A DNA stretch of 64,000 bases from Acidiluteibacter ferrifornacis (GTDB lineage: Bacteria > Bacteroidota > Bacteroidia > Flavobacteriales_E > Vicingaceae). The notes under the pieces are model-generated. The model searched no databases, had not been told where the DNA came from, and was given only the letters and a program-made list of their open reading frames with translations. Below are positions 1 through 64,000 of the stretch, piece after piece. The position numbers were made by a program, and so were the translations under genes. The stretch's first letter is position 1. Every line of letters starts with the position of its first letter. The stretch spans positions 167,669-231,668 of the forward strand of contig NZ_WWNE01000007.1 in the NCBI RefSeq assembly GCF_009909615.1, in the 5' to 3' direction.

Positions 1-1
1 A

Positions 2-121
2 GGATGGGTCAACAACCAAGAAGATTGGTTGTACTCTTCAGCTCCAAACTATGCAGAAACAGAGATAATTTTACTAAACGAATTAGTATGTTTAACTCAA
101 ATGGTAGAAACTATTAAATGA
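2..121 (+). CDS. C-terminal end of a REP-associated (IS200-like, RAYT) transposase, 5' truncated by window
   Basis: The second frame is open from the window edge to TGA at 119-121 and gives 39 residues containing GWVNNQEDWLYSSAPNY. This resembles the conserved tail (pattern 'GWV..PEDW.YSSA.NY') of Y1-family REP-associated tyrosine transposases; the catalytic HUH and Tyr motifs would lie upstream, outside the window. A REP-like hairpin follows 22 bp after the stop, which fits the family habit of being flanked by its cognate repeats. I cannot tell whether the full gene is intact. Family assignment rests only on this tail. Confidence 0.6.
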   Translation, partial: GWVNNQEDWLYSSAPNYAETEIILLNELVCLTQMVETIK

Positions 122-142
122 AGAAGTTGATAAGAAAAATAT

Positions 143-168
143 TCCGCAGAGTTGCAAACACCTGCGGA
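143..168. repeat. REP-like hairpin after the transposase
   Basis: TCCGCAG (143-149) and CTGCGGA (162-168) form a 7-bp inverted repeat around a 12-nt loop containing TTGCAAAC. The loop and right arm (TTGCAAAC followed by CGGAGC) recur in related form at 243-260 (TTGCAAACTAGTCGGAGC) and 962-978 (TTGCAAACTCGTTTGAGC). Its position just downstream of a RAYT-type transposase end suggests a cognate REP sequence. Confidence 0.5.
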
Positions 169-193
169 GCATCCTGCTTATAATAACATTTTG

Positions 194-251
194 TGAAATC
201 AGGGAACAGGAGCTTTCTAGTTCAAAGAAATATAATGAAGGATTGCAAACT
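194..251. repeat. 58-bp direct repeat, copy 1
   Basis: This stretch, from TGAAATCAGGG to GATTGCAAACT, is identical over 58 bp to 912-969. The two copies lie on either side of the parE/parD module, in the same orientation. Beyond the identical core only a short GAGCTGG match continues. The copies could mediate loss or amplification of the toxin-antitoxin unit by recombination. Confidence 0.9.
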
Positions 252-278
252 AGTCGGAGCTGGATTGTGTGGAGTTTT

Positions 279-578
279 TTATTTTTTGAGCCTGTTTTTC
301 AAGTCCATACTTTCGTGTAAAATTCTGTTTATCTCTATAGTACTGTTCTCAATAGATTCATAAAAAATTATATGACGTCCAAATTTAAATCCAAGTAATT
401 TTGGTTCAACTTTATCATAATTTTTTCCAACTTTTGGATTATCTGCGAGCTTTTGAATGCAGTCAATTAGTGAATTATAATACTTGTCAGCTTGGGCAAT
501 CGACCATTTATTAAATGTATATTCCCAAATTTCGTTTAAGTCCTTATTAGCTGAATTTAAGATAATGTACTTAGACAT
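279..578 (-). CDS. parE: ParE/RelE-family toxin of a type II toxin-antitoxin system
   Basis: A 99-residue protein of usual ParE length with the family pattern: N-terminal 'AxxDLxEIWxYT' helix, central 'IGxN/GKNYD' turn, 'FGRHIIFYE' beta strands and a C-terminal 'INRILHESMDL' strand. ParE toxins typically poison DNA gyrase, while RelE relatives cleave mRNA; the target cannot be decided here. It overlaps the upstream antitoxin gene by 8 bp, the normal antitoxin-first order on the minus strand. The pair lies between the 58-bp direct repeats, which suggests acquisition by transfer. Confidence 0.85.
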   Translation of the reverse strand: MSKYIILNSANKDLNEIWEYTFNKWSIAQADKYYNSLIDCIQKLADNPKVGKNYDKVEPKLLGFKFGRHIIFYESIENSTIEINRILHESMDLKNRLKK

Positions 579-822
579 TTATCCCATGTTTAGCTTTTAA
601 GTCTTTTAAATTTTGCACTGGATCGAAGTCTTTAGCGATACCACTATCTTTTCCTTCTCTAATTGCTTCTCTTAATGCAGCAACTTTACTTTCTTCATCA
701 TCTAAAAGTCGAAGTCCTGCACGCACGACTTCACTCACATTTTTAAATCTTCCTGAAGAAATTTGATTAGAAACAAATTGGTCGAAATAATTTCCAAGTG
801 AAATTGATGTATTTTTACTCAT
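571..822 (-). CDS. parD: ParD-family antitoxin
   Basis: The preferred start is ATG at 820-822, giving 83 residues; the longer ORF adds 15 residues with no family similarity. The N-terminus (MSKNTSISLGNYFDQFV) followed by 'ISSGRFKNVSEVVRAGLRLL' is the ribbon-helix-helix domain typical of ParD, and the C-terminal half is the acidic or variable toxin-binding tail. ParD antitoxins bind their partner toxin and repress their own promoter, which here would lie in 823-911. The coding end overlaps parE by 8 bp, so translation is probably coupled. Confidence 0.87.
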   Translation of the reverse strand: MSKNTSISLGNYFDQFVSNQISSGRFKNVSEVVRAGLRLLDDEESKVAALREAIREGKDSGIAKDFDPVQNLKDLKAKHGINV

Positions 823-911
823 ATTGCTGTTTTTGTCAAAAGTACCAAAAAATAATATTATTGACAATTACACACAACAAGTGGATATGATTTTTAGCAC
901 AGTTCTTCTTA

Positions 912-969
912 TGAAATCAGGGAACAGGAGCTTTCTAGTTCAAAGAAATATAATGAAGGATTGCAAACT
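912..969. repeat. 58-bp direct repeat, copy 2
   Basis: Identical to 194-251 over 58 bp and in the same orientation. It sits between the antitoxin promoter region and the 3' end of the membrane-protein gene at 994-2115, inside what would be the recombination site of that cassette. Perfect identity in an AT-rich non-coding stretch suggests recent duplication or selection as a recombination or protein-binding site. Confidence 0.9.
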
Positions 970-983
970 CGTTTGAGCTGGGA

Positions 984-2146
984 GTTAGCTGCGTTATTTT
1001 TTTGTTCTATTGTTAAATTTATTTCTTTCAATCCATTCGTTATTAAGTGATTTCAAATTATTTAGGTCATCTTTAAATATCCAATCTGATATCTTATCTA
1101 GGTCTCTTTTTTTTAAACTACTCTCAAAACGAATTGATGTTTGATTTTTCAACCTATCATCAACACTAGGGAAAAACCCTTTCCCTAAGTCCTTTTGTCC
1201 CGTATATGAAATAATGTGAAAATGTGGTTGACCATGTTCACTTCTGCCACTTGAACCTGTTTCTCCTCCTCTCACATCGAGATAAAAATTACTAAAGTAT
1301 CTTCCACTTATCCTGCGAAGTTTAACTAAGTCTTTAGAGTTCTTGATTTGTTTTTTATCTTTTTGATAATGGGGTAGTAACTCCTCTAAATAAAATTCAT
1401 TAGAGTCATTTGACTTTATTAGTTCAATAGCAAATTGTTCAAGAGCAATTTTTCCATATCTATCGTTTATTTCAAATTCAATTCCTTTTGCTCTGTCTTT
1501 GACACTATCCAAACTCCATACAGTAAATGATTCAATTACATATCCATGAACTTTATTTGATTTTCTAGATTTTAATTTAGCACCTAAGTAAGTAAAAATT
1601 TCATTTGCTGGAAGAACTCCATTTAAACTGTTATCTTTTTCGTCAAAGTAATATTTAGAAACATCAATCTTGTTTCTTTTTTTCATCACTCGAAGAAGAA
1701 TTTGATTTACGATTCTGCCAAGTCCAAGTAGATAAACTATATTGTCCGAAATACCTGAATAGAAATGTATATCATTTACGTAATTTTTGATAATTACATA
1801 ACCGATACGCCAATGATAGAGCGCTGTAAAAGCTACTAATACTACAAAGAGTAGTAAAGAAATCCCAATTAATGGTATAAGGTCCAAATAATATAATAGA
1901 TACATTAGTCCAAGACCCGGTAATGCAAATAGAGCTGTTAATATTGTTCCAATTAATAATAATGTTGGAAATGAAATTAGATTAGTTAAGAATATCAGTT
2001 TAGCTAACTTTCTATTTTCTTTCGAGAAATATAGAAGTAAACAAATAAAGATGGTTATAGCCATTAAACATCCATAAACTATGATGCCAAGGAATATTAA
2101 AAATGTAGGGGGCATTTATTTATGGTTATTATATATTGCAGCTAAC
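984..2146 (-). other. Candidate mobile cassette 2 with matched terminal inverted repeats
   Basis: GTTAGCTGC at 984-992 and GCAGCTAAC at 2138-2146 are perfect 9-bp inverted copies placed directly after the stop codon and about 22 bp before the start codon of the enclosed gene. The bases beyond GTTAGC differ from those of the neighbouring cassette but match between the two ends of this one. That is the signature of integron cassettes, whose inverse core pairs with the core of the same circle. Confidence 0.5.
994..2115 (-). CDS. Membrane protein of unknown function with soluble C-terminal domain
   Basis: 373 residues. The first ~110 residues contain about four hydrophobic segments (near residues 4-30, 40-63, 65-80 and 84-104), then a charged soluble domain of about 260 residues. 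I do not recognise the family. The soluble part carries a histidine-rich stretch 'SEHGQPHFHII' near residue 290 that could bind metal, but no known catalytic signature is evident. The gene is alone, reads in the same direction as its neighbours, and is bracketed by the 9-bp inverted repeats of cassette 2, so it looks like an acquired accessory gene. The start at 2115 is the only plausible one before the first membrane segment. Confidence 0.65.
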   Translation of the reverse strand: MPPTFLIFLGIIVYGCLMAITIFICLLLYFSKENRKLAKLIFLTNLISFPTLLLIGTILTALFALPGLGLMYLLYYLDLIPLIGISLLLFVVLVAFTALYHWRIGYVIIKNYVNDIHFYSGISDNIVYLLGLGRIVNQILLRVMKKRNKIDVSKYYFDEKDNSLNGVLPANEIFTYLGAKLKSRKSNKVHGYVIESFTVWSLDSVKDRAKGIEFEINDRYGKIALEQFAIELIKSNDSNEFYLEELLPHYQKDKKQIKNSKDLVKLRRISGRYFSNFYLDVRGGETGSSGRSEHGQPHFHIISYTGQKDLGKGFFPSVDDRLKNQTSIRFESSLKKRDLDKISDWIFKDDLNNLKSLNNEWIERNKFNNRTKK

Positions 2147-2337
2147 GCCCAAATATGGTGCGTAGTGAGTTAAGTAAAGATACAATTTGCTAAAAACTAA
2201 ATAGTAAAAATCGCAGAGCGATTTTGTACATTTTCTTTTTCTACAAAATTCGCTTGCGAATTTTACGGAGTATCAGATAGCAATTAAACTTTCTTAATCT
2301 GCTGACTCACTATGCAATATATTTAATGTTAGCATTA
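2141..2337 (-). repeat. attC-like imperfect palindrome between two cassettes
   Basis: The outer arms 2141-2170 and 2304-2333 are inverted copies with one bulge: both begin GCTAAC when read inward and share 'TGC(G/A)TAGTGAGT'. A second nested hairpin pairs 2211-2228 (TCGCAGAGCGATTTTGTA) with 2242-2259. On the minus strand the site starts with the inverse-core-like TAATGCTAAC after the gene at 2343-3077 and ends at G/TTAGCTGC of the next cassette. The layout resembles an integron attC site with a long variable hairpin, although GTTAGCT departs from the classical GTTRRRY by one base. Confidence 0.5.
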
Positions 2338-3094
2338 GTTTTTTATTTATCTATTTCTATTTTTTTATGTTTGCCCTTTTTTGAATAAATAATTTCTTCG
2401 ATAAAAGCGTTAGTGTCAAGCAGAAGATTGGCATTTTTAAACCGAATCATTGGTGTAGTAATTCCATATTCATGGGTTGTATCATAATCAATCCAACCTT
2501 CAATTTTATATCTGTAAGAATGGAAGTAAAAAGGATAGGTTAATGAATAATCATATTGGCTATTGTTTATAGACTCTGGGATACCTTCATTGTTGTAATA
2601 GATCTCTGCTACATTTCCTTTGTTCTTCTTATATATGATTTCCTTTTTAAGATGACCATTGGGATGCCTTAAATATTGTGTATAGTCTCCATATCGATTA
2701 TATGGTATTTTAAAAGGTTTTCTTGTCAAAAAATAATACCAATTACCAACCTTATAAGTTGTATCAATCTTTAAGTCTTCAAAGTAGAATGTCCAAATGG
2801 TGTCGTTAAAATAGTTCCCTTCAGAAATAAGATTACCGTAATTAGATTGCAATTTAAAATATTCAGGTTTTTGGTCTAATATTTCTACGAAAGCTACGAG
2901 GTTGGTATCCCCGTATATATTTTCAATTTTCCAAAATCCATCTTTAGGCTTAACCTCAAGTTTGTTTGCTTGTAAATATATTGAGTCATTTGAAAGTACG
3001 TCAATCCATAAGCACCTTTGACCAAAACAACTGGTTGAAAATATTATTAAAAAAAAGATGGTATTAAATTTAGTCATTCCAATTAATGCTAACA
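2327..3094 (-). other. Candidate mobile cassette 3 with matched terminal inverted repeats
   Basis: TGTTAGCATTA at 2327-2337 and TAATGCTAACA at 3084-3094 are perfect 11-bp inverted copies just outside the stop and 7 bp upstream of the preferred start of the enclosed gene. The repeat differs from that of cassette 2 after GTTAGC, as expected if each cassette carries its own paired core sites. Confidence 0.5.
2343..3077 (-). CDS. Secreted or lipid-anchored protein of unknown function
   Basis: The preferred start is ATG at 3075-3077, giving 244 residues that begin MTKFNTIFFLIIFSTSCFG, a good signal peptide (possibly lipoprotein, cleavage before the Cys of 'STSC'). The longer ORF would read through the 3099-3125 palindrome and is unlikely. 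The body has repeated 'YxxxGxLxxExxY' style segments ('RHPNGHLKKEIIYKKN') reminiscent of MORN/YwqK-type repeats, but only one or two are clear, so I do not assign a function. It is the single gene of candidate cassette 3 and is probably exported to the envelope. Confidence 0.6.
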   Translation of the reverse strand: MTKFNTIFFLIIFSTSCFGQRCLWIDVLSNDSIYLQANKLEVKPKDGFWKIENIYGDTNLVAFVEILDQKPEYFKLQSNYGNLISEGNYFNDTIWTFYFEDLKIDTTYKVGNWYYFLTRKPFKIPYNRYGDYTQYLRHPNGHLKKEIIYKKNKGNVAEIYYNNEGIPESINNSQYDYSLTYPFYFHSYRYKIEGWIDYDTTHEYGITTPMIRFKNANLLLDTNAFIEEIIYSKKGKHKKIEIDK

Positions 3095-3098
3095 AGTA

Positions 3099-3125
3099 GA
3101 TATGACGCACTCCGTGCGTCATATC
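3099..3125. repeat. Perfect 12-bp palindrome (hairpin) at the array edge
   Basis: GATATGACGCAC (3099-3110) and GTGCGTCATATC (3114-3125) are perfect inverted copies with a 3-nt TCC loop. On the minus strand it is followed by TACTTG and then the start of cassette 3. The motif AACAAGTRGATATGA to which it belongs is shared with 876-890, upstream of the antitoxin gene. It may be the remaining half of an attC-like site whose upstream cassette is missing. Confidence 0.7.
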
Positions 3126-3326
3126 CATATTATAATTCCGTCCAAATTAACTAAAAAGTTCTAAAAAATCGTTTTATTACACTGACTGTTAGAAATATAA
3201 TTCAAAAAATCTAAATAACACCTCAAACCTTTTCAAATTCCCAATTAAAAAATTATCAAAATCCACCAATTCTCAATGGGGTGGTGTTCAATTATGGTCA
3301 GTATATTTATGGCCTAAATCATTTTA

Positions 3327-4418
3327 ATGACTCCCTTAGATTATTCTAAACGAACATACGGATTAGACATTTTTCGAGCTGTAGCGATTATCCTTGTCGT
3401 GCACGGCCACGCTAGCTATATGCTCGATTATACTTTTCTATCCGGTCTTCCTTGGATCAAACTCATAGATGGAGTGGAATTTTTCTTTGTCCTCAGTGGG
3501 TTTCTAATCGGAACCATACTTATCAAAGAAGTGGTGAAAAGTGATTTTAAATTTAGCTCCTCTCAATTGTACACTTTTTGGAAAAGACGTTGGTTTAGAA
3601 CCTTACCCAACTACTATTTGATTCTATTCGCCAATTATTTAGTGGTACTATTTGGCATCATCCCGGGCGACATCTCTCAATTCAATTGGAAATTCTTATT
3701 TTTCTTACATAACTTTTCAGGCCCTTTTTACGATTTCTTTTGGGAATCTTGGAGTTTATCCATCGAAGAATGGTTCTATATCTTTCTTCCATTTCTGTTG
3801 CTGCTGCTTCTAAAACTCCTACCATCACGCAAAGGAATTTTAACGGTCATCATCATCATGTTAGTGGTTCCACTACTCTATCGTTTTGCTCATGCCGATT
3901 TGGTACTGGATGATTTTTGGAGAGATGTGACTTTCAGAAAAGTAGTTTTGATGCGATTAGATGCCATCGTTTACGGGGTTTTGGCAGCTTACATCAAGTT
4001 TTATTATTTAGATCATTGGAAAAAATATGCACGCCCTTTATTTATTTGGGGGATCATTTTAGCCTTAACCATCCCTTATTTTAACTTCCCCAATTGTTTT
4101 TCGAATACACTGGGTTTCAATTTAGTCGCTATTTCGGCTACTTTACTATTGCCCTTGGCTGATGGTTACAAATCTTTTAAAACCAATGTAGGAAAAGCAG
4201 TAACACACATCAGTTTGATTTCTTATTCCATGTATTTAATCAATTTAGGATTGGTCTCTATGGTGATTGGAACCAACTTTCCAATCCAAGAAAACGCCAC
4301 CGATGGCTTGGTGAAATATGGAATTTATTGGGTAATTGTGATTGTAGTTTCTAGTTTTATTTTTAAGTATTTTGAATTGCCATTCACTAGTTTGCGAGAC
4401 AAGAAATTCTTTAAGTAG
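3327..4418 (+). CDS. Acyltransferase 3 (OafA/YrhL-like) membrane protein
   Basis: 363 residues with about ten transmembrane segments. The N-terminus 'YGLDIFRAVAIILVVHGH' holds the conserved Arg and the catalytic-type His of the acyltransferase 3 family, followed by 'GVEFFFVLSGFLIG' in the second membrane helix region and 'FFWESWSLSIEEWFY' later. These proteins O-acylate surface sugars such as LPS or exopolysaccharide at the inner membrane; the substrate cannot be told. It is free-standing, preceded by about 200 bp of AT-rich sequence with no gene, and followed by an unrelated PH-domain gene in the same direction. Confidence 0.85.
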   Translation: MTPLDYSKRTYGLDIFRAVAIILVVHGHASYMLDYTFLSGLPWIKLIDGVEFFFVLSGFLIGTILIKEVVKSDFKFSSSQLYTFWKRRWFRTLPNYYLILFANYLVVLFGIIPGDISQFNWKFLFFLHNFSGPFYDFFWESWSLSIEEWFYIFLPFLLLLLLKLLPSRKGILTVIIIMLVVPLLYRFAHADLVLDDFWRDVTFRKVVLMRLDAIVYGVLAAYIKFYYLDHWKKYARPLFIWGIILALTIPYFNFPNCFSNTLGFNLVAISATLLLPLADGYKSFKTNVGKAVTHISLISYSMYLINLGLVSMVIGTNFPIQENATDGLVKYGIYWVIVIVVSSFIFKYFELPFTSLRDKKFFK

Positions 4419-4482
4419 TAGATTGGTCATTGAATAAACGATGAAATAGTTTATCTTGAAACGAAATTAAAAATCAATTAAA

Positions 4483-5019
4483 ATGAGTTCATCCACCGTT
4501 ATCTTACAAGCCGAATTTAATCCAAAAATAAAAGCTTACATCCTTTTTGTTGGGGTTTTATTACTGACCATCACCATTTTTGGAATTCCTTTAATTGTAA
4601 TTTGGTTGCTAGGTTTAGGGCAATTGGTAAGCAGGAAATACTATGAAAACCTTTCCTGTCAGTTGACTTCACATCATTTGGAATTCAAAAAAGGCGCATT
4701 CTTTAAAATCGAGAAAACCATACCGTTGGAAAATATTCAGGATTTGACTTTTATCCAAAATCCTATTCTAAACTTATTGAACCTAAAAATTCTAAAAGTA
4801 GAAACTGCCGGTAATGCACAGGCTCATGGTTCTGACATGAAACTGGTAGGAATCATTGATGCCGAAAACTTTAAAAAGCAAGTACTGCTACAGCGTGAAT
4901 ACTTGCAAACGGGACAAAAATCTTCATTTAACTCCACCAACGAACAACCAGACTGGAAAGAAACCAATGATTTATTGCGTGAGATTAGGGACCTCTTAAA
5001 AAAGAAAACAACGAATTAA
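4483..5019 (+). CDS. PH domain-containing (YdbS/bPH2-like) membrane protein
   Basis: 178 residues. Two hydrophobic segments lie near residues 16-45, then a bacterial PH (bPH2, formerly DUF304) domain: 'LTSHHLEFKKGAFFKIEKTIPLE' and 'NIQDLTFIQNP' are the characteristic strands. Residues 140-178 form a polar tail with a possible short coiled coil. Relatives occur as pairs of YdbS/YdbT proteins in the cytoplasmic membrane with no agreed function. The gene starts 65 bp after the acyltransferase and may share its transcript. Confidence 0.8.
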   Translation: MSSSTVILQAEFNPKIKAYILFVGVLLLTITIFGIPLIVIWLLGLGQLVSRKYYENLSCQLTSHHLEFKKGAFFKIEKTIPLENIQDLTFIQNPILNLLNLKILKVETAGNAQAHGSDMKLVGIIDAENFKKQVLLQREYLQTGQKSSFNSTNEQPDWKETNDLLREIRDLLKKKTTN

Positions 5020-5051
5020 CAGTACTATCGTTTTTATAAGAACTTCCGACT

Positions 5052-6287
5052 TTGAAAAACTACCTGATTATCCTATTCGCATTTTCCACTTCTCTATCCT
5101 TTGCTCAATTAGCGTTGGACACGAATACTGCCTACCCAGAAATGGTAAAGGAGTATTTAATCGGCCCTACTTCAGGAATAATTGTAAATGCAGTTCAATA
5201 CCAAGGTCATCGAAAATCGATTGCAGGTTTTACCGACCCCAGCAATTATGCCATCATATCTAAAGGAGTCGCCATTAGCACCGGAAATGTGTTCGATGCC
5301 ATTGGCCCAAACGATTCAGGCAGCAAAGGAGAAGGCAGCAGTGGATTAAGCGATAAAGATTTAGAACTGTTGGCCAATGGAAAAAGCTATGATGCAGCTA
5401 TTTTAATCATCGATTTTATTCCAACCTCCGATTCATTTTCATTTGACTACTTTTTTGCTTCCGAAGAATACCCTGAATATGTTAACAAAGGAGTAAATGA
5501 TGTATTTGCATTTATTGTAAAACGAGTTGGAGATTCTGTTGGTCAAAATTTAGCCGTTTTTGAGAATGCTGCAATTCCCATCACAGTCGATCAGATCAAT
5601 GGAAAAATAAACTCCCACTTATACATCGCCAATTCCCTTTGGGACCCTAATGACATCAACAAATGGAAAGATGACCGTGCAAGAGGTGAGCGTTCGTTGC
5701 AGTATCAGTTTGATGGATTTACCCACCTCCTACACGTGAATACAAAAGTGATTGCTGGGCAACGCTACCAAATTAAGATAGCCATTGCAGACATTGGAGA
5801 TCGTATCTACGATTCAGCTGTTTTTCTAAAAGCAGGCTCCTTGAAAAGCGACGGTGAAAAAGCAAAAGGTGTAGAATACCTCCAGTTAATCGCCGAAAAT
5901 AGTACGTGGGATAATACACCCACCTTTAAAAAAGTAAATGAAAACTGCTTTGCTATCAATGCAAAAATCAATTATCAAACGGATGAATTCCGCTTGCGTG
6001 CAGACATGCGACCCATGCTAAACAAAATGGTTTCCTTACTGAAAGCAGATGAACGGATTCAACTAAAAATAATAGGCCATACTGACAATACCGCAAGTTC
6101 TGAATACAACAAAACGCTTTCTGCTAAGCGTGCTAATGTGATATACAATTATTTAATTTCATCGGGTATTGCTCCAAACCGACTCTCGTTTGAAGGGAAA
6201 GGTGACTCTTCACCAACACTCCCCAACTCATCCGAATCCAATCGTTTAGAAAATAGACGAGTGGAATTTCAATTAAGTTTGAATTAA
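5052..6287 (+). CDS. Choice-of-anchor L domain fused to an OmpA-like peptidoglycan-binding domain
   Basis: Start is TTG at 5052, giving 411 residues; a signal peptide (ending 'LSFAQ') follows, and no in-frame ATG precedes it. Residues about 35-270 match the choice-of-anchor L domain ('YAIISKGVAISTGNV', 'SFDYFFASEEYPEYV', 'DVFAFIV'), usually found in large secreted proteins. Residues about 300-411 are an OmpA domain with 'IIGHTDNTASSEYNKTLSAK' and 'RLENRRVEFQL', which binds peptidoglycan. The protein should therefore be an outer-membrane or periplasmic anchor displaying an adhesin-like domain. Its 3' end overlaps the convergent reductase gene by 4 bp. Confidence 0.85.
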   Translation: MKNYLIILFAFSTSLSFAQLALDTNTAYPEMVKEYLIGPTSGIIVNAVQYQGHRKSIAGFTDPSNYAIISKGVAISTGNVFDAIGPNDSGSKGEGSSGLSDKDLELLANGKSYDAAILIIDFIPTSDSFSFDYFFASEEYPEYVNKGVNDVFAFIVKRVGDSVGQNLAVFENAAIPITVDQINGKINSHLYIANSLWDPNDINKWKDDRARGERSLQYQFDGFTHLLHVNTKVIAGQRYQIKIAIADIGDRIYDSAVFLKAGSLKSDGEKAKGVEYLQLIAENSTWDNTPTFKKVNENCFAINAKINYQTDEFRLRADMRPMLNKMVSLLKADERIQLKIIGHTDNTASSEYNKTLSAKRANVIYNYLISSGIAPNRLSFEGKGDSSPTLPNSSESNRLENRRVEFQLSLN

Positions 6288-7348
6288 ATATCGTCGTAAT
6301 TGACAATAACACCAGCCGTTTTAGGGCGACTACAACAGGTCAAAACAAATCCTTCCGCAATTTCTTCGTCATCTAAACCAAAGCTTTCGCCCATTTCTAC
6401 TTCACCTCGAGTCACTAAAGCTTTACATGTGGTGCAAACCCCTGACTGACAAGAATAAGGAGGATCTATACCTTGACGATCGGCAGCTTCCAATATTGTT
6501 TCTCCTTTTTGAAGAATCAATTTGTGCTCTTCTCCGTCCAAAATTGCAATTACTTCATTCACATCGCCTTCATAAACAGTCTCTTTTCCTTCATCAACTG
6601 CAGAATTGGTAAAGTGCTCAATATGGATGGTTTTAGAATCTACTCCAGCATTTTTCAAGGCCTCATTTGTCACTTGAATCATTCCTTCGGGACCACATAT
6701 AAAATAGACTTTCTCAGTAGATTGTTGCTGTTCTTCTGCAACTATTGCACTCACGATTTCTGGAGTAATCCGTGTATTATTCTTCCCTCCATCTATAGCG
6801 CCTTGGCTGATGATGTATTGCACGGTTAATCGATCTGAATAATTCGCACTCAAGCGTTGTAACTCGTCATAAAAAATGATGTCTTCGATTTTACGATTAC
6901 CATAAATCAAATGAACAGTGCTTCTTGGCTCTTCTTCCAAGGCCGTTTTTAAAATAGAAATAATCGGTGTAATCCCACTTCCGGCAGCAAATAGTATGTA
7001 TCGTTTACTTTTGATAGCATCTGTTTCTAGCACAAAATTGCCATCTGGTAACATCACCTCTAGAATATCGCCAACATTTACATGGTCGTACAAATAATGA
7101 GACATTTTTCCATTTTCAACTTTCTTAGAAGTCACTTTCAGAAAAGAATCTATCGATGGCGATGAAGACAAAGAATAAGAACGTCTTACTGATTCCCCTT
7201 TGATGTCGGCTTTAATGGTCAGATACTGACCTGCTTTATATTTAAAATCTTGCTTTTGATCCGATGGAATTTCAAAAACTATGGAAACAGCGTCTTTGGT
7301 TTCTTTTATTACTTCTTTGACTGCTAGCTGACGAAAATGCTTACTCAT
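6284..7348 (-). CDS. FAD/NAD(P)H reductase with C-terminal 2Fe-2S ferredoxin domain (PaaE-like)
   Basis: 354 residues. Order: FAD-binding beta barrel with 'RRSYSLSSSP' (residues ~55-65), NAD(P)-binding domain with 'AAGSGITPIISIL', and a C-terminal plant-type ferredoxin with 'CQSGVCTTC' and a fourth Cys in 'VLTCCS'. This is the architecture of phenylacetyl-CoA epoxidase subunit E and related one-component reductases. No paaABCD genes are visible, so it probably serves a different oxygenase or desaturase. It stands alone on the minus strand; the start at 7348 fits the family N-terminus. Confidence 0.88.
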   Translation of the reverse strand: MSKHFRQLAVKEVIKETKDAVSIVFEIPSDQKQDFKYKAGQYLTIKADIKGESVRRSYSLSSSPSIDSFLKVTSKKVENGKMSHYLYDHVNVGDILEVMLPDGNFVLETDAIKSKRYILFAAGSGITPIISILKTALEEEPRSTVHLIYGNRKIEDIIFYDELQRLSANYSDRLTVQYIISQGAIDGGKNNTRITPEIVSAIVAEEQQQSTEKVYFICGPEGMIQVTNEALKNAGVDSKTIHIEHFTNSAVDEGKETVYEGDVNEVIAILDGEEHKLILQKGETILEAADRQGIDPPYSCQSGVCTTCKALVTRGEVEMGESFGLDDEEIAEGFVLTCCSRPKTAGVIVNYDDI

Positions 7349-7440
7349 ATATTTCTATTTTTACGTCCGTAAAGATACTATTTGTAATTTCCTTATTCCA
7401 ATTGATTTTGGGAGTTTATTCTAATTTAACAATACATTAC

Positions 7441-8238
7441 ATGCGTCTAATTTCATTTTTCATCCTTTTGAGTATTACCATTACTAGTTCTGCGCAAGGA
7501 TTACTAGATGGGTATATGAAAGGTAAAAGTAACACGGATATAGCCTTATCGGGTTCCTTTGAGACTGGGAGCCAGTTTTTTCTAGAAGATGGAACAACGG
7601 CTATTTCACGTTCAATTGCCAGTGTAAATTTATTTGCTGCTCATGGAATAACCAACTGGTTAGATGGTGTGGCTTCTCTTCCTTTTGTATCTAATGGTGG
7701 CAAAGAATCGGGTTTACAAGACGCTTCATTCTTTTTGCGAGCGCAACTTCTGGAAACAACTATTAAATCGGTTAAAACTCGATTTATGCTAGGTGTAGGA
7801 TATCAATTTCCGGTGACTGATTATGAAACAGAAAGTTCATTCGCTATTGGGCAACAAGGTGAATCTAAAGAAATTCGCGGAATTATTCAATTTGAAAAAG
7901 GAAGCTATTTTTTGATGCTAAAAGGAGGCTATAGTTTTAGAAATAATCCAAACACCAATGCACTACCTCTGGTAGCAAAAATCGGAATTGCTAAAGAAAA
8001 GTTTTACGCTGATTTATTTGTAGACTATTTAGAAGCAGACGGCGGAGGCAATTATTTGCCATTAAGTGAACGCACTTCATTTCAGGAATTGGGTGTTAGT
8101 TACCTGAGAATTGGTGGAAACTTATACCGTCCATTTAGCGATTTAATTGGCGGAGTAGCTGGGGTGGCTTATACTTTGGACGGAAGAAACATTGGACAAA
8201 CGATAAGATTATCTGTAGGTTTGGTGGTGAAATTGTAA
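7441..8238 (+). CDS. Predicted outer-membrane beta-barrel protein of unknown function
   Basis: The preferred start is ATG at 7441, which gives 265 residues beginning MRLISFFILLSITITSSAQ, a clean signal peptide; the upstream extension of 13 residues is not signal-like. The mature part alternates aromatic and polar residues ('RFMLGVGYQFPVTDYE', 'SYFLMLKGGYSFR') as in transporter-type beta barrels, and ends with 'IRLSVGLVVKL', close to the usual C-terminal barrel strand. No specific family is recognised. The last 30 bp overlap the convergent DUF427 gene. Confidence 0.7.
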   Translation: MRLISFFILLSITITSSAQGLLDGYMKGKSNTDIALSGSFETGSQFFLEDGTTAISRSIASVNLFAAHGITNWLDGVASLPFVSNGGKESGLQDASFFLRAQLLETTIKSVKTRFMLGVGYQFPVTDYETESSFAIGQQGESKEIRGIIQFEKGSYFLMLKGGYSFRNNPNTNALPLVAKIGIAKEKFYADLFVDYLEADGGGNYLPLSERTSFQELGVSYLRIGGNLYRPFSDLIGGVAGVAYTLDGRNIGQTIRLSVGLVVKL

Positions 8239-8520
8239 CAACTGCTTCACTTCTACTCCTCTCCAAAAAGCAACATATCCTTCAATTTGTTTCGCTCCTT
8301 CTTTAGTCTGTGGATAATACCAAGCAGCATCCTTATTTTGTTCTCCGTTTACTTCTATTGTATAATAGGAAGCTGTTCCCTTCCACGGGCAAACCGTATG
8401 CGTTTCTGTCGGTTTGAAATATTTAGAATCAATACTTTCAGCTGGGAAATAGTGATTCCCTTCTATATTAATTGTCTCTTCGCTTTCTGCCAAAATTTGG
8501 CCATTCCAAATCGCTTTCAT
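8209..8520 (-). CDS. DUF427 domain protein
   Basis: 103 residues, the normal length of a DUF427 protein. It has the family core 'VCPWKGTASYYTIEVNG' followed by 'AAWYYPQTKEGAKQIEGYVAFWRGVEV'. Structures of the family are small beta barrels of unknown activity, often near nucleotide or redox genes. It lies 6 bp downstream of egtD on the same strand and is probably cotranscribed with it; whether it helps ergothioneine metabolism is only suggested by this position. Its end overlaps the convergent beta-barrel gene by 30 bp. Confidence 0.9.
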   Translation of the reverse strand: MKAIWNGQILAESEETINIEGNHYFPAESIDSKYFKPTETHTVCPWKGTASYYTIEVNGEQNKDAAWYYPQTKEGAKQIEGYVAFWRGVEVKQLLQFHHQTYR

Positions 8521-8526
8521 CGTCTT

Positions 8527-9510
8527 TTATTTTATACTCCAAAGGGTGTCTGTAAATAAATGCTTGCAATCAAAATAATTCTTCACCACATTAAATCCAG
8601 ATTTACTGGCTAAATCTTTCAAATCTTTGATGCTGTACTTTTGAGAAATTTCCATATCAATAGGTTCTCCTGCTTCAAAATGAATCTGTAAATCCAGTGA
8701 GCTAATGCATACCGTTTGCTCCCTTTTACTGATTAAATAGCTTTTTGTGGCTCCACTAACCGGATCATAAATGGGAAAATGCTCAAAATTAAAAATGTCA
8801 AAATCTCCTCCTAATTCTTGATTAATTCGATTCAACAAATTCAAATTAAAGGCCCTAGTTATTCCGTTCTTATCGTTGTAAGCAGCCAATATCACATTGG
8901 GATCCTTTTTTAAGTCTACTCCCATCAACAGGTAATCATCAGGATTCATTCGATCAGAAAGCTGAGTTAAAAAACCAGGTGCATTGTTCTTCGTGAAGTT
9001 TCCAATATTGGATCCTAAAAACAAAATTACCTTACGGATATTATTCGATTTCAAATCTTCCAATGCACTGAAGTAGTCTTTCGCAATTGGCCTAACCTTT
9101 AAATCAGGCAATTCTTCTTGCAAGCTATTTTCTAGCTGAACTAGTACTGAAGTTGAAATATCAATTGGAATATACTCAAAGTCTAATTCACTTTCTAATA
9201 AAAAGCGCAGCAATACTTTGGTCTTGTATCCATCACCTGCCCCAAACTCAATCAGCTGAAATGGTGCATCCATCAACTTCATATCGGCAACCAATTGCTC
9301 CTTTTGCATCGATAAAATCTCGTACTCTGCAGCAGTCAAATAATATTCGTCCATTTTCATAATGGATTGGAACAACTCGTCTCCTCTCTCATCATAAAAA
9401 TATTTTGAATACATTTTTTTGGGAGTTTGTGACATCCCTTCTTTTACATCTGCGGCAAATTGTTTTATAAAATTTGCATGTTGTTCGCTTTCTATTTGTT
9501 CTGTGTCCAT
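8527..9510 (-). CDS. egtD: L-histidine N-alpha-methyltransferase (ergothioneine biosynthesis)
   Basis: 327 residues. EgtD trimethylates histidine with three SAM to make hercynine. The sequence shows the family N-terminus 'PKKMYSKYFYDERGDELFQ', the SAM site 'LIEFGAGDGYKTKVLL', 'PIDIS' and the 'LFLGSNIGNF' segment, and the C-terminal substrate lid. It is 24 bp downstream of egtB and 6 bp upstream of the DUF427 gene, forming a three-gene minus-strand unit. No glutamate-cysteine ligase, amidohydrolase (EgtC) or lyase (EgtE) is nearby. Confidence 0.93.
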   Translation of the reverse strand: MDTEQIESEQHANFIKQFAADVKEGMSQTPKKMYSKYFYDERGDELFQSIMKMDEYYLTAAEYEILSMQKEQLVADMKLMDAPFQLIEFGAGDGYKTKVLLRFLLESELDFEYIPIDISTSVLVQLENSLQEELPDLKVRPIAKDYFSALEDLKSNNIRKVILFLGSNIGNFTKNNAPGFLTQLSDRMNPDDYLLMGVDLKKDPNVILAAYNDKNGITRAFNLNLLNRINQELGGDFDIFNFEHFPIYDPVSGATKSYLISKREQTVCISSLDLQIHFEAGEPIDMEISQKYSIKDLKDLASKSGFNVVKNYFDCKHLFTDTLWSIK

Positions 9511-9534
9511 TAATATTCTAGTTGTAGTCGTTTT

Positions 9535-10782
9535 TTATAAAGATTTTGCCAATCGAAATCCGTTGAATAACCAACGTAAATTAGGATGGAAGAAATTACG
9601 GTAAGTGATTCTAAAATGGTCGCTTGGTGTGGCAATTGAACCTCCTCTAAGTACCATCTGGTTAATCATAAATTTGCCATTATATTCCCCTAGAGCCCCT
9701 TCGGGTGGTGTATAATTGGGATAAGGCCGATAGGCACTTGAGGTCCATTCCCAAAGAGTACCAAAATAATGTGGACCTTCCTCAGATTGAATTGCAGGAG
9801 TTAATCGATTTCCTTCTACAAAGCAATTGTCTTTTACTTTCCCCATTTGACTTGCTGCCACTTCCCATTCAAATTCTGTTGGCAATCTCATTCCTTTCCA
9901 CCGAGCATAAGCATCTGCTTCAAAAAAACTAATGTGAGACACAGGTGCCTCCATTTCTATGGGCTGAATTCCCGAAAGGGTGTAATTCATCCATTGTCCA
10001 TCAATTTTATGCCAGTATTCTGGAGCATTTATCTGATTCATTTTTACCCAATCCCAACCTTCTGCTAACCAAAATTGAAAAGAAGAATAACCTTCTGCAT
10101 TCATAAATTCTAAATATTCCTGATTAGTCACTAATCGATTGGAAATCTCGAAGGGATTCAAATACACTTTATGTTCTCCTTTTTCATTGTCAAAATGAAA
10201 ACCATCTCCTTGATGCCCTATTGTATAGACTCCTTCTTGTATACTTTCAAAAGTGAGCGCAGTGGCTTTTTCGTTGGAATCGGCCTTTTTATTCATCGTA
10301 GAATAGGCCGGAAACAAAGGGTTATTCCCTAATATGTACTTAATGTCGTATTGTAATAATTCTTGATGCTGTTGTTCGTGATTCAATCCCATTTCTAAAA
10401 TAAAACGCACATTTTCGTGAACGCCAATTTCTGATTGAATCAATTCCTCCATATACTCATTTACGTGTGCCCTATATTGATACACTTCTTCGGTAGTAGG
10501 TCTGCTCAAGTTTCCACGATCTGTCCTCAAAACTCTAGCACCAACACTCTCATAGTAACTATTAAAAACGTAGTTAAACTCAGAGTGAAATAAAGGATAT
10601 CCCTCTAGAAAAGGAACTAACAAGAAATTTTCATAAAACCAAGTGGTATGGCCTAAATGCCATTTTGGAGGACTCACATCTACTATTGGCTGAACTACAT
10701 AATCTTCAGTCTTTAAAGGTTTACAAATTTGTTCTGTCCGTGAACGAACCGTTCTGTATCGATTCAAAAAATGGTCTTGCAT
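9535..10782 (-). CDS. egtB: Ergothioneine sulfoxide synthase EgtB
   Basis: 415 residues. The N-terminal DinB-like domain carries 'PPKWHLGHTTWFYENFLL' and the iron-binding HxxxHxE motif in 'LNHEQQHQELL'; the C-terminal FGE-sulfatase domain ends 'LRGGSIATPSDHFR...NGFRLAKSL'. EgtB is a non-heme iron enzyme joining hercynine to a thiol donor (gamma-Glu-Cys or Cys) with oxygen. It is first in the minus-strand unit with egtD. The promoter should lie in 10783-10987, shared with the divergent DUF2892 gene. Which thiol it uses cannot be read from the sequence with confidence. Confidence 0.92.
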   Translation of the reverse strand: MQDHFLNRYRTVRSRTEQICKPLKTEDYVVQPIVDVSPPKWHLGHTTWFYENFLLVPFLEGYPLFHSEFNYVFNSYYESVGARVLRTDRGNLSRPTTEEVYQYRAHVNEYMEELIQSEIGVHENVRFILEMGLNHEQQHQELLQYDIKYILGNNPLFPAYSTMNKKADSNEKATALTFESIQEGVYTIGHQGDGFHFDNEKGEHKVYLNPFEISNRLVTNQEYLEFMNAEGYSSFQFWLAEGWDWVKMNQINAPEYWHKIDGQWMNYTLSGIQPIEMEAPVSHISFFEADAYARWKGMRLPTEFEWEVAASQMGKVKDNCFVEGNRLTPAIQSEEGPHYFGTLWEWTSSAYRPYPNYTPPEGALGEYNGKFMINQMVLRGGSIATPSDHFRITYRNFFHPNLRWLFNGFRLAKSL

Positions 10783-10987
10783 ACTGAGTTAACGGCTTAT
10801 AAAAGTAATTGTTCGATTGCAGAGAATCAATGAATTGATTTTCCATTTAATAAAGGACACAAATTACCCATATTCTTGCGGTTTAAAAAGTTCGATGGAT
10901 TACATTTGAAAACATTTAAAAAAAATTAACTTAGTCTTATGGATTTGGAATAAGTCCGTACTTGGTTACAATTTAAAATCTATTCAC

Positions 10988-11194
10988 ATGAAATCAAACG
11001 TAGGAAAATTTGATAAAGTCATCCGAATATTAATTGCCGCGATAACCTCCACTTTATACATAACAGGTATAATTTCTGGAACTTTTGGAGCTGTTTTATT
11101 ATTTGTCGGTGGAATACTATTACTAACTGCTTTAGTTAATTTCTGTCCACTGTATAAACTAATTGGAGTAAATACTTGTGGTGTGAAGAAGTAG
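10988..11194 (+). CDS. DUF2892 small membrane protein
   Basis: 68 residues with two transmembrane helices and the DUF2892 pattern: 'MKSNVGKFDKVIRILIAAI' at the N-terminus, a Gly-rich second helix and the C-terminal 'CPLYKLIGVNTCG' motif. Relatives are often fused or linked to rhodaneses; the conserved Cys pair at the C-terminus suggests a thiol or sulfur-related role. Here it stands between divergent egtB and the convergent ABC transporter, whose stop codon abuts its own. Confidence 0.9.
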   Translation: MKSNVGKFDKVIRILIAAITSTLYITGIISGTFGAVLLFVGGILLLTALVNFCPLYKLIGVNTCGVKK

Positions 11195-12961
11195 TTAGTA
11201 AACGACAGACTCTTTAAACTGAAGTTCGAAAAGCTTTCTGTAATGGCCATCGTTAGCCAACAAATCCTGATGGCTACCTTGCTCAATTATTCTCCCTTTT
11301 TCCAGTACTATAATCTTATCAGCTTTTTGAATAGTAGACAAACGGTGTGCAATTACAATTGAAGTTCGACCTTTGGTTAAAACATCTGTTGCCTTTTGAA
11401 TCATCAATTCTGATTCTGTATCAATTGAAGAAGTCGCTTCATCCAATATCAATATTTTGGGCTTGTGCACATAAGCTCGGATAAAAGAAATCAACTGACG
11501 CTGCCCAACAGAAAGCATTCCACCTCTTTCCTTTACATCATAATCATACCCACCTGGTAATTTAGAAATAAAATCATGCGCTCCAACTGATTTCGCTGCT
11601 TCTATCACCTCTTCAAGGCTGATTTCGTTATTGTTTAATGTGATATTATTGTAAATGGTATCTGAAAACAAGAATACGTCTTGCAAAACTACTGACATAC
11701 TCTTTCGAAGTGAAGGAATAGTATATTTTCGAATGTCCACACCATCAACTTCAATCGTTCCTTTTTGAAATTCGTAAAACCGCCCTAATAAATTAATAGT
11801 AGAAGTTTTTCCTGAACCAGTAGCACCAACAAAAGCAACAGTTTCTCCTTCCTTTACTGTGAATGAAACATCCTTCAACACATAGTCTTCATCAATGTAC
11901 GCAAACCATACTTTATTAAAAGATATATCGCCTTTCACAGCATCGGCTAACAATGTGCCCGAATCTTCGATAGTGGAATCGGTGTCTAACACCTTAAAAA
12001 CCCTTTCAGAACTAACCATTCCCATTTGAAGGGTATTAAAACGGTCTGCCAACTGTCGGATAGGACGATACAACATATATATGTATAAAATGAATTGAAA
12101 AAGTACCCCTAAAGTTACTCCACTTCCCTCTTTCACCACTTCTCCTGTTCCCCACCAAACTAATAATGCCAAAGAACCAGCAGACAACATATCCACTACA
12201 GGAAAAAATACGCTGTACGCCCAAACGGTTTTAATATGTGCATTTCGATGTTTCTTGTTGATCACCTCAAATCGAGACATTTCTAACTCCTCACGGTTGA
12301 AAATCTGAATAATCTTCATCCCCGTCACATGTTCTTGCACAAAAGCATTCAGTTGAGAAACCTGAGTTCTTACCTCCTGAAAAGCAGACTTTATTACCCG
12401 CTTAAAAACGGAAGTTGATGCAATCAAAATAGGAATTGGAATTAAGCAAATTAAGGTCAATTTCCAATCTGCATAAAGCATTACTCCAATGACCACTATA
12501 AGCTTTAAAATATCTCCTATGATTTCCAATAAACCTTGAGAAAATACATCGGCAATGGTTTCTATATCCGAAACCACCCGTGTCACCAATGTTCCTAATG
12601 CAGTATTATCAAAGTACTTTAGTCGAAATCGAGTAACCTTTTGATAAAGTTGAGTTCTTAAATCCTTGATCACGGATTGTCCCAACCAAGAAGTTAAATA
12701 GGATTGAAAAAATTGAACGATGGCCTCAGCAATTAAAACTCCGATCAATAACATCGTCATATTCCATAGCCCTTGCATGTCACCATTCATCAACTCTTCA
12801 TCAATGATTTGCTGAATCAGCATCGGACGAATTGGGGCAGCAAAAGCCAATGCGATAGTTAAAATAGCAGTAAGATAGAAAATACCTTTATAAGGTTTTA
12901 CGAATCCTAAAACTCTCTTTAATATGGGTAAATCAAGTGCTTTTCCAGAAACTTCACTCAT
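11195..12961 (-). CDS. ABC-type exporter, fused membrane and ATPase domains (MsbA/MdlB-like)
   Basis: 588 residues, the usual length of a half-transporter. Six transmembrane helices lie in residues ~25-310; the ATPase domain has Walker A 'GATGSGKTS', Q-loop 'VLQDVFLF', signature 'LSVGQRQL', Walker B 'ILILDEAT' and the H-loop 'AHRLSTI'. It should act as a dimer exporting lipid, drug or peptide across the inner membrane; the substrate is unknown. TruA lies 15 bp upstream on the same strand, a common arrangement in Bacteroidota. Confidence 0.9.
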   Translation of the reverse strand: MSEVSGKALDLPILKRVLGFVKPYKGIFYLTAILTIALAFAAPIRPMLIQQIIDEELMNGDMQGLWNMTMLLIGVLIAEAIVQFFQSYLTSWLGQSVIKDLRTQLYQKVTRFRLKYFDNTALGTLVTRVVSDIETIADVFSQGLLEIIGDILKLIVVIGVMLYADWKLTLICLIPIPILIASTSVFKRVIKSAFQEVRTQVSQLNAFVQEHVTGMKIIQIFNREELEMSRFEVINKKHRNAHIKTVWAYSVFFPVVDMLSAGSLALLVWWGTGEVVKEGSGVTLGVLFQFILYIYMLYRPIRQLADRFNTLQMGMVSSERVFKVLDTDSTIEDSGTLLADAVKGDISFNKVWFAYIDEDYVLKDVSFTVKEGETVAFVGATGSGKTSTINLLGRFYEFQKGTIEVDGVDIRKYTIPSLRKSMSVVLQDVFLFSDTIYNNITLNNNEISLEEVIEAAKSVGAHDFISKLPGGYDYDVKERGGMLSVGQRQLISFIRAYVHKPKILILDEATSSIDTESELMIQKATDVLTKGRTSIVIAHRLSTIQKADKIIVLEKGRIIEQGSHQDLLANDGHYRKLFELQFKESVVY

Positions 12962-12975
12962 GGGTGTAAAGTTAT

Positions 12976-13722
12976 TTAATTAAAAGGTTGAATTGGGTAT
13001 TCTACCCAACTTAGATATAAACCACACGCAGGCACAGATGTTCCTGCTAAAGACCTATTTTTGGATCGAATAATTCGATGTAAATCATTTATTTCCAATT
13101 TTCCTGATCCGATTTCTAATAATGTACCTACGATAGCTCTAACCATATTCCTTAGAAAACGATTAGCCGTGATGTGAAAAACTAATCCATCAGACTCTAC
13201 TTCCCATCGAGCTAACTTGATTTCGCAGTTATTGGTAAATGTTTGCGTATGGGACTTACTAAAACACGAAAAATCTTCATATTCAAAAAGGACCTTTGCT
13301 GCAGTATTCATTTTTTCTACGTCTAATTCTTGATTATAGTAATAAGAACGCTCTACTTTAAAGGGACTTTTTTCCTGATGGATACGATACTCGTAACTTC
13401 TGGCAGTTGCCGAAAATCGTGCGTGTAAATCAGACGGAACGCCTACTATTTTTTGAATAGCAATAGAGTTTGGCAATAAACTATTTACTTTAAACACTAA
13501 TTTCTTCAAATCTTCAATAGCTGAATCATGGTCAAAATGGGCCACCATCATTTTAGCATGCACTTGAGCATCCGTTCTTCCGGCTCCTGTTATTTCAATC
13601 GGTACTCGCAAAATGGTGGATAAAGCTTGCTGAATTTCATCTTGCACAGAATGAGCATTCTTTTGGATTTGCCAACCATGAAATGGGGTTCCATCAAACG
13701 AAAGTTGAATAAAATAGCGCAT
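12976..13722 (-). CDS. truA: tRNA pseudouridine(38-40) synthase TruA
   Basis: 248 residues. The catalytic Asp lies in 'GAGRTDAQVHA' near residue 54; 'YEYRIHQ' and 'FLRNMVRAIVGTLLEIG' are typical TruA motifs. It isomerises uridines at positions 38-40 of the tRNA anticodon arm. It is first in a minus-strand pair with the ABC exporter (15-bp gap). The start at 13722 gives the standard 'MRYFIQLSFDGTPFHGWQ' N-terminus. Confidence 0.95.
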   Translation of the reverse strand: MRYFIQLSFDGTPFHGWQIQKNAHSVQDEIQQALSTILRVPIEITGAGRTDAQVHAKMMVAHFDHDSAIEDLKKLVFKVNSLLPNSIAIQKIVGVPSDLHARFSATARSYEYRIHQEKSPFKVERSYYYNQELDVEKMNTAAKVLFEYEDFSCFSKSHTQTFTNNCEIKLARWEVESDGLVFHITANRFLRNMVRAIVGTLLEIGSGKLEINDLHRIIRSKNRSLAGTSVPACGLYLSWVEYPIQPFN

Positions 13723-13842
13723 TAGGAATGATTAAATTCTAATGCGAAATTACCCTTAGTATTTGAGTTGATTGTTCTCAATGGCTTAAAAATTGTTGTA
13801 GAAGTTGTAATTTCATCCACAAATAAAATAAGAAATACCATT

Positions 13843-14589
13843 ATGAAGAATTGGAGAATAGCAATCATCGCAATGAGTTTATTTGCATGTAAATCCGCTG
13901 AAAAGACAACGGATCAGAAAGTTGAAGAAAAGAAGACCTTAAGCATTGAAAAACCAATTAAAGCAAGCGCGGGGCAAGGAAACGAATGGAACATTTGGTT
14001 CTTCTCCGACAACACGGCTACTTTCAAGGTACACGATGAGATTGTTTTTGAAAACCATGAAATCATAACTACTCCTAACGAAAGCGGCAATAAAAAAATA
14101 ATTCGAGTTCATGACTTTGAACCAATTAAGATGCTTGTTTCAAAAGAAGAATGTATTCAAGAAGGCACAGGAAATGTTTATGACAAAGTAATTTCTATTC
14201 AGTATGCTAGTGATGAGTACAGCGGTTGTTATATTCAAATGGAGCAAGAGTTCAATGAAAATGAAAAATGGGACTTAACTTTTATAACCGGTATGGATAG
14301 AAAAATGATTTATGACTTGTCTACTCGTCCCTTTGTCAAGCTTTCTAGCGAAAACAAAAGAATTTCAGGTAATAATAGCTGTAATTCATTCAATGGAGAC
14401 TACAAAACAAAAGCTGGAAAAATTAGTTTCGGACAAATGGTACAAACTAAGAGAGGGTGTCCTGAAAATAGTATTGAAGAACAGTTTATGGAAGCGATGA
14501 CAAGGACGAACAACATTTCACGAGAAGATTATTTACTAAAATTTCTTGAAGGAGAAGATGTTTTACTTGAATTCAGACTGTCCGAATAA
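13843..14589 (+). CDS. Lipoprotein with META/HslJ domain
   Basis: The preferred start is ATG at 13843, giving 248 residues beginning MKNWRIAIIAMSLFACKS, a lipoprotein signal with lipobox 'LFAC'. The longer ORF adds 25 residues with no role. Residues ~160-248 are a META domain ('RISGNNSCNSFNGDYKTK', 'ISFGQMVQTKRGCPEN', 'LLEF'), as in HslJ heat-shock and stress proteins; residues ~45-150 form a second copper-resistance-NlpE-like or DUF-type region that I cannot assign. It probably sits in the periplasm or outer membrane. A terminator follows 19 bp after its stop. Confidence 0.82.
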   Translation: MKNWRIAIIAMSLFACKSAEKTTDQKVEEKKTLSIEKPIKASAGQGNEWNIWFFSDNTATFKVHDEIVFENHEIITTPNESGNKKIIRVHDFEPIKMLVSKEECIQEGTGNVYDKVISIQYASDEYSGCYIQMEQEFNENEKWDLTFITGMDRKMIYDLSTRPFVKLSSENKRISGNNSCNSFNGDYKTKAGKISFGQMVQTKRGCPENSIEEQFMEAMTRTNNISREDYLLKFLEGEDVLLEFRLSE

Positions 14590-14608
14590 AAAATAGTTTA
14601 GAAAAGAT

Positions 14609-14642
14609 AAGGCCCATTTAGCAATGCTGAATGGGCCTTTTT
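14609..14642. terminator. Bidirectional intrinsic terminator between convergent genes
   Basis: AAGGCCCATT (14609-14618) pairs with AATGGGCCTT (14630-14639) around an 11-nt loop, followed by T residues to 14642. It lies between the convergent META lipoprotein and DPP III genes and probably serves both. Confidence 0.85.
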
Positions 14643-14666
14643 GATGATTCCAATTTCTTAATGAAA

Positions 14667-16742
14667 CTAGTTGTAATGTGGTAAGAAAGAATATTTCTTA
14701 GCGTAATACAGCATTTGATCTTTAAAGCTTGTCGGATATTCTACTTTTACATCAGTAATATTTCCATCCGCATCCATCTCAGGAGTTAACACAGGATTAA
14801 TAAACCCTCCATACGCTGCTTGATTTAAGGCTTCGTATCTATCTAAAACTTCTTGGTGCAATTCTGCGTCTACCTGAACTCCATAAGTTTCTACTAGATT
14901 TTTACCTGCTTCGTAATCACCTTCACTTTTAATTCGCTGTAATTCTCTGAGTAAGTCTCCAAAAAGGACTCTTAGCTTTCCGTAATCGTTGATTACAAAG
15001 TAGGTCTTTCCGTCTTTTACTTTCTTTTCGATTACATTTTCTGCTTTCCCTTTTTCATATGCCCATCCAGCTACTAGTTGTCGATTTCGCATATGTGCTT
15101 CTTCAATTACATCACCTTTCTTGATTCGTCTTAATTGCAACATCATTCCATTTCGGATGTAATCATCGTAAGCAGCTTTACCTACTTCATCAGAATCTAC
15201 TAAGCCCATTTCGATCAATTTTGCATCAGGTAAATAGTACAAAGCAACTAAGTCTGCTCGTCCTTCCTCCAATGTCGAAGCATAATTCTTCAGCGTTTCT
15301 TTAGGTGTTCCTATCCCCTCATTGATCACTCCTGATGCATGTCCAATTACTTCATGCAAATCTGTGTGAAGAACGTCTGCTAATGAACCGTATTTTTTCT
15401 GACGATCAATTTCCTCTTGATTGTATGCAAACTCAGCTAATGCACTTTTTCCTTCTTTAGCAGCCATTTCATAAGCATGAACGATGTTACCTAAATTCAC
15501 TGACTTAGAACCATGCTCCTGACGAATCCAATTGTTGTTCGGTAAGTTTATCCCGATTGGAGTTGATGGTGAAGCGTCTCCACTTTCCATCACTACTGTA
15601 ATCACCTTTCCAGTAATACCCACTACATTCTTTTTCTTATGCTCAGGCAATAATGGAGAATTATCTTCAAACCACTGCGCCTCAGACCCTACTGCTGCTA
15701 TACGTTTAGTAGCTTCTTCATCTCTAAAAGATACTACTGACTCGAAAGAACCTTTATATCCTAAAGGGTCATTGTAAACTTCAATAAATCCATTGACTGC
15801 ATCTACACTTGCAGAGGTATCTCCAACCCATGAAATATTGTATAAATCCCAATCGGTTACTTTTCCACTTTTGTAGTAGTTGATTAGTTTTTGAAATGTT
15901 TCCGCTTGATGAGGAGTCTCAGCAACATTAACAGCTTTCTCTAACCAATAAACAATTTTCTCGATAGCTGGAGAATACATTCCCCCAATCATCCATTTCT
16001 TCTCAACTATTTTTCCATTTTCCTTTACCATTTTGGAATTCAGTCCATATTCTGGCTGATTTCCCTCCTTTGGCATATTCGAAAAATAATCCTCTACTTC
16101 TTTTTGAGTAACACCCTCATAAAAGTTAACTGAAGAAGAAGCAACTAAATCTCCTTCTGCATCTAATGATACTTTTTTAGGAGCGATAGCTGGATCAAAC
16201 ATAATCGGAATTAGGCGATCCGCTAATTCTACTGGAGTTTCTCCATTACTCAATGGCAATTTATCGCCATCTAAAGCACTGATTTGCTCCTTGAAAAACT
16301 CCTTAGAGAATTCAGGCATTAATTTCTCATTTCCATAATGATGATGTATACCATTCGAGAACCAAACCCTTTTTGTATAAACCATAAAATTTCTATAGTC
16401 TTCAGTGGCAGTATCACCAGCATAATTTTCAACGATAGCTTCTAAACTTCTTCTTATGGTTAAGTTGTGCTTAAAGTTTTGGTCGTACATGATATCACGA
16501 CCTGCTACAGCAGCTTGAGACAAGTAGTATAATAACTCTTTTTGTTTCAATTCCAAATTTTCCCATCCTGGTATTTGGTATCGAACCAATTTCAAATCAG
16601 CAAATTGCTCTGACAAATATTGAAAGTCAGGCGATTCTGTTTTTACTTCTTCTACCACTGTCTCTTTTTGCTTTGGCGCATCACCACAAGCAGTTAAGAT
16701 GGCAAAAGTTGCAGCAGTTACTGCAAACGCTATCTTTTTCAT
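14667..16742 (-). CDS. Dipeptidyl peptidase III (M49 family) lipoprotein
   Basis: 691 residues. The zinc site is the M49-specific HExxGH form, 'HEVIGH' in 'DLHEVIGHASGV' near residue 464, with the third ligand in 'EEGRADLVALYYL'. The N-terminus 'ATFAILTACGDAPK' is a lipobox, so the enzyme is exported and anchored, unlike cytosolic eukaryotic DPP III. It removes dipeptides from the N-terminus of peptides. Upstream on the same strand, 67 bp away, is a lipoprotein gene, but no operon link is certain. Confidence 0.92.
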   Translation of the reverse strand: MKKIAFAVTAATFAILTACGDAPKQKETVVEEVKTESPDFQYLSEQFADLKLVRYQIPGWENLELKQKELLYYLSQAAVAGRDIMYDQNFKHNLTIRRSLEAIVENYAGDTATEDYRNFMVYTKRVWFSNGIHHHYGNEKLMPEFSKEFFKEQISALDGDKLPLSNGETPVELADRLIPIMFDPAIAPKKVSLDAEGDLVASSSVNFYEGVTQKEVEDYFSNMPKEGNQPEYGLNSKMVKENGKIVEKKWMIGGMYSPAIEKIVYWLEKAVNVAETPHQAETFQKLINYYKSGKVTDWDLYNISWVGDTSASVDAVNGFIEVYNDPLGYKGSFESVVSFRDEEATKRIAAVGSEAQWFEDNSPLLPEHKKKNVVGITGKVITVVMESGDASPSTPIGINLPNNNWIRQEHGSKSVNLGNIVHAYEMAAKEGKSALAEFAYNQEEIDRQKKYGSLADVLHTDLHEVIGHASGVINEGIGTPKETLKNYASTLEEGRADLVALYYLPDAKLIEMGLVDSDEVGKAAYDDYIRNGMMLQLRRIKKGDVIEEAHMRNRQLVAGWAYEKGKAENVIEKKVKDGKTYFVINDYGKLRVLFGDLLRELQRIKSEGDYEAGKNLVETYGVQVDAELHQEVLDRYEALNQAAYGGFINPVLTPEMDADGNITDVKVEYPTSFKDQMLYYAKKYSFLPHYN

Positions 16743-16809
16743 AAAAAATTAAATTTGATTTAAGTCGCTAATTTAAGCGGATTGAAAGGATAAAAAAAGA
16801 AGAAATAAT

Positions 16810-17487
16810 TTATTCCTTGCCTTTCTCTATCAAATACAACGTATAATCTATTCCTCTTACAATTTTACCGTTCACTTCTGTTCTCAGATCTTGGAACTTA
16901 CGATAAACCAGGCCATACTCTTTACTGTAATTTACGGCTTTAAACCGCTTTTCAATTAAATTCTCTTCATCTTGCAGTGTTACGGTGATGGTAGAATCAA
17001 ATGACAAAACACCGTTATTGAAATTGGATTGGATTTTAGTTATCTCAGCGGTTACTGCATCAAGGTTATTTTTATGATTGATATCCCACTTGAGGTCTTC
17101 TGCAATAGGAAAAACCAACTGGACAATGGATTGATTCTCTTCAATTCTTACAAACTGACTAACTGTTTTATAAGCAACCCATACATTTTTAATCTTCCAA
17201 TCTTGACTAGAATGACTTCTTTGATATCGCTCAATTCTATAACCAGTTTCACCTCCTAATAATTCGTAAGATGAATCGATTACTTCTTTCAATTGAAATT
17301 GAAAAGTATCTACCCGATTGGCAAAATCATCATAATGAATAGAATCAATTTGATAAATAAAATAATCTCCGACATTCAAGGGAGCATAATCATATCCAAA
17401 ATCTATTGAAAGTGATTCATCGTCTTCTTTGCAACCGATACAACAAACCGCAATCAAAAGAAATAATATGGATATTTTATTTTTCAT
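16810..17487 (-). CDS. Lipoprotein of unknown function
   Basis: 225 residues starting MKNKISILFLLIAVCCIGC, a lipoprotein signal peptide with several Cys; the lipidated one is probably in 'CIGC'. The mature part is beta-rich, with 'DYAPLNVGDYFIYQIDSI' near its start, a segment seen in many Bacteroidota lipoproteins of unknown role. Its start codon abuts the mnmA stop codon on the same strand, so it is most likely translated from the mnmA transcript. No enzymatic motif was seen. Confidence 0.75.
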   Translation of the reverse strand: MKNKISILFLLIAVCCIGCKEDDESLSIDFGYDYAPLNVGDYFIYQIDSIHYDDFANRVDTFQFQLKEVIDSSYELLGGETGYRIERYQRSHSSQDWKIKNVWVAYKTVSQFVRIEENQSIVQLVFPIAEDLKWDINHKNNLDAVTAEITKIQSNFNNGVLSFDSTITVTLQDEENLIEKRFKAVNYSKEYGLVYRKFQDLRTEVNGKIVRGIDYTLYLIEKGKE

Positions 17488-18579
17488 TTATTCGCTGATA
17501 AAACCACCACCTAATAGATCATTTCCTTCATAAAATACAGCAGATTGACCTGGAGCAATTCCTTGAACTTCCGCAAAAAAATCTACTTCTAATTCATTAT
17601 CTCCTATGTATTTTACTTCTGCCATAGCTCCAGCATCTTTGTATCTTATTTTGGTTAGAATCTCTGTACCTTCAGGTAAACGATCGTATTTTCCCAAATT
17701 CGGATTTTTGACCTTCATTGTTTTTCGATTCAAATCTTCTTTATGACCCAAAACTACCGAATTGTCAGACGCATTTATACGAATAACATACAATGGATCA
17801 CCGACCGCAATACCTAACCCTTTTCTTTGCCCAATGGTGTAAAATGGATAGCCTTCATGTTTTCCGAGAATATTTCCTTGCATGTCAATAAAGTCTCCAC
17901 CTTTCACTTTTTCTTCCAATCCATCTACTTTCCGCTTGATAAAACCACGATAGTCATTATCGGGTACAAAACAGATTTCATAGCTTTCTGATTTTTTCGC
18001 CAATTCTTCATGCCCCCTATCTAGTGCCATTTGACGAATCGCCTTTTTAGTATACTTACCAAGCGGAAACAGTGTTCGTGCTAAAGCTTTTTGTGTTAAA
18101 CCCCAAAGCACATAGGACTGGTCTTTATTTTCATCCAACCCTTTAGATACTACATATCTTCCATTTTCTTGGCGAACATTTGCATAATGTCCTGTCGCAA
18201 TAAAATCACAACCCAACTGATCTGCTCTTCTTAGTAAAGCGTCCCACTTAATATGCGTATTACATAATACACATGGGTTTGGAGTTCTCCCTGCCATGTA
18301 TTCCCCTACAAAATTATCGATGATATAATCTCCGAATTCCTCTCTAATGTCAATAATCATATGGTGAAACCCATATTCTACTGCTAAAATACGAGCATCG
18401 TTAATATCATCTAAACTACAACATCCTGTAGTTTTAGTGCTCCCACCTGAGCTTGCATAATCCCAAGTTTTCATGGTTACACCAATTACTTCATATCCTT
18501 CCTCATGCAACAACAAAGCAGTAACAGAACTATCTATTCCACCACTCATTGCAACCAACACTTTTCCTTTTTTACTCAT
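17488..18579 (-). CDS. mnmA: tRNA-uridine 2-sulfurtransferase MnmA
   Basis: 363 residues. The PP-loop 'AMSGGIDSSVTALLL' is at the N-terminus, and the two catalytic cysteines lie in 'TPNPCVLCN' and 'SYEICFVPD'. MnmA thiolates U34 of tRNAs for Lys, Glu and Gln, working with the MnmE/GidA modification of the same base (mnmE is at 58994-60394 in this window). The YwqK-like gene ends 6 bp upstream and the lipoprotein follows immediately, so the three form a tight minus-strand unit. Confidence 0.95.
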   Translation of the reverse strand: MSKKGKVLVAMSGGIDSSVTALLLHEEGYEVIGVTMKTWDYASSGGSTKTTGCCSLDDINDARILAVEYGFHHMIIDIREEFGDYIIDNFVGEYMAGRTPNPCVLCNTHIKWDALLRRADQLGCDFIATGHYANVRQENGRYVVSKGLDENKDQSYVLWGLTQKALARTLFPLGKYTKKAIRQMALDRGHEELAKKSESYEICFVPDNDYRGFIKRKVDGLEEKVKGGDFIDMQGNILGKHEGYPFYTIGQRKGLGIAVGDPLYVIRINASDNSVVLGHKEDLNRKTMKVKNPNLGKYDRLPEGTEILTKIRYKDAGAMAEVKYIGDNELEVDFFAEVQGIAPGQSAVFYEGNDLLGGGFISE

Positions 18580-18584
18580 TTCTT

Positions 18585-19364
18585 TTAATCGTACTTTATT
18601 CGTCCCTTCAAATCTTCTAATTCCAACACTTCTTTGCGTTGACTTTTTACAACCTCCGGCACCTCTAAATTGTTCGGGTTGTCTTTTGCCTTCCCATTTT
18701 CATATTCTACAATTTTATCAACTGTCCCATTGGGTTTATAGTAAATCCATTTTCCATTGCGCATGGACTTTTTATAAAAGCCTTTTAGTAGTTTATTACC
18801 GTCTTCATCGTAAAAAGTCGTCAGTCCTTCTTTAAATCCATTCTCAAATTGCGTCTCTTCTTTCAGGTTCCCATTTTCATAATAAGCCTTATACTCATCT
18901 ACCTCAATATCATTCCTATATTGCACCATCTCTGCAACATTACCATTTGCAAAATAAGTCTCCCACTTTCCAGTTCGTGCTCCATGGATATATCCTCCCT
19001 TAGTCACCAACACACCTTCAGCTCCGTACGTTTTCCAAACACTATCCTTTTTTTGTTGAAAGTATTTGCCCTCTGCCATTATGTCGCCAGTTGAATAGTA
19101 CATTTTGGCATAAGCATAGTCCTTTTTGAGGTGTACCAATAAGGTCTGTAACTTACCATCAGGATAGAAATAATAAAAAGTGTCTACCGGCAAATCATTT
19201 TTAAACTGCCCCACATAACGCACTTTACCTGATTTATAATAATCTTTCCAAACACCAGTCTTCTTTCCTTGAGCATCCTTTCGATTAATAGGTGTTCCAT
19301 CTTGAGAAATCGCAGTGACTGAAAACAAAAATAGAAGTAGGATTGTTGTTATAAAATGTCTCAT
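18585..19364 (-). CDS. Secreted MORN-repeat (YwqK-like) protein
   Basis: 259 residues with a signal peptide (MRHFITTILLLFLFSVTAIS). The body is a run of about seven MORN_2-type repeats, such as 'YYKSGKVRYVGQFKNDLPVD' and 'YYENGNLKEETQFENGFKEG'. Such proteins are commonly labelled YwqK-family antitoxins, but a secreted repeat protein beside mnmA is more likely an envelope protein; no toxin is adjacent. The gene is first in the unit with mnmA and the lipoprotein. Confidence 0.8.
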   Translation of the reverse strand: MRHFITTILLLFLFSVTAISQDGTPINRKDAQGKKTGVWKDYYKSGKVRYVGQFKNDLPVDTFYYFYPDGKLQTLLVHLKKDYAYAKMYYSTGDIMAEGKYFQQKKDSVWKTYGAEGVLVTKGGYIHGARTGKWETYFANGNVAEMVQYRNDIEVDEYKAYYENGNLKEETQFENGFKEGLTTFYDEDGNKLLKGFYKKSMRNGKWIYYKPNGTVDKIVEYENGKAKDNPNNLEVPEVVKSQRKEVLELEDLKGRIKYD

Positions 19365-19484
19365 AGAGATTGCAAATTTAATAATAAACGATGAGCCCTT
19401 TACAAATTTTAGTCCATTCCGTAATGGATTAAAAGGCAGAAGACATCAACACAAATAAACCAACGGCTATAGCAGTGCGAATCG

Positions 19485-19492
19485 TATATTTG
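19485..19492 (+). promoter_or_regulatory. Candidate -7 promoter element upstream of the PTPS gene
   Basis: TATATTTG matches the Bacteroidota -7 consensus TAnnTTTG and lies 26 bp before the start at 19518. I see no TTTG at the expected -33 distance, so support is partial. Confidence 0.35.
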
Positions 19493-19517
19493 CAAACCAA
19501 TTTTATAGAAGAGTAAA

Positions 19518-19931
19518 ATGATACGTATTACAAGGAGAGAACGATTCAGTGCTGCACACAGACTGGCAAAAGACGAGTGGAGCTTAGAAAAGAACTATAC
19601 GGTTTTTGGCAAATGTGCCAATCCAAATTGGCATGGACATAATTATATTCTTCATGTGACGGTGGAAGGTGAAGTAGATATGGAAACGGGATATGTTATC
19701 GATTTGTCGGAGCTCGGAAAAATAGTAAAGGAAAAAGTTATCCAGCATGTAGATCATAAAAACCTCAATCTAGATGTACCTTTTTTCAAGGGTGTAATGA
19801 CCTCCGCTGAAAATATTGCAATTAAATTTTGGGAGCAATTGGAACAACCAATCAGTGAAACGGGAGCACGATTACACTGTGTTAAAATACAAGAAACAGA
19901 AAATAACTATGTAGAATATTTTGGCAAGTAA
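19518..19931 (+). CDS. 6-pyruvoyl-tetrahydropterin synthase / 6-carboxytetrahydropterin synthase (QueD) family
   Basis: 137 residues. The zinc-binding histidines are in 'FSAAHRL' and 'NWHGHNY', the catalytic Cys in 'GKCANPNW', and 'HVDHKNLNLDVPFF' and 'PTSEN'-like 'MTSAENIA' are family signatures. It converts dihydroneopterin triphosphate either to 6-carboxytetrahydropterin (queuosine route) or to pyruvoyl-tetrahydropterin. FolE, which makes the substrate, begins 28 bp downstream, so the two enzymes form a short pathway. Sequence alone does not settle which product is made. Confidence 0.88.
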   Translation: MIRITRRERFSAAHRLAKDEWSLEKNYTVFGKCANPNWHGHNYILHVTVEGEVDMETGYVIDLSELGKIVKEKVIQHVDHKNLNLDVPFFKGVMTSAENIAIKFWEQLEQPISETGARLHCVKIQETENNYVEYFGK

Positions 19932-19959
19932 CCAAAATAGATAATCTTTATACTTTAGA

Positions 19960-20583
19960 ATGGATACATCATTTGAAAATCAAACTGAAGCTTACAAAAA
20001 AGTGGAAAATTACAACGAAGAAAAAATAAATAAAATAGCCGGACATTATTCTGAAATCATCACAGAACTTGGTGAAGACGTAAATCGAGAAGGTATTCTT
20101 AAAACGCCTGAGCGCGTAGCTAAAGCGATGTCTTTTTTAACACATGGTTATGATATAGATCCTGCTGAAATATTAAAGTCTGCCATGTTTGAAGAAGACC
20201 ATAACCATATGGTAATCGTAAAAGACATTGAAATTTACTCGATGTGTGAGCATCACATGCTACCTTTCTTTGGTAAAGCACATATTGCTTATATTCCAAA
20301 CGGATGGATTGTAGGATTGAGTAAAATTCCAAGAGTTGCCGATGCTTTTTCTAGGAGAATGCAAGTGCAGGAACGTCTAACTGATCAGATTAAAACTTGT
20401 ATACAAGAAACATTAAATCCCCTTGGAGTGGCAGTGGTAATTGAAGCCAAACATTTATGTATGCAAATGAGGGGAATTCAAAAGCAAAACTCAGTGACTA
20501 CGACCTCATCATTCACTGGAGAATTTGAAAAAGATGCTACTCGAAAAGAATTTATTCAATTGATTAGTTCAAAATTGCACTAA
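19960..20583 (+). CDS. folE: GTP cyclohydrolase I
   Basis: 207 residues. Zinc ligands are in '[19 protein letters not shown]' and 'HLCMQMRGI'; '[24 protein letters not shown]' is the GTP-binding region. It opens GTP to dihydroneopterin triphosphate for folate, biopterin or queuosine synthesis. It follows the PTPS/QueD gene with a 28-bp gap and ends at a strong terminator, so the two genes are an operon. Confidence 0.96.
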
Positions 20584-20605
20584 GACGTAATTCATATCAA
20601 ACTCT

Positions 20606-20635
20606 AGCCGTTTCAAGTTGAAACGGCTTTTTTTT
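20606..20635 (+). terminator. Intrinsic terminator after folE
   Basis: AGCCGTTTCAA (20606-20616) pairs with TTGAAACGGCT (20618-20628), followed by an eight-T run to 20635. It closes the PTPS-folE operon. Confidence 0.9.
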
Positions 20636-20746
20636 CGACTAGGTTAAGCTGTCTCCATTACTCCTTCATTAAATTTTGTTAAGGAGGTACTAGACGAGCA
20701 TTTATATGTACGCTTTGATTAATTTAGCATCAAATTAAACACGATT

Positions 20747-21481
20747 ATGAAAGACTTTAGAAATTTCAATAGTAATGTTCAGAGTGCCGAAGTTAGCACT
20801 GGTTCATTAGCAAAAACATTCATGGCCAACGTATTCACCTACATGGCTGGAGCAATGGCAATTACAGGCATCATCGCTTATGCATTTGGAACAAGTTCAG
20901 AATTATTAAGTTACTTAATTAATCCTGAAACCGGAGGCATGTCCATCTTTGGATATGTGGTAATGTTTGCACCATTATTGATGGTTTTTGGAATGTCAAT
21001 GGCATTTAACAAGCTATCTTCCTTTGTATTACTGATGTTGTTTATCGTATTTTCAGTATTGATGGGCATGAGTATGAGTTTCATATTCTTGGCATACACA
21101 GGCTCTTCTATTGCAGCTACGTTTGGAATAACTGCAGGCACATTTGCCACAATGGCCGTACTTGGATACACCACAGATACTGATTTAACCAAGTTTGGAG
21201 GAATTCTTTACATGGCTTTAATTGGTATCATCATCGCTTCTGTAGTAAATATTTTTATGGGCAGCGAAACAATGGAATTTATTATCAGTATTGCAGGTGT
21301 ATTGATCTTTACTGGATTAACCGCCTATGATGTTCAAAAGTTAAAAAGAATTGGTTCTGGAGTAGAGTACGAAGGTCAAGAGTCAAGTAATAAATTGGCA
21401 ATAATGGGTGCCTTAACCCTATACTTAGATTTTATCAACTTGTTCTTATTCCTACTGAGATTCATGGGAGATAGAAAATAA
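20747..21481 (+). CDS. Bax inhibitor-1 / YccA family membrane protein
   Basis: 244 residues with seven transmembrane segments. After a short polar N-terminus, 'VFTYMAGAMAITGIIAYAF' begins the BI-1 fold, and 'FTGLTAYDVQKLKRIGSG' is the conserved segment near the last helices. Bacterial members are thought to be pH-sensitive calcium leak channels or modulators of membrane proteases. It is a single-gene unit between two terminators. Confidence 0.92.
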   Translation: MKDFRNFNSNVQSAEVSTGSLAKTFMANVFTYMAGAMAITGIIAYAFGTSSELLSYLINPETGGMSIFGYVVMFAPLLMVFGMSMAFNKLSSFVLLMLFIVFSVLMGMSMSFIFLAYTGSSIAATFGITAGTFATMAVLGYTTDTDLTKFGGILYMALIGIIIASVVNIFMGSETMEFIISIAGVLIFTGLTAYDVQKLKRIGSGVEYEGQESSNKLAIMGALTLYLDFINLFLFLLRFMGDRK

Positions 21482-21508
21482 ATCGAGAAATAAATAGAAT
21501 TATATGAA

Positions 21509-21541
21509 GAGATTGGAGCAGTATTGTTCCAATCTTTTTTT
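21509..21541 (+). terminator. Intrinsic terminator after the Bax inhibitor-1 gene
   Basis: AAGATTGGA (21509-21517) pairs with TCCAATCTT (21528-21536), followed by a T run to about 21541, 27 bp after the stop codon. Confidence 0.85.
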
Positions 21542-21561
21542 ATTTTGCAGCAGAATTTAAA

Positions 21562-22452
21562 ATGAAGGATATGAAAGCATATGTATTCCCAGGACAAGGG
21601 GCACAATTTTCAGGAATGGGGAAAGACCTTTACGATCAATCGGAAGAGGCGAAGAAATTATTTCATCAAGCGAATGAAATTTTAGGTTTTAACATCACTG
21701 ACATCATGTTTGAAGGAACTGATGAACAGTTGAAGCAAACAAATGTGACGCAACCGGCTATCTTTTTGCACTCCGTTATATTGGCGAAAGTGTTAGGTGA
21801 TCAATTTCAACCAGATATGACAGCAGGACACTCATTGGGTGAATTTTCGGCTTTAGTAGCAGCGGGTGCAATGAAATTTGAGGATGGTTTAAAATTAGTA
21901 GCTGCCAGAGCCAATGCTATGCAAAAAGCGTGTGAAGCCCAGCCTTCAACTATGGCTGCCGTGCTAGGAATGGAAGATGCTGAAGTGGAACGAATTTGTG
22001 GAGAAATTGACGGAGTCGTGGTTCCTGCAAATTACAACTGCCCGGGGCAATTGGTTATTTCAGGATCTGTTGAGGCTGTTGAAAAAGCCTGTGAGGCATT
22101 GAAGGAAGCAGGAGCAAAAAGAGCATTAATTCTGCCTGTAGGTGGAGCTTTCCACTCTCCTTTAATGGAGCCTGCACGAGCTAAATTGGAAGCAGCTATC
22201 AAGGCCACTGAAATCAACACACCGATTTGTCCAGTTTATCAAAACGTAGTGGCTAAAGGAGTAACAGACACCAATGAAATAAAAACCAACCTAGTTAATC
22301 AATTGACCGGAGCCGTAAAATGGACGCAAATCATGCAGCAAATGATAGCTGATGGCGCAAGTGAGTTCATCGAAGTAGGACCTGGTAAAGTTTTACAAGG
22401 ATTAGTCAAAAAAGTAGATCGTGCTATGCCGACTGCTTCTGCGGAGATTTAG
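21562..22452 (+). CDS. fabD: Malonyl-CoA:ACP S-malonyltransferase
   Basis: 296 residues. The nucleophile Ser is in 'GHSLGEFSALVAAGA', the catalytic His in 'VGGAFHSPLM', and 'VFPGQGAQFSGMGKDLY' is the family N-terminus. It loads malonate onto acyl carrier protein for fatty acid synthesis. ATG at 21571 (MKAYVFPGQG) is an alternative start and fits the family equally well. A terminator follows directly, so it is a single-gene unit. Confidence 0.95.
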   Translation: MKDMKAYVFPGQGAQFSGMGKDLYDQSEEAKKLFHQANEILGFNITDIMFEGTDEQLKQTNVTQPAIFLHSVILAKVLGDQFQPDMTAGHSLGEFSALVAAGAMKFEDGLKLVAARANAMQKACEAQPSTMAAVLGMEDAEVERICGEIDGVVVPANYNCPGQLVISGSVEAVEKACEALKEAGAKRALILPVGGAFHSPLMEPARAKLEAAIKATEINTPICPVYQNVVAKGVTDTNEIKTNLVNQLTGAVKWTQIMQQMIADGASEFIEVGPGKVLQGLVKKVDRAMPTASAEI

Positions 22453-22470
22453 TGAAGTATTGAAACAAAA

Positions 22471-22508
22471 AAAACACCCATTCCTCTAAAGGTATGGGTG
22501 TTTTTTTT
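22471..22508 (+). terminator. Intrinsic terminator after fabD
   Basis: AAAACACCCAT (22471-22481) pairs with ATGGGTGTTTT (22494-22504), with T residues to 22508; the stop of fabD is 19 bp upstream. Confidence 0.9.
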
Positions 22509-22897
22509 GTTAGGTTATAATGAGTACTTTCTTTTTATGCATTATATCTAGAGATAAAGACAATTTAATATTAAAAATTAGACAAATAATACTTATTTAT
22601 CAATAAAAAACAATAAGCAACTAACTGTTGTTCTTTTTTTTAACTATTTTAAAGTTTCAAACCTACCCACTTTTATCAAGATGACTGTCAGAAACTTTAT
22701 TCGCTTTCGTTTTTATACGCTAAAAAGACTGCATCCTAAAGTAGGTCGTATTTTCTCACTCAATTATCAAAGAGAATTCTTAATTAATAATACCACAAAT
22801 TATATCTTTTGGGGTAAAGGCAATTATCTTTAAGAAAGAGAATACTAGTAAAAAACTCTTATGATATTATTCAAAATAACTAAAACTTTACAACTTG
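22509..22897. other. Gene-free AT-rich interval before the collapsed gene
   Basis: About 390 bp of AT-rich sequence. A 50-codon ORF (22681-22833) is present, but it has no recognisable features and is not called. Otherwise I see no RNA, repeat or promoter that I can support. Confidence 0.5.
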
Positions 22898-23115
22898 ATG
22901 AATAAAAATAAATTACTGCAAAATAGCTTTATTTTGCTTGCAGTATTCACCTTAAATAGTTTTACAACGTATTGGGCAAGCAACATACCATTAGCCGTTT
23001 GAATGCAACCAATCAGCACCAAATTAAATTGAGTAACGTACAACCAGGCATTTATTTTTACCGTCTACTTGTTAACGATGCTGCTAGTGAAAGCGGTAAA
23101 TTAATCATTGAATAG
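22898..23115 (+). pseudogene. Collapsed gene of a T9SS-secreted protein: signal peptide joined out of frame to a C-terminal sorting domain
   Basis: ATG at 22898 opens a frame (MNKNKLLQNSFILLAVFTLN...) that looks like a signal peptide and stops at TGA near 23000. From about 22970 another frame reads 'QHTISRLNATNQHQIKLSN' and 'VQPGIYFYRLLVNDAASESG' and ends 'KLIIE' at TAG 23113-23115. This is a type A T9SS C-terminal sorting domain. Both ends of a secreted protein are thus kept, but the whole passenger is missing and the frames disagree, which points to an internal deletion. The next gene starts at the very next base. Confidence 0.75.
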
Positions 23116-24909
23116 TTGAGAACAGTTTTAACCATAATTATTTTGTTTTGGGCGGTGCAGTGCACCGCCCAAAATTTAATCCCTAATTTTTCCTTTGAAG
23201 ATACTTCAACAAATGTATGGAGGTATTATTTGCCTGATCAATGGAGAGTGATTGGGACGGGAAATACCCAGCCAGAATATTATAACGAATATCACGATCA
23301 ATATTGGACAGTACCACAAAGTGCTTTCGGTTTTCAATATGCCCAAAATGGAAATAAGTATATAGGAATGAGAATATACCAATTTGCAACAATAGGTTGG
23401 AAACAAACGAGAGATTATATTCAAACGGATTTGAATCAGCCCTTAATGACTGATTCCATTTATTGTTTTCGGATTCATGTGAATCTACCAGATTCTTTTA
23501 CCCACGCTTCTCGCAATCAATTGGGTATTTATTTGTCCAATAATCGTGTTTCGTCTAATTCTAGCTACAACCTGCCTTACACTCCACAAATTATTGTTTC
23601 TCCATCCAATTACATTACTGAAACCAAAAATTGGGCGGTGTACAATCATACCTATAAAGCTTTAGGTGGCGAAAAAGTATTGACAATGGGAAATTTTAAT
23701 GACACAACAGCAATTGATACACTTTATGTTGGAGGGAGCAAAAGGGAAGATAGTTACTACGGTACATACTATTTTATTGATAACCTCTATTTAGGGAGTT
23801 GTGCTACTTTGCCGTTGAGTTATGATGGCAGTATTGGGGTGCAGTTAGATAGTGCATTGTGCTACACCAGCCTTGTAGATGCCATACTCCATTACACCAA
23901 TACCGGTGAAGAATGGTTGGATTTTACAAGAGATACGTTGCACATTACTACTACGGTTAAACGCAATGGGTTTGTGGTGCAAATCCTACAACAGGAAGTG
24001 AATTCCAATAGTTACAATCCCATTCCTACAGAAGCATTGTTTGGAGGTAATACCTCAAAAATTCCGATCCAAGGGTTGGATTTTACTACTTTGGGTGCCA
24101 ATTATGAGTTGAGCATAACGGCTACCTTTAATCGAGATGAAGTAAGTTCCAATAATCAATGGGATACTGTTTTTGTGCCCAACCACCAAGTGGATGATGT
24201 TACCATTTCAGCAGATACAATTTGTAAAGAAGAATCCATTCAATTGGTGAGAAACAACTCCAATGGGAATGCCCAATGGCAATACAGTCAAGATGCAGTT
24301 GTGTGGGCGAACCTCAGTGCTGGTGACACAGCCAATCACATTCCTACGGCTAGTCCGATGTATTATCGGTTAAGCGTGTGTAATGCGTTGTTTTCTGATA
24401 CGTTTCAAGTGGTTCAAAGTAATCCACCAAAACTAAAAGATTCAATAGTCAATTATTGTCAAAACATCACACAAACCATTGTTCCACATTTCGAAGAATC
24501 TATTTCTGCAATTAATTGGTACAACACTCCTTCAGCGCCCACCCCTTTTTATCAAGGCTTTTCTTATCGCTTTAAAGTCAGTAACAATCAGACGTTCTAT
24601 TTAGAAACAGAAATTGATGGGTGTAAAGCGGAAGAAAGAAGTAAAATAGAAGTCATTGTAGACCCTTGTGCGTTAATTATCCCTTCCTTTTTTACGCCCA
24701 ACGGCGATGGAGATAATGATACTTGGGAGTTGGGAAATACCAAAGGCTTACCGATAGACATTACTATTTATAATACATGGGGAACCAAAGTAGCACAATG
24801 GAAAAATAACCCTTCTTGGGATGGTTACCATGTGGCAAGTGGAATGTATTTATACATCATCAAACACGATGGAAAAACCTACAAAGGAAAGTTGAGTGTG
24901 TGGAAGTAG
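23116..24909 (+). CDS. Secreted protein with T9SS type B (gliding motility-associated) C-terminal domain
   Basis: 597 residues starting with TTG at 23116, directly after the stop codon of the collapsed gene; no in-frame ATG is better placed. A signal peptide 'LTIIILFWAVQCTAQ' is followed by a carbohydrate-binding-like N-terminal region ('NLIPNFSFEDTSTN') and CARDB/Ig-like middle domains. The C-terminus 'IIPSFFTPNGDGDNDTWELG' through 'GKLSVWK' is the gliding-motility-associated domain that routes cargo through the type IX secretion system. The role of the protein on the cell surface is unknown. Confidence 0.85.
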   Translation: MRTVLTIIILFWAVQCTAQNLIPNFSFEDTSTNVWRYYLPDQWRVIGTGNTQPEYYNEYHDQYWTVPQSAFGFQYAQNGNKYIGMRIYQFATIGWKQTRDYIQTDLNQPLMTDSIYCFRIHVNLPDSFTHASRNQLGIYLSNNRVSSNSSYNLPYTPQIIVSPSNYITETKNWAVYNHTYKALGGEKVLTMGNFNDTTAIDTLYVGGSKREDSYYGTYYFIDNLYLGSCATLPLSYDGSIGVQLDSALCYTSLVDAILHYTNTGEEWLDFTRDTLHITTTVKRNGFVVQILQQEVNSNSYNPIPTEALFGGNTSKIPIQGLDFTTLGANYELSITATFNRDEVSSNNQWDTVFVPNHQVDDVTISADTICKEESIQLVRNNSNGNAQWQYSQDAVVWANLSAGDTANHIPTASPMYYRLSVCNALFSDTFQVVQSNPPKLKDSIVNYCQNITQTIVPHFEESISAINWYNTPSAPTPFYQGFSYRFKVSNNQTFYLETEIDGCKAEERSKIEVIVDPCALIIPSFFTPNGDGDNDTWELGNTKGLPIDITIYNTWGTKVAQWKNNPSWDGYHVASGMYLYIIKHDGKTYKGKLSVWK

Positions 24910-25048
24910 TTGCCGATGCTCATAGCTTTGTTATCCAGAGCGGAGAAGTTTATACTAAGAGCAGACGAAGTGAAGGGTGGACAAAGGATAAATTGATCTA
25001 ACAGCAAAGCAATTCCATAATTAACCATTCACAATTAACAATTAGTAA

Positions 25049-27532
25049 TTAATACGGATCCACATCAAAAATCACACGCACACCTTTGAATTCATTCCGA
25101 TGAATAGCATTGGTATAAATCTTCATTAGGTGGTCTTTAGAGGCTTGTATCGAAGCCGACTTTTCTACCTTAAGAATAATCTGTTTGTGGTAGCTGTTTC
25201 TAATCTTCGCAATAGCAGGAAACTCAGGACCCAACACTCGATTACCAAAAATGGCTTTCATGTCTCTTGCAAAAAAGTCAGCAGCAATATTCAGTTCTGC
25301 AGCCTTTCGATGTTTTAGAGTTATTCGAATCAATCGATAGTAGGGTGGATATTTAAAATTCCGCCGATCAATCACTTCATTTTTAAACATGGTGTGGTAA
25401 TCGTGATCAATTACATTTCGAATAATCTGATGGTCGGGATTATACGATTGAATAATAACTTTCCCACGCTTACTTTTACGTCCTGCTCGACCTGACACTT
25501 GTGACATTAATTGATAACTGCGTTCGTACGATCTAAAATCAGGAAAATGCAGCATATTGTCTGCATTTAGAATTCCGACCAAACTGACATTGCTAAAATC
25601 CAGCCCTTTAGTCACCATCTGAGTACCTACCAAAATCTGAACCTCTTGATTTTCAAACTGATTAATAATAGTATGATACGCATTTTTGGCTCTTGTGGTA
25701 TCTAAATCCATTCGAGCTACTTTCACATCAGGGAAGTAGATTCCAATTTCTTCCTCAATTTTTTCCGTTCCAAAACCTTTTACTTTTATAGCAGTATCTC
25801 CACAAGCAGGACAGACTTTTGGTGTAGCAATTGAATATCCACAGTAATGGCAATTTAATCGATTGGTGTATTTATGATAAGTTAGTCCAACATCACAATT
25901 CTTGCATTCTGCAGTATGACCGCAGGTTTCACAAATCATAATCGGAGAATATCCCCTTCGGTTTTGGAACAAAATAATTTGTTCTTTATTTTCTAGTGCT
26001 TCCTCCATTGCTTCAAACAACAGGGGAGAAAACAATGATTTCATTTTTTTCTTTTTCGTGGCATCCTTAATATCTGCGCATAAAACCTCAGGCATTTGGA
26101 CGTTCCCAAAACGCTTGAACATTTCGACTAACTGATACTTTCCATCCTTAGCATTTCGATAACTTTCAATAGATGGTGTAGCAGAACCCAGCAACACATT
26201 AGCTTTATGCATATTCGCCAATACAATACTCGCATCACGGGCTTGATATCTTGGAGCAGGATCGTATTGTTTAAATGTATTTTCATGTTCTTCATCTACA
26301 ATTACCAACCCGAGGTGGCTGTAGGGCAAAAACATTGCTGAACGCGCACCCAAAATAACTTGGAATCGGCTATTTTCATTAGTAGGGTCAAATTTTAAAA
26401 CTTCATTCCATACTTCAGCACGTTCATTTTCATTGTATCTAGAATGATACACTCCTACTTTATCTCCAAACACTTTTTGCAATCGTCCAACAATTTGTGC
26501 CGTCAACGCAATTTCAGGTAAAAGATACAACACTTGCTTATTGGCCTTCAACGCTTCTTCTATCAACTGAATGTACACTTCAGTCTTTCCAGAAGAGGTT
26601 ACTCCATGTAACAATGTTACTTTCCCTTCTGAAAAAGCTGATTTGATTTCGCTAAATGCGCGCAACTGTTCTTCGTTCAAGTCGTAGGATTCTTGTTGAG
26701 CTTCAGCCATCTTAATTCGATTAACTTCTTCTTCGTAGATTTCAAAAACCTCCTTCTTTACTAATGCATTAATAATAGCCGGTGAGATATTGGCTGTCTT
26801 TTGTAAATCTACTTTGCGAACCGCTTTGGGCTGCTTAGAATATCGCTGATTCAATTGAATAAATCCCATCAAAGCTTCAACTTGCTTTCCCGCTCGAGAA
26901 ATTTCATCAAATATTAGCTTCAATTGTTCTTCATCATTCGCGCGCGGCGAAAGCCGAACATAGCTTTCCATTTTAGGTTTATAGCGTCGTTTTAATTCCT
27001 CTTCAACTACAATCGCTTTTTTCTCAATCAGTTTTTTAATGTATCCATGTATATTTTTGATGCCTAAAATCTCAGCAATCTCAGCTACATTCAATTCATT
27101 CCGAACCTCTAATGCTTCTACAATTAAATATTCATTATCAGACAAATCATCAATAACATCTCGAAAATTCTCATGCAGCAATATCTTTGTTTCACTTGCC
27201 AATTTTAATGAAGAAGGCAAAGCGGCATTCATTACATCTCCCGGATTCGCCATGTAATAGGACTCAATCCACTTCCAAAATTTCAACTGAAATGAATTGA
27301 CAATAGGATATTCATCCAATACGGCCTCAATGTATTTGGCTTCATAATCAGGAGCTTTCTCATGAATTTTAACTATTATGCCAGTATATAACTTAGTTCC
27401 TTTACCAAATTGAGCAATCACTCGCTTTCCTACTTGAATTTCTTCACTAAATTCAACAGGAACTCTATACGTATATAAATTAGGTATAGGAAGTGGTAGA
27501 ACTAAATCAACAAAATAAGTAACTCGACTCAT
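25049..27532 (-). CDS. priA: Primosomal protein N' (replication restart helicase PriA)
   Basis: 827 residues. The DNA-binding N-terminus and winged helix are followed by helicase motifs: Walker A 'LHGVTSSGKTEVY', 'VDEEHE', 'LGSATPS' and 'QVSGRAGR'. The zinc-binding insert carries paired CxxC motifs from 'CETCGHTAECKNC' to 'CPACGD'. PriA reloads the replisome at stalled forks. Its ATG immediately follows the stop codon of pfkA, so the two are translationally coupled, an unusual neighbour for this gene. Confidence 0.95.
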   Translation of the reverse strand: MSRVTYFVDLVLPLPIPNLYTYRVPVEFSEEIQVGKRVIAQFGKGTKLYTGIIVKIHEKAPDYEAKYIEAVLDEYPIVNSFQLKFWKWIESYYMANPGDVMNAALPSSLKLASETKILLHENFRDVIDDLSDNEYLIVEALEVRNELNVAEIAEILGIKNIHGYIKKLIEKKAIVVEEELKRRYKPKMESYVRLSPRANDEEQLKLIFDEISRAGKQVEALMGFIQLNQRYSKQPKAVRKVDLQKTANISPAIINALVKKEVFEIYEEEVNRIKMAEAQQESYDLNEEQLRAFSEIKSAFSEGKVTLLHGVTSSGKTEVYIQLIEEALKANKQVLYLLPEIALTAQIVGRLQKVFGDKVGVYHSRYNENERAEVWNEVLKFDPTNENSRFQVILGARSAMFLPYSHLGLVIVDEEHENTFKQYDPAPRYQARDASIVLANMHKANVLLGSATPSIESYRNAKDGKYQLVEMFKRFGNVQMPEVLCADIKDATKKKKMKSLFSPLLFEAMEEALENKEQIILFQNRRGYSPIMICETCGHTAECKNCDVGLTYHKYTNRLNCHYCGYSIATPKVCPACGDTAIKVKGFGTEKIEEEIGIYFPDVKVARMDLDTTRAKNAYHTIINQFENQEVQILVGTQMVTKGLDFSNVSLVGILNADNMLHFPDFRSYERSYQLMSQVSGRAGRKSKRGKVIIQSYNPDHQIIRNVIDHDYHTMFKNEVIDRRNFKYPPYYRLIRITLKHRKAAELNIAADFFARDMKAIFGNRVLGPEFPAIAKIRNSYHKQIILKVEKSASIQASKDHLMKIYTNAIHRNEFKGVRVIFDVDPY

Positions 27533-28504
27533 TTAGGTAGATAGGATTTCTGCTAAACGAAGCAAGTTTTCATTCAATTTATTGTGGTGCTTAATGGCTT
27601 TTTCATATGGTGTATAAGCGATTTGATTATTTACCACTCCCACCATCTGATTCGTTTTACCCTCCAACAATGCTTCTACAGCTGCGACTCCCAATCGACT
27701 AGCCAATACTCGATCAGCCGCCGATGGACTTCCACCTCTTTGAATGTGTCCTAATACTGTCACTTTAGTATCGTAAAAATCAAATTTCTCCTTTACTTTA
27801 CGTGCTACTTCAGCAGCATTTCCGGCATCATCGCCTTCAGCTACCATGATAATGGCACTCGATTTATGCTGTTCTCTTCCCTTCTCTATCTTTTGAATCA
27901 GAGTGTCTATGTATGTTGGAGTCTCAGGTACTAGTATCGCCTCAGCTCCAACACCTATACCACTTCGAAGTGCGATAAATCCAGCATCTCTTCCCATTAC
28001 TTCTACAAAGAATAACCGGTCATGAGAACTAGCAGTATCTCTAATTTTATCCACTGCTTCAACTACAGTATTTAAAGCGGTGTCATACCCAATAGTGTTG
28101 TCGGTACCAAACAAATCATTATCAATCGTACCTGGCACTCCAATCGAAGGGATACCATATTCAGCCTCAAATATCTTAGCACCAGTAAAAGTTCCATCAC
28201 CTCCAATAGCAACTAATCCTTCTATTCCTGCAGTTTTTAGACTCTCATAAGCCTTTTTCCGACCTTCCTTTGTTCGAAAAGCAGCACTACGCGCAGACTT
28301 TATAATAGTCCCTCCACGTTGAATAATCCCACTCACATCCTTAGATTCTAAGCGGTGGATATCTCCAGCGATCATACCATCATAAGCTCGATGTATTCCG
28401 TAAACTTCTATATTATTGTAAATGCCAGTTCGAACCACTGCTCTAACTGCTGCATTCATACCAGGCGAATCTCCTCCTGAAGTAAACACTCCTATTTTTT
28501 TCAT
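27533..28504 (-). CDS. pfkA: ATP-dependent 6-phosphofructokinase
   Basis: 323 residues. 'GVFTSGGDSPGMNAA', 'IGGDGTFTGA', 'GVPGTIDNDL' with the catalytic Asp, and 'QRGGSPSAADR' are hallmark motifs. The Gly after 'GGDG' fits ATP rather than PPi use. It commits fructose 6-phosphate to glycolysis. Its stop is directly adjacent to the priA start on the same strand, so both are in one transcript. Confidence 0.95.
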   Translation of the reverse strand: MKKIGVFTSGGDSPGMNAAVRAVVRTGIYNNIEVYGIHRAYDGMIAGDIHRLESKDVSGIIQRGGTIIKSARSAAFRTKEGRKKAYESLKTAGIEGLVAIGGDGTFTGAKIFEAEYGIPSIGVPGTIDNDLFGTDNTIGYDTALNTVVEAVDKIRDTASSHDRLFFVEVMGRDAGFIALRSGIGVGAEAILVPETPTYIDTLIQKIEKGREQHKSSAIIMVAEGDDAGNAAEVARKVKEKFDFYDTKVTVLGHIQRGGSPSAADRVLASRLGVAAVEALLEGKTNQMVGVVNNQIAYTPYEKAIKHHNKLNENLLRLAEILST

Positions 28505-28662
28505 AGTAGAATAGATTGAAGGTTAAAATTAATCTTTTTATGATGGTAATCGAGCAAATAAGAATGCTAAAAAAATAGCGATTATTAATAGGAACTTTAT
28601 ATGGGTTATTTCAATAAAAGTCATTTATTATGAATAATCCACCATTAACTGTATAAAATACA

Positions 28663-28693
28663 AAAACCCCCAATCTTAATGAATAGATTGAGG
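28663..28693 (-). terminator. Probable terminator after rny
   Basis: CCCCAATCT and AGATTGAGGG form an inverted repeat with one mismatch at 28670-28693. An A run (28663-28667) becomes a U run when read on the minus strand, just past the rny stop codon at 28717. Confidence 0.6.
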
Positions 28694-28716
28694 GCTTGAG
28701 ATAATCTTTGGTAAAA

Positions 28717-30258
28717 TTACTTGGCGTAATTTACTGCTCTTTTTTCTCTAATAACGGTGACTTTTACTTGACCTGGATAAGTCATTTCAGTCTGAATCTT
28801 CTGAGCAATGTCGAATGATAAAGTATCTGCTTCTAAATCAGATATTTTTTCACTTTCTACAATTACTCTTAACTCTCTACCTGCTTGAATTGCGTATGCT
28901 TTAGTTACTCCATTATGCGACATTCCAAGAGACTCTAACTCTTTAATTCGATTGATATATGATTCAACAATTTCTCTTCGAGCACCTGGACGTGCACCTG
29001 AAACGGCATCACAAACTTGAACAATTGGAGAAATCAATGATGTCATTTCAATTTCGTCGTGGTGAGCTCCAATCGCATTACATACTTCTGGCTTCTCTTT
29101 ATACTTCTCCGCCAACTTCATCCCTAAAATTGCGTGTGGCAATTCTGGTTCATCATCTGGCACTTTACCTATATCGTGCAATAGTCCTGCTCGCTTTGCT
29201 ACTTTCGCATTTAAACCTAACTCACTAGCCATAGTAGCACATAAATTCGCAACTTCTCTACTGTGTTGCAATAAGTTTTGACCATAAGAAGAACGATACT
29301 TCATACGCCCTACCATACGAATCAATTCAGGGTGTAATCCATGAATTCCAAGATCGATACATGTTTTCTTACCAGTATCTATGATTTCTTCTTCCAATTG
29401 TTTCATGGTTTTTGCAACCACTTCCTCAATTCTGGCTGGGTGAATTCTACCATCAGAAATTAACTGGTGTAAAGCCAAACGAGCACATTCTCTTCTAATT
29501 GGATCGAAGCAAGAAAGAATAATTGCTTCAGGGGTATCGTCAACTATGATTTCAACACCTGTTGCAGCTTCAAGAGCTCTAATATTTCTACCTTCACGAC
29601 CAATAATTCGTCCTTTCAATTCATCACTTTCAATATTAAACACTGAAACTGAATTCTCAATAGCTTGTTCGGTAGCTACTCTCTGAATGGTTTGAACGAC
29701 AATTTTCTTAGCGTCTTTGTTGGCGTTGATCTTCGCTTCATCTACAATGTCTTTAATATAAGACATGGCCTCAGTTTTAGCCTCAGCTTTCAATGCTTCT
29801 ACTAATTGAGCTTTTGCATCCTCAGCACTTAATCCAGCGATGGTTTCCAATTGTTCTACTTGCCTTCTTCTATCCTTTTCAAGATCTTCTTGCTTGCGTT
29901 GAACGATTTCTAATTGTTTATCTAGATTTTCTTTAATCGCCTGAACTTCTTTATCTTTCTTGTTAACCTCATTCAACCGCTGGTTATATGTATTTTCCTT
30001 TTGTTTGATTCGGTTCTCACCGTCAGACATTTTTCGCTCACGCTCACTAATAACCTTCTCGTGCTCCTCTTTTAGTTGCAAAAACTTCTCTTTGGCCTGC
30101 AGGATTTTGTCCTTTTTAATAACCTCTGCCTCAGCTTTCGCTTCCTCAATGATGTCAGCATTTCTTTTTTCTATTGCTTTCTTTAACCCAAAGAAAACAA
30201 CGGCTGCCCCTACTCCAATTCCAATGAGCAAACCAATAATGATACTTACTATATCCAT
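28717..30258 (-). CDS. rny: Ribonuclease Y
   Basis: 513 residues. An N-terminal membrane helix (residues ~4-24) is followed by a long coiled coil (30-170), a KH domain '[20 protein letters not shown]' and an HD domain with '[10 protein letters not shown]' and 'LLHDIGK'. RNase Y is a membrane-bound endoribonuclease that starts mRNA decay. The gene follows the 6S-like RNA and zapA on the same strand. A terminator-like hairpin lies just downstream. Confidence 0.95.
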
Positions 30259-30280
30259 TCGTTTATTAATTTATTTAAAT

Positions 30281-30495
30281 AAAAAAACCCGGGCAAATTT
30301 GACGTTTGAGTAAACCCCTAATAAAAGGATTTGAGTTTTCCGGATAACCGCAGACTTCCAACGTCTCTCAATAAATTGAGAAATCCCCTAGTCTAAACTA
30401 GGCTAAATAAAGGCCTGTCTTTGGCATCACTAAGTTAAACTCACGCTGTTAAGCATGTTGAGTTTACCAAACATTACAAATTTGCACGGGCATGC
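30281..30495 (-). ncRNA. 6S-like RNA between zapA and rny
   Basis: On the minus strand a closing stem pairs 30477-30490 (reads CCCGTGCAAATTTG) with 30288-30301 (reads CAAATTTGCCCGGG), 13 of 14 positions matching, and is followed by a seven-U run (30281-30287). Next inside, sequence reading GTTTGGTAAACTC (about 30460-30474) pairs with 30302-30317. The interior contains hairpins such as CCTAGTTTAGACTAGG and CTCAATTTATTGAG. A long rod with a bubble, placed beside zapA as 6S RNA is in Gammaproteobacteria, fits the 6S-Flavo family known in this phylum. 6S RNA sequesters the housekeeping polymerase in stationary phase. Exact ends are estimates. Confidence 0.6.
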
Positions 30496-30543
30496 ATTTT
30501 CCCACTTGAGTGGGTATACTTTAAGAACGCTTCTTTTTTTATG

Positions 30544-30831
30544 TTATAAGAACTTCGACACCAATGCGTCCAGTTCTTCCAACTCTTCTCTCAATCCGTT
30601 ATCTTCAATGATGTCTTTCGACTCCAACTCTATGGCTTTGGTGGCATATTCTAATGCACACATGGCCAATAAATCTTGTTTATCTTTCACTGCATATTTG
30701 CTCTCGTAATCTTTAACTATTTCGTTAATACGTTTAGCCGCTTTACGAATAAGTTCCTCTTCTTCTTCTCCACTAACTGTAAGTGGATAAGGACGATTTG
30801 CAATAATTACCTTTATTGAAAGATTCCTCAC
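30544..30831 (-). CDS. zapA: Cell division protein ZapA
   Basis: 95 residues, usual ZapA length. The N-terminal domain 'SIKVIIANRPYPLTVSGEEE' and the helix 'LIRKAAKRINEIVKDYES' are typical, followed by 'KQDLLAMCALEYATKAIELE' and a C-terminal coiled coil. ZapA stabilises FtsZ filaments. A small coiled-coil gene lies 10 bp upstream and the 6S-like RNA follows; rny is farther downstream on the same strand. Confidence 0.93.
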   Translation of the reverse strand: MRNLSIKVIIANRPYPLTVSGEEEEELIRKAAKRINEIVKDYESKYAVKDKQDLLAMCALEYATKAIELESKDIIEDNGLREELEELDALVSKFL

Positions 30832-30841
30832 GGATTAATCA

Positions 30842-31126
30842 TTACTTGTTAAATTGTGCTATGCACTTATCTACTTCCCGTACAAGTTCGTTTAATTTCA
30901 ACTTCATTTCTCGATTGCTGCCATCTGTCGATTGTCCAGCAATTTTTAAAATTTTGTTTTTATCATTCAACTCGTTCAATTCTCCCCTTAAATCAGCTAT
31001 TTCTTGTTGCAACTCTTCTACACGTTTCTTCTCTTGTTCTAATTGCTCCAACGTTAGTTGATGCTTCTTTACTAACTCTAACAATTTAGCTTTAATACCC
31101 TTAACTGTCAAACTTAGATTTTCCAC
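30842..31126 (-). CDS. Small coiled-coil protein, putative ZapA partner
   Basis: 94 residues, almost entirely heptad-rich helix from residue 10 to 70 ('LEQEKKRVEELQQEIADLRG'). It starts 10 bp before zapA and is a frequent conserved neighbour of zapA in Bacteroidota. Its size and coiled-coil content are like ZapB of Gammaproteobacteria, but the sequences are not clearly related, so a division role is inferred from position and shape only. Confidence 0.75.
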   Translation of the reverse strand: MENLSLTVKGIKAKLLELVKKHQLTLEQLEQEKKRVEELQQEIADLRGELNELNDKNKILKIAGQSTDGSNREMKLKLNELVREVDKCIAQFNK

Positions 31127-31245
31127 TTCTCCTTATCCGTTTATAAAATAACTGCTTTAAGTCTTTTACAAAGCTAACAATTTTTTTGAGCCATTAAGTG
31201 TTGAAATAAATATGATTTAAAATTTTACCTCCATTTTCTAAAACT

Positions 31246-31253
31246 TAGTTTTG
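31246..31253 (+). promoter_or_regulatory. Candidate -7 promoter element upstream of the M23 peptidase gene
   Basis: TAGTTTTG matches TAnnTTTG and lies 34 bp before the start codon at 31287. No clear TTTG at the -33 position was found. Confidence 0.4.
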
Positions 31254-31286
31254 TAATCGATTTAAAAAAACTCCCAGAAACTTTTT

Positions 31287-33002
31287 ATGAAGAATTTACT
31301 TTCTATTTTGCTCATAATAAATTGTCACTTTGCATTCTCACAAGAGAAGAAATATCCACAAGATTATTTTGCTCCTCCCATGGATATTCCATTGTACCTT
31401 TCTGGAAATTTTGGAGAAATTCGAACTAATCACTTCCATGCAGGGATTGATATTAAGACTCAAGGAGTTGAAGGTATTCCTATAAAATCCGCGGCTGAAG
31501 GATTTGTAAGTCGTATAAAAATTTCACCATATGGTTATGGAAAGGCTATTTATGTGGTTCACCCCAATGGATATACAACGGTATATGGACATATCCAAAA
31601 ATTCAGTGAAACCATAGAGAAATACATTAAGGCAGCTCAATACAAAAAAGAAAGTTTTAGTATTGAACTTTTCCCCATGAGTAGTGAGTTACAAGTAAAA
31701 AAAGGAGATTTAATCGCTTATTCAGGAAATACAGGAGGCTCAGGTGGCCCTCATTTGCATTTTGAAATTAGAGAAACCAAATCAGAAACGCCACTAAATG
31801 TGATGCTTTTTGGTTTTGACATCAAAGATAATATTTCACCTATCGTTCAATCCATCTATGCTTATCCTCTAGATGATACATCAACAGTAAATGGGAGCCA
31901 TTCTAAAATGAGGTTTCCTGCCACAGGAAGTAATGGAAATTATCGATTATTAGTTAATGCTATTCAGGCTTATGGTAGAATTGGCTTTGGCATTGAAACC
32001 ATCGACCAAGCTAATGGCGTAGGTAATCGGATAGGAGTTTATAAAATAGATTTGAAGGAAAATGATCAGCTTGTTTACAGTCATATCATCGACGGAATAC
32101 CTTTCAACAAATCTCGATTTATGAATGCTCACATCGATTATGAAGAAAAAGTAAAAACTGGTAGAGCCGTGCAAAGAAGTTTTGTATTGGACAATAATCA
32201 ACTCGATATTTATCAATTAGACAAAAAGTCGGGGCCTATAACTATAAATAATGGGGAGCAAACAACGATGAAATATGAATTGCAGGATGCTTATGGTAAT
32301 GAAAGCGAAATCAGTTTTAGTGTTGCCGGGAAAAAGACTTCTTCAGCCAGTAGAAATGCATCAATTAAATCAAGTGAAAACCGCTATTTTAACTTTAACC
32401 GACGTAGTGTAATATTAGAGGATGATATTCTAGTGAATATCCCAGCCTACTATCTATATGAGGATTTGGAGTTTGAATTTTCTAAAGAATCCAATTCTAG
32501 ATGCATTTCTCCACTCTACAATCTTCATAATAAATATACTCCATTGCATTCTTACATGAATATATCTATTAAAATGGAAGGCTTAAGCGATCGTTTAAAA
32601 GAAAAAAGCTTAATCGTTTCTACTACAAATAAAAGAAGTTTTTCAGCGGAAGGTGGAAAGTGGAACGGAGATAACCTCAATGCAAAATCAAGAACTTTTG
32701 GTAGTTATTGTATCATGGTAGATTCTACTCCACCTGTCATCGTTCCTGTTAATATAAGCAATGGAGCAAACATGAATGGAAAATGGTCTATCATGATAAA
32801 GGCCACTGACAATTTATCTGGTATAGATTACTATAGAGGTGAAGTGGATGGTAAATGGATACTATTCGAATATGATTATAAACGAAATTTATTCTTCCAC
32901 TATTTTGATGGAACGATAGACAAAGGGAATCATACTTTAACTTTTGAAGTAAAAGATGGAACCAACAATTCTTCTAAAATAGAGTTGAAATTTAACAATT
33001 AA
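31287..33002 (+). CDS. M23 family metallopeptidase (LytM-like)
   Basis: 571 residues with a signal peptide ('HFAFSQ'). The peptidase domain, residues ~25-170, has the zinc-binding HxxxD motif in 'RTNHFHAGIDI' and the HxH motif in 'GGPHLHFEI'. The remaining ~400 residues are beta-rich, with a C-terminal segment like 'IKATDNLSGIDYYRGEVDG' that resembles an Ig-like surface module. It should cleave peptidoglycan cross-links in the periplasm. The CarboxypepD-like gene follows 40 bp later. Confidence 0.9.
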   Translation: MKNLLSILLIINCHFAFSQEKKYPQDYFAPPMDIPLYLSGNFGEIRTNHFHAGIDIKTQGVEGIPIKSAAEGFVSRIKISPYGYGKAIYVVHPNGYTTVYGHIQKFSETIEKYIKAAQYKKESFSIELFPMSSELQVKKGDLIAYSGNTGGSGGPHLHFEIRETKSETPLNVMLFGFDIKDNISPIVQSIYAYPLDDTSTVNGSHSKMRFPATGSNGNYRLLVNAIQAYGRIGFGIETIDQANGVGNRIGVYKIDLKENDQLVYSHIIDGIPFNKSRFMNAHIDYEEKVKTGRAVQRSFVLDNNQLDIYQLDKKSGPITINNGEQTTMKYELQDAYGNESEISFSVAGKKTSSASRNASIKSSENRYFNFNRRSVILEDDILVNIPAYYLYEDLEFEFSKESNSRCISPLYNLHNKYTPLHSYMNISIKMEGLSDRLKEKSLIVSTTNKRSFSAEGGKWNGDNLNAKSRTFGSYCIMVDSTPPVIVPVNISNGANMNGKWSIMIKATDNLSGIDYYRGEVDGKWILFEYDYKRNLFFHYFDGTIDKGNHTLTFEVKDGTNNSSKIELKFNN

Positions 33003-33042
33003 TAGGAGCAGAACATTAGATATTCACTTACTTTTATAGTCT

Positions 33043-33693
33043 ATGAAAAATATACTATCCTCACTTTTAGTATTGATTCTAATGACGATATGCAATAATG
33101 CTTTCAGTCAAGACGAATCTTCAGAACAAGATTTAATACAGTTTTCAGGAATTATTGTGACTGGAGATAGCTTAAACCCTGTTCCGTTTGCAAATATTAT
33201 TGTCAAGAATACACATAGAGGGACAATGTCTGATTACTATGGGTACTTTTCATTCGTTGCTAAACCGTTAGATACCATCACCTTTTCATCTATTGGTTAC
33301 AAGAAAAGTACTTTTATTGTGCCTGACTCTTTGAATGATTCTAGGTATTCATTAATTCAAATGTTGCAAAGTGACACTATTCTCTTGGATGAAGCCGTGG
33401 TTTATCCTTGGCCGACACAAGAACAATTCAAGACTGCTTTTCTAAATTTAGACATTCCTGACGATGATCTAGAAATAGCTCGAAAAAACTTGAGTGATGA
33501 GCAATTATCTGCACGTTTTGAGGCCATGCCAATGAATGGAAGTATGAACTTTAGGTTACAAATGCAACAACGGACCAATCAAATCTACTACGCCGGTCAG
33601 TACGTTCCAAATAACCTACTTAACCCAATTGCATGGGCCAAATTTGTTGAAGCCTGGAAAAGGGGTGACTTTAAACGTAAAGAGAATAAATAG
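33043..33693 (+). CDS. Secreted protein with carboxypeptidase-regulatory-like domain
   Basis: 216 residues with a signal peptide ('MTICNNAFSQ'). Residues ~30-115 are a CarboxypepD_reg-like domain: 'FSGIIVTGDSLNPVPFANI' , 'GTMSDYYGYFSFVAKPLDTI' and 'FSSIGYKKSTF'. Such domains are common at the N-terminus of TonB-dependent receptors, but here the barrel is absent. The C-terminal 100 residues are helical and unassigned. It is probably cotranscribed with the M23 peptidase. Confidence 0.8.
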   Translation: MKNILSSLLVLILMTICNNAFSQDESSEQDLIQFSGIIVTGDSLNPVPFANIIVKNTHRGTMSDYYGYFSFVAKPLDTITFSSIGYKKSTFIVPDSLNDSRYSLIQMLQSDTILLDEAVVYPWPTQEQFKTAFLNLDIPDDDLEIARKNLSDEQLSARFEAMPMNGSMNFRLQMQQRTNQIYYAGQYVPNNLLNPIAWAKFVEAWKRGDFKRKENK

Positions 33694-33695
33694 TA

Positions 33696-34175
33696 CTAAG
33701 GTAGCAGTCTAGCATGCCAACTGTTCTTAACAGTTGTTTTCCAATTGGATTCCAATTCTGCTTTATTACCTACTAAGTTATTGTAAACTACCGTTTCCGC
33801 ATTTAATGCTCCGCTTTTTAGAAGCACTTCAAAATCGTGCATTTTGGTCAATTTTATTTCTCCCTCTAATTCATAGGCTACTCTTAAGCGATCAAATAGG
33901 TCCAAATCGAAGCTTTTTTCTATATGTTTGATGAATCCAACTGAAGAGTCTATACTGCAACCAGAGGCTTTTGCTTGAGCCTCATCTACCAATAAAATCA
34001 AAAATAAATTTTCTCGCACTAAGAAATTAGCAGCCAAGGGCATACCATGTGCTGCCCATGATTGAATAAACTGATCTCCCTCTTTTTGAATCGATTGCAC
34101 TTCTTTATCACTCAAAAACCGATTGGCTTGATAAATCCATACTCTACTATGAGCGGCAATATTCTGATAGTCCAT
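33696..34175 (-). CDS. Conserved Bacteroidota protein of unknown function
   Basis: 159 residues, no signal peptide. It resembles a conserved family often labelled 'ABC transporter ATPase', but no Walker A, signature or Walker B motif is present, so I do not use that name. A conserved 'ASGCSIDSSVGFIKHIEK' segment is notable. The gene is convergent with the CarboxypepD-like gene, with only 2 bp between their stops. Confidence 0.7.
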   Translation of the reverse strand: MDYQNIAAHSRVWIYQANRFLSDKEVQSIQKEGDQFIQSWAAHGMPLAANFLVRENLFLILLVDEAQAKASGCSIDSSVGFIKHIEKSFDLDLFDRLRVAYELEGEIKLTKMHDFEVLLKSGALNAETVVYNNLVGNKAELESNWKTTVKNSWHARLLP

Positions 34176-34273
34176 TTTTCTTTTTTTTCAAATTTAGGAA
34201 TTCTATCATCTTTGCCACCAAATAGACTATACTTATTGATAAAAATGAATTATCTTTAACAAAAAGCAATCAA

Positions 34274-34726
34274 GTGAAAGAGATTCTCTATTCTAAAGAA
34301 GTGATATGGTTCATTATTGGTTTAATTTTGTTCCTTTTGGAGTTTATTTTTCCAGGATTGGTATTGCTATTTTTCGGTGTTGGAGCTTGGATTACCTCCA
34401 TTGCTGCCTATCTATTCAATCTTAGTTTAGACACTCAATTACTTCTATTTATTATTTCCTCCTTACTCAGTCTTGCTGCTTTGAGAAAGCTTTTGAAAGA
34501 AAAATATATGAATAAGTCATCTTCTGATTCAGAAAATGATGCAGAACTAGATTTTGTTGGCAAAACAGCAATAGCTGTATCAACATTCGATCCGGGAGAA
34601 AGTGGAAAAGTAGAATTCAATGGTAGCAATTGGATGGCTATTTCAGACGAACCCATACAGGTAGGACAGCGTGTCAAAATAATTGCTATAAATAGCATTA
34701 AACTTACTATAACACCAATAAAATAA
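34274..34726 (+). CDS. NfeD-like membrane protein
   Basis: 150 residues starting at GTG 34274. Two or three transmembrane segments ('VIWFIIGLILFLLEFIFPGL', 'VLLFFGVGAWITSIAAYLF' and a third) are followed by an OB-fold soluble domain (residues ~90-150: 'LDFVGKTAIAVSTFDPGESG', 'GQRVKIIAI'). NfeD proteins work with SPFH/stomatin proteins, and one starts 5 bp downstream here, so the two form a pair affecting membrane microdomains or membrane proteolysis. Confidence 0.88.
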   Translation: MKEILYSKEVIWFIIGLILFLLEFIFPGLVLLFFGVGAWITSIAAYLFNLSLDTQLLLFIISSLLSLAALRKLLKEKYMNKSSSDSENDAELDFVGKTAIAVSTFDPGESGKVEFNGSNWMAISDEPIQVGQRVKIIAINSIKLTITPIK

Positions 34727-34731
34727 ACATT

Positions 34732-35673
34732 ATGATTGGATCTACAACCATTATTTATTTAGGATTAATTGTATTTGCGCTAGTCGCATTTATCTCCACT
34801 GTTAAAATTGTTCCTCAACGAAGTGCTTTTATTATAGAGCGATTTGGTAAATATCAAAGTACTTTACTTGCCGGATTTCACATTATTATTCCGATTGTTG
34901 ACAAGGTCGCTTATAAACACACGTTAAAAGAACAAGTAATTGATGTTTCTGCACAAACATGTATTACAAAGGATAACATTTCAGTGGAAGTTGACGGTGT
35001 ATTGTACCTGCAAGTTGTTGAGCCTAAAAATGCCTCATACGGAATTGACAATTACCACTTTGCATCTATTCAGCTTGCTCAAACAACCATGAGAAGTATT
35101 ATCGGAAAGTTAGAATTGGATAAAACATTCGAAGAGCGGGATACTATCAACTCAATTATTGTGGAAGCTGTTGATAAAGCTTCAGATCCCTGGGGTGTTA
35201 AAGTAGCACGATATGAAATCAAAAACATTGCTCCACCACAAAGTATAAAGGATGCTATGGAAAAGCAGATGCGTGCGACTCGTGAAAAGCGAGCGATCAT
35301 TGCCACTTCAGAGGGAGAAATGCAGGCAAAAATAAATCAGGCAGAAGGTGATAAACAAGAATTGATTGCACGATCTGAAGGAGAGAAAATGAAGCGAATA
35401 AATGAAGCTGAAGGAAGGGGGCAGGAAATTGAAAGAATAGCTCAAGCTACGGCTGAAGGAGTTCGACTGATAGCACAAGCCATCCAAGAAAAAGGTGGAA
35501 GAGACGCCGTAAACTTAAGGGTTGCAGAACAATACATTGGTGAATTTGGGAAATTAGCTAAAACCAACAATACCATTATATTACCTACCGACTTAAGTGA
35601 TATCGCAGGATTAGTAGCAACCGCGACCTCAGTATTGGATCAAAAGAAAACGGTATCAAATACCAAAACTTAG
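34732..35673 (+). CDS. SPFH/Band 7 (stomatin/QmcA-like) protein
   Basis: 313 residues. An N-terminal membrane helix (residues ~5-25) precedes the SPFH domain, with 'VPQRSAFIIERFGKYQSTL', 'AGFHIIIPIVDKVAYKHTL' and 'DGVLYLQVVEP'. A long coiled-coil region ('KRAIIATSEGEMQAKINQAE') follows. Stomatin-like proteins oligomerise in the membrane and control proteases and membrane order. Its partner NfeD-like gene is 5 bp upstream. The last 18 bp overlap the convergent gene. Confidence 0.92.
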   Translation: MIGSTTIIYLGLIVFALVAFISTVKIVPQRSAFIIERFGKYQSTLLAGFHIIIPIVDKVAYKHTLKEQVIDVSAQTCITKDNISVEVDGVLYLQVVEPKNASYGIDNYHFASIQLAQTTMRSIIGKLELDKTFEERDTINSIIVEAVDKASDPWGVKVARYEIKNIAPPQSIKDAMEKQMRATREKRAIIATSEGEMQAKINQAEGDKQELIARSEGEKMKRINEAEGRGQEIERIAQATAEGVRLIAQAIQEKGGRDAVNLRVAEQYIGEFGKLAKTNNTIILPTDLSDIAGLVATATSVLDQKKTVSNTKT

Positions 35674-36759
35674 TAGAGCTATATTCTCGTCTTGGGGTTT
35701 ACCATCCAGCCACGCATCATAAAAGTAATTCAGTTTATGTCTTTTGACTTTATTGTCTGCTAGGGCTATCAGTTGAAGAAACCCAATGAAAGTTTCTTTA
35801 TCAAGGTCTTTATTTTTATTATTTTTTTGTTGTAAACAACCTTTGTTAAATAACACCATAGAATCATTTGGTTGAATCTTTATTTTCTGTAGGTTTTCCA
35901 ATTCAACTGAAGTTTTACTCCTGAATATCAGCAAATTATTCTCCCCATAGTATCTTAACTCTTTAGTTTGACAATTTAATACCGCAATCTCAAAAGACAT
36001 TGTTTTATGTTTTCTAAGCTTCATTACTATTGATTCCGGAGAATTGATTAATTCTGACTCTTGTTTTAACCAAAATTGAATTTCTGCAGAATCAAGTGCT
36101 GCATCTATTGAATTGTCTCTTCCTTGACCTACAATACACAAAATAATTTGATTGAATTTTACCTTAAAAACAAAAGACGAACTAATAATATCTTTATTTG
36201 AAACGAAAGAAAACGATTGTCTCATAGTTTCATTTGAGATCAAACATTCCTTTTCACAGTCGAGATGATTATTAATACTTAAGGAAAGGCACTGCTTATT
36301 ACAAATATGGCTCAAATTAGTGTCTAACTTTAATTGGGTAAGAATTCGTTCTCTCTTATTAATCAATTCATTAATCAAAGGATTGATTTGATGATGAAAA
36401 CTAGCTGAAGTAATTGGATTAAAAATAAACTCCTTTATTCCTATTTTAATGAATTTATGAAACAAGGACTCATTAAAGTCATCTACCAAGCCAATAATAA
36501 CTTGACTACTATTTTTAACTAGTCTGTTTAAACTGGCCATATCATCACTCTCCAACAAGGAATTGCTTAGATAAATCAGTAATATGTCTTGTTGAGAACA
36601 TTGCTCAAAATTTAATTCTGAATTAAACGAAGAATTTAGAAACTTGGCTAAGAAACCATTATTTCTAATGTATGTCACTATCTGATTATTAGTAAGCTGA
36701 TTATTAAAACTTATTTTTTCTGTTGGTATTGAAATATTATCCATTTTCGATTCGCCCAA
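35656..36759 (-). CDS. Degenerate receiver fused to a SpoIIE/PP2C-like domain (putative regulator)
   Basis: 367 residues, no recognised full-length family. The first ~135 residues look like a receiver fold, but the phosphoacceptor position has no Asp ('ILLIYLSNSLLE') and the late Lys position reads 'FIFNPIT'. The C-terminal half resembles a SpoIIE-type phosphatase by pattern: 'IILCIVGQGRD', 'MSFEIAVLN', 'IQPNDSMVLFNKGCLQ' and final 'DENIALLSFGI', with several usual metal-binding acids absent. It lies 88 bp downstream of the response regulator on the same strand, so it is probably a non-catalytic partner of that system. Confidence 0.5.
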   Translation of the reverse strand: MGESKMDNISIPTEKISFNNQLTNNQIVTYIRNNGFLAKFLNSSFNSELNFEQCSQQDILLIYLSNSLLESDDMASLNRLVKNSSQVIIGLVDDFNESLFHKFIKIGIKEFIFNPITSASFHHQINPLINELINKRERILTQLKLDTNLSHICNKQCLSLSINNHLDCEKECLISNETMRQSFSFVSNKDIISSSFVFKVKFNQIILCIVGQGRDNSIDAALDSAEIQFWLKQESELINSPESIVMKLRKHKTMSFEIAVLNCQTKELRYYGENNLLIFRSKTSVELENLQKIKIQPNDSMVLFNKGCLQQKNNKNKDLDKETFIGFLQLIALADNKVKRHKLNYFYDAWLDGKPQDENIALLSFGI

Positions 36760-36847
36760 TTTATTGCATTTATATGCAACAAAAATATTGAAGCTAAATA
36801 GCTATCAATTAACGATAAAACGGAGTCTTTAAATTTAGGGAAATTAC

Positions 36848-37504
36848 TTACTTATCATTAAGCACTTCATTATTAATGGCCCAAACCAAAAGGCCAGCCA
36901 TATTCTTAGAACCTGTTTTCTCAATCATATTTCTTTTATGCGCATCCACAGTTCGTATGCTAATAAAAAGCTTCTCAGCGATTTCACCGTTATTGTATTC
37001 TTCAATAATCAGTTTTAAGATCTCCTTCTCTCGCTTAGTTAAAGAGAAGGCATTGTCAAATCGACTAACTTTTTTCTTTTTGGCGCCAGTCGTTAGTTGT
37101 GTCATCACAGCGTCCATTACATCCCCCCCATAATAGTTATTTCCTTTCATTACTGCGTCAATAGCAGCTTTTACTTCATCGATACCAGAATTTTTTAATA
37201 AATACCCATTGGCTCCTAATTTTAAAACCTGACGAATATACTGGGTTTCATCTACCATTGACAATACGATAATTTTGATTGAAGGGAATTCCTTTTTAAC
37301 AAAGCTAATTAACTCCATACCATCCATATTAGGCATATTAAGATCTGTAATAATCAAGTCAGGAGCATTTTGTTTTATCGAATTAATAGCTTCCAAACCG
37401 TCAGAAACTTCATCAGTAATCTCATACTTGGAACTATCTGACAAGAATGACGTTATGCCATCCCTAATCAGCTTATGGTCGTCTACAATTAAAATCTTTA
37501 TCAT
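36848..37504 (-). CDS. Response regulator, NarL/FixJ (LuxR-type HTH) family
   Basis: 218 residues. The receiver has the acidic pair 'VDDH', phosphoacceptor D54 in 'IITDLNMPNMDG' and Lys in 'YLLKN'; a LuxR-type HTH lies at residues ~150-215 ('LTKREKEILKLI', 'SIRTVDAHKRNMIEKTG'). It is a transcription factor activated by phosphorylation. The gene overlaps the upstream histidine kinase gene by 4 bp, so they are a cognate pair. A degenerate receiver/phosphatase gene follows. Confidence 0.93.
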   Translation of the reverse strand: MIKILIVDDHKLIRDGITSFLSDSSKYEITDEVSDGLEAINSIKQNAPDLIITDLNMPNMDGMELISFVKKEFPSIKIIVLSMVDETQYIRQVLKLGANGYLLKNSGIDEVKAAIDAVMKGNNYYGGDVMDAVMTQLTTGAKKKKVSRFDNAFSLTKREKEILKLIIEEYNNGEIAEKLFISIRTVDAHKRNMIEKTGSKNMAGLLVWAINNEVLNDK

Positions 37505-38559
37505 ATTATTTTGTTTTGGGGGATTTCTACTGATATTGTGGTTCCACTGCCTTCTGAGCTATCTATGGTTAAAGTTCCTCCCAAAGATTTTACTCTGTTT
37601 TTAATACTAAGAAGCCCTACTCCACTTTTGTTTTTTGATGAAGCAACTTCAAACCCTACACCATCATCTTCAATCATCAAATTGATACTGTCGTTGTATT
37701 CTATCAATTGTATGGAAACATACTTGGCTTTAGCATGTTTCAAAATATTATTGACTGACTCTTGAATAATTCTATATAACATTACTTCGATGTTAATAGT
37801 TAACCTCATATCAGCTAAATTATTAAAGAAGTATATTTCTGTTTCTGAATCGCCTAATGATTCAATCATTCCTTCTACACTCGAAACTAACCCAAACTCT
37901 TCAACTGTTTTGGGCATTAAATTTCTAGCCATTCCTCTAGTTTCAGCTATTGCTGTTTGTAGTGTATTAATCACCCGATAAAATGCTTCTTGCTTCTCGT
38001 CAGATAGATAATGAAGCTCAGGAACAATGGTTTGTAAATTCATAGATGCCGAACTCAATAGTTGACCTAAACTGTCGTGTAAATCAATTGCGATACGTTT
38101 ACGAACAATATCTTCTGTTTCTAAAATAGCTGAAACCATTCGTTTTTCCGTATTCTTTCGTTGAATAGCATAATGAATGGACTTATTTATAATTAAAGCA
38201 TCTATTTGCTCTTTTAGCAAAAAGTCCTGAGCTCCTTCTAAAACAGAATTCAATGCAATTGCATCATCCTTCAAATCTGTTAAGATCACAAATGGAGTAG
38301 TTGAAAATTCATCAAACAAAGCCGTCAAAGTATGTGATCCGTATGAATCAGGCAATCCCAAATCTATAAGAACAACATCTATTTTGGTTTCAGTTAAAAT
38401 TCGTTTTCCCTTTTTCAAGGTAGAAGCATGATAACCGATGTAGTTGTAGTCGGGCATCGTACTCATTAACTCCATAATAGAAAAACCCTCACGCTCATCT
38501 ACCACAAGAATAAGAACTTGCAAATCGTTCAACTGCTCTTTACTTCCTTCAAATGACAT
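37501..38559 (-). CDS. Cytoplasmic receiver-histidine kinase hybrid (HisKA_3, NarX-type)
   Basis: 352 residues with no membrane segment. The N-terminal receiver has phosphoacceptor D66 in 'DVVLIDLGLPDSYG'. The kinase core follows: H161 in 'RIAIDLHDSLGQLL' (HisKA_3) and a HATPase_c domain with 'NNILKHAKAKYVS', 'IEDDGVGFE' and 'GVGLLSIKNRVKSLGG'. The missing membrane part suggests it receives its signal from another protein through the receiver, not directly from outside. It is translated with the LuxR-type regulator. Confidence 0.9.
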   Translation of the reverse strand: MSFEGSKEQLNDLQVLILVVDEREGFSIMELMSTMPDYNYIGYHASTLKKGKRILTETKIDVVLIDLGLPDSYGSHTLTALFDEFSTTPFVILTDLKDDAIALNSVLEGAQDFLLKEQIDALIINKSIHYAIQRKNTEKRMVSAILETEDIVRKRIAIDLHDSLGQLLSSASMNLQTIVPELHYLSDEKQEAFYRVINTLQTAIAETRGMARNLMPKTVEEFGLVSSVEGMIESLGDSETEIYFFNNLADMRLTINIEVMLYRIIQESVNNILKHAKAKYVSIQLIEYNDSINLMIEDDGVGFEVASSKNKSGVGLLSIKNRVKSLGGTLTIDSSEGSGTTISVEIPQNKII

Positions 38560-38739
38560 ACTGCAAAAGTAAAAGAACTTTTTGAAGAATTTACCACATA
38601 ACTATTTGATTATTTATATTTTAGACAAATGACAAAAATATAGTGACCAATGGAATGAAACTGCCTATAAATGACTTTTTATTTTAAAAAAGCCTACATA
38701 TTATAAATATAGACCTACCCTTAAACACAACGTAAACAA

Positions 38740-40140
38740 CTAATTAACTATCGCTTCATAGGTAATACCACTTTGTTTGATAGCTCCAAATCCACCCTTA
38801 ATATCAATTGCATTATGATTACCTCTTGCTTTCAAAATAGAGATCGCAATCATTGAGCGATATCCGCCAGCACAGTGCAAATAAAATGGCTCTTGAGGAA
38901 AATCATTTACAGAACTATTAATATCGTCTAATGGTATCAATTTCGCAGTTGGCAGATGACAAGTAGCATATTCACTTTCTTTTCTCACATCAACGATAGG
39001 AAATTGAGGTTTAACATTTAGTGCGACTCTAAGACCATCAACATCAATCGACTCTACTGTGTCTATCTCTTTTTCTGCAGTTTTCCATGCATCAAATCCA
39101 CCGTCTAAAAATCCAATAATTTGATCAAAACCAACTCTCGCTAATCTAGTTATCGCTTCTTCTACTCTACCCTCCGGAGCCACTAAAAGTATTTGTTGTT
39201 TTACATCACCTATTATTGCTCCTACCCATGGTGCAAATTGTCCATCCAATCCAATAAAAATAGATTGTGGAATATGACCCTTTGCATATTCATCTTGATG
39301 ACGAACATCCAGAACAATAGCACTTGTAGCATTCGCTGCTTGTTCAAAATCATTAGGGGACATAGCTGTCTGACCTTTTTCCATCACTGTATCTATAGAA
39401 ACATACCCCTCTTTATTCATTTTTACATTCAATGGGAAATATGCGGGAGGGGGCAACAAACCATCCGTGACTTCTTTAATAAATTCTTCCTTAGTCATGT
39501 CGGCTCTTAGCGCATAATTCATTTTCTTTTGGTTTCCCAATGTGTCCACTGTCTCCTTCATCATGTTTTTTCCACAAGAACTACCAGCACCGTGAGCAGG
39601 ATATACTGTAACATCGTCAGCTAAAGGCATGATTTTGTTTCTCAAACTGTCAAACAACATTCCCGCTAAATCATCTTGAGTAATTGATCCCATTTTCTGA
39701 GCCAAATCAGGACGACCAACATCTCCTAGAAATAAAGTATCTCCAGAGAAAATTGCAATATCTTTCCCGCTTTCATCTTTCAATAAATAGGTTGTACTTT
39801 CTAAGGTATGCCCGGGGGTGTGCAATGCAGTTAATGTAATATCCCCTACTTTAAATACTTGATTGTCTTCTGCGATTAATGCATCAAACGAAGGATTTGC
39901 ATTCGGACCATAGACTATAGTTGCTCCAGTTTTTTCTGCCAAAGTAACATGACCACTTACAAAATCAGCATGAAAATGGGTCTCAAAAATGTACTTAATT
40001 TGGGCTCCATTCTTTTCTGCCTTTTTAATGTAATCATCCACCTCTCTTAATGGATCTATAATTACAGCTTCTCCATTACTTTCAATATAATATGCTCCTT
40101 GGGCTAAACAGCCAGTATATATTTGTTCTATTACCATCAT
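38740..40140 (-). CDS. Metallo-beta-lactamase fold persulfide dioxygenase-like protein with two rhodanese domains
   Basis: Start set at ATG 40138-40140 (466 residues; a further 9-residue extension is possible). Metal motif 'THFHADFVSGH' and 'HTPGHT', 'FSGDTLF' belong to the ETHE1-type family. The first rhodanese domain (residues ~255-350) lacks a catalytic Cys ('ILLVAPEGRVEEAI'), whereas the second has 'FYLHCAGGYRSMIA'. Such proteins oxidise persulfides and pass sulfur between thiols in the cytoplasm. It sits downstream of the oxyR-like gene, on the same strand, 59 bp away. Confidence 0.87.
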   Translation of the reverse strand: MMVIEQIYTGCLAQGAYYIESNGEAVIIDPLREVDDYIKKAEKNGAQIKYIFETHFHADFVSGHVTLAEKTGATIVYGPNANPSFDALIAEDNQVFKVGDITLTALHTPGHTLESTTYLLKDESGKDIAIFSGDTLFLGDVGRPDLAQKMGSITQDDLAGMLFDSLRNKIMPLADDVTVYPAHGAGSSCGKNMMKETVDTLGNQKKMNYALRADMTKEEFIKEVTDGLLPPPAYFPLNVKMNKEGYVSIDTVMEKGQTAMSPNDFEQAANATSAIVLDVRHQDEYAKGHIPQSIFIGLDGQFAPWVGAIIGDVKQQILLVAPEGRVEEAITRLARVGFDQIIGFLDGGFDAWKTAEKEIDTVESIDVDGLRVALNVKPQFPIVDVRKESEYATCHLPTAKLIPLDDINSSVNDFPQEPFYLHCAGGYRSMIAISILKARGNHNAIDIKGGFGAIKQSGITYEAIVN

Positions 40141-40198
40141 TTTAATTTTTGGTTCAAATTTAAGCAAGGTAAAATTAATAAGTGGTCAATTCCTGACT

Positions 40199-41149
40199 TC
40201 AAACCACTATCTCCGCTTTCACTAAACTCTTTTTATCACAGGTCAACATTTTTTTAGGTACACTTTCTTTGATTAATTTCACCAAACTTTGTGCTAGGTG
40301 CAACTTCGGTTCATTCTTAAGGTATACCAAACTAATTTCTCTCACTCGAGGAGCCCCTTCAATTTCTTTAATACACTCCTCCTGTTCCGATGGCACATTT
40401 AATGTAGCCAACTCTGGTAAGAAGGTTATACCGTCTGTTTGATCTACAATTCGTCGTAATGAATCTATTGAATTACTTGTGTAATGAATGGGTATGGTTT
40501 CATTCAACTCAGGAGCTAATCCACACAAATTACTTACTTGATCGCTAAAGCAATTTCCTTCTTTCAATAACCATAAATTCTGATCATGAACTAATTCTAA
40601 AGGTAACTCACTTTGATTAAAATAGGTATTCCGCGGAGACACATACAGATAAAACTTTTCATAAAAAATAGCCTCAAATTGAAGTTTTAATTTGGTTTTA
40701 ATAGGGGTTGCAAGTATACCAGCATTCAACTCTCGATTCATTAACCCTCGAATAATGTCTGCGGTCACCATTTCTCGAACATTCAAATTTAAATCTGGAT
40801 ATTCCTTTTTTAAATTACCAATAAACAATGGGGTCAAATAAGGCGAAAGTGTTGGTATTATCCCCACAGTAATCGCACCCTTCACTTCTTCCGATAAAGT
40901 GGCAGCAAACTCCTTTAATTGATTTATACCTAGCGCTATTTCATTCGCCTTCTCTAAAAACAATTGACCATCAACTGTAGGCCTTATTGGTTTACTTTGG
41001 CGATCGAATAATGGAAACCCTATCTCTTCTTCCAAACTTCTAATTTGTTGACTTATGGCTGACTGCGTCAGCTTGGACTGAAAAGCTGCTCTACTAAAAG
41101 AGGCCGTTTTCTGTACCAAAAGTGCGTATTCCAATTGTTGAATATTCAT
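40199..41149 (-). CDS. oxyR: LysR-type hydrogen peroxide sensor OxyR
   Basis: 316 residues. The N-terminal HTH 'SFSRAAFQSKLTQSAISQQI' is typical of LysR regulators. The C-terminal domain has Cys pair 'GNCFSDQVSNLCG', with the same spacing (8 residues between) as the redox-active Cys199/Cys208 of E. coli OxyR. Peroxide forms a disulfide that activates transcription. It is divergent from katA, 89 bp apart, with an inverted repeat in the intergenic region. Confidence 0.9.
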   Translation of the reverse strand: MNIQQLEYALLVQKTASFSRAAFQSKLTQSAISQQIRSLEEEIGFPLFDRQSKPIRPTVDGQLFLEKANEIALGINQLKEFAATLSEEVKGAITVGIIPTLSPYLTPLFIGNLKKEYPDLNLNVREMVTADIIRGLMNRELNAGILATPIKTKLKLQFEAIFYEKFYLYVSPRNTYFNQSELPLELVHDQNLWLLKEGNCFSDQVSNLCGLAPELNETIPIHYTSNSIDSLRRIVDQTDGITFLPELATLNVPSEQEECIKEIEGAPRVREISLVYLKNEPKLHLAQSLVKLIKESVPKKMLTCDKKSLVKAEIVV

Positions 41150-41183
41150 ATTAGCAAAACTAATATTAATATTAATTTTATTA

Positions 41184-41216
41184 GTTATAGTAATAATACT
41201 TTTGTATCATTATAAC
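41184..41216 (+). promoter_or_regulatory. katA promoter with possible OxyR site
   Basis: GTTATAGT (41184-41191) and ATTATAAC (41209-41216) form a near-perfect inverted repeat (7 of 8) between oxyR and katA. Between them, TACTTTTG (41197-41204) matches the -7 consensus TAnnTTTG, 34 bp before the katA start. Overlap of an operator with the promoter suggests OxyR control. Confidence 0.5.
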
Positions 41217-41238
41217 GAATAAATAAAAGCACAACTAT

Positions 41239-42681
41239 ATGAAAACTAAAAAGACATTAACTACATCGGCAGGTGCACCTTTGTCGAGCAATCAACACTC
41301 ACAAACAGTTGGAGAGAAAGGTCCAGTAATGCTACAAGACTATAAGCTACTTGAAAAACTAGCACATCAAAATAGAGAAAGAATTCCAGAAAGAGTGGTT
41401 CACGCAAAAGGATGGGGAGCACATGGAACTTTTACTGTAACGCACGATATCAGTAAATATACTAGAGCCAAACTATTTGATACCGTTGGTAAAAAGACTG
41501 AAGTTATTTCACGATTTTCTACTGTAGCCGGTGAATTGGGGGCTGCAGACGCGGAAAGAGATGTTAGAGGTTTTTCATTAAAATTCTATACAGAAGAAGG
41601 GAACTGGGATTTAGTAGGAAACAATACTCCAGTATTCTTCATCAGAGATGGTTATAAATTTCCAGACTTTATCCGAACACAAAAAAGACACCCTAGAACC
41701 AACATGCGATCTGCCACTGCAATGTGGGATTTTTGGAGTCAAGTACCTGAAAGTTTACACCAAGTGACTATACTGATGTCCGACAGAGGTATTCCACAGT
41801 CGCCAATGAATATGAACGGTTACGGAAGCCATACTTTTAGTTTTTGGAACAAGGATGGCGAACGATTCTGGGTAAAATTTCATTTTAAAAACCAGCAAGG
41901 ACACAAACACTTTACCAATGAAGAAGCAGAGCAACTGATTGGTAAAACGAGAGAAAGCTATCAAGAAGCTTTATATGGAGCGATAGAAAATGGCAACTTT
42001 CCGAAATGGACTTTAAAAATTCAGGTAATGCCAGAAGCAGACGCAGAAAAAGTACCATATAATCCATTCGACTTAACGAAAGTTTGGCCTCATGCTGATT
42101 ACCCATTAATTGAAGTGGGAGAATTAGAATTAAATCGGAATGCAGACAACTACTTTTCAGAAATAGAATTGGCAGCATACTCACCATCGAATGTAGTTCC
42201 AGGTATTGGCTTTTCTCCAGACAAAGTTTTACAAGCACGAATATTCTCATACGCCGACGCGCATCGTTACAGAATAGGCACACATTATGAAGCCTTACCT
42301 ATAAACCGCCCTAAGTCTGAGGTGAATCACTATCATAAAGATGGAAGTATGCGATTCTTTGATAACAATGAAGGAAATCCGAATGCCTACTATGAGCCAA
42401 ATTCATTTAACGGTCCTGTAGAAGACAAAAGTGTTGAGGAGCCGCCTATGAAGGTTTCAGGAGATATCAATCGATACGAATTCAAAGATAATATTGATGA
42501 TTATACCCAGCCTGGTAACCTTTTTAGGATGTTTGATGAAGGGCAACGAAATCGATTATTCTCTAACATTGCAGCAGCAATGGATGGTGTTCCGAGAGAA
42601 ATCATTGAGCGCCAATTAGTGCATTTTGACAAAGCAGATCCTGCTTACGGTGCAGGAGTAAGAAAAGCATTGGGAATTTAA
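41239..42681 (+). CDS. katA: Monofunctional heme catalase
   Basis: 480 residues, the small-subunit (clade 3) size. Catalytic His in '[12 protein letters not shown]', Asn in '[13 protein letters not shown]' and heme-ligand Tyr in '[12 protein letters not shown]' are present. The enzyme dismutates hydrogen peroxide. It is divergent from oxyR and followed, 11 bp later, by an ankyrin protein and dps; the operon is a peroxide-defence unit. Confidence 0.96.
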
Positions 42682-42692
42682 AAATTAGAATC

Positions 42693-43166
42693 ATGGAATT
42701 ATTCAATCATATCAGGGAAGGAAATAAAGAGCAAGTAATAGAAATAATTGCAGCTAATCCAGATATTGTTAATCAAAAAGATGCAAGAGGATTCACTCCA
42801 TTAATAATGGCAACTTATAGCGAACAATTAGAAATTGCTGAACTGTTATTAAAGAATGGGGCGAATATCAACGATCAAGATGCTGCGGGAAATACTGCAT
42901 TGATGGGTGTTTGTTTTAAAGGTTTTGATGAAATCGCAGGAATGCTCATTAAGAAAGGAGCCGAAACAAACATCCAAAATTTTCAAGGAGCTACAGCCCT
43001 TATTTATGCGGCTACTTTTGGCCAAAATAAAATAATAGAATTACTTTTGAAAGCAGGTGCGGATATTTCCCTATCTGATAACAAAGGAAATACAGCCATT
43101 AACCATGCTAAATTTCAAGGAGCTCCAGGAACTTTAGAACTACTAACACAAACAGTAACAGTATGA
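42693..43166 (+). CDS. Ankyrin-repeat protein cotranscribed with catalase
   Basis: 157 residues, four to five ankyrin repeats from residue 1 to 150 (for example 'GNTALMGVCFKGFDEIAGML' and 'GATALIYAATFGQNKIIELL'). No signal peptide, so it is cytoplasmic or peripheral. Catalase-ankyrin gene pairs are known in other bacteria (for example katB-ankB in Pseudomonas), where the ankyrin protein helps catalase activity; the same role is inferred here. It overlaps dps by 4 bp (ATGA). Confidence 0.88.
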   Translation: MELFNHIREGNKEQVIEIIAANPDIVNQKDARGFTPLIMATYSEQLEIAELLLKNGANINDQDAAGNTALMGVCFKGFDEIAGMLIKKGAETNIQNFQGATALIYAATFGQNKIIELLLKAGADISLSDNKGNTAINHAKFQGAPGTLELLTQTVTV

Positions 43167-43636
43167 AAACGAACAACAGAATTGGATTAAATGCTAAAAA
43201 AAGTGAGGAACTAGCCAACTCATTGAACGATCTTTTAGCGAATTACTCAATATTTTATCAAAATGTTAGAGGATATCATTGGAACATTAAAGGAAAGAAT
43301 TTTTTCGAGCTACATATCAAATTTGAAGAGTTGTACAACGACTTGTTTTTAAAAATAGATGAAATTGCAGAACGAATTCTAACTTTAGGACACCAGCCTA
43401 AACATCAATTTAGTGACTATTTAAAGATATCTGTTATCAAAGAAAGTAAAGAGGTGACAGATGGAGAAAAATCACTTCAAAATATTTTGGATGCCTTTGA
43501 GACCTTGTTGGTAAAACAAAGAGATATTTTAGATTTCGCTGGTGATATGGGCGATGAAGGAACCAACGCTCAAATGAGTGATTACATTAGAGAACAAGAA
43601 AAATTAGTTTGGATGTATTCTGCATATTTAGGATAA
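43163..43636 (+). CDS. dps: Dps family DNA-binding ferritin-like protein
   Basis: 157 residues. The intersubunit ferroxidase site is visible: 'NVRGYHWNIKGKNFFELHIK' with the first His, and 'YNDLFLKIDEIAERI' with the Asp/Glu ligands. Dps stores iron and protects DNA from hydroxyl radicals in stress and stationary phase. It is third in the katA-ankyrin-dps operon (ATGA overlap) and ends at a strong terminator. Confidence 0.93.
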   Translation: MKTNNRIGLNAKKSEELANSLNDLLANYSIFYQNVRGYHWNIKGKNFFELHIKFEELYNDLFLKIDEIAERILTLGHQPKHQFSDYLKISVIKESKEVTDGEKSLQNILDAFETLLVKQRDILDFAGDMGDEGTNAQMSDYIREQEKLVWMYSAYLG

Positions 43637-43657
43637 GCAAGAATCAATTATAAAAAG

Positions 43658-43688
43658 AAAGGAAGAGCGTCGCTCTTCCTTTTTTTTA
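43658..43688. terminator. Strong bidirectional terminator after dps
   Basis: AAAGGAAGAGCG (43658-43669) pairs with CGCTCTTCCTTT (43671-43682), with a single-base loop as written, then T residues to about 43687. It also ends the convergent arsS gene, whose stop is within the T run. Confidence 0.9.
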
Positions 43689-44738
43689 TACTACAGTCCC
43701 TTGGCAGCTTGACCCTGCTCCAGCCGTACAACCATAACAATGCTGATTAGTTAAGATGTTCCGTTTTGATAATGCCTCCATATCAAAGTCGTTAATATGT
43801 TGTGAAGATGGAGCAGCCACTTTCATATCCAACATTTGATTGAAATCACAGTCATACATATATCCATCCCAGTCTACCGATATGGTATTTCTACACATTA
43901 CCCCTTTTACTGCACCGGGATTAAACGCTGTAACCAATTTATCCATATAATCTTCATAATTATCGCTTGCTACTAAATAATCGAGGTATCGACTAATTGG
44001 AATATTCGTAATGGTAAACAGACCATTGAAATCAATATCAAAATCCTTCTTTAAATTTCGTTTAAATTCCATCTCCAATTGGGCTTGGTCTCCAGGAAGA
44101 AACGCACCAGTAGGATTGTATACCAAATCCAACTGCAATCCTGAACCAGGAATTCCGTACCCTTGTTCATTTAAACTTTGTAATGCTTCTATTGAACTTT
44201 TAAAAACTCCATCTCCGCGTTGTGCATCCGTTTTTCCTGCTTGGTAATACGGCAAAGATGAAACCACATGGACATTGTGTTTCTTGAAAAACTCAGGTAG
44301 ATCATAATACTTCTTATTGGCCCTAATAATGGTCAAATTGGATCTAACTATAATTTCCTCAACACCAATTTTGGAGGCCTCTTCCACAAACCAACGAAAG
44401 TTTGGATTCATTTCAGGAGCCCCACCAGTTAAATCAACGGTATGAATCTTAGTTGTTGCCAAAATATCCAAACACTTCTGAAGGTACTCCTTAGTCATAA
44501 TTTCCTTTCGGTCAGGACCTGCATCCACATGACAATGCTTACAGACTTGATTACACATGTAACCTACATTTATCTGAAAGATCTCAATTTGGGTAGGCTT
44601 CATTGGGAAGTCTCCTAATTGCGTCAACTGATCTTTAAACGTTGGTAACTCTCCATTGAATGGGCTACCACTTAAAACTTTTAATTGATTCTTTATGTCC
44701 GCCAGCTTATCTCCTCTAGCTTTTAGTGATTTAATCAT
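43686..44738 (-). CDS. arsS: Arsenosugar biosynthesis radical SAM protein ArsS
   Basis: 350 residues. The radical SAM cluster motif CX3CX2C is 'CNQVCKHCHVDAGPD'; the C-terminal auxiliary cluster region contains 'CDFNQM' and ends 'CYGCTAGAGSSCQGTVV'. The family adenosylates methylated arsenic on the route to arsenosugars. It is 20 bp downstream of the AhpD-like gene, its usual partner. No arsM methyltransferase or arsR is visible in the window. Confidence 0.85.
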   Translation of the reverse strand: MIKSLKARGDKLADIKNQLKVLSGSPFNGELPTFKDQLTQLGDFPMKPTQIEIFQINVGYMCNQVCKHCHVDAGPDRKEIMTKEYLQKCLDILATTKIHTVDLTGGAPEMNPNFRWFVEEASKIGVEEIIVRSNLTIIRANKKYYDLPEFFKKHNVHVVSSLPYYQAGKTDAQRGDGVFKSSIEALQSLNEQGYGIPGSGLQLDLVYNPTGAFLPGDQAQLEMEFKRNLKKDFDIDFNGLFTITNIPISRYLDYLVASDNYEDYMDKLVTAFNPGAVKGVMCRNTISVDWDGYMYDCDFNQMLDMKVAAPSSQHINDFDMEALSKRNILTNQHCYGCTAGAGSSCQGTVV

Positions 44739-44758
44739 AAATGATTTTTCCTACTTTT

Positions 44759-45094
44759 TTACATTGAAAGCTTCTTCGCTTTATTCATCATTTGCACTCC
44801 ATGAACCATGGAAGCCCCACCTCTTATAGCACTTGCGACATGCACTGCTTCCATCATCATCGCTTCATTTGCTCCTTTTTGCATAGCATCTTCTGTGTAA
44901 GCATCAATACAGTAAGGGCACTGAACGGCATGAGAAACCGCTAGTGCAATAAGTGACTTTTCTCTTTGGGTTAATGCTCCTTCTTTAAAAACTTCACCGT
45001 ACCAGTCAAAAAACTTCTCTGCTAACTTGGGTTCAAATTCAGCAATTTGTCCAAACTTTTTTAGATCTTTTGGGTCATAGTATGTCTTATCCAT
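44759..45094 (-). CDS. AhpD-like carboxymuconolactone decarboxylase, arsenosugar-associated
   Basis: 111 residues. The redox CxxC is in 'HAVQCPYCIDAYTEDAMQKG', with His 'MMMEAVHVASAIRGG' typical of AhpD-fold proteins. The closest labelled type is the arsenosugar biosynthesis-associated peroxidase-like protein, which usually lies beside arsS as here (20-bp gap). It probably reduces or protects an intermediate; the reaction is not established. It is first in this minus-strand pair. Confidence 0.85.
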   Translation of the reverse strand: MDKTYYDPKDLKKFGQIAEFEPKLAEKFFDWYGEVFKEGALTQREKSLIALAVSHAVQCPYCIDAYTEDAMQKGANEAMMMEAVHVASAIRGGASMVHGVQMMNKAKKLSM

Positions 45095-45214
45095 TTTTCT
45101 TTTTTTTAAATACGATTAAAGTAGTCGATTAGATTTTATCTGAGCTATAAGATTAATAAAAAAGGAACCCATGCTCCAATTAAATTGATTAAAAAACCCA
45201 AATAAAGTTGATAC

Positions 45215-45230
45215 TGTCAAATAATTGACA
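45215..45230. promoter_or_regulatory. Perfect 16-bp palindrome upstream of the arsenosugar pair
   Basis: TGTCAA (45215-45220) and TTGACA (45225-45230) are perfect inverted copies with a 4-bp spacer, about 121 bp upstream of the start of the AhpD-like gene. It may be an operator for a dimeric repressor such as an ArsR-type protein, but no regulator gene is next to it. Confidence 0.35.
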
Positions 45231-45246
45231 AAGCTAATAACGAATG

Positions 45247-46872
45247 TTATTCAGTAACAAAAAAATGGTTTAAAGGTTTTCCCGTTGCTCCATTTGGGAA
45301 AGGCAATTCAAGTAATGCCGAAAGTGTGACAGCTATATCTTTAATGGCTACCTCCTCATTATAAGTTCCAAACTTCACATCTTTACCAAACCAAATCATG
45401 GGAACATGCGTGTCGTAATTGTATGCGGTACTATGTCCGGTTCCTCCATTTTTTAAATAATAATCACTCAACCAACCGGGTTGAAAACTATAAAAAATAT
45501 CTCCACTTCTTTTAGGATCAAAACCGTTAAACATTCGTTGGCATATAGCTTCATCTCCAACGCATATTTTTCCACTCATATCAGCCGCAGACGTCAAATT
45601 GGGGTAGCCAAACAATTGATCCAGTAATGCTCGTTTAACCTCACTCTGCTTTAAGGAAAGACGTTCTAGTTCTGTATAGTTTAAATAAATCTGATGGTTG
45701 ATTATCCGCTCTATAACATCAGCTCCATACAACTCCATAGACCATGATCTGATTGCTTCTTTGAATACTTTATTGTCATAATAGTCTGTACTTCCTTTGG
45801 CATGAGCTGGAATATCTGCTACTCCGTGATCCGCTGTAAGAACTACTAGGTATTGTTTCTCTCCAACCTTTTGATCTAAAAATGTGAGTAACTGCTCTAT
45901 TTCCTGATCCAATCTCAAATAGGTATCCTCTACTTCTATCGATTGAGGGCCATACATGTGTCCAATATAATCGGTAGATGAAAAGCTAATACTGATGACA
46001 TCTGTTATTGAATCTCCTCCCAATTGCTCGTTCAAGATTGCTTCTTTTGCAAAATCTGCTAACAACGAATTTCCGAATGGAGTTTGCTTAATTAAACTCA
46101 ACCCACTCTCCTTCTTAATGGCTGGTAAATTATGTGGAAAAGTAGAATGCGATTCACCATCAAACTTACCTTCAAAATCGGCATCATCGGCAGAAGACGC
46201 TATATAACTTTCAATCGGATAAAGTGTATTCCAGGGAGATTTTAAATATTCCTCCACGTGCTTTTTTGAATTAAAAGACTTCACCCATTTAGGCAATTCA
46301 TCTTTATAAAACGTACTCGTGATAAATTTCCCTTCGTCTCCGCTTAACCAATACGCAGCATCAGCAGCATAACCAACAGGCAATATAGCTCCTCTATCTT
46401 TAATAGAAATTCCGATGACTTTGCTCTTCGGAGAATTTAACTTCAATTGATCTGTAAATGAATTTGCCTTTAAATTTCTCGGGGAATGCTGACCATCGGC
46501 ACCTTTCACCCCTACAGAAGTTTCAGAAGAGTCTTCCACACAATAAATAGTTGTTTTTTTATTACGATCGTACCAATCATTTGCTGCGATTCCGTGATGA
46601 ACCGGAGTGGTTCCTGACCCAATCGTAGCATGACCAACAGCAGTTAAAGTTGGTGCGTAACTAAAATTGGCATTATCAAAAGCAAACCCTTTATTTACCA
46701 ATCGTTTGAATCCATTTTCAGAATAACGATCCCAGTATTTTGAGATATAGTCGTGTCTCATTTGATCGACAGTTAGCATTACTATTAATTTGGGTTTTCC
46801 TTCTTTGGCAAAAGAATTCAATGAGATAAAGAATACTAATGTGAGTAGTAGTTTTTTTGATTTCATTTCCAA
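45247..46872 (-). CDS. Alkaline phosphatase, PafA-like (type I phosphodiesterase/nucleotide pyrophosphatase fold)
   Basis: 541 residues starting TTG at 46870-46872 (ATG at 46864-46866 is an alternative start). Signal peptide 'LLTLVFFISLNSFA'. The nucleophile Thr is in 'YAPTLTAVGHATIGSG', and metal ligands lie in 'VDQMRHDY', 'SFSSTDYIGH' and 'TADHGVADI'. PafA enzymes are periplasmic phosphomonoesterases that free phosphate from organic sources. The start abuts the stop codon of the PiT-like gene; the pair looks like a phosphate-scavenging operon. Confidence 0.88.
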   Translation of the reverse strand: MEMKSKKLLLTLVFFISLNSFAKEGKPKLIVMLTVDQMRHDYISKYWDRYSENGFKRLVNKGFAFDNANFSYAPTLTAVGHATIGSGTTPVHHGIAANDWYDRNKKTTIYCVEDSSETSVGVKGADGQHSPRNLKANSFTDQLKLNSPKSKVIGISIKDRGAILPVGYAADAAYWLSGDEGKFITSTFYKDELPKWVKSFNSKKHVEEYLKSPWNTLYPIESYIASSADDADFEGKFDGESHSTFPHNLPAIKKESGLSLIKQTPFGNSLLADFAKEAILNEQLGGDSITDVISISFSSTDYIGHMYGPQSIEVEDTYLRLDQEIEQLLTFLDQKVGEKQYLVVLTADHGVADIPAHAKGSTDYYDNKVFKEAIRSWSMELYGADVIERIINHQIYLNYTELERLSLKQSEVKRALLDQLFGYPNLTSAADMSGKICVGDEAICQRMFNGFDPKRSGDIFYSFQPGWLSDYYLKNGGTGHSTAYNYDTHVPMIWFGKDVKFGTYNEEVAIKDIAVTLSALLELPFPNGATGKPLNHFFVTE

Positions 46873-48000
46873 TTATTTTATTGGAACAAAATAACTAATA
46901 ATTTCATCTCTAATGGCTGGGTTCGCACCCGAAGCTAAAGCCAAAGAAACAAACAATCCTATTGCTGCATAACTGACATCTTTCCCAATCATCTTAAGAG
47001 ACTTAACTTTGTGAACTCTTCCTTCTTTAGTTCTAGATAGATTAACTGCGATCTCTCTTCCTCCAATGATTCCCAAGAACACCCAAGTTGTACTCATCGG
47101 CACTGTGCTTATAAACAATTTATACACCAACAGCAACACGTAAGTCAAATCGATTAAGGTGGCTGCACGAACATCTGAAATGCGAGCCTTTTCACTAACC
47201 ACCTTTTGGATTTTATCTCCTTTTAGGTAGAATAAAATTCCTAATCCAACGAATATTGTTAACGAGAATATTAAAAACTGCCACCATGTTTGCTGCCGTG
47301 GTAGAAACACTGCAACGTTTGCACCATCTTGCATGACCCAAACTGCCCATAAAGCGCCACTTACTATCCACTGGATAATACTCCAGGCGTTATGGGCAAA
47401 ACGTTGATAGAAGTATTTGCGAATCAACCCATAAGAAAAATACCACACGAGGAATGACAGTATAAATGCCATACCATAACCCGATAGACTTTTACTAACC
47501 ACCGATACAATTCCGCTAGATGAAGCACTAAATACACTCAACATCAAAAAAGTAGTTGATACGGGCATTCTTAACCGAGTAAGAATTAACAGTATCAAAG
47601 GAGCAATGACTTGGAAATAATTAAAATTCTCTGGATGTGGATACTCCGAAGTACCATCGGAAGACAACAACCTTTGATAAGTGACATCTCCATTGTAATA
47701 AAACCAGCTAAAAGTAACGGTGACAATAAAAATCCCTCCGATATACAACCATAGTATCCACCACTTTTTATCTTGATTGCTCTCAATAAATGTCCCTAAA
47801 GATTGAATACTATCGTTTGCCACTGTCGCGTATGCCGCGAAAATAAAACCTAACCACATCGCTGCTTGACCGAATCCAACCAAAATGGCCGATAAAACAA
47901 ACCCCAATAAAATGATGGTTAAAAAACCTCTTTCCTTCACTAAAACTGCGACTAAGTCCAGTGTTTTCCCATTCTGTTTTTTACTCTTTTTTCGGCCCAA
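46873..48000 (-). CDS. Divergent PiT-family (PHO4) phosphate transporter-like protein
   Basis: 375 residues with about ten transmembrane segments. Two repeats of a PiT-like pattern are visible: 'YATVANDSIQSLGTF' near residue 80 and, with 'VPMSTTWVFLGIIGGREIAV', near residue 315; 'RMPVSTTFLMLSVFSA' is the matching half of the first repeat. It should import inorganic phosphate. Its stop abuts the start of the PafA-like phosphatase on the same strand, so the two products are made together. The family match is distant. Confidence 0.75.
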   Translation of the reverse strand: MGRKKSKKQNGKTLDLVAVLVKERGFLTIILLGFVLSAILVGFGQAAMWLGFIFAAYATVANDSIQSLGTFIESNQDKKWWILWLYIGGIFIVTVTFSWFYYNGDVTYQRLLSSDGTSEYPHPENFNYFQVIAPLILLILTRLRMPVSTTFLMLSVFSASSSGIVSVVSKSLSGYGMAFILSFLVWYFSYGLIRKYFYQRFAHNAWSIIQWIVSGALWAVWVMQDGANVAVFLPRQQTWWQFLIFSLTIFVGLGILFYLKGDKIQKVVSEKARISDVRAATLIDLTYVLLLVYKLFISTVPMSTTWVFLGIIGGREIAVNLSRTKEGRVHKVKSLKMIGKDVSYAAIGLFVSLALASGANPAIRDEIISYFVPIK

Positions 48001-48152
48001 GAAAGTAGTTTATTAAAAATTATTTGAGCCACAAATTTGCTCAATTGCATCCCCTTCCATATTAGTGATACGTTAAGAAATGGTTAATTCCTTTACGTAT
48101 ATCAACTTTTTTCAAACTGTTTTTTTAATGTTAAAGATTCAAAAATTGGGAG

Positions 48153-48160
48153 TAATTTTG
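48153..48160 (+). promoter_or_regulatory. Candidate -7 promoter element
   Basis: TAATTTTG matches TAnnTTTG and lies 27 bp before the TTG start at 48187. A suitable -33 element was not clear. Confidence 0.4.
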
Positions 48161-48186
48161 CACCCTCTTATTAAATTCAGACCGTC

Positions 48187-49074
48187 TTGAAAAATTTACT
48201 TTTAGCGAGTCTAGTTGTAATTCAGCTTTTCTCCAACACCTCCAATATCTCTGCTCAAGAAGCCAACAAAGTTGATTGGAATCTTAGAAAAAGTCAATTA
48301 GATATTAAAAATCAAAAAGGAAATTTCTATTTCTACTGGGGTTATAATCGAGCAACTTACGCTAAAAGTGATATCCACTTAAAAGGACCAGATTACGACT
48401 TTATCCTTTCTGATGTGACGGCAAGAGATATGCCTGAAGAATTTTCTTCTGTATACTTTGATCCAGGACAAATTACCATACCACAGTTCAACTTCAGAGT
48501 TGGCTACCACCTCTCAGATAAATACGCTTTAGCTGTAGGATGGGATCATATGAAATATCGAACTCGCAGTGGACAGCCAGCCATAATTACAGGAAGAATA
48601 GATGCCTCGGCTTCTCCAATTTATGCAGGCTACTACAACCATGACAAAATTATTATGGATGAGTGGAATTTGGTAAAAATGGAGCACTCAGACGGTTTTA
48701 ATGTCATCAATGTGAATGTAGAACGAAACGACTATTTACTTACCACCAATGATCAAAATTTAGCATTAAGTGTGATTTCTGGGGCAGGAGCTGGAATAGC
48801 TTTTCCATGGACTAATTCAAGAATTTTTGGAGTTCGCAATGACGACCGTCCAAAAATTTCAGGTTTAGGTGCCCATATTTATGGTGCGGCTCAAGCAACT
48901 GTATATAAACGATTTTTCCTAAGATTAACCTTACAAGGTGGATTTCAAAATATGTGGGCAATAGCTACTGTCCCAAAAGGAGACAAATCTGCACATGCTG
49001 AACAAACTATCTTTTATTACGAACGTTCTCTTGTACTAGGATACAATTTTAGATTATACGATAAGAAGCAATAA
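48187..49074 (+). CDS. Predicted outer-membrane protein of unknown function
   Basis: 295 residues, TTG start at 48187, with a signal peptide ('IQLFSNTSNISAQE'). The body has repeated short amphipathic strands ('KGNFYFYWGYNRATY', 'QFNFRVGYHLSDKYALAVGW') and ends 'SLVLGYNFRLYDKKQ', which suggests an outer-membrane beta barrel of about 12 strands. I do not recognise a specific family. It is divergent from the PiT-like gene and convergent with the trans-sulfuration gene, with 5 bp between stops. Confidence 0.7.
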   Translation: MKNLLLASLVVIQLFSNTSNISAQEANKVDWNLRKSQLDIKNQKGNFYFYWGYNRATYAKSDIHLKGPDYDFILSDVTARDMPEEFSSVYFDPGQITIPQFNFRVGYHLSDKYALAVGWDHMKYRTRSGQPAIITGRIDASASPIYAGYYNHDKIIMDEWNLVKMEHSDGFNVINVNVERNDYLLTTNDQNLALSVISGAGAGIAFPWTNSRIFGVRNDDRPKISGLGAHIYGAAQATVYKRFFLRLTLQGGFQNMWAIATVPKGDKSAHAEQTIFYYERSLVLGYNFRLYDKKQ

Positions 49075-49079
49075 AAAAT

Positions 49080-50231
49080 CTACTGTTTCAACGCTTGTTC
49101 GATATCCTTTTTTAAATCTTCGTAAGCTTCTATGCCGACAGAGAATCTTACATCTTGGTTACTGATACCCATATGGTCTCTCTCTTCTTGACTAATACTC
49201 TTGTGAGAAGTTAAATAAGGGGAACCAATTAATGATTCTACTCCGCCTAGACTAACTGCAGGACAGATAATGTTTAACTTTTTCTGAAATAGGATTGGAT
49301 CAATGTTTGGCTTTAATCTAAAACTCATCATGGCGCCAAATCCGCCATTCATTTGTTTTTTTGCCAATTCATATTGAGGATGAGATGGTAATCCTGGGTA
49401 ATAAACTTTCTCTACACTGGAGTTATTCTCTAGCCAAACCGCTAACTCCATGGCATTTTCAGCAGCTCTTTCTACTCTTAAATGTAAAGTTTTCATACTT
49501 CGTTCTATTTCATAGCATAAACGCGCGTCCAACGTCGAACCAAAGTCTACCTGGGCAGTTTTTATTTCATTGATTAAACTCGTTTTTCCACCTAAATATC
49601 CAAAAATTATATCACTGTGGCCTGAGAAGTATTTCGTTCCAGAATGCATAACCATATCAATTCCAAGATTCAAAGGTTGCTGAAAGAGAGGCGTCGCAAA
49701 AGTATTGTCCGCAAAAGAAATTAATTGATGCTTATTTGCAAAATCAGCAACCATAGCTATATCAGTTAACTTCATTAAAGGATTAGAAGGAGTTTCGATA
49801 TAAATTAACTTTGTCTTAGCAGTAAGTGCTTTTTCCATTTCTGTATAATCTGAAAAATCAACAAATGAAATTGTAACACCTATTCGCTCCAATTGATGAT
49901 GCATAAAATGAGCAGTACCACCATAAATATCTGATTGAACTAAAATGTGGTCACCAGGCTCTAATAAACCCATCAAACCAGCCGCTATTGCACCTAATCC
50001 TGAGCTAAACACTAATCCCTTTTCTGCTCCCTCCAAGGCATTAATCTTATCTACTACTGCAATTTGATTAGAGGTATTAGCCATTCTTGGATATTTCATT
50101 TCATAGTCTTCCAAGTATTTAAAAGCTGTAGAAGTATGAATAGGTGTATTCACTCCTCCTTGATTTTCATCAATTTGAGTTCCAGAATGAACACATTTGG
50201 TGGCCGTTTGAATCAATTTTGGTAGCTTCAT
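49080..50231 (-). CDS. Trans-sulfuration enzyme (cystathionine gamma-synthase/beta- or gamma-lyase type)
   Basis: 383 residues of the Cys/Met metabolism PLP family. The PLP-binding Lys is in 'HSGTKYFSGHSDIIFG', with 'SSGLGAIAAGLMGLL' for the phosphate site and 'DNTFATPLFQQPL' upstream. The family includes MetB, MetC and MccB, and the sequence alone does not separate them. It is a single-gene unit, and I found no SAM-type riboswitch in the short upstream region. Confidence 0.88.
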   Translation of the reverse strand: MKLPKLIQTATKCVHSGTQIDENQGGVNTPIHTSTAFKYLEDYEMKYPRMANTSNQIAVVDKINALEGAEKGLVFSSGLGAIAAGLMGLLEPGDHILVQSDIYGGTAHFMHHQLERIGVTISFVDFSDYTEMEKALTAKTKLIYIETPSNPLMKLTDIAMVADFANKHQLISFADNTFATPLFQQPLNLGIDMVMHSGTKYFSGHSDIIFGYLGGKTSLINEIKTAQVDFGSTLDARLCYEIERSMKTLHLRVERAAENAMELAVWLENNSSVEKVYYPGLPSHPQYELAKKQMNGGFGAMMSFRLKPNIDPILFQKKLNIICPAVSLGGVESLIGSPYLTSHKSISQEERDHMGISNQDVRFSVGIEAYEDLKKDIEQALKQ

Positions 50232-50344
50232 TTTTCGTTGATTTATTCAGACTATATTTTTTTGAGAAGGAATTAGCCTGTACATTTACGCCAAATGTAA
50301 GATTATATGGATTACTTTATTATTGAATACTCAAAATCTATCTT

Positions 50345-50926
50345 ATGAAAAGTATTGCTGTTTTTTGTGCTTCTTCTTCCGGTGTAAATCCAATTCACCT
50401 TGAAACTGCTTATCAACTTGGAAAATATCTAGCACAACATCAATACACCCTGATATACGGTGGGGCAAGTGTTGGTTGTATGGGAGCTCTTGCAAAGGGA
50501 GCTATGGAAAATAGGGGAAAGGTAATTGGAGTTTTACCTCATTTCTTAAACAAGAGAGAAGTCGCAGCGACGCATGTCTCCGAGTTAATTATGGTGGAAA
50601 GTATGCATGAAAGAAAACTAAAAATGCATGAACTCAGTGACGGTATCATCACCCTACCAGGTGGATATGGCACTATGGAAGAGTTGTTTGAAATGATGAC
50701 ATGGGGACAATTAGGATTGCATCAAAAACCAATGGCTATTTTAAACACCAATGGATTTTATTCTCCTTTGTTGCATCAACTAAAGTTGATGCAACAAGAA
50801 GAAATGGTTCAGAGTCGTTTTGTAGAGATGCTTATTGTAAAAGAAAGTGTGAGCCAGCTTATAGAAGCAATGGAAAAATATACTGCTCCAGAAGCCATCG
50901 AATTATTAAATGTAAAGACCACATAG
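50345..50926 (+). CDS. LOG family protein (cytokinin riboside phosphoribohydrolase-like)
   Basis: 193 residues. The conserved 'PGGYGTMEELFEMMTWGQLG' motif and 'YGGASVGCMGALAKGA' place it in the TIGR00730/LOG family, which removes ribose 5-phosphate from nucleotides. The start at 50345 gives 'MKSIAVFCASSSGVNP', the standard N-terminus. A DinB-like gene starts 2 bp after the stop codon. Confidence 0.9.
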   Translation: MKSIAVFCASSSGVNPIHLETAYQLGKYLAQHQYTLIYGGASVGCMGALAKGAMENRGKVIGVLPHFLNKREVAATHVSELIMVESMHERKLKMHELSDGIITLPGGYGTMEELFEMMTWGQLGLHQKPMAILNTNGFYSPLLHQLKLMQQEEMVQSRFVEMLIVKESVSQLIEAMEKYTAPEAIELLNVKTT

Positions 50927-50928
50927 AT

Positions 50929-51441
50929 ATGGACCACCTTGTCAAAGCTTACCAAGCATCTATTCTTCAAAAAGAGTGGATGATAAATAAATCAGTTGAA
51001 AGTAATGCAGACTTCAATTCAATCAAACCAACTGAAAAGTGGTCCATCAACCAATTGTTGTTTCACTTATTTACGGTAGAAAAGTCCATTTTGGATTACA
51101 TCAAATATAAATATTCTATAAATGAATTAACTCAACCCGCAGGACTTAAAGCAAAACTGAGATATCACGCTTTAAAAATATTACTAAAGACTAAAATGAA
51201 ATTTAAAGCTCCAAAAAAAATTAGCAATTTACCTGAGAAAATAGACCTTGAGCAATTGATAAAGGATTGGAATATATTGCAAACTGATTTTGAAGCCTTT
51301 CTAAGTCAATTCCCCAAAGATTTGGTAGGAAAAGCAGTTTTTAGACATCCATATGCTGGATTTCTTTCTATGGAGCAAACCATTGAATTTATAGTGGATC
51401 ACTCTAAACACCATCGATCGCAAATGAGCCGATTGATATAA
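50929..51441 (+). CDS. DinB-like (DUF664-type) metal-binding protein
   Basis: The preferred start is ATG at 50929, 170 residues; the longer open frame upstream lies within the LOG gene and is not real. It has the four-helix DinB pattern with candidate metal-binding histidines in 'QLLFHLFTVEKSI' and 'IVDHSKHHRSQMSRLI'. Functions of the family vary (thiol transferases, others of unknown role). It is coupled to the LOG gene by a 2-bp gap. Confidence 0.8.
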   Translation: MDHLVKAYQASILQKEWMINKSVESNADFNSIKPTEKWSINQLLFHLFTVEKSILDYIKYKYSINELTQPAGLKAKLRYHALKILLKTKMKFKAPKKISNLPEKIDLEQLIKDWNILQTDFEAFLSQFPKDLVGKAVFRHPYAGFLSMEQTIEFIVDHSKHHRSQMSRLI

Positions 51442-51447
51442 AATTAT

Positions 51448-51924
51448 TCAACCAACTTCTATGTGAGGTATAATTTGGACTGGAAAGTTTAGAGAGTTTG
51501 CTATAAAACACATTTGATGCGCTTTACCATGTAAACTTATTGCTTTCTCTACCATTGTCTTGTTTGCTACCTTAATTCTAGGAGTCAATACAATCTTAGT
51601 AAATTGTCCAACTCCACTATTGCTCTCTTCCGTCATTTCTCCTATAGGATTATCAGAGTAGGAATTCACCACCACACCATTGTCTGCACATATATGAAGA
51701 TACCATAACATGTGACAGGAGGAAACTGAATGGACTAGCATTTCTTCTGGATTATATCTAGACTTATCACCTCTGAAAGCTGGATCAGCAGAGCCCAAAA
51801 TTGGTCTTACTTTAATATCACCACTTTCGATTACAAAAGATCGTTCGTATGAAGTATATGCAGAAGTTCCAGACCCTGTATTTCCGGTCCATTTTAACTC
51901 TGCGGAGTAGTTGTGTTTTCTCAT
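51448..51924 (-). CDS. OsmC family peroxiredoxin-like protein
   Basis: 158 residues. The family Cys pair is seen in 'SVSSCHMLWYLHICADNG' (first) and later 'GKAHQMCFIANS'; 'KWTGNTGSGTSAYTSYERSF' is the N-terminal strand region. OsmC proteins reduce organic hydroperoxides in the cytoplasm. The gene is convergent with the DinB-like gene, with 6 bp between stops. Confidence 0.9.
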   Translation of the reverse strand: MRKHNYSAELKWTGNTGSGTSAYTSYERSFVIESGDIKVRPILGSADPAFRGDKSRYNPEEMLVHSVSSCHMLWYLHICADNGVVVNSYSDNPIGEMTEESNSGVGQFTKIVLTPRIKVANKTMVEKAISLHGKAHQMCFIANSLNFPVQIIPHIEVG

Positions 51925-52024
51925 TTTTTAAACAAAATAGGGTAAACCGAATATCTACTGTACCAGTAAATTCAGGACCTTAAGTTAATTAAAAAAGAGA
52001 TTTCTACAATAGTATAGCTAAACT

Positions 52025-53308
52025 TTAATAGCCATATTTGTCTTGCCAGAAACGTTTCATGCGTTCACGAAGTTCACGTTCTCTTGGATTCTCACCCATA
52101 TCATAAAACTTTGTATTGGCTACTTCTGCGGGCATAAACTCTTGCGCAACAAAATTACTTGGTCCATTATGGCTGTATTGATATTCCTTCCCGTAACCGA
52201 TTTCTTTCATCAACTTAGTCGGAGCATTTCTCAATGCCAGTGGCACACTTAAATTACCTGATTGTTTCACCTCTGCTTGTGCCATATTGATGGCCATGTA
52301 TGCTGCGTTGCTTTTTGCTGAACACGCTAAATAAGTCACTGCTTGAGATAAAATGATTCGACTTTCCGGCCAACCAATTACGTTTACAGCCTGAAAACAA
52401 TTGTTTGCAATTACTAGTGCCGTAGGATTCGCGTTGCCAATATCTTCACTGGCTAAAATCAATAATCGACGAGCAATAAATTTAGCATCCTCTCCGCCTT
52501 CTATCATCCTTGCTAACCAATACACTGCCGCGTTAGGGTCACTTCCACGAATGGATTTTATGAATGCTGAAATAATATCATAATGCTGCTCTCCGTCTTT
52601 GTCGTATCTCGCGATAGATTGCTGCGCTACAGCCACTACTTTTTCGTTTGTTATGACCACTTTATCGCCTTCGCTGTTATTTACTGTCAATTCCAATAGA
52701 TTCAGCAACTTTCGTGCATCACCACCCGACAGCTGCATGAGTGTTTGATATTCTTTCAATTCAATCTCTTTCTTTGCTAATTCTTTGTCGTTTTTTATTG
52801 CCAAATGAATTAAGCTAAGCAACTCATCTTTAGTCAACGGCTCTAAAATATAAACCTGACAACGGGATAATAGCGCAGAAATGACTTCAAAAGATGGATT
52901 TTCGGTAGTCGCTCCAATTAATGTAACAATCCCCTGCTCCACAGCTCCTAATAAAGAATCTTGTTGCGATTTACTGAAACGATGAATTTCATCAATAAAC
53001 AAAATGGGGTTCCGATCGGCATTGAAAAACTGTTGTTTTTTTGCCTTATCAATAACATCCCGAATGTCCTTCACTCCAGAATTAATAGCGCTTAAAGTAA
53101 AAAATGGACGATCTGTGGCATGCGCAATAATATTGGCCAAAGTGGTTTTCCCAATTCCTGGTGTACCCCACAAAATCATTGAAGGAACCATTCCCTTTTC
53201 AATCAGTTTACGCAATACTGCACCTTCTCCAATCAAATGTTTCTGACCGATGTAGTTGTCGAAATTGGTGGGACGTAGTCGTTCTGCTAAGGGAATTAAA
53301 GAGGCCAT
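52025..53308 (-). CDS. rarA: Replication-associated recombination protein A (MgsA/RarA)
   Basis: 427 residues. Walker A '[11 protein letters not shown]', Walker B '[14 protein letters not shown]' and sensor '[10 protein letters not shown]' are present; the C-terminal tetramerisation domain includes '[19 protein letters not shown]'. RarA acts at stalled replication forks. It is a single-gene unit on the minus strand with about 220 bp of non-coding sequence upstream. Confidence 0.95.
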
Positions 53309-53529
53309 TTTTTTAAGGCGAAATTAAGCATTTTGAAGAAGGAGATTTATTAATATAGTTATATAGATTTAATAATTGTTCATCGGCTAGCTTAAGAGTT
53401 TAATTACACTTCAAATTGGAATTAACAATTATAGATCTCTCAATTACAACTAGCTTTGAAAATATTTTTCACTAAATACAACCAAAACTAAAACTCTTGG
53501 CTCTAATACTGTAGAACGACAACTGAATA

Positions 53530-54051
53530 ATGCAAGAACAAGAACTAATAGAAAAGTGTATCAAAGGACATCGAATTTCACAAAGGAAATTGTATGACAC
53601 CTATAAAACTCCAATGTATACACTGGCCTATCGCATTACCAATAGTTTTGAGGATGCCGAAGACGTATTGCAGGAAGGATTCTTAAAAGTGTTTAGAAAT
53701 TTAAACAGCTTTAAAAATGATTCCAAGCTTTCTACTTGGATTCACACCATCATTGTTCGGACAGCATATCGAAAAATAAAAGACACTATAAATTATAAAA
53801 CAACAGACATTCTTGAAGATGAAAGTCTTTTAGAAATCGTTTACCCTTCTGATGTTGACTATTTAGAAAAGGCCATTCAGAGTTTACCTGATGGCTATAG
53901 AACCGTATTTACGCTTTATGAGATTGAAGGATATAAGCACCATGAAATTGCTGAATTGCTAGAAATCTCAACTAGCACTTCTAAAACACAATTGAGAAAT
54001 GCTAAAATAACACTGAGAGATCAACTTAAAAACTTTTCAATCAATGGATAA
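53530..54051 (+). CDS. RNA polymerase sigma-70 family (ECF) factor
   Basis: 173 residues. Region 2 is 'YRITNSFEDAEDVLQEGFLK' near residues 37-56, and region 4 is 'LPDGYRTVFTLYEIEGYKHH' followed by a helix-turn-helix ('EIAELLEISTSTSKTQL'). It directs transcription of a stress or envelope regulon. The start codon of the anti-sigma-like gene overlaps its 3' end by 8 bp. The five genes from here to 58079 read in one direction. Confidence 0.92.
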   Translation: MQEQELIEKCIKGHRISQRKLYDTYKTPMYTLAYRITNSFEDAEDVLQEGFLKVFRNLNSFKNDSKLSTWIHTIIVRTAYRKIKDTINYKTTDILEDESLLEIVYPSDVDYLEKAIQSLPDGYRTVFTLYEIEGYKHHEIAELLEISTSTSKTQLRNAKITLRDQLKNFSING

Positions 54052-54610
54052 AAATAAGCCAATTCTTCCGGAGTATAGTCCAAGCGAGAACGTTTGGAAT
54101 GCTATTGAAAATGAATTAAACAACAAGGAACTACTTGGCGCGTTGCCTCAATATAGTCCTTCAGAAAAAGTATGGAATAAGATTCAACCTTCGGAAAAGG
54201 GTCGAATTATTACTCTTACTAATATTCTAAAAATAGCAGCATCTTTTGTCTTCATTATTGGAGTCGGTTACTTGATTGCATTACTAAATCCGCTGAACAA
54301 GGAGAAAGGGGCAATCACATACTCAGAGGAGTGGATAGAGCCTATTGACTATGGAAATTGGAATTTGGAAGAAGACAGAAACATTGCATCATTGATTGAA
54401 CAAAAAGAAACCGAGACCCCTCTACTCTTAAAATCAGAAGAATATAATTTATTAAAAAAGGAATACAACAACCTTTTAGAATCAAAACAAGAGATTTTAA
54501 ACGAAGTGAATCCATACAACGAAAACGTAGAATTAGAATTGATCCTTACACGAATAGAATTAGAAAAAAGTTCGATCGTGAGAAGTTTAATTTCTTTCCA
54601 TACAACTTAA
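54044..54610 (+). CDS. Putative membrane-anchored anti-sigma factor
   Basis: 188 residues. The cytoplasmic N-terminus contains two copies of a YSPSExVWxxI unit ('PEYSPSENVWNAIENEL' and 'PQYSPSEKVWNKIQPSE'), then one membrane helix (residues ~65-87: 'ILKIAASFVFIIGVGYLIAL') and a periplasmic part with a coiled coil. No zinc-binding anti-sigma motif is seen. Overlap with the sigma gene and topology suggest it is the partner anti-sigma factor. Confidence 0.7.
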   Translation: MDKNKPILPEYSPSENVWNAIENELNNKELLGALPQYSPSEKVWNKIQPSEKGRIITLTNILKIAASFVFIIGVGYLIALLNPLNKEKGAITYSEEWIEPIDYGNWNLEEDRNIASLIEQKETETPLLLKSEEYNLLKKEYNNLLESKQEILNEVNPYNENVELELILTRIELEKSSIVRSLISFHTT

Positions 54611-54620
54611 TAACAAAACG

Positions 54621-55529
54621 ATGAAATTAATAAAACAGCTTCTTATACTGATTGTTCCTTTGCTTGTTTCGATGCCACTTATCGGACAAATTAAAGTGTA
54701 CAATGTAGAGTCTACTATTGTCAGGGAATTTGAAATAGGTGCCAAAACATACTTCTCTATTATAACCAACAAAGCAGATATTAAAGTAATTACTACAACT
54801 GAGGAATTGATAAAAATAACTACCGTATTGAGCTCGAAGAATGAGAACAAACAATTGGCTGAAAATGATTTAAAACTGCAAAAACACATTATCCATAAAA
54901 AATCGAACACCATTTCAATCGTCAACTATGTGGAAATAACCAATGGTGGATCAAAACCCACCTCTAACCTTCAAACTACTTTTATAATTGAAATACCTCA
55001 TTCTGTGATCGGTGAATTTAAAATCAAAAATAATTTCGGAAAAATTGAATTTTCTAACGTAGCCGCCAAAGCAATTATTGAAAGTAAATTTTGTCCAATT
55101 ACTATAACGAATTATGAAGGCAGCTTAAAATTAGATTCTTATTATGGAGATGTGAGTTTAAATAATATTGAAGGCAAACTCGCCTTATCTACCAAGCATT
55201 CCAAATTGAACATTGAAAACCATAATGGCGACTTTATCTTGAAGTCTAGTTTTTCAAAGATCAACCTGATCAATATCAATCCAAAACAGACCTCAACGAT
55301 TGAAGACGATCATTCAGAAATCAATTTATCTCAAACCTGTTTGAGTTGTAATTACATATTATTTGATTTAGAGAAATCTGAATTTAATTTTCCAAGTACT
55401 GCCACTGTCAGCTATTCATTAAAAGAAGAATTCAAAATTACAGGTTCACTTTTCAATTCCAAACCAACGCGGATTATTGACATTAAGTCCAATACAGGTA
55501 TCGTATCATTAAAAGCAATTTCAAAATAA
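54621..55529 (+). CDS. Secreted DUF4097-like beta-helix protein
   Basis: 302 residues with a signal peptide ('LLVSMPLIGQ'). The body is a succession of short beta-strand motifs ('KIKNNFGKIEFSNVAAKAII', 'GSLKLDSYYGDVSLNNIEGK'), as in DUF4097/putative adhesin domains. It starts 10 bp after the anti-sigma-like gene and leads into two paralogous outer-membrane proteins, so it probably belongs to the regulon or operon of this sigma factor. Confidence 0.7.
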   Translation: MKLIKQLLILIVPLLVSMPLIGQIKVYNVESTIVREFEIGAKTYFSIITNKADIKVITTTEELIKITTVLSSKNENKQLAENDLKLQKHIIHKKSNTISIVNYVEITNGGSKPTSNLQTTFIIEIPHSVIGEFKIKNNFGKIEFSNVAAKAIIESKFCPITITNYEGSLKLDSYYGDVSLNNIEGKLALSTKHSKLNIENHNGDFILKSSFSKINLININPKQTSTIEDDHSEINLSQTCLSCNYILFDLEKSEFNFPSTATVSYSLKEEFKITGSLFNSKPTRIIDIKSNTGIVSLKAISK

Positions 55530-55536
55530 ATCTTCT

Positions 55537-56736
55537 ATGCTACTCAAAAAACACATTTCTATCCTTTTTCTGCTAATCGGCTTGAACGGCTTCGCACAGA
55601 ACGACACTATAAAAATTACCAATCGATTGGACTCCAATTCTACGCAATACTTAACCCCGATGGAATATGCTTTTATGTTTCATGAAGATACGCCGTGGAT
55701 GCTGAAAGCTGCTATTAATTCTAGACATAGCTTTTACTTAGCCTTTGAGAAAAGAATTAAGGGTGTGTTTACCGCAAACATTTCTTTAGAATATACTGAC
55801 AACATAGGAATTGCAAACCTCCACCCAATCAATTACTATTTAGGTGCAAGATTGGCTGCAAGATATTACTATAAAATGAAACAACGAAACAAAAATAAAA
55901 ACACTCCCTTTTCTTTATCAGGAAATTACTTTTCTTTAGGATATGATTTATTTAACTTGACGAGGACCAATCAAAATACTAGTAATCATAATATTTTTAT
56001 AAAGTGGGGGATGCAAAGACGCTATTTAAAAAATGGATTTATTGATTTTGGACTTAAAGCTTCTCGCAACATAGGTGATAAAAATTCCAACATTTTTAAT
56101 ATCTCTACTGAAACTTCAATTGGAGTTGCTTTTGCAAAAGATAAATCATCTCTAAACTTTGATAGACTCTGCCCTGTAATTCAATGTCATGAATCTGAAC
56201 GTTCTATTTTTAAATTTAACCTTTCAAATATTCTTTCTTCAACTATTTATAATCATTCTGCTAGTTTTTTTATTAATCCAAACCTAACACATGAATTGAA
56301 GTTGGGTGCCTCTCCATTTTCAATTAACAACACTATTGACATTAGTTTGTATTTAATAGGATTAAATAAAACTTCATTTGGTTATATCAATTATCGCTTT
56401 GAAGAACGATATTACTTCAACTTAAAAAATAGAATCCTTAAAGGTAAAACTGGAAACGGACTTTCAGCAGAGTATCTATCACTTGGATTTAACAATTACT
56501 ACTCCAGTAATTCCTATTTAAGTGCTATTAAGATAGAAAAAGAAAATGGAATGGATAATTTCATTTTCTTACACCCTCAACTTACTATTGGTACTCAGCG
56601 ATTTGTAGGCAAACATTTTTATTACGATATGAGTATTGGTATGGCTTTTCCTAATTTAATTATTAATGCTCCTAGTATATATAATCAATCTGATGCTGAA
56701 CTTATAATCAATAACAAAGTAGGTTTTCGATTTTAA
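55537..56736 (+). CDS. Predicted outer-membrane protein, tandem paralogue 1
   Basis: 399 residues with a signal peptide (MLLKKHISILFLLIGLNGFA). The body is rich in aromatic beta strands ('AARYYYKMKQRNK', 'SGNYFSLGYDLFN'), consistent with an outer-membrane beta barrel; the C-terminus ends 'NNKVGFRF' as in barrel proteins. The first ~70 residues are almost identical to the next gene, while the middle differs strongly. No family is recognised. Confidence 0.7.
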   Translation: MLLKKHISILFLLIGLNGFAQNDTIKITNRLDSNSTQYLTPMEYAFMFHEDTPWMLKAAINSRHSFYLAFEKRIKGVFTANISLEYTDNIGIANLHPINYYLGARLAARYYYKMKQRNKNKNTPFSLSGNYFSLGYDLFNLTRTNQNTSNHNIFIKWGMQRRYLKNGFIDFGLKASRNIGDKNSNIFNISTETSIGVAFAKDKSSLNFDRLCPVIQCHESERSIFKFNLSNILSSTIYNHSASFFINPNLTHELKLGASPFSINNTIDISLYLIGLNKTSFGYINYRFEERYYFNLKNRILKGKTGNGLSAEYLSLGFNNYYSSNSYLSAIKIEKENGMDNFIFLHPQLTIGTQRFVGKHFYYDMSIGMAFPNLIINAPSIYNQSDAELIINNKVGFRF

Positions 56737-56786
56737 ATCGCCTAGCATTTAACAATACTCAAAAAGACTTTCAAAATAACAAATCT

Positions 56787-58079
56787 ATGCTACTCAAAAA
56801 ACACATTTCTATACTATTCCTGCTAATCGGCTTGAACGGTTTTGCACAGAATGATACTATAAAAATAACCAATGGATTGGACTCCAATTCTACCCAATAC
56901 TTAACTCCAATAGAATATGCTTTTATGTTTCATGAAGATACGCCGTGGATGCTGAAAGGAGGAGTGGATTCTAGAGAAAGTCTTTTCTTGGCCTTTGAAA
57001 GAAGAATTAAAGGTGGATTCACTGCAAACTTTTCATTAATGTATGCAAATAGATTACCCTACTCTGGCTACAGTAACGTACTTATTGCCAATATTGCTGC
57101 GAGGTATTATTACAATATGAGACTCCGTAATAAAAGTAGGAACACCCCATTTAATTTATCTGGCAATTACTTTTCTCTGGGTTATGAAATAAAAAATAAC
57201 GGAACTTCAAATGAAAAAATTACAAGAAACAGTATAGAATATATAAATGCCGAAAGAGGACTTAATTCTACCTATTTTCTAAAATGGGGAATGCAACGCC
57301 GTTATTTAAAGAACGGTTTTATTGATGCCGGCATCAAGGCTGCATATAGCTCAAACGGAGATTATTACAACAGCTTTCAATTGCATTCAGAAACCTCTAT
57401 AGGATTAGCATTCGCAAAAGACAAATCATCATTAAATGACAAAAAATTGTGTTCTGTTATTAAGTGTTTTGAATCTGATCGATCTGTTTTTAAATTTAAC
57501 ATTACAGATTTATTTGAATTTCAAACAACAACTGATTACAGTAACTTTTGGCTAAATCCTGAAATTTCTTATGAAGTAAAACTGGGAAAATCACCTTTTT
57601 CAATTAGTAATACAATAAAATCTAGTATAGATTTTTACTTCAACCCTTATAAAAATGATAATGGAAATGTAACGCCGGGGACAGCTCATATTAACCAATC
57701 CGAACCTGATTACCATTATTTGTTAGTAAACATCGGATACTTGTTCGAGACAAGGTATTATTTCAATTTAAAAAATCGAATTCTAAAAGGAAAAACAGGG
57801 AATGGATTATCGGCTGACTATATTTCTTTGGGTGTTTATAACTACTACCAAAACAATGACTACATAAACTATACAAGTTCGGCTTTAAGAGGTGGTGATC
57901 ATTTTAATTTTTTACAACCTCAACTCAACATCGGTACACAACGTTTTGTTGGAGATCGATTCTTTTATGATTTAGGAGCTGGAATCCGATTTACAGATCT
58001 TTTAGATAAAGTTCATCCAAGTAATAATCGATCTGGTGCAGAAGTTCTATTAAGAAGTAAAGTAGGTTTTCGATTTTAG
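56787..58079 (+). CDS. Predicted outer-membrane protein, tandem paralogue 2
   Basis: 430 residues, same signal peptide and the same opening as the preceding gene, ending 'RSKVGFRF'. It has an insertion of about 30 residues near residue 130 ('NNGTSNEKITRNSIEYINAE'). The shared blocks (5' end, 'YYFNLKNRILKGKTGNGLSA', 'LNIGTQRFVG') alternate with diverged ones, as expected of a barrel with variable surface loops. A stable hairpin lies downstream. Confidence 0.7.
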   Translation: MLLKKHISILFLLIGLNGFAQNDTIKITNGLDSNSTQYLTPIEYAFMFHEDTPWMLKGGVDSRESLFLAFERRIKGGFTANFSLMYANRLPYSGYSNVLIANIAARYYYNMRLRNKSRNTPFNLSGNYFSLGYEIKNNGTSNEKITRNSIEYINAERGLNSTYFLKWGMQRRYLKNGFIDAGIKAAYSSNGDYYNSFQLHSETSIGLAFAKDKSSLNDKKLCSVIKCFESDRSVFKFNITDLFEFQTTTDYSNFWLNPEISYEVKLGKSPFSISNTIKSSIDFYFNPYKNDNGNVTPGTAHINQSEPDYHYLLVNIGYLFETRYYFNLKNRILKGKTGNGLSADYISLGVYNYYQNNDYINYTSSALRGGDHFNFLQPQLNIGTQRFVGDRFFYDLGAGIRFTDLLDKVHPSNNRSGAEVLLRSKVGFRF

Positions 58080-58132
58080 CAGTGTTAATTAATTCAGCAA
58101 ATTTTAGATAATTGGTTCGTTTTCAAAAAAAG

Positions 58133-58158
58133 TCCTTAGTGCTGCAGAGCACTAAGGA
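58133..58158 (+). terminator. Probable terminator hairpin after the paralogue pair
   Basis: TCCTTAGTGCT (58133-58143) and AGCACTAAGGA (58148-58158) are perfect 11-bp inverted copies with a 4-nt loop, 53 bp after the stop codon. The following T run starts only after TTTACC, so termination efficiency is uncertain. Confidence 0.55.
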
Positions 58159-58259
58159 TTTACCTTTTTGTATCGCCTGAGTGAGCCGAACCCTCGTCCA
58201 AAAGAGGACCTATTGAGTTATTATTGATGCAATTGTTTTAGAATTATAGAATAAACCAA

Positions 58260-58835
58260 CTACTCAAACAACCTCGCATGAGCTACTAAATCAGGAAAAA
58301 AGGCATCAAATTCTGCTAAATATTGCGCTTCGTCTTTCCGCAGGTATTCGGCAGCTAATTCCATTTTGGAGCCTTTGATTGTTCTTCTGGACATCCCACT
58401 TAACGCTCGGTCTATACCTTCTATTTTTCGGTAGTTGTACAGCCAATTGTCACGCTCCATATAACTGAACATAAATGCTGCTTTTTCAGGAATTAGATAA
58501 TGAAATTCATTGACAACTTCGTAAACATTTATGGTAAAATCCTTCAAACTTTTCTGGGAATAATCATTCCATCGTTTGGCCAATAAGTAATCGTAAAATA
58601 CGTCAACTATAACGGGAGAAAACTTATGAAAGATTGGACGCAACCGCTTTTTGCTTTCCAACACTACCGGGTGCTCATCGGTAAAGGTATCAATGGCTCT
58701 GTGCTGTAGCACTCCTTTCTGAATGGATTCTGGAAAATCTAAATATTGATTACCTACGATGTGATCAGCAATAAAATTGCCAACCATCCGTCCTTTATCG
58801 CCATTAGCGAGGTAAAAATGGGCTAAATAATTCAC
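58260..58835 (-). CDS. acpH: Acyl carrier protein phosphodiesterase
   Basis: 191 residues. 'MNYLAHFYLANGDKGRMVGN' and 'DHIVGNQ' with 'GVLQHRAIDTFTDEHPVV' are the conserved metal-binding regions of AcpH, an HD-like hydrolase that removes 4'-phosphopantetheine from ACP. It is divergent from mnmE and not part of an operon. Length and motifs fit the family. Confidence 0.9.
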   Translation of the reverse strand: MNYLAHFYLANGDKGRMVGNFIADHIVGNQYLDFPESIQKGVLQHRAIDTFTDEHPVVLESKKRLRPIFHKFSPVIVDVFYDYLLAKRWNDYSQKSLKDFTINVYEVVNEFHYLIPEKAAFMFSYMERDNWLYNYRKIEGIDRALSGMSRRTIKGSKMELAAEYLRKDEAQYLAEFDAFFPDLVAHARLFE

Positions 58836-58888
58836 GTTTTAAAGATAGTTTTTTAATGATTGTGATTGACATGATTAATTTATTCCTA

Positions 58889-58930
58889 ACCACAAAGAAC
58901 GCTAAGGGTTTCGCTAAGTGCACAAAGAAC
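58889..58930. repeat. Short internally repeated element between acpH and mnmE
   Basis: CACAAAGAAC occurs twice (58891-58900 and 58921-58930) around a stretch in which CGCTAAG also occurs twice (58900-58906 and 58912-58918). Similar 'CACAAAG' units are common non-coding repeats in Bacteroidota. It lies upstream of the mnmE promoter candidate. Confidence 0.45.
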
Positions 58931-58956
58931 AATTTAATTATGAATTCATTGCTAGA

Positions 58957-58989
58957 TTGATACATTGTTACATTGATTCATTAATTTTG
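58957..58989 (+). promoter_or_regulatory. Candidate mnmE promoter close to the start codon
   Basis: TTG at 58957-58959 and TAATTTTG at 58982-58989 match the -33 TTG and -7 TAnnTTTG elements with a 22-bp spacer. The -7 element ends only 4 bp before the GTG start, so the transcript would be nearly leaderless. Confidence 0.4.
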
Positions 58990-58993
58990 CTGC

Positions 58994-60394
58994 GTGTATA
59001 CGACCCAAGAAACCATTTGTGCATTAGCTACTCCATCGGGCTCAGGAGCCATAGGAATCATTCGATTATCAGGACCTAAAGCGTATGAAATAGCCAACAC
59101 TATTTTTCACGGAAAAGACCTTACCAAACAAGCCACTCATACCATCCACTTTGGAACAGTAAGAGACGACAATAAAATCATCGATGAAGTATTGGTGAGT
59201 TTATTCAAAGGTCCTAACTCATACACTGGAGAGGATAGTGTTGAAATTTCTTGTCACGGTTCTTCTTTTATTTTAGGAAAAGTGATCGCACTTTGCCTGA
59301 AAAATGGAGCTCGTTTTGCCAAAGCAGGTGAATTTACACAACGAGCATTCGTCAACGGCAAATTAGATTTAGCACAAGCGGAAGCTGTAGCTGATCTGAT
59401 AGCTTCGGAATCAGAAAGTGCTCATGAGTTGGCTATGAATCAAATGCGTGGAGGGTTTTCAGACAAAATCAAAACCTTGCGTGATGAGCTGATTCATTTT
59501 GCCTCTTTGATAGAATTGGAACTTGATTTTGGTGAAGAGGATGTTGAATTTGCGGATCGAGATGATTTGAAAGAGTTAGTTGATCGATTAACTGTTGTTC
59601 TTTATAATTTAATTCAATCTTTCTCTGCAGGAAACGTATTGAAAAACGGCGTTCCTATTGCCATTGTTGGTGAACCCAACGTTGGAAAATCGACTTTATT
59701 GAATGCCATATTAAACGAAGAACGTGCCATTGTATCAGACATAGCCGGAACCACTCGTGACGCCATAGAAGATGAAGTAAATTTGGGCGGTATAATTTTC
59801 CGATTTATTGATACTGCAGGACTTCGTGAAACCACAGACGTGGTAGAAAATATAGGAATTACTAAAACCTACCAAAAAGTAGATCAAGCTACCGTGATAC
59901 TATATTTGGTTGATGCGAAGAAGAGTACCAAAGAAGAAATTCAGAAAACTGTTGCGACTATTCAAGCGCGAATTGTGGACACCAACAAGCGACTAATCGT
60001 TGTTGCCAATAAATTAGAAAATGAGCTGAATGATAAGAAAGAAGTTCCGACGGCTATTCTAGACAAGTTTGAAGGATTGGATGAAGTCCATTATTTATCA
60101 GCATTGCAAAAAACAAATGTTGAAGAGTTATGCGCCCATCTAGTGGAATTGGTGAAAAGCAATATCGTATCCAACAGCGATGTTACCGTGAGTAACTACC
60201 GCCACTATGAAGCGCTTTCTAAAGCTTATGAAGCATTAATGAAAGTAACCGAAGGCTTGGCAGTCAACATTACTGGAGACTTCTTGGCCATGGACATTCG
60301 TCAATCGCTGCATTACTTAGGGGAGATTACTGGTGAAATTACCACCGATGATTTGTTGGGTAATATCTTTAGTAAGTTTTGTATCGGAAAGTGA
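58994..60394 (+). CDS. mnmE: tRNA uridine-5-carboxymethylaminomethyl modification GTPase MnmE
   Basis: 466 residues, GTG start at 58994 (N-terminus MYTTQETICALATPSGSGA). The N-terminal folate-binding domain is followed by a G domain with 'GEPNVGKSTLLNAI', 'DIAGTTRDAIEDEV' and 'DTAGLRET', and the C-terminal helical domain ends with the invariant 'FCIGK'. With GidA/MnmG it modifies U34 of tRNA. The gene is intact although an integrative element begins at its 3' end, which implies that the integration duplicates or preserves its last codons. Confidence 0.96.
   Translation: MYTTQETICALATPSGSGAIGIIRLSGPKAYEIANTIFHGKDLTKQATHTIHFGTVRDDNKIIDEVLVSLFKGPNSYTGEDSVEISCHGSSFILGKVIALCLKNGARFAKAGEFTQRAFVNGKLDLAQAEAVADLIASESESAHELAMNQMRGGFSDKIKTLRDELIHFASLIELELDFGEEDVEFADRDDLKELVDRLTVVLYNLIQSFSAGNVLKNGVPIAIVGEPNVGKSTLLNAILNEERAIVSDIAGTTRDAIEDEVNLGGIIFRFIDTAGLRETTDVVENIGITKTYQKVDQATVILYLVDAKKSTKEEIQKTVATIQARIVDTNKRLIVVANKLENELNDKKEVPTAILDKFEGLDEVHYLSALQKTNVEELCAHLVELVKSNIVSNSDVTVSNYRHYEALSKAYEALMKVTEGLAVNITGDFLAMDIRQSLHYLGEITGEITTDDLLGNIFSKFCIGK
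60377..60394 (+). other. Candidate attachment site (left end of an integrative element)
   Basis: The last 18 bp of mnmE, TTTTGTATCGGAAAGTGA, encode the invariant FCIGK and stop. The corresponding 18 bp of trmE/mnmE are the integration target of SGI1-type islands in Gammaproteobacteria. A tyrosine integrase operon starts about 240 bp downstream, so this stretch is the likely attL. The matching attR copy would be outside the window. Confidence 0.55.
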
Positions 60395-60462
60395 TTACTT
60401 TTCATTTGGTTAGCTAATCCCTTCTTTTAGTGCATTTTAGGCTGTTTTTCTTTCTCTTATTT

Positions 60463-60511
60463 GTTACTGATTTGCCTATTTTTTCGTATCTTTCGTTACT
60501 AATTTGTTACT
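60463..60511 (+). repeat. GTTACT direct repeats near the att site
   Basis: GTTACTGA at 60463, GTTACTAA at 60495 and GTTACTAA at 60506 are direct copies, spaced 32 and 11 bp apart. They lie between the mnmE 3' end and the recombination genes, the normal place for arm-type integrase binding sites. Confidence 0.45.
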
Positions 60512-60576
60512 AAGAACACCATTTTTGTTTCTAGCAACAGATTAGAAGTATCAAGGGGGAGATTATGTTACATGCA

Positions 60577-60612
60577 GATACATTCTGATACATAGCGATA
60601 CACCCTGATACA
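60577..60612 (+). repeat. Four GATACA iterons in exact 10-bp phase
   Basis: GATACA starts at 60577, 60587, 60597 and 60607, exactly one helical turn apart, and the array ends 21 bp before the start of the excisionase-like gene. Such phased repeats are typical of sites for cooperative binding of small HTH proteins, here possibly the adjacent Xis-like protein. Confidence 0.75.
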
Positions 60613-60633
60613 GAAACACGAAAGAGAGAGAAC

Positions 60634-60987
60634 ATGAGTAGCAATCTTCGTATTCCAAAAATCTGTCAGGATTGTGGTAGCGATTTTATCGCCAAAACCA
60701 CCGTTACTCAATATTGCAGTGACAGATGTGCTAAGCGAGCTTACAAGAAGCGCAAGCGCAAACAGAAGGTTGAAGCTGTTCCCACCCTTTCTCAGCAAAA
60801 GGTCAATCACTCCAAAGAGATAGTTGGCGACAAGGAATTTCTAAGCATTAAAGAAACCTGTCAGCTATTAGGCACAAGCAGAATGACAATATACCGCCAG
60901 ATCAAGAGCGGGACAATCCCTGCGGCCAAGGTTGGAGCCCGTACCATTATTAAGAGAACCGATATTGAAAAACTGTTTACAGCATGA
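60634..60987 (+). CDS. Excisionase-like protein with zinc ribbon and MerR-type HTH
   Basis: 117 residues. The N-terminus carries a CxxC...C...C set ('CQDCGSDFIAKTTVTQYC' then 'DRCAK'), followed by a basic stretch and an HTH_17 domain at residues ~68-117 ('FLSIKETCQLLGTSRMTIYR', 'IKRTDIEKLF'). It overlaps the integrase gene by 4 bp, so they are cotranslated. The likely role is a recombination directionality factor or regulator of the element; the zinc ribbon may add DNA binding. Confidence 0.82.
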   Translation: MSSNLRIPKICQDCGSDFIAKTTVTQYCSDRCAKRAYKKRKRKQKVEAVPTLSQQKVNHSKEIVGDKEFLSIKETCQLLGTSRMTIYRQIKSGTIPAAKVGARTIIKRTDIEKLFTA

Positions 60988-62078
60988 AAGTAACATTGAG
61001 AGAACGCCACCAGGGCGGCAAGATCAGCCTATACCTTGACTACTACCATAAGGGCAAACGCAAAGCTGAGTATCTGAAACTATACATTGAGCCTAACCCG
61101 AAAAGCAAAGCTGAAAGGGAACTCAACAAAAAGACTATGCAGCTTGCAGAATCAATCCGGGCTAAACGCCTGATTGAAATTCAAAACGGTGTGTATGGCT
61201 TCAGAGACAATGAAAAGCTTAAAAGCAGTTTCCTAGAGTACATTCAACTCTTAACCAACAAGCGGCACAGCAGCAAAGGCAACTACGGGAATTGGGACAG
61301 TATGCTCAAACACTTGAAAGGCTACATTCCTTATGACAAGACCTTTGAAGAAATAGACCGACAGTTTGTAATGGGTTTCAAGGAATATCTTGACCATGAT
61401 GCTAAGAAGTCAAGCGGTCAACCGCTTTCCCAAAATTCAAAGTACTCCTACTTCAACAAGCTAAGAACAGCACTCAAACAAGCAGTTAAAGACGGTATCA
61501 TTCCAAGCAATCCAAGTGAAGGAGTTGAAGCATTTAAGCAAGGCGAACCTCAGCGAGAGTTTCTAACCTTAGAAGAATTACAATCTGCAGCACAAGCGGA
61601 ATGTGAAATTCCTGCGATTAAGACAGCCTTTTTATTCTCCACTCTTACAGGTTTAAGATGGTCCGATATTCAGAAGCTACTTTGGTCAGAAGTACAGCAT
61701 TCAAATGATATGGGCTACTATATTCGATTCAGACAGCAAAAGACTAAAGGAGCAGAAACCTTACCCATTTCAGAACAAGCCGTTGGCTTGCTCGGTGAAA
61801 GACAAGACAAAGACGAACGAGTATTCAAAGGATTGAAATACTCCTCTTGGCACAATGTGAAGTTGCAGCAATGGATGATGAGAGCAGGAATCAGCAAGAC
61901 CATTTCATTTCACTGTGCGAGACATACCTACGCTACTTTACAGCTTTCAGCAGGTACAGATATTTACACAGTTTCAAAGCTCTTAGGTCATAGAGAACTG
62001 AAAACCACCCAGATTTATGCCAAAATCATTGACGACAAGAAGAAAGAAGCTGCGAACAAAATCAAATTAGACCTATGA
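60984..62078 (+). CDS. Tyrosine recombinase/integrase of the element
   Basis: 364 residues. Catalytic residues are seen in order: Arg in 'STLTGLRWSDIQKL', Lys in 'RQQKTKGAETLPIS', 'HCARHTYATLQL' (HxxR), His in 'KLLGHRELKTTQIYAKI' and the Tyr in 'QIYAKI'. The N-terminal arm-binding and core-binding SAM-like domains precede. It is 590 bp from the 3' end of mnmE, its likely target. It overlaps both neighbours by 4 bp, forming one operon with the excisionase-like gene and the following orphan. Confidence 0.93.
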   Translation: MKVTLRERHQGGKISLYLDYYHKGKRKAEYLKLYIEPNPKSKAERELNKKTMQLAESIRAKRLIEIQNGVYGFRDNEKLKSSFLEYIQLLTNKRHSSKGNYGNWDSMLKHLKGYIPYDKTFEEIDRQFVMGFKEYLDHDAKKSSGQPLSQNSKYSYFNKLRTALKQAVKDGIIPSNPSEGVEAFKQGEPQREFLTLEELQSAAQAECEIPAIKTAFLFSTLTGLRWSDIQKLLWSEVQHSNDMGYYIRFRQQKTKGAETLPISEQAVGLLGERQDKDERVFKGLKYSSWHNVKLQQWMMRAGISKTISFHCARHTYATLQLSAGTDIYTVSKLLGHRELKTTQIYAKIIDDKKKEAANKIKLDL

Positions 62079-63100
62079 GCAATACATTATTCAGCAGTTT
62101 TAGAGACTTCATTCACAATGGTAAAGAGCCTTGGAAGGCAAACTTCACAAAAGCCAAATACAATGAACAAGTCCTTGCATTGGCTATTCCTACCTACAAC
62201 ACACAACCATTATATGAACTCACCTTTCCAGACCCATTGACTGAAAAGGCCAACTATTACAAAAAGCTCATAGATCAATACGCAGTTCAAGAGTTGAACA
62301 GCTTTCACAGCATTGTTTCTGAATCCAAAGACAAAGCGAGACTTTACCAAGTGTATTTCCCACTCTCCCGAACATTACCAGGTCTAATGAACGACCTCAA
62401 CAATACGCTTGAAACATTGGATCTCACCAATCCAAAATATGAACCTGATGCAAACGGTAGAATCAACCTGACTGATGAATACGATAACTCGTATATCCTC
62501 CACTACTTAAAGCATGAACTCATTCGCATTTACCTTGAAGTCATTGAACACTATCCTGATTATGCGAAAGATGCTGAGAAGGATGTAAACAAGCTGTATA
62601 TCAAATTCTATAAGCACGTTCAACCTCCTGTGCCGGTTATCACAGATGCTCCTACCCTTGAGATTGAAAAACCAATAGCTGAGCAAAAGGTAAAGGCTAC
62701 CGATAAAGCCTTACAAGTAATGAAGCGAGACTTTAGAACCGAGAAGGATTCTATTCTCAGCTACAAAGAAGTAGTTAAGGACGGCAGCAAATTCGCCCTA
62801 TTTGAAGAGAAGCTATTCCAAAGTGGCTTTATTGATTCAGAGTACAATGCCATTGAATCGCACGGCTCTAAAGGGAAACTAGCAGCGATCTATCACAGGA
62901 TTATTGAGAAAGGATATTTCAATGAAAGAACCTTTCAGCCCATGAAGCCAATCCAACCCACTGACATTCGGGCTTTCTTGGATTACCGCTACAATACCAA
63001 CCTCAGTCAGCAATTCAGGAGATACAAACAGAACGAAGAAAAGCACAAGGAATACCTCGACAGCCAGTATTGGTTAGACAGCCTTCCGACCCTTCGTTAA
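62075..63100 (+). CDS. Element-encoded protein of unknown function
   Basis: 341 residues, no signal peptide or membrane segment. I do not recognise a family. The N-terminal half is helical ('YAVQELNSFHSIVSESKDKA'), a Pro-rich linker with 'PPVPVITDAPTLEIEKPIAE' lies near residue 190, and the C-terminal part has 'EKLFQSGFIDSEYNAIESHG' and 'GKLAAIYHRIIEKGYF', a pattern seen in small DNA-associated or RteC-like proteins of Bacteroidota elements. The ATG overlaps the integrase stop (ATGA), so it is part of the recombination operon. Confidence 0.6.
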   Translation: MSNTLFSSFRDFIHNGKEPWKANFTKAKYNEQVLALAIPTYNTQPLYELTFPDPLTEKANYYKKLIDQYAVQELNSFHSIVSESKDKARLYQVYFPLSRTLPGLMNDLNNTLETLDLTNPKYEPDANGRINLTDEYDNSYILHYLKHELIRIYLEVIEHYPDYAKDAEKDVNKLYIKFYKHVQPPVPVITDAPTLEIEKPIAEQKVKATDKALQVMKRDFRTEKDSILSYKEVVKDGSKFALFEEKLFQSGFIDSEYNAIESHGSKGKLAAIYHRIIEKGYFNERTFQPMKPIQPTDIRAFLDYRYNTNLSQQFRRYKQNEEKHKEYLDSQYWLDSLPTLR

Positions 63101-63129
63101 TCCGCTTCATTTTGTCCTGATTTTTAGTA

Positions 63130-63234
63130 TGGTAAAGTCGCTCGATTTTACCAATACAAATTACCACTTCATTTCATAACATTCTGTTATTCAATGGTTT
63201 TTGCTGTGTCAAATTACCATTGAGCACCTTACCA
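63130..63234 (+). repeat. TTACCA repeats before the twin HTH genes
   Basis: TTACCA occurs at 63148, 63161, 63214 and 63229, with an inverted copy TGGTAA at 63130. They precede the first of two HTH genes at 63325. A possible operator or recombination-protein site; spacing is irregular. Confidence 0.4.
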
Positions 63235-63324
63235 TTTGCCTTTATTTTCCTTTGGTCTTGTCAACGGAAATCGTTGGTGACTTTAGCGCTGAAGTCTTTT
63301 TCAAATTTTCAAAATCCAATAAAA

Positions 63325-63624
63325 ATGGAAGAGATTTTAAAAAGACTAGAAATAATAGAAAAACACGTATTAGACCAAAATCTAATACTAAAGAATGTGC
63401 TCAATTTTAATGAAGCTGCAAAGTTCATTGAAGTATCGCATTCGCACCTGTACAAGCTCACCAGCTCGGGTAAAGTGCCATTCTATAAACCGAATGGCAA
63501 GAAGATCTACTTCAACCGACAAGAGCTAGAAGAATGGTTGCTACGCAACAGAAATGAAACGGACGCTGAGATAGACCAAAGAGCAGCAGATTATCTAATC
63601 AAAAAAGGGAGAGTGAAGCTATGA
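63325..63624 (+). CDS. HTH (MerR/excisionase-type) DNA-binding protein 1
   Basis: The preferred start is ATG at 63325, giving 99 residues (MEEILKRLEIIEKHVLDQNL); the longer frame starting upstream runs through the repeat region and is less likely. A coiled-coil N-terminus precedes an HTH_17 domain with 'FNEAAKFIEVSHSHLYKLTS' and 'GKKIYFNRQELEEWL'. Its stop overlaps the second HTH gene (ATGA). Tandem HTH genes of this kind are known as excision factors in CTnDOT-type elements. Confidence 0.8.
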   Translation: MEEILKRLEIIEKHVLDQNLILKNVLNFNEAAKFIEVSHSHLYKLTSSGKVPFYKPNGKKIYFNRQELEEWLLRNRNETDAEIDQRAADYLIKKGRVKL

Positions 63625-63917
63625 GTGAGTTGATAGACATGATCCTGAAGCTCTCTCAGGAAATCAAATGGATTAGAGCCTACTTAGGTCAATTTCAGAA
63701 GAGCCAATTGGAGCATTTCAAAGATGCTTGGATTGATGGACAAGATGTAATGATGGCTTTGCATATCAGCAAGCGCACACTACAGACTTTGCGTGACAAT
63801 GGAACACTGCCATACAGCCGAATCAATGGCAAGTTCTACTACAAGGTTTCTGACTTAGAGAAACTACTTGAATCCAATTACTCAACCTTTAAAAGCAAGA
63901 GCCATGGAAATAAGTAG
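63621..63917 (+). CDS. HTH (MerR/excisionase-type) DNA-binding protein 2
   Basis: 98 residues with an HTH_17-type domain ('QDVMMALHISKRTLQTLRDN', 'INGKFYYKVSDLEKLL'). It overlaps the preceding HTH gene by 4 bp, and the truncated ORF beginning at 63904 overlaps its end by 14 bp. Compared with the first protein it shares architecture but little exact sequence, so the two are old duplicates or independent members. Likely part of the element's excision or transfer control. Confidence 0.8.
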   Translation: MSELIDMILKLSQEIKWIRAYLGQFQKSQLEHFKDAWIDGQDVMMALHISKRTLQTLRDNGTLPYSRINGKFYYKVSDLEKLLESNYSTFKSKSHGNK

Positions 63918-64000
63918 AGAGTCAGTCCTAGAGAGAACGCACTACGGGCTTAATATCTACGCCCATGTGCTTCGCAAATACTATCCGGGTGAAACAGTCC
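63904..64000 (+). CDS. Partial ORF at the window end (element gene)
   Basis: The frame opens with ATG at 63904, 'MEISRESVLERTHYGLNIYA', and continues past the window end without a stop. I recall similar N-termini ('THYGLNIYAxxLRxYYP') in element-encoded proteins of Flavobacteria, but I cannot assign a function. In Bacteroidota elements a primase or mobilisation gene often follows such HTH pairs. Confidence 0.5.
   Translation, partial: MEISRESVLERTHYGLNIYAHVLRKYYPGETV

Follow-up and report, generated by a model that had tools for sequence, protein, structure and literature searches.

A phased array of 10-bp units as a candidate operator of the excisionase-like protein XisL in an element inserted at mnmE

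Head-to-tail binding of winged-helix proteins on direct repeats has been described for BldC, a 68-residue developmental regulator of Streptomyces. The tracts protected by BldC at smeA-sffA lie one helical turn apart, the whiI site consists of 9-bp repeats whose AT-rich part is read indirectly, and major-groove base contacts are made by Lys26 and Arg30 of the recognition helix (PMC5859096). Another case is RdfS of ICEMlSym-R7A, which binds its own promoter as well as attP and forms filaments in crystals, and for which no consensus motif was found (PMC11963761). How filaments of the Xis/BldC type choose their DNA has thus far been hard to read. The locus described here belongs to a natural series of protein-array pairs, along which the DNA word changes together with one residue of the protein.

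The DNA analysed is a stretch of 64,000 nucleotides from Acidiluteibacter ferrifornacis (the window). The features surrounding the array are the following:

58994-60394, forward strand: mnmE, the host gene, with the element inserted in its 3' end (from the ORF list)
60377-60394, forward strand: left attachment core TTTTGTATCGGAAAGTGA, within the 3' end of mnmE
60463-60474, forward strand: putative integrase arm site GTTACTGATTTG
60487-60495, forward strand: TATCTTTCG, a promoter-like element resembling a -7 box (TAnnTTT); 70 bp separate it from the block ahead of the array
60495-60500 and 60506-60511, forward strand: a pair of additional putative arm sites, both GTTACT, spaced by 11 bp
60557-60566, forward strand: block GNGA[A/G]A...T, here GGGAGATTAT, resembling a ribosome binding site, one period before unit 1
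60565-60588, forward strand: possible leader ORF (MLHADTF and stop), its start codon overlapping unit 1
60567-60612, forward strand: array of five phased units with a 10-bp step, namely GTTACA at 60567 and GATACA at 60577, 60587, 60597 and 60607
60634-60987, forward strand: xisL, with a zinc-ribbon-like N-terminus and a MerR/Xis-like winged helix (HTH_17)
60984-62078, forward strand: tyrosine integrase with Arm-DNA-bind_5 (PF17293), Phage_int_SAM_5 and Phage_integrase domains

The host gene mnmE was matched in all 41 genomes searched. A right copy of the attachment core TTTTGTATCGGAAAGTGA, with two mismatches, was found outside the window and 34.5 kb downstream (G000:C20:262566-262583), and the DNA beyond it resembles the DNA beyond mnmE in the relative G002, in blocks of 1369 and 594 bp with 67% and 65% identity. 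Thus, the core copies together with the match beyond the right one delimit an element of about 34.5 kb, the left 3.6 kb of which lie in the window. The synteny across the right core depends on G002; in another relative, G001, no blast match to the DNA beyond the right core was obtained within the 4.1 kb taken. No tRNA gene that could serve as insertion target was found in the window. The 12-mer GTTACTGATTTG occurs once more inside the right end of the element, and no phased array was seen there on reading.

Regarding the remaining gene content, two more HTH_17 genes follow just downstream in the element (63220-63624 and 63621-63917), of which the former also matches the excisionase domain. To the right of the window, the element carries cargo genes in one strand run (L057:7397-15831, corresponding to G000:C20:234796-243230), comprising a type III methyltransferase, a BRO-N protein, a type III restriction enzyme, a RhuM-family protein and a Piwi protein of 688 aa, which PADLOC classifies as pAgo (E 1.9e-262). 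Element genes resembling heavy-metal efflux, judged by their translations, were identified as well (L058:7-7065); they include an RND-type pump, an outer-membrane efflux protein, a P-type ATPase and an adaptor protein. Elsewhere in the window, two tandem paralogues (55537-56736 and 56787-58079) have nearly identical N-terminal stretches that look like signal peptides.

The excisionase-like gene that had been proposed downstream of the repeats is present. Its product XisL, 117 aa long with an HTH_17 domain, scores 47.2 bits with TIGR01764 (cut-off 28.8) and 53 bits with the HTH_17 profile PF12728 (cut-off 27), and the end of its gene is overlapped by the start of the integrase gene by four bases. 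The N-terminus contains zinc-ribbon-like cysteines (C11, C14, C28 and C32), for which the structural match was only weak (YacG, Z 4.2). The XisL model was closest to the Xis of phage Pukovnik (Z 8.2, 52 residues, rmsd 1.2), followed by BldC-DNA (Z 8.0 and 7.8), RdfS (6.7), the GIsul2 excisionase (6.5), Tn916 Xis (6.1), the lambda Xis filament (5.6) and a phage P2 DNA-binding protein (5.5), which we take to be Cox; most of these matches are below Z 8, the range where the tool warns of common arrangements. By profile and modelled fold, XisL is a member of the HTH_17 excisionase family, with a putative excisionase function.

The original prediction placed four GATACA copies at 60577, 60587, 60597 and 60607, and the sequence check bore out these exact positions. 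A fifth unit, GTTACA at 60567, stands in the same 10-bp register with one mismatch, so that the whole array spans 60567-60612. It is located about 172 bp past the mnmE stop and beyond the putative integrase arm sites, a position outside these sites being unusual for a classical excisionase site, and xisL starts 21 bp 3' of it. When the window was scanned for three units in the 10-bp register with up to three mismatches, three matches were obtained, all within the array; in 100 dinucleotide shuffles the mean was 0.08 and the maximum 1, so that none reached three and a chance origin is, as had been supposed, very unlikely. With up to two mismatches, the same pattern detected only the array in the whole genome (3,516,632 bases; three overlapping matches), hence no second array elsewhere in these 3.5 Mb, and the reversed control pattern gave no match in the same 3,516,632 bases.

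To see how the array behaves across related loci, both integrase and XisL relatives were collected. Integrase relatives of the window's element were found in 53 loci, and mnmE was matched in 47 of them (all except L030, L033, L044, L049, L054 and L056). XisL was unmatched in 11 of the 53, a figure that includes three loci that start inside the integrase at a contig end (L030, L049 and L054) and one with a partial integrase match (L056). The other seven (L007, L008, L009, L014, L031, L051 and L052) have mnmE and a related integrase, 54-84% identical, without XisL. In these seven loci the integrase gene directly follows the arm and there is no array: self-similarity at a lag of 10 reached p <= 0.01 in none and p < 0.05 in one, with L007, L008, L009 and L014 being much alike and therefore not all independent. 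Repeats of the arm type GTTGC are kept in five of the seven; the two others, L051 and L052, lack GTTGC and contain a single GTTAC each. In XisL-bearing loci inserted at mnmE, about 210-245 bp lie between that gene and xisL.

XisL relatives with E <= 0.001 were found in 65 of 395 sampled genomes, many of them as short single-domain matches, and with E <= 1e-12 in 56 of 397, 44 of 394 and 68 of 374 genomes of further samples. Three relatives come from plasmid records and three from phage records. In viral contigs eight stretches matched a pattern and none was confirmed as an XisL relative, and a small extra draw of five genomes gave no new XisL locus. In the plasmid loci (L116-L118) the gene after xisL is annotated as a site-specific integrase. 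One of these, L116 (NZ_OY725936.1, Bacteroides finegoldii 'plasmid 34'), is labelled a plasmid and yet shows mnmE immediately followed by an xisL-int pair that has a GGTACG array; the record may represent chromosomal sequence, or the element may have carried mnmE with it. Among 50 loci, the integrases beside array-bearing XisL genes are down to 33% identical to that of the window.

For the array statistics, 145 loci with XisL reaching model position 100 or more were retained (seven short ones were dropped), and 144 of them, reduced to 71 non-redundant upstream regions from Bacteroidota, entered a motif-free test of self-similarity against dinucleotide shuffles. At a lag of 10, 49 of the 71 regions were significant at p <= 0.01, compared to 3, 1, 0, 11, 0, 3 and 0 regions at the control lags 7, 8, 9, 11, 12, 13 and 14; a lag-10 match need not be an array, the best stretch in L101 being a T-rich run. 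The remaining 22 regions missed this threshold, and some XisL relatives, among them L094, L098, L099, L104 and L121, lacked any sign of an array in the lag analysis. In the locus L149, a near-perfect tandem array of GCACCACCAA units precedes the XisL gene, with a lag-10 identity of 0.97. Homologous arrays carry diverged spacers and words; across the family, the unit consensus is GNNACA followed by four variable bases, and other words include GTTGAC, GGTACG, GGCACA and GAAACA. Altogether, absence of the array from homologous elements, the result that would have spoken against the original prediction, is not what the XisL loci show. The accompanying check, a search for the same phased array upstream of homologous integrases, found it before homologous xisL genes and not in the seven integrase loci that lack XisL.

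The array word (GATACA, GCTACA, GACACA or GAAACA) was found to track one position of XisL, residue 84, located near the start of helix 83-92, the predicted recognition helix (mean pLDDT of the model 81.6). For this comparison, the 87 of 145 loci having at least two units with AC at positions 4-5 were reduced to 66, a filter that excludes most GCACCA-type arrays of W84 proteins. Within the 66 loci, base 3 is T in 19/19 cases of M84, C in 21/22 of R84, and A in 2/3 each of T84 and S84; with W84, base 2 is C in 12/13. Since this rule was framed after viewing the arrays, a ranking of all columns and a set of new loci served as its checks.

In the ranking, which left out XisL and integrase columns with gaps in over 30% of rows, column 84 came first among the tested XisL columns for both bases at three redundancy cuts (n = 66, 45 and 35). 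The excess mutual information of column 84 and of the next XisL column was 0.85 and 0.53, 0.69 and 0.34, and 0.73 and 0.27 for base 3, and 0.60 and 0.49, 0.52 and 0.34, and 0.63 and 0.47 for base 2. In the 50 of the 66 loci with integrase coverage above 200 aa, XisL column 84 also ranked above all 358-362 integrase columns tested (n = 50, 31 and 23); the values for residue 84 and the best integrase column were 1.02 and 0.81, 0.94 and 0.63, and 0.79 and 0.68 for base 3, and 0.71 and 0.58, 0.69 and 0.51, and 0.75 and 0.53 for base 2. Regarding the new loci, 28 were drawn, 26 of them with an unseen protein, and the rule, applicable to 15, was right in 12 and missed in three (L218, L221 and L223). 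The first two are scored as misses although what the detector picked there, GGTACAAATT TGTACC, is probably an inverted repeat rather than the array.

It is important to add that kinship inflates the co-variation between residue 84 and the word. Independent pairs on starred branches, counted on a tree built on few columns, numbered three for R84 and two for W84 and were not significant; the mean number of pairs changing the same way was 1.8 (R84) and 1.7 (W84), and the mean number changing the opposite way 0.0. On the best tree, R84 required eight changes, at least three of them forced by starred branches, and W84 four, at least two of them forced. By aligned ranges, residue 84 would be the counterpart of BldC Lys26, and R88 lies at the place of BldC Arg30. 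We had expected residue 88 to read the constant C in the manner of this arginine, and this failed: R or K at residue 88 showed no association with having an array (42/60 with, 7/11 without; p = 0.73). Overall, as the word co-varies with a residue of the predicted recognition helix, XisL is supported as the reader of the array. The original proposal, a cooperative stack of the Xis type or autoregulation of the operon, is thereby supported in part.

At the level of the leader, TAnnTTTG is a Bacteroidota promoter consensus, and a TAnnTTT box lies 59-70 bp before the block preceding the array in the M, W and R classes, where both were found. The array, about 60-70 bp downstream of this box, is thus inside the predicted leader. 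Scans for sigma-70 promoters and terminators found nothing and are uninformative for Bacteroidota. Loci of these three classes (M, W and R), and likewise those lacking XisL, contain GTTGC or GTTAC repeats. In many arrays of the family the GNGA[A/G]A block was listed as the first unit. Where the possible leader ORF would begin, a start-like NTG was seen in 51 distinct leaders fitting a pattern that fixes block positions 1, 3, 4, 6 and 10 plus the following G and allows A or G at position 5; T and G of the triplet are thereby set by the pattern, and 44 of these pattern-fitting leaders have A as the free first letter, 4 have T, 2 have G and 1 has C. Length and frame of the leader ORF differ between loci. 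The predicted leader fold was better than those of shuffles (z -3.0; 1 of 200 shuffles equally good) and is in part the upstream inverted arm repeat; a search of Rfam with the leader gave no match. An in-frame extension of XisL from an upstream ATG was considered and rejected, as a TGA intervenes in the window and frame and length vary between loci.

We interpret the array as an operator of XisL, on which stacked protomers would exert feedback on the xisL-int pair, and give this explanation as a whole a probability of roughly 0.7. Going by the sequence comparisons, XisL is very probably the protein that reads the array. One winged helix would occupy each 10-bp unit, with residue 84 setting bases 2 and 3, and the protomers would follow each other head to tail on a single face of the helix; such cooperative stacking is reasonably likely by analogy with the filaments of BldC, RdfS and Xis/Cox. 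A stack in the leader would then hinder transcription or translation of xisL-int. Because the array is located in the predicted leader and past the putative arm sites, feedback control appears as its most likely main job, and judging from this position we lean slightly towards autoregulation as the main role. The array might contribute to excision as well, although we regard a direct part in it as rather doubtful. Equally tentative is the extension to a family-wide code (M: GA/TTAC, W: GCNAC, R: GNCAC, T or S: GAAAC), in which the filament on the element's own leader would also cover the start of the small leader ORF, would in this way gate xis-int transcription and translation and, by forming only there, would insulate co-resident elements from each other.

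Other explanations have to be weighed against the operator. The units could be arm-type integrase sites, which can also come in 10-bp steps: the integrase has the arm-binding domain PF17293, the array is in the int-side arm, and its first unit GTTACA resembles the GTTACT repeats nearby. We consider this improbable, because the array is missing from the seven integrase loci without xisL, of which five keep their GTTGC repeats, and because every integrase column tested co-varies with the array less than XisL residue 84 does. Moreover, the arm repeats do not change in step with the array class, and the right end has one GTTACTGATTTG and no array, nor is there a second array in the genome. Control of xisL translation at the RNA level, by the short leader ORF or by the repeated GAUACA, is kept as a rival on account of the start-codon-like triplet at unit 1, with its preference for A (44 of 51 pattern-fitting leaders); the z of -3.0 of the leader fold also points this way. 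However, the 10-bp units run past the stop of the ORF, whose length and frame vary, which argues that the array is no by-product of a leader peptide; the fold is partly that of the upstream inverted arm repeat, Rfam has no match, and the word follows a residue of the winged helix, a DNA-binding fold. RNA as the main level of control hence seems a poor candidate, and RNA-level control may nevertheless act in addition to that on DNA.

Closer to the operator is the view that the array serves above all as a genuine excisionase site, where XisL would bend the arm and determine the directionality of recombination with little regulation. The resemblance of the XisL fold to Xis, RdfS and the P2 protein and the location of the array within the left arm of the element are consistent with it, as is the binding of RdfS to attP as well as to its own promoter (PMC11963761). 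Yet the array is outside the putative arm sites and not between core and arm, and it is downstream of the predicted promoter, and we hold this view to be unlikely, if less so than the arm-site and RNA explanations. As for a chance or inherited, functionless tandem duplication, close relatives do have much sequence in common; against it, none of 100 shuffles was as rich and 49 of 71 non-redundant loci retain the spacing despite divergent words and spacers. The ranking of column 84 and the outcome of the rule on new loci speak against it as well. Chance was rejected on the shuffles, the genome-wide uniqueness and the recurrence at lag 10, and a functionless duplication is given hardly any weight.

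Our preferred explanation, XisL stacking on its own operator, makes a direct prediction, namely that changing residue 84 should change the preferred word. The array could furthermore serve as a simple signature for locating such elements and their control regions.

Compared to the known systems, XisL has the winged-helix fold of BldC (Z 8.0), and its putative binding sites would, like those of BldC at smeA-sffA, be direct repeats about one helical turn apart. It differs from BldC in its zinc-ribbon-like N-terminus, in the exact 10-bp step of its candidate array and in a word that varies with residue 84. Like RdfS (Z 6.7), it would be an HTH_17-type winged helix acting with an integrase, whereas its plain repeated word contrasts with RdfS, for which no consensus motif was found. 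In the case of the phage regulators and excisionases 186 Apl and P2 Cox, the fold is shared with the P2 protein presumed to be Cox (Z 5.5), and neither is known to have a zinc ribbon, unlike XisL. In Bacteroides, Orf2x of the mobilizable element NBU1 reportedly acts with IntN1 at attachment-site DNA and would likewise be a protein working with an integrase in a Bacteroidota element. A literature search, which covered few subscription papers, found no prior description of an exact 10-bp GNNACA array or of the residue-84 rule across Bacteroidota elements. Judging from these analogies, the mode of action is most likely that of the known winged-helix proteins that bind direct repeats; the 10-bp GNNACA array and its association with residue 84 are, as far as this search goes, new.
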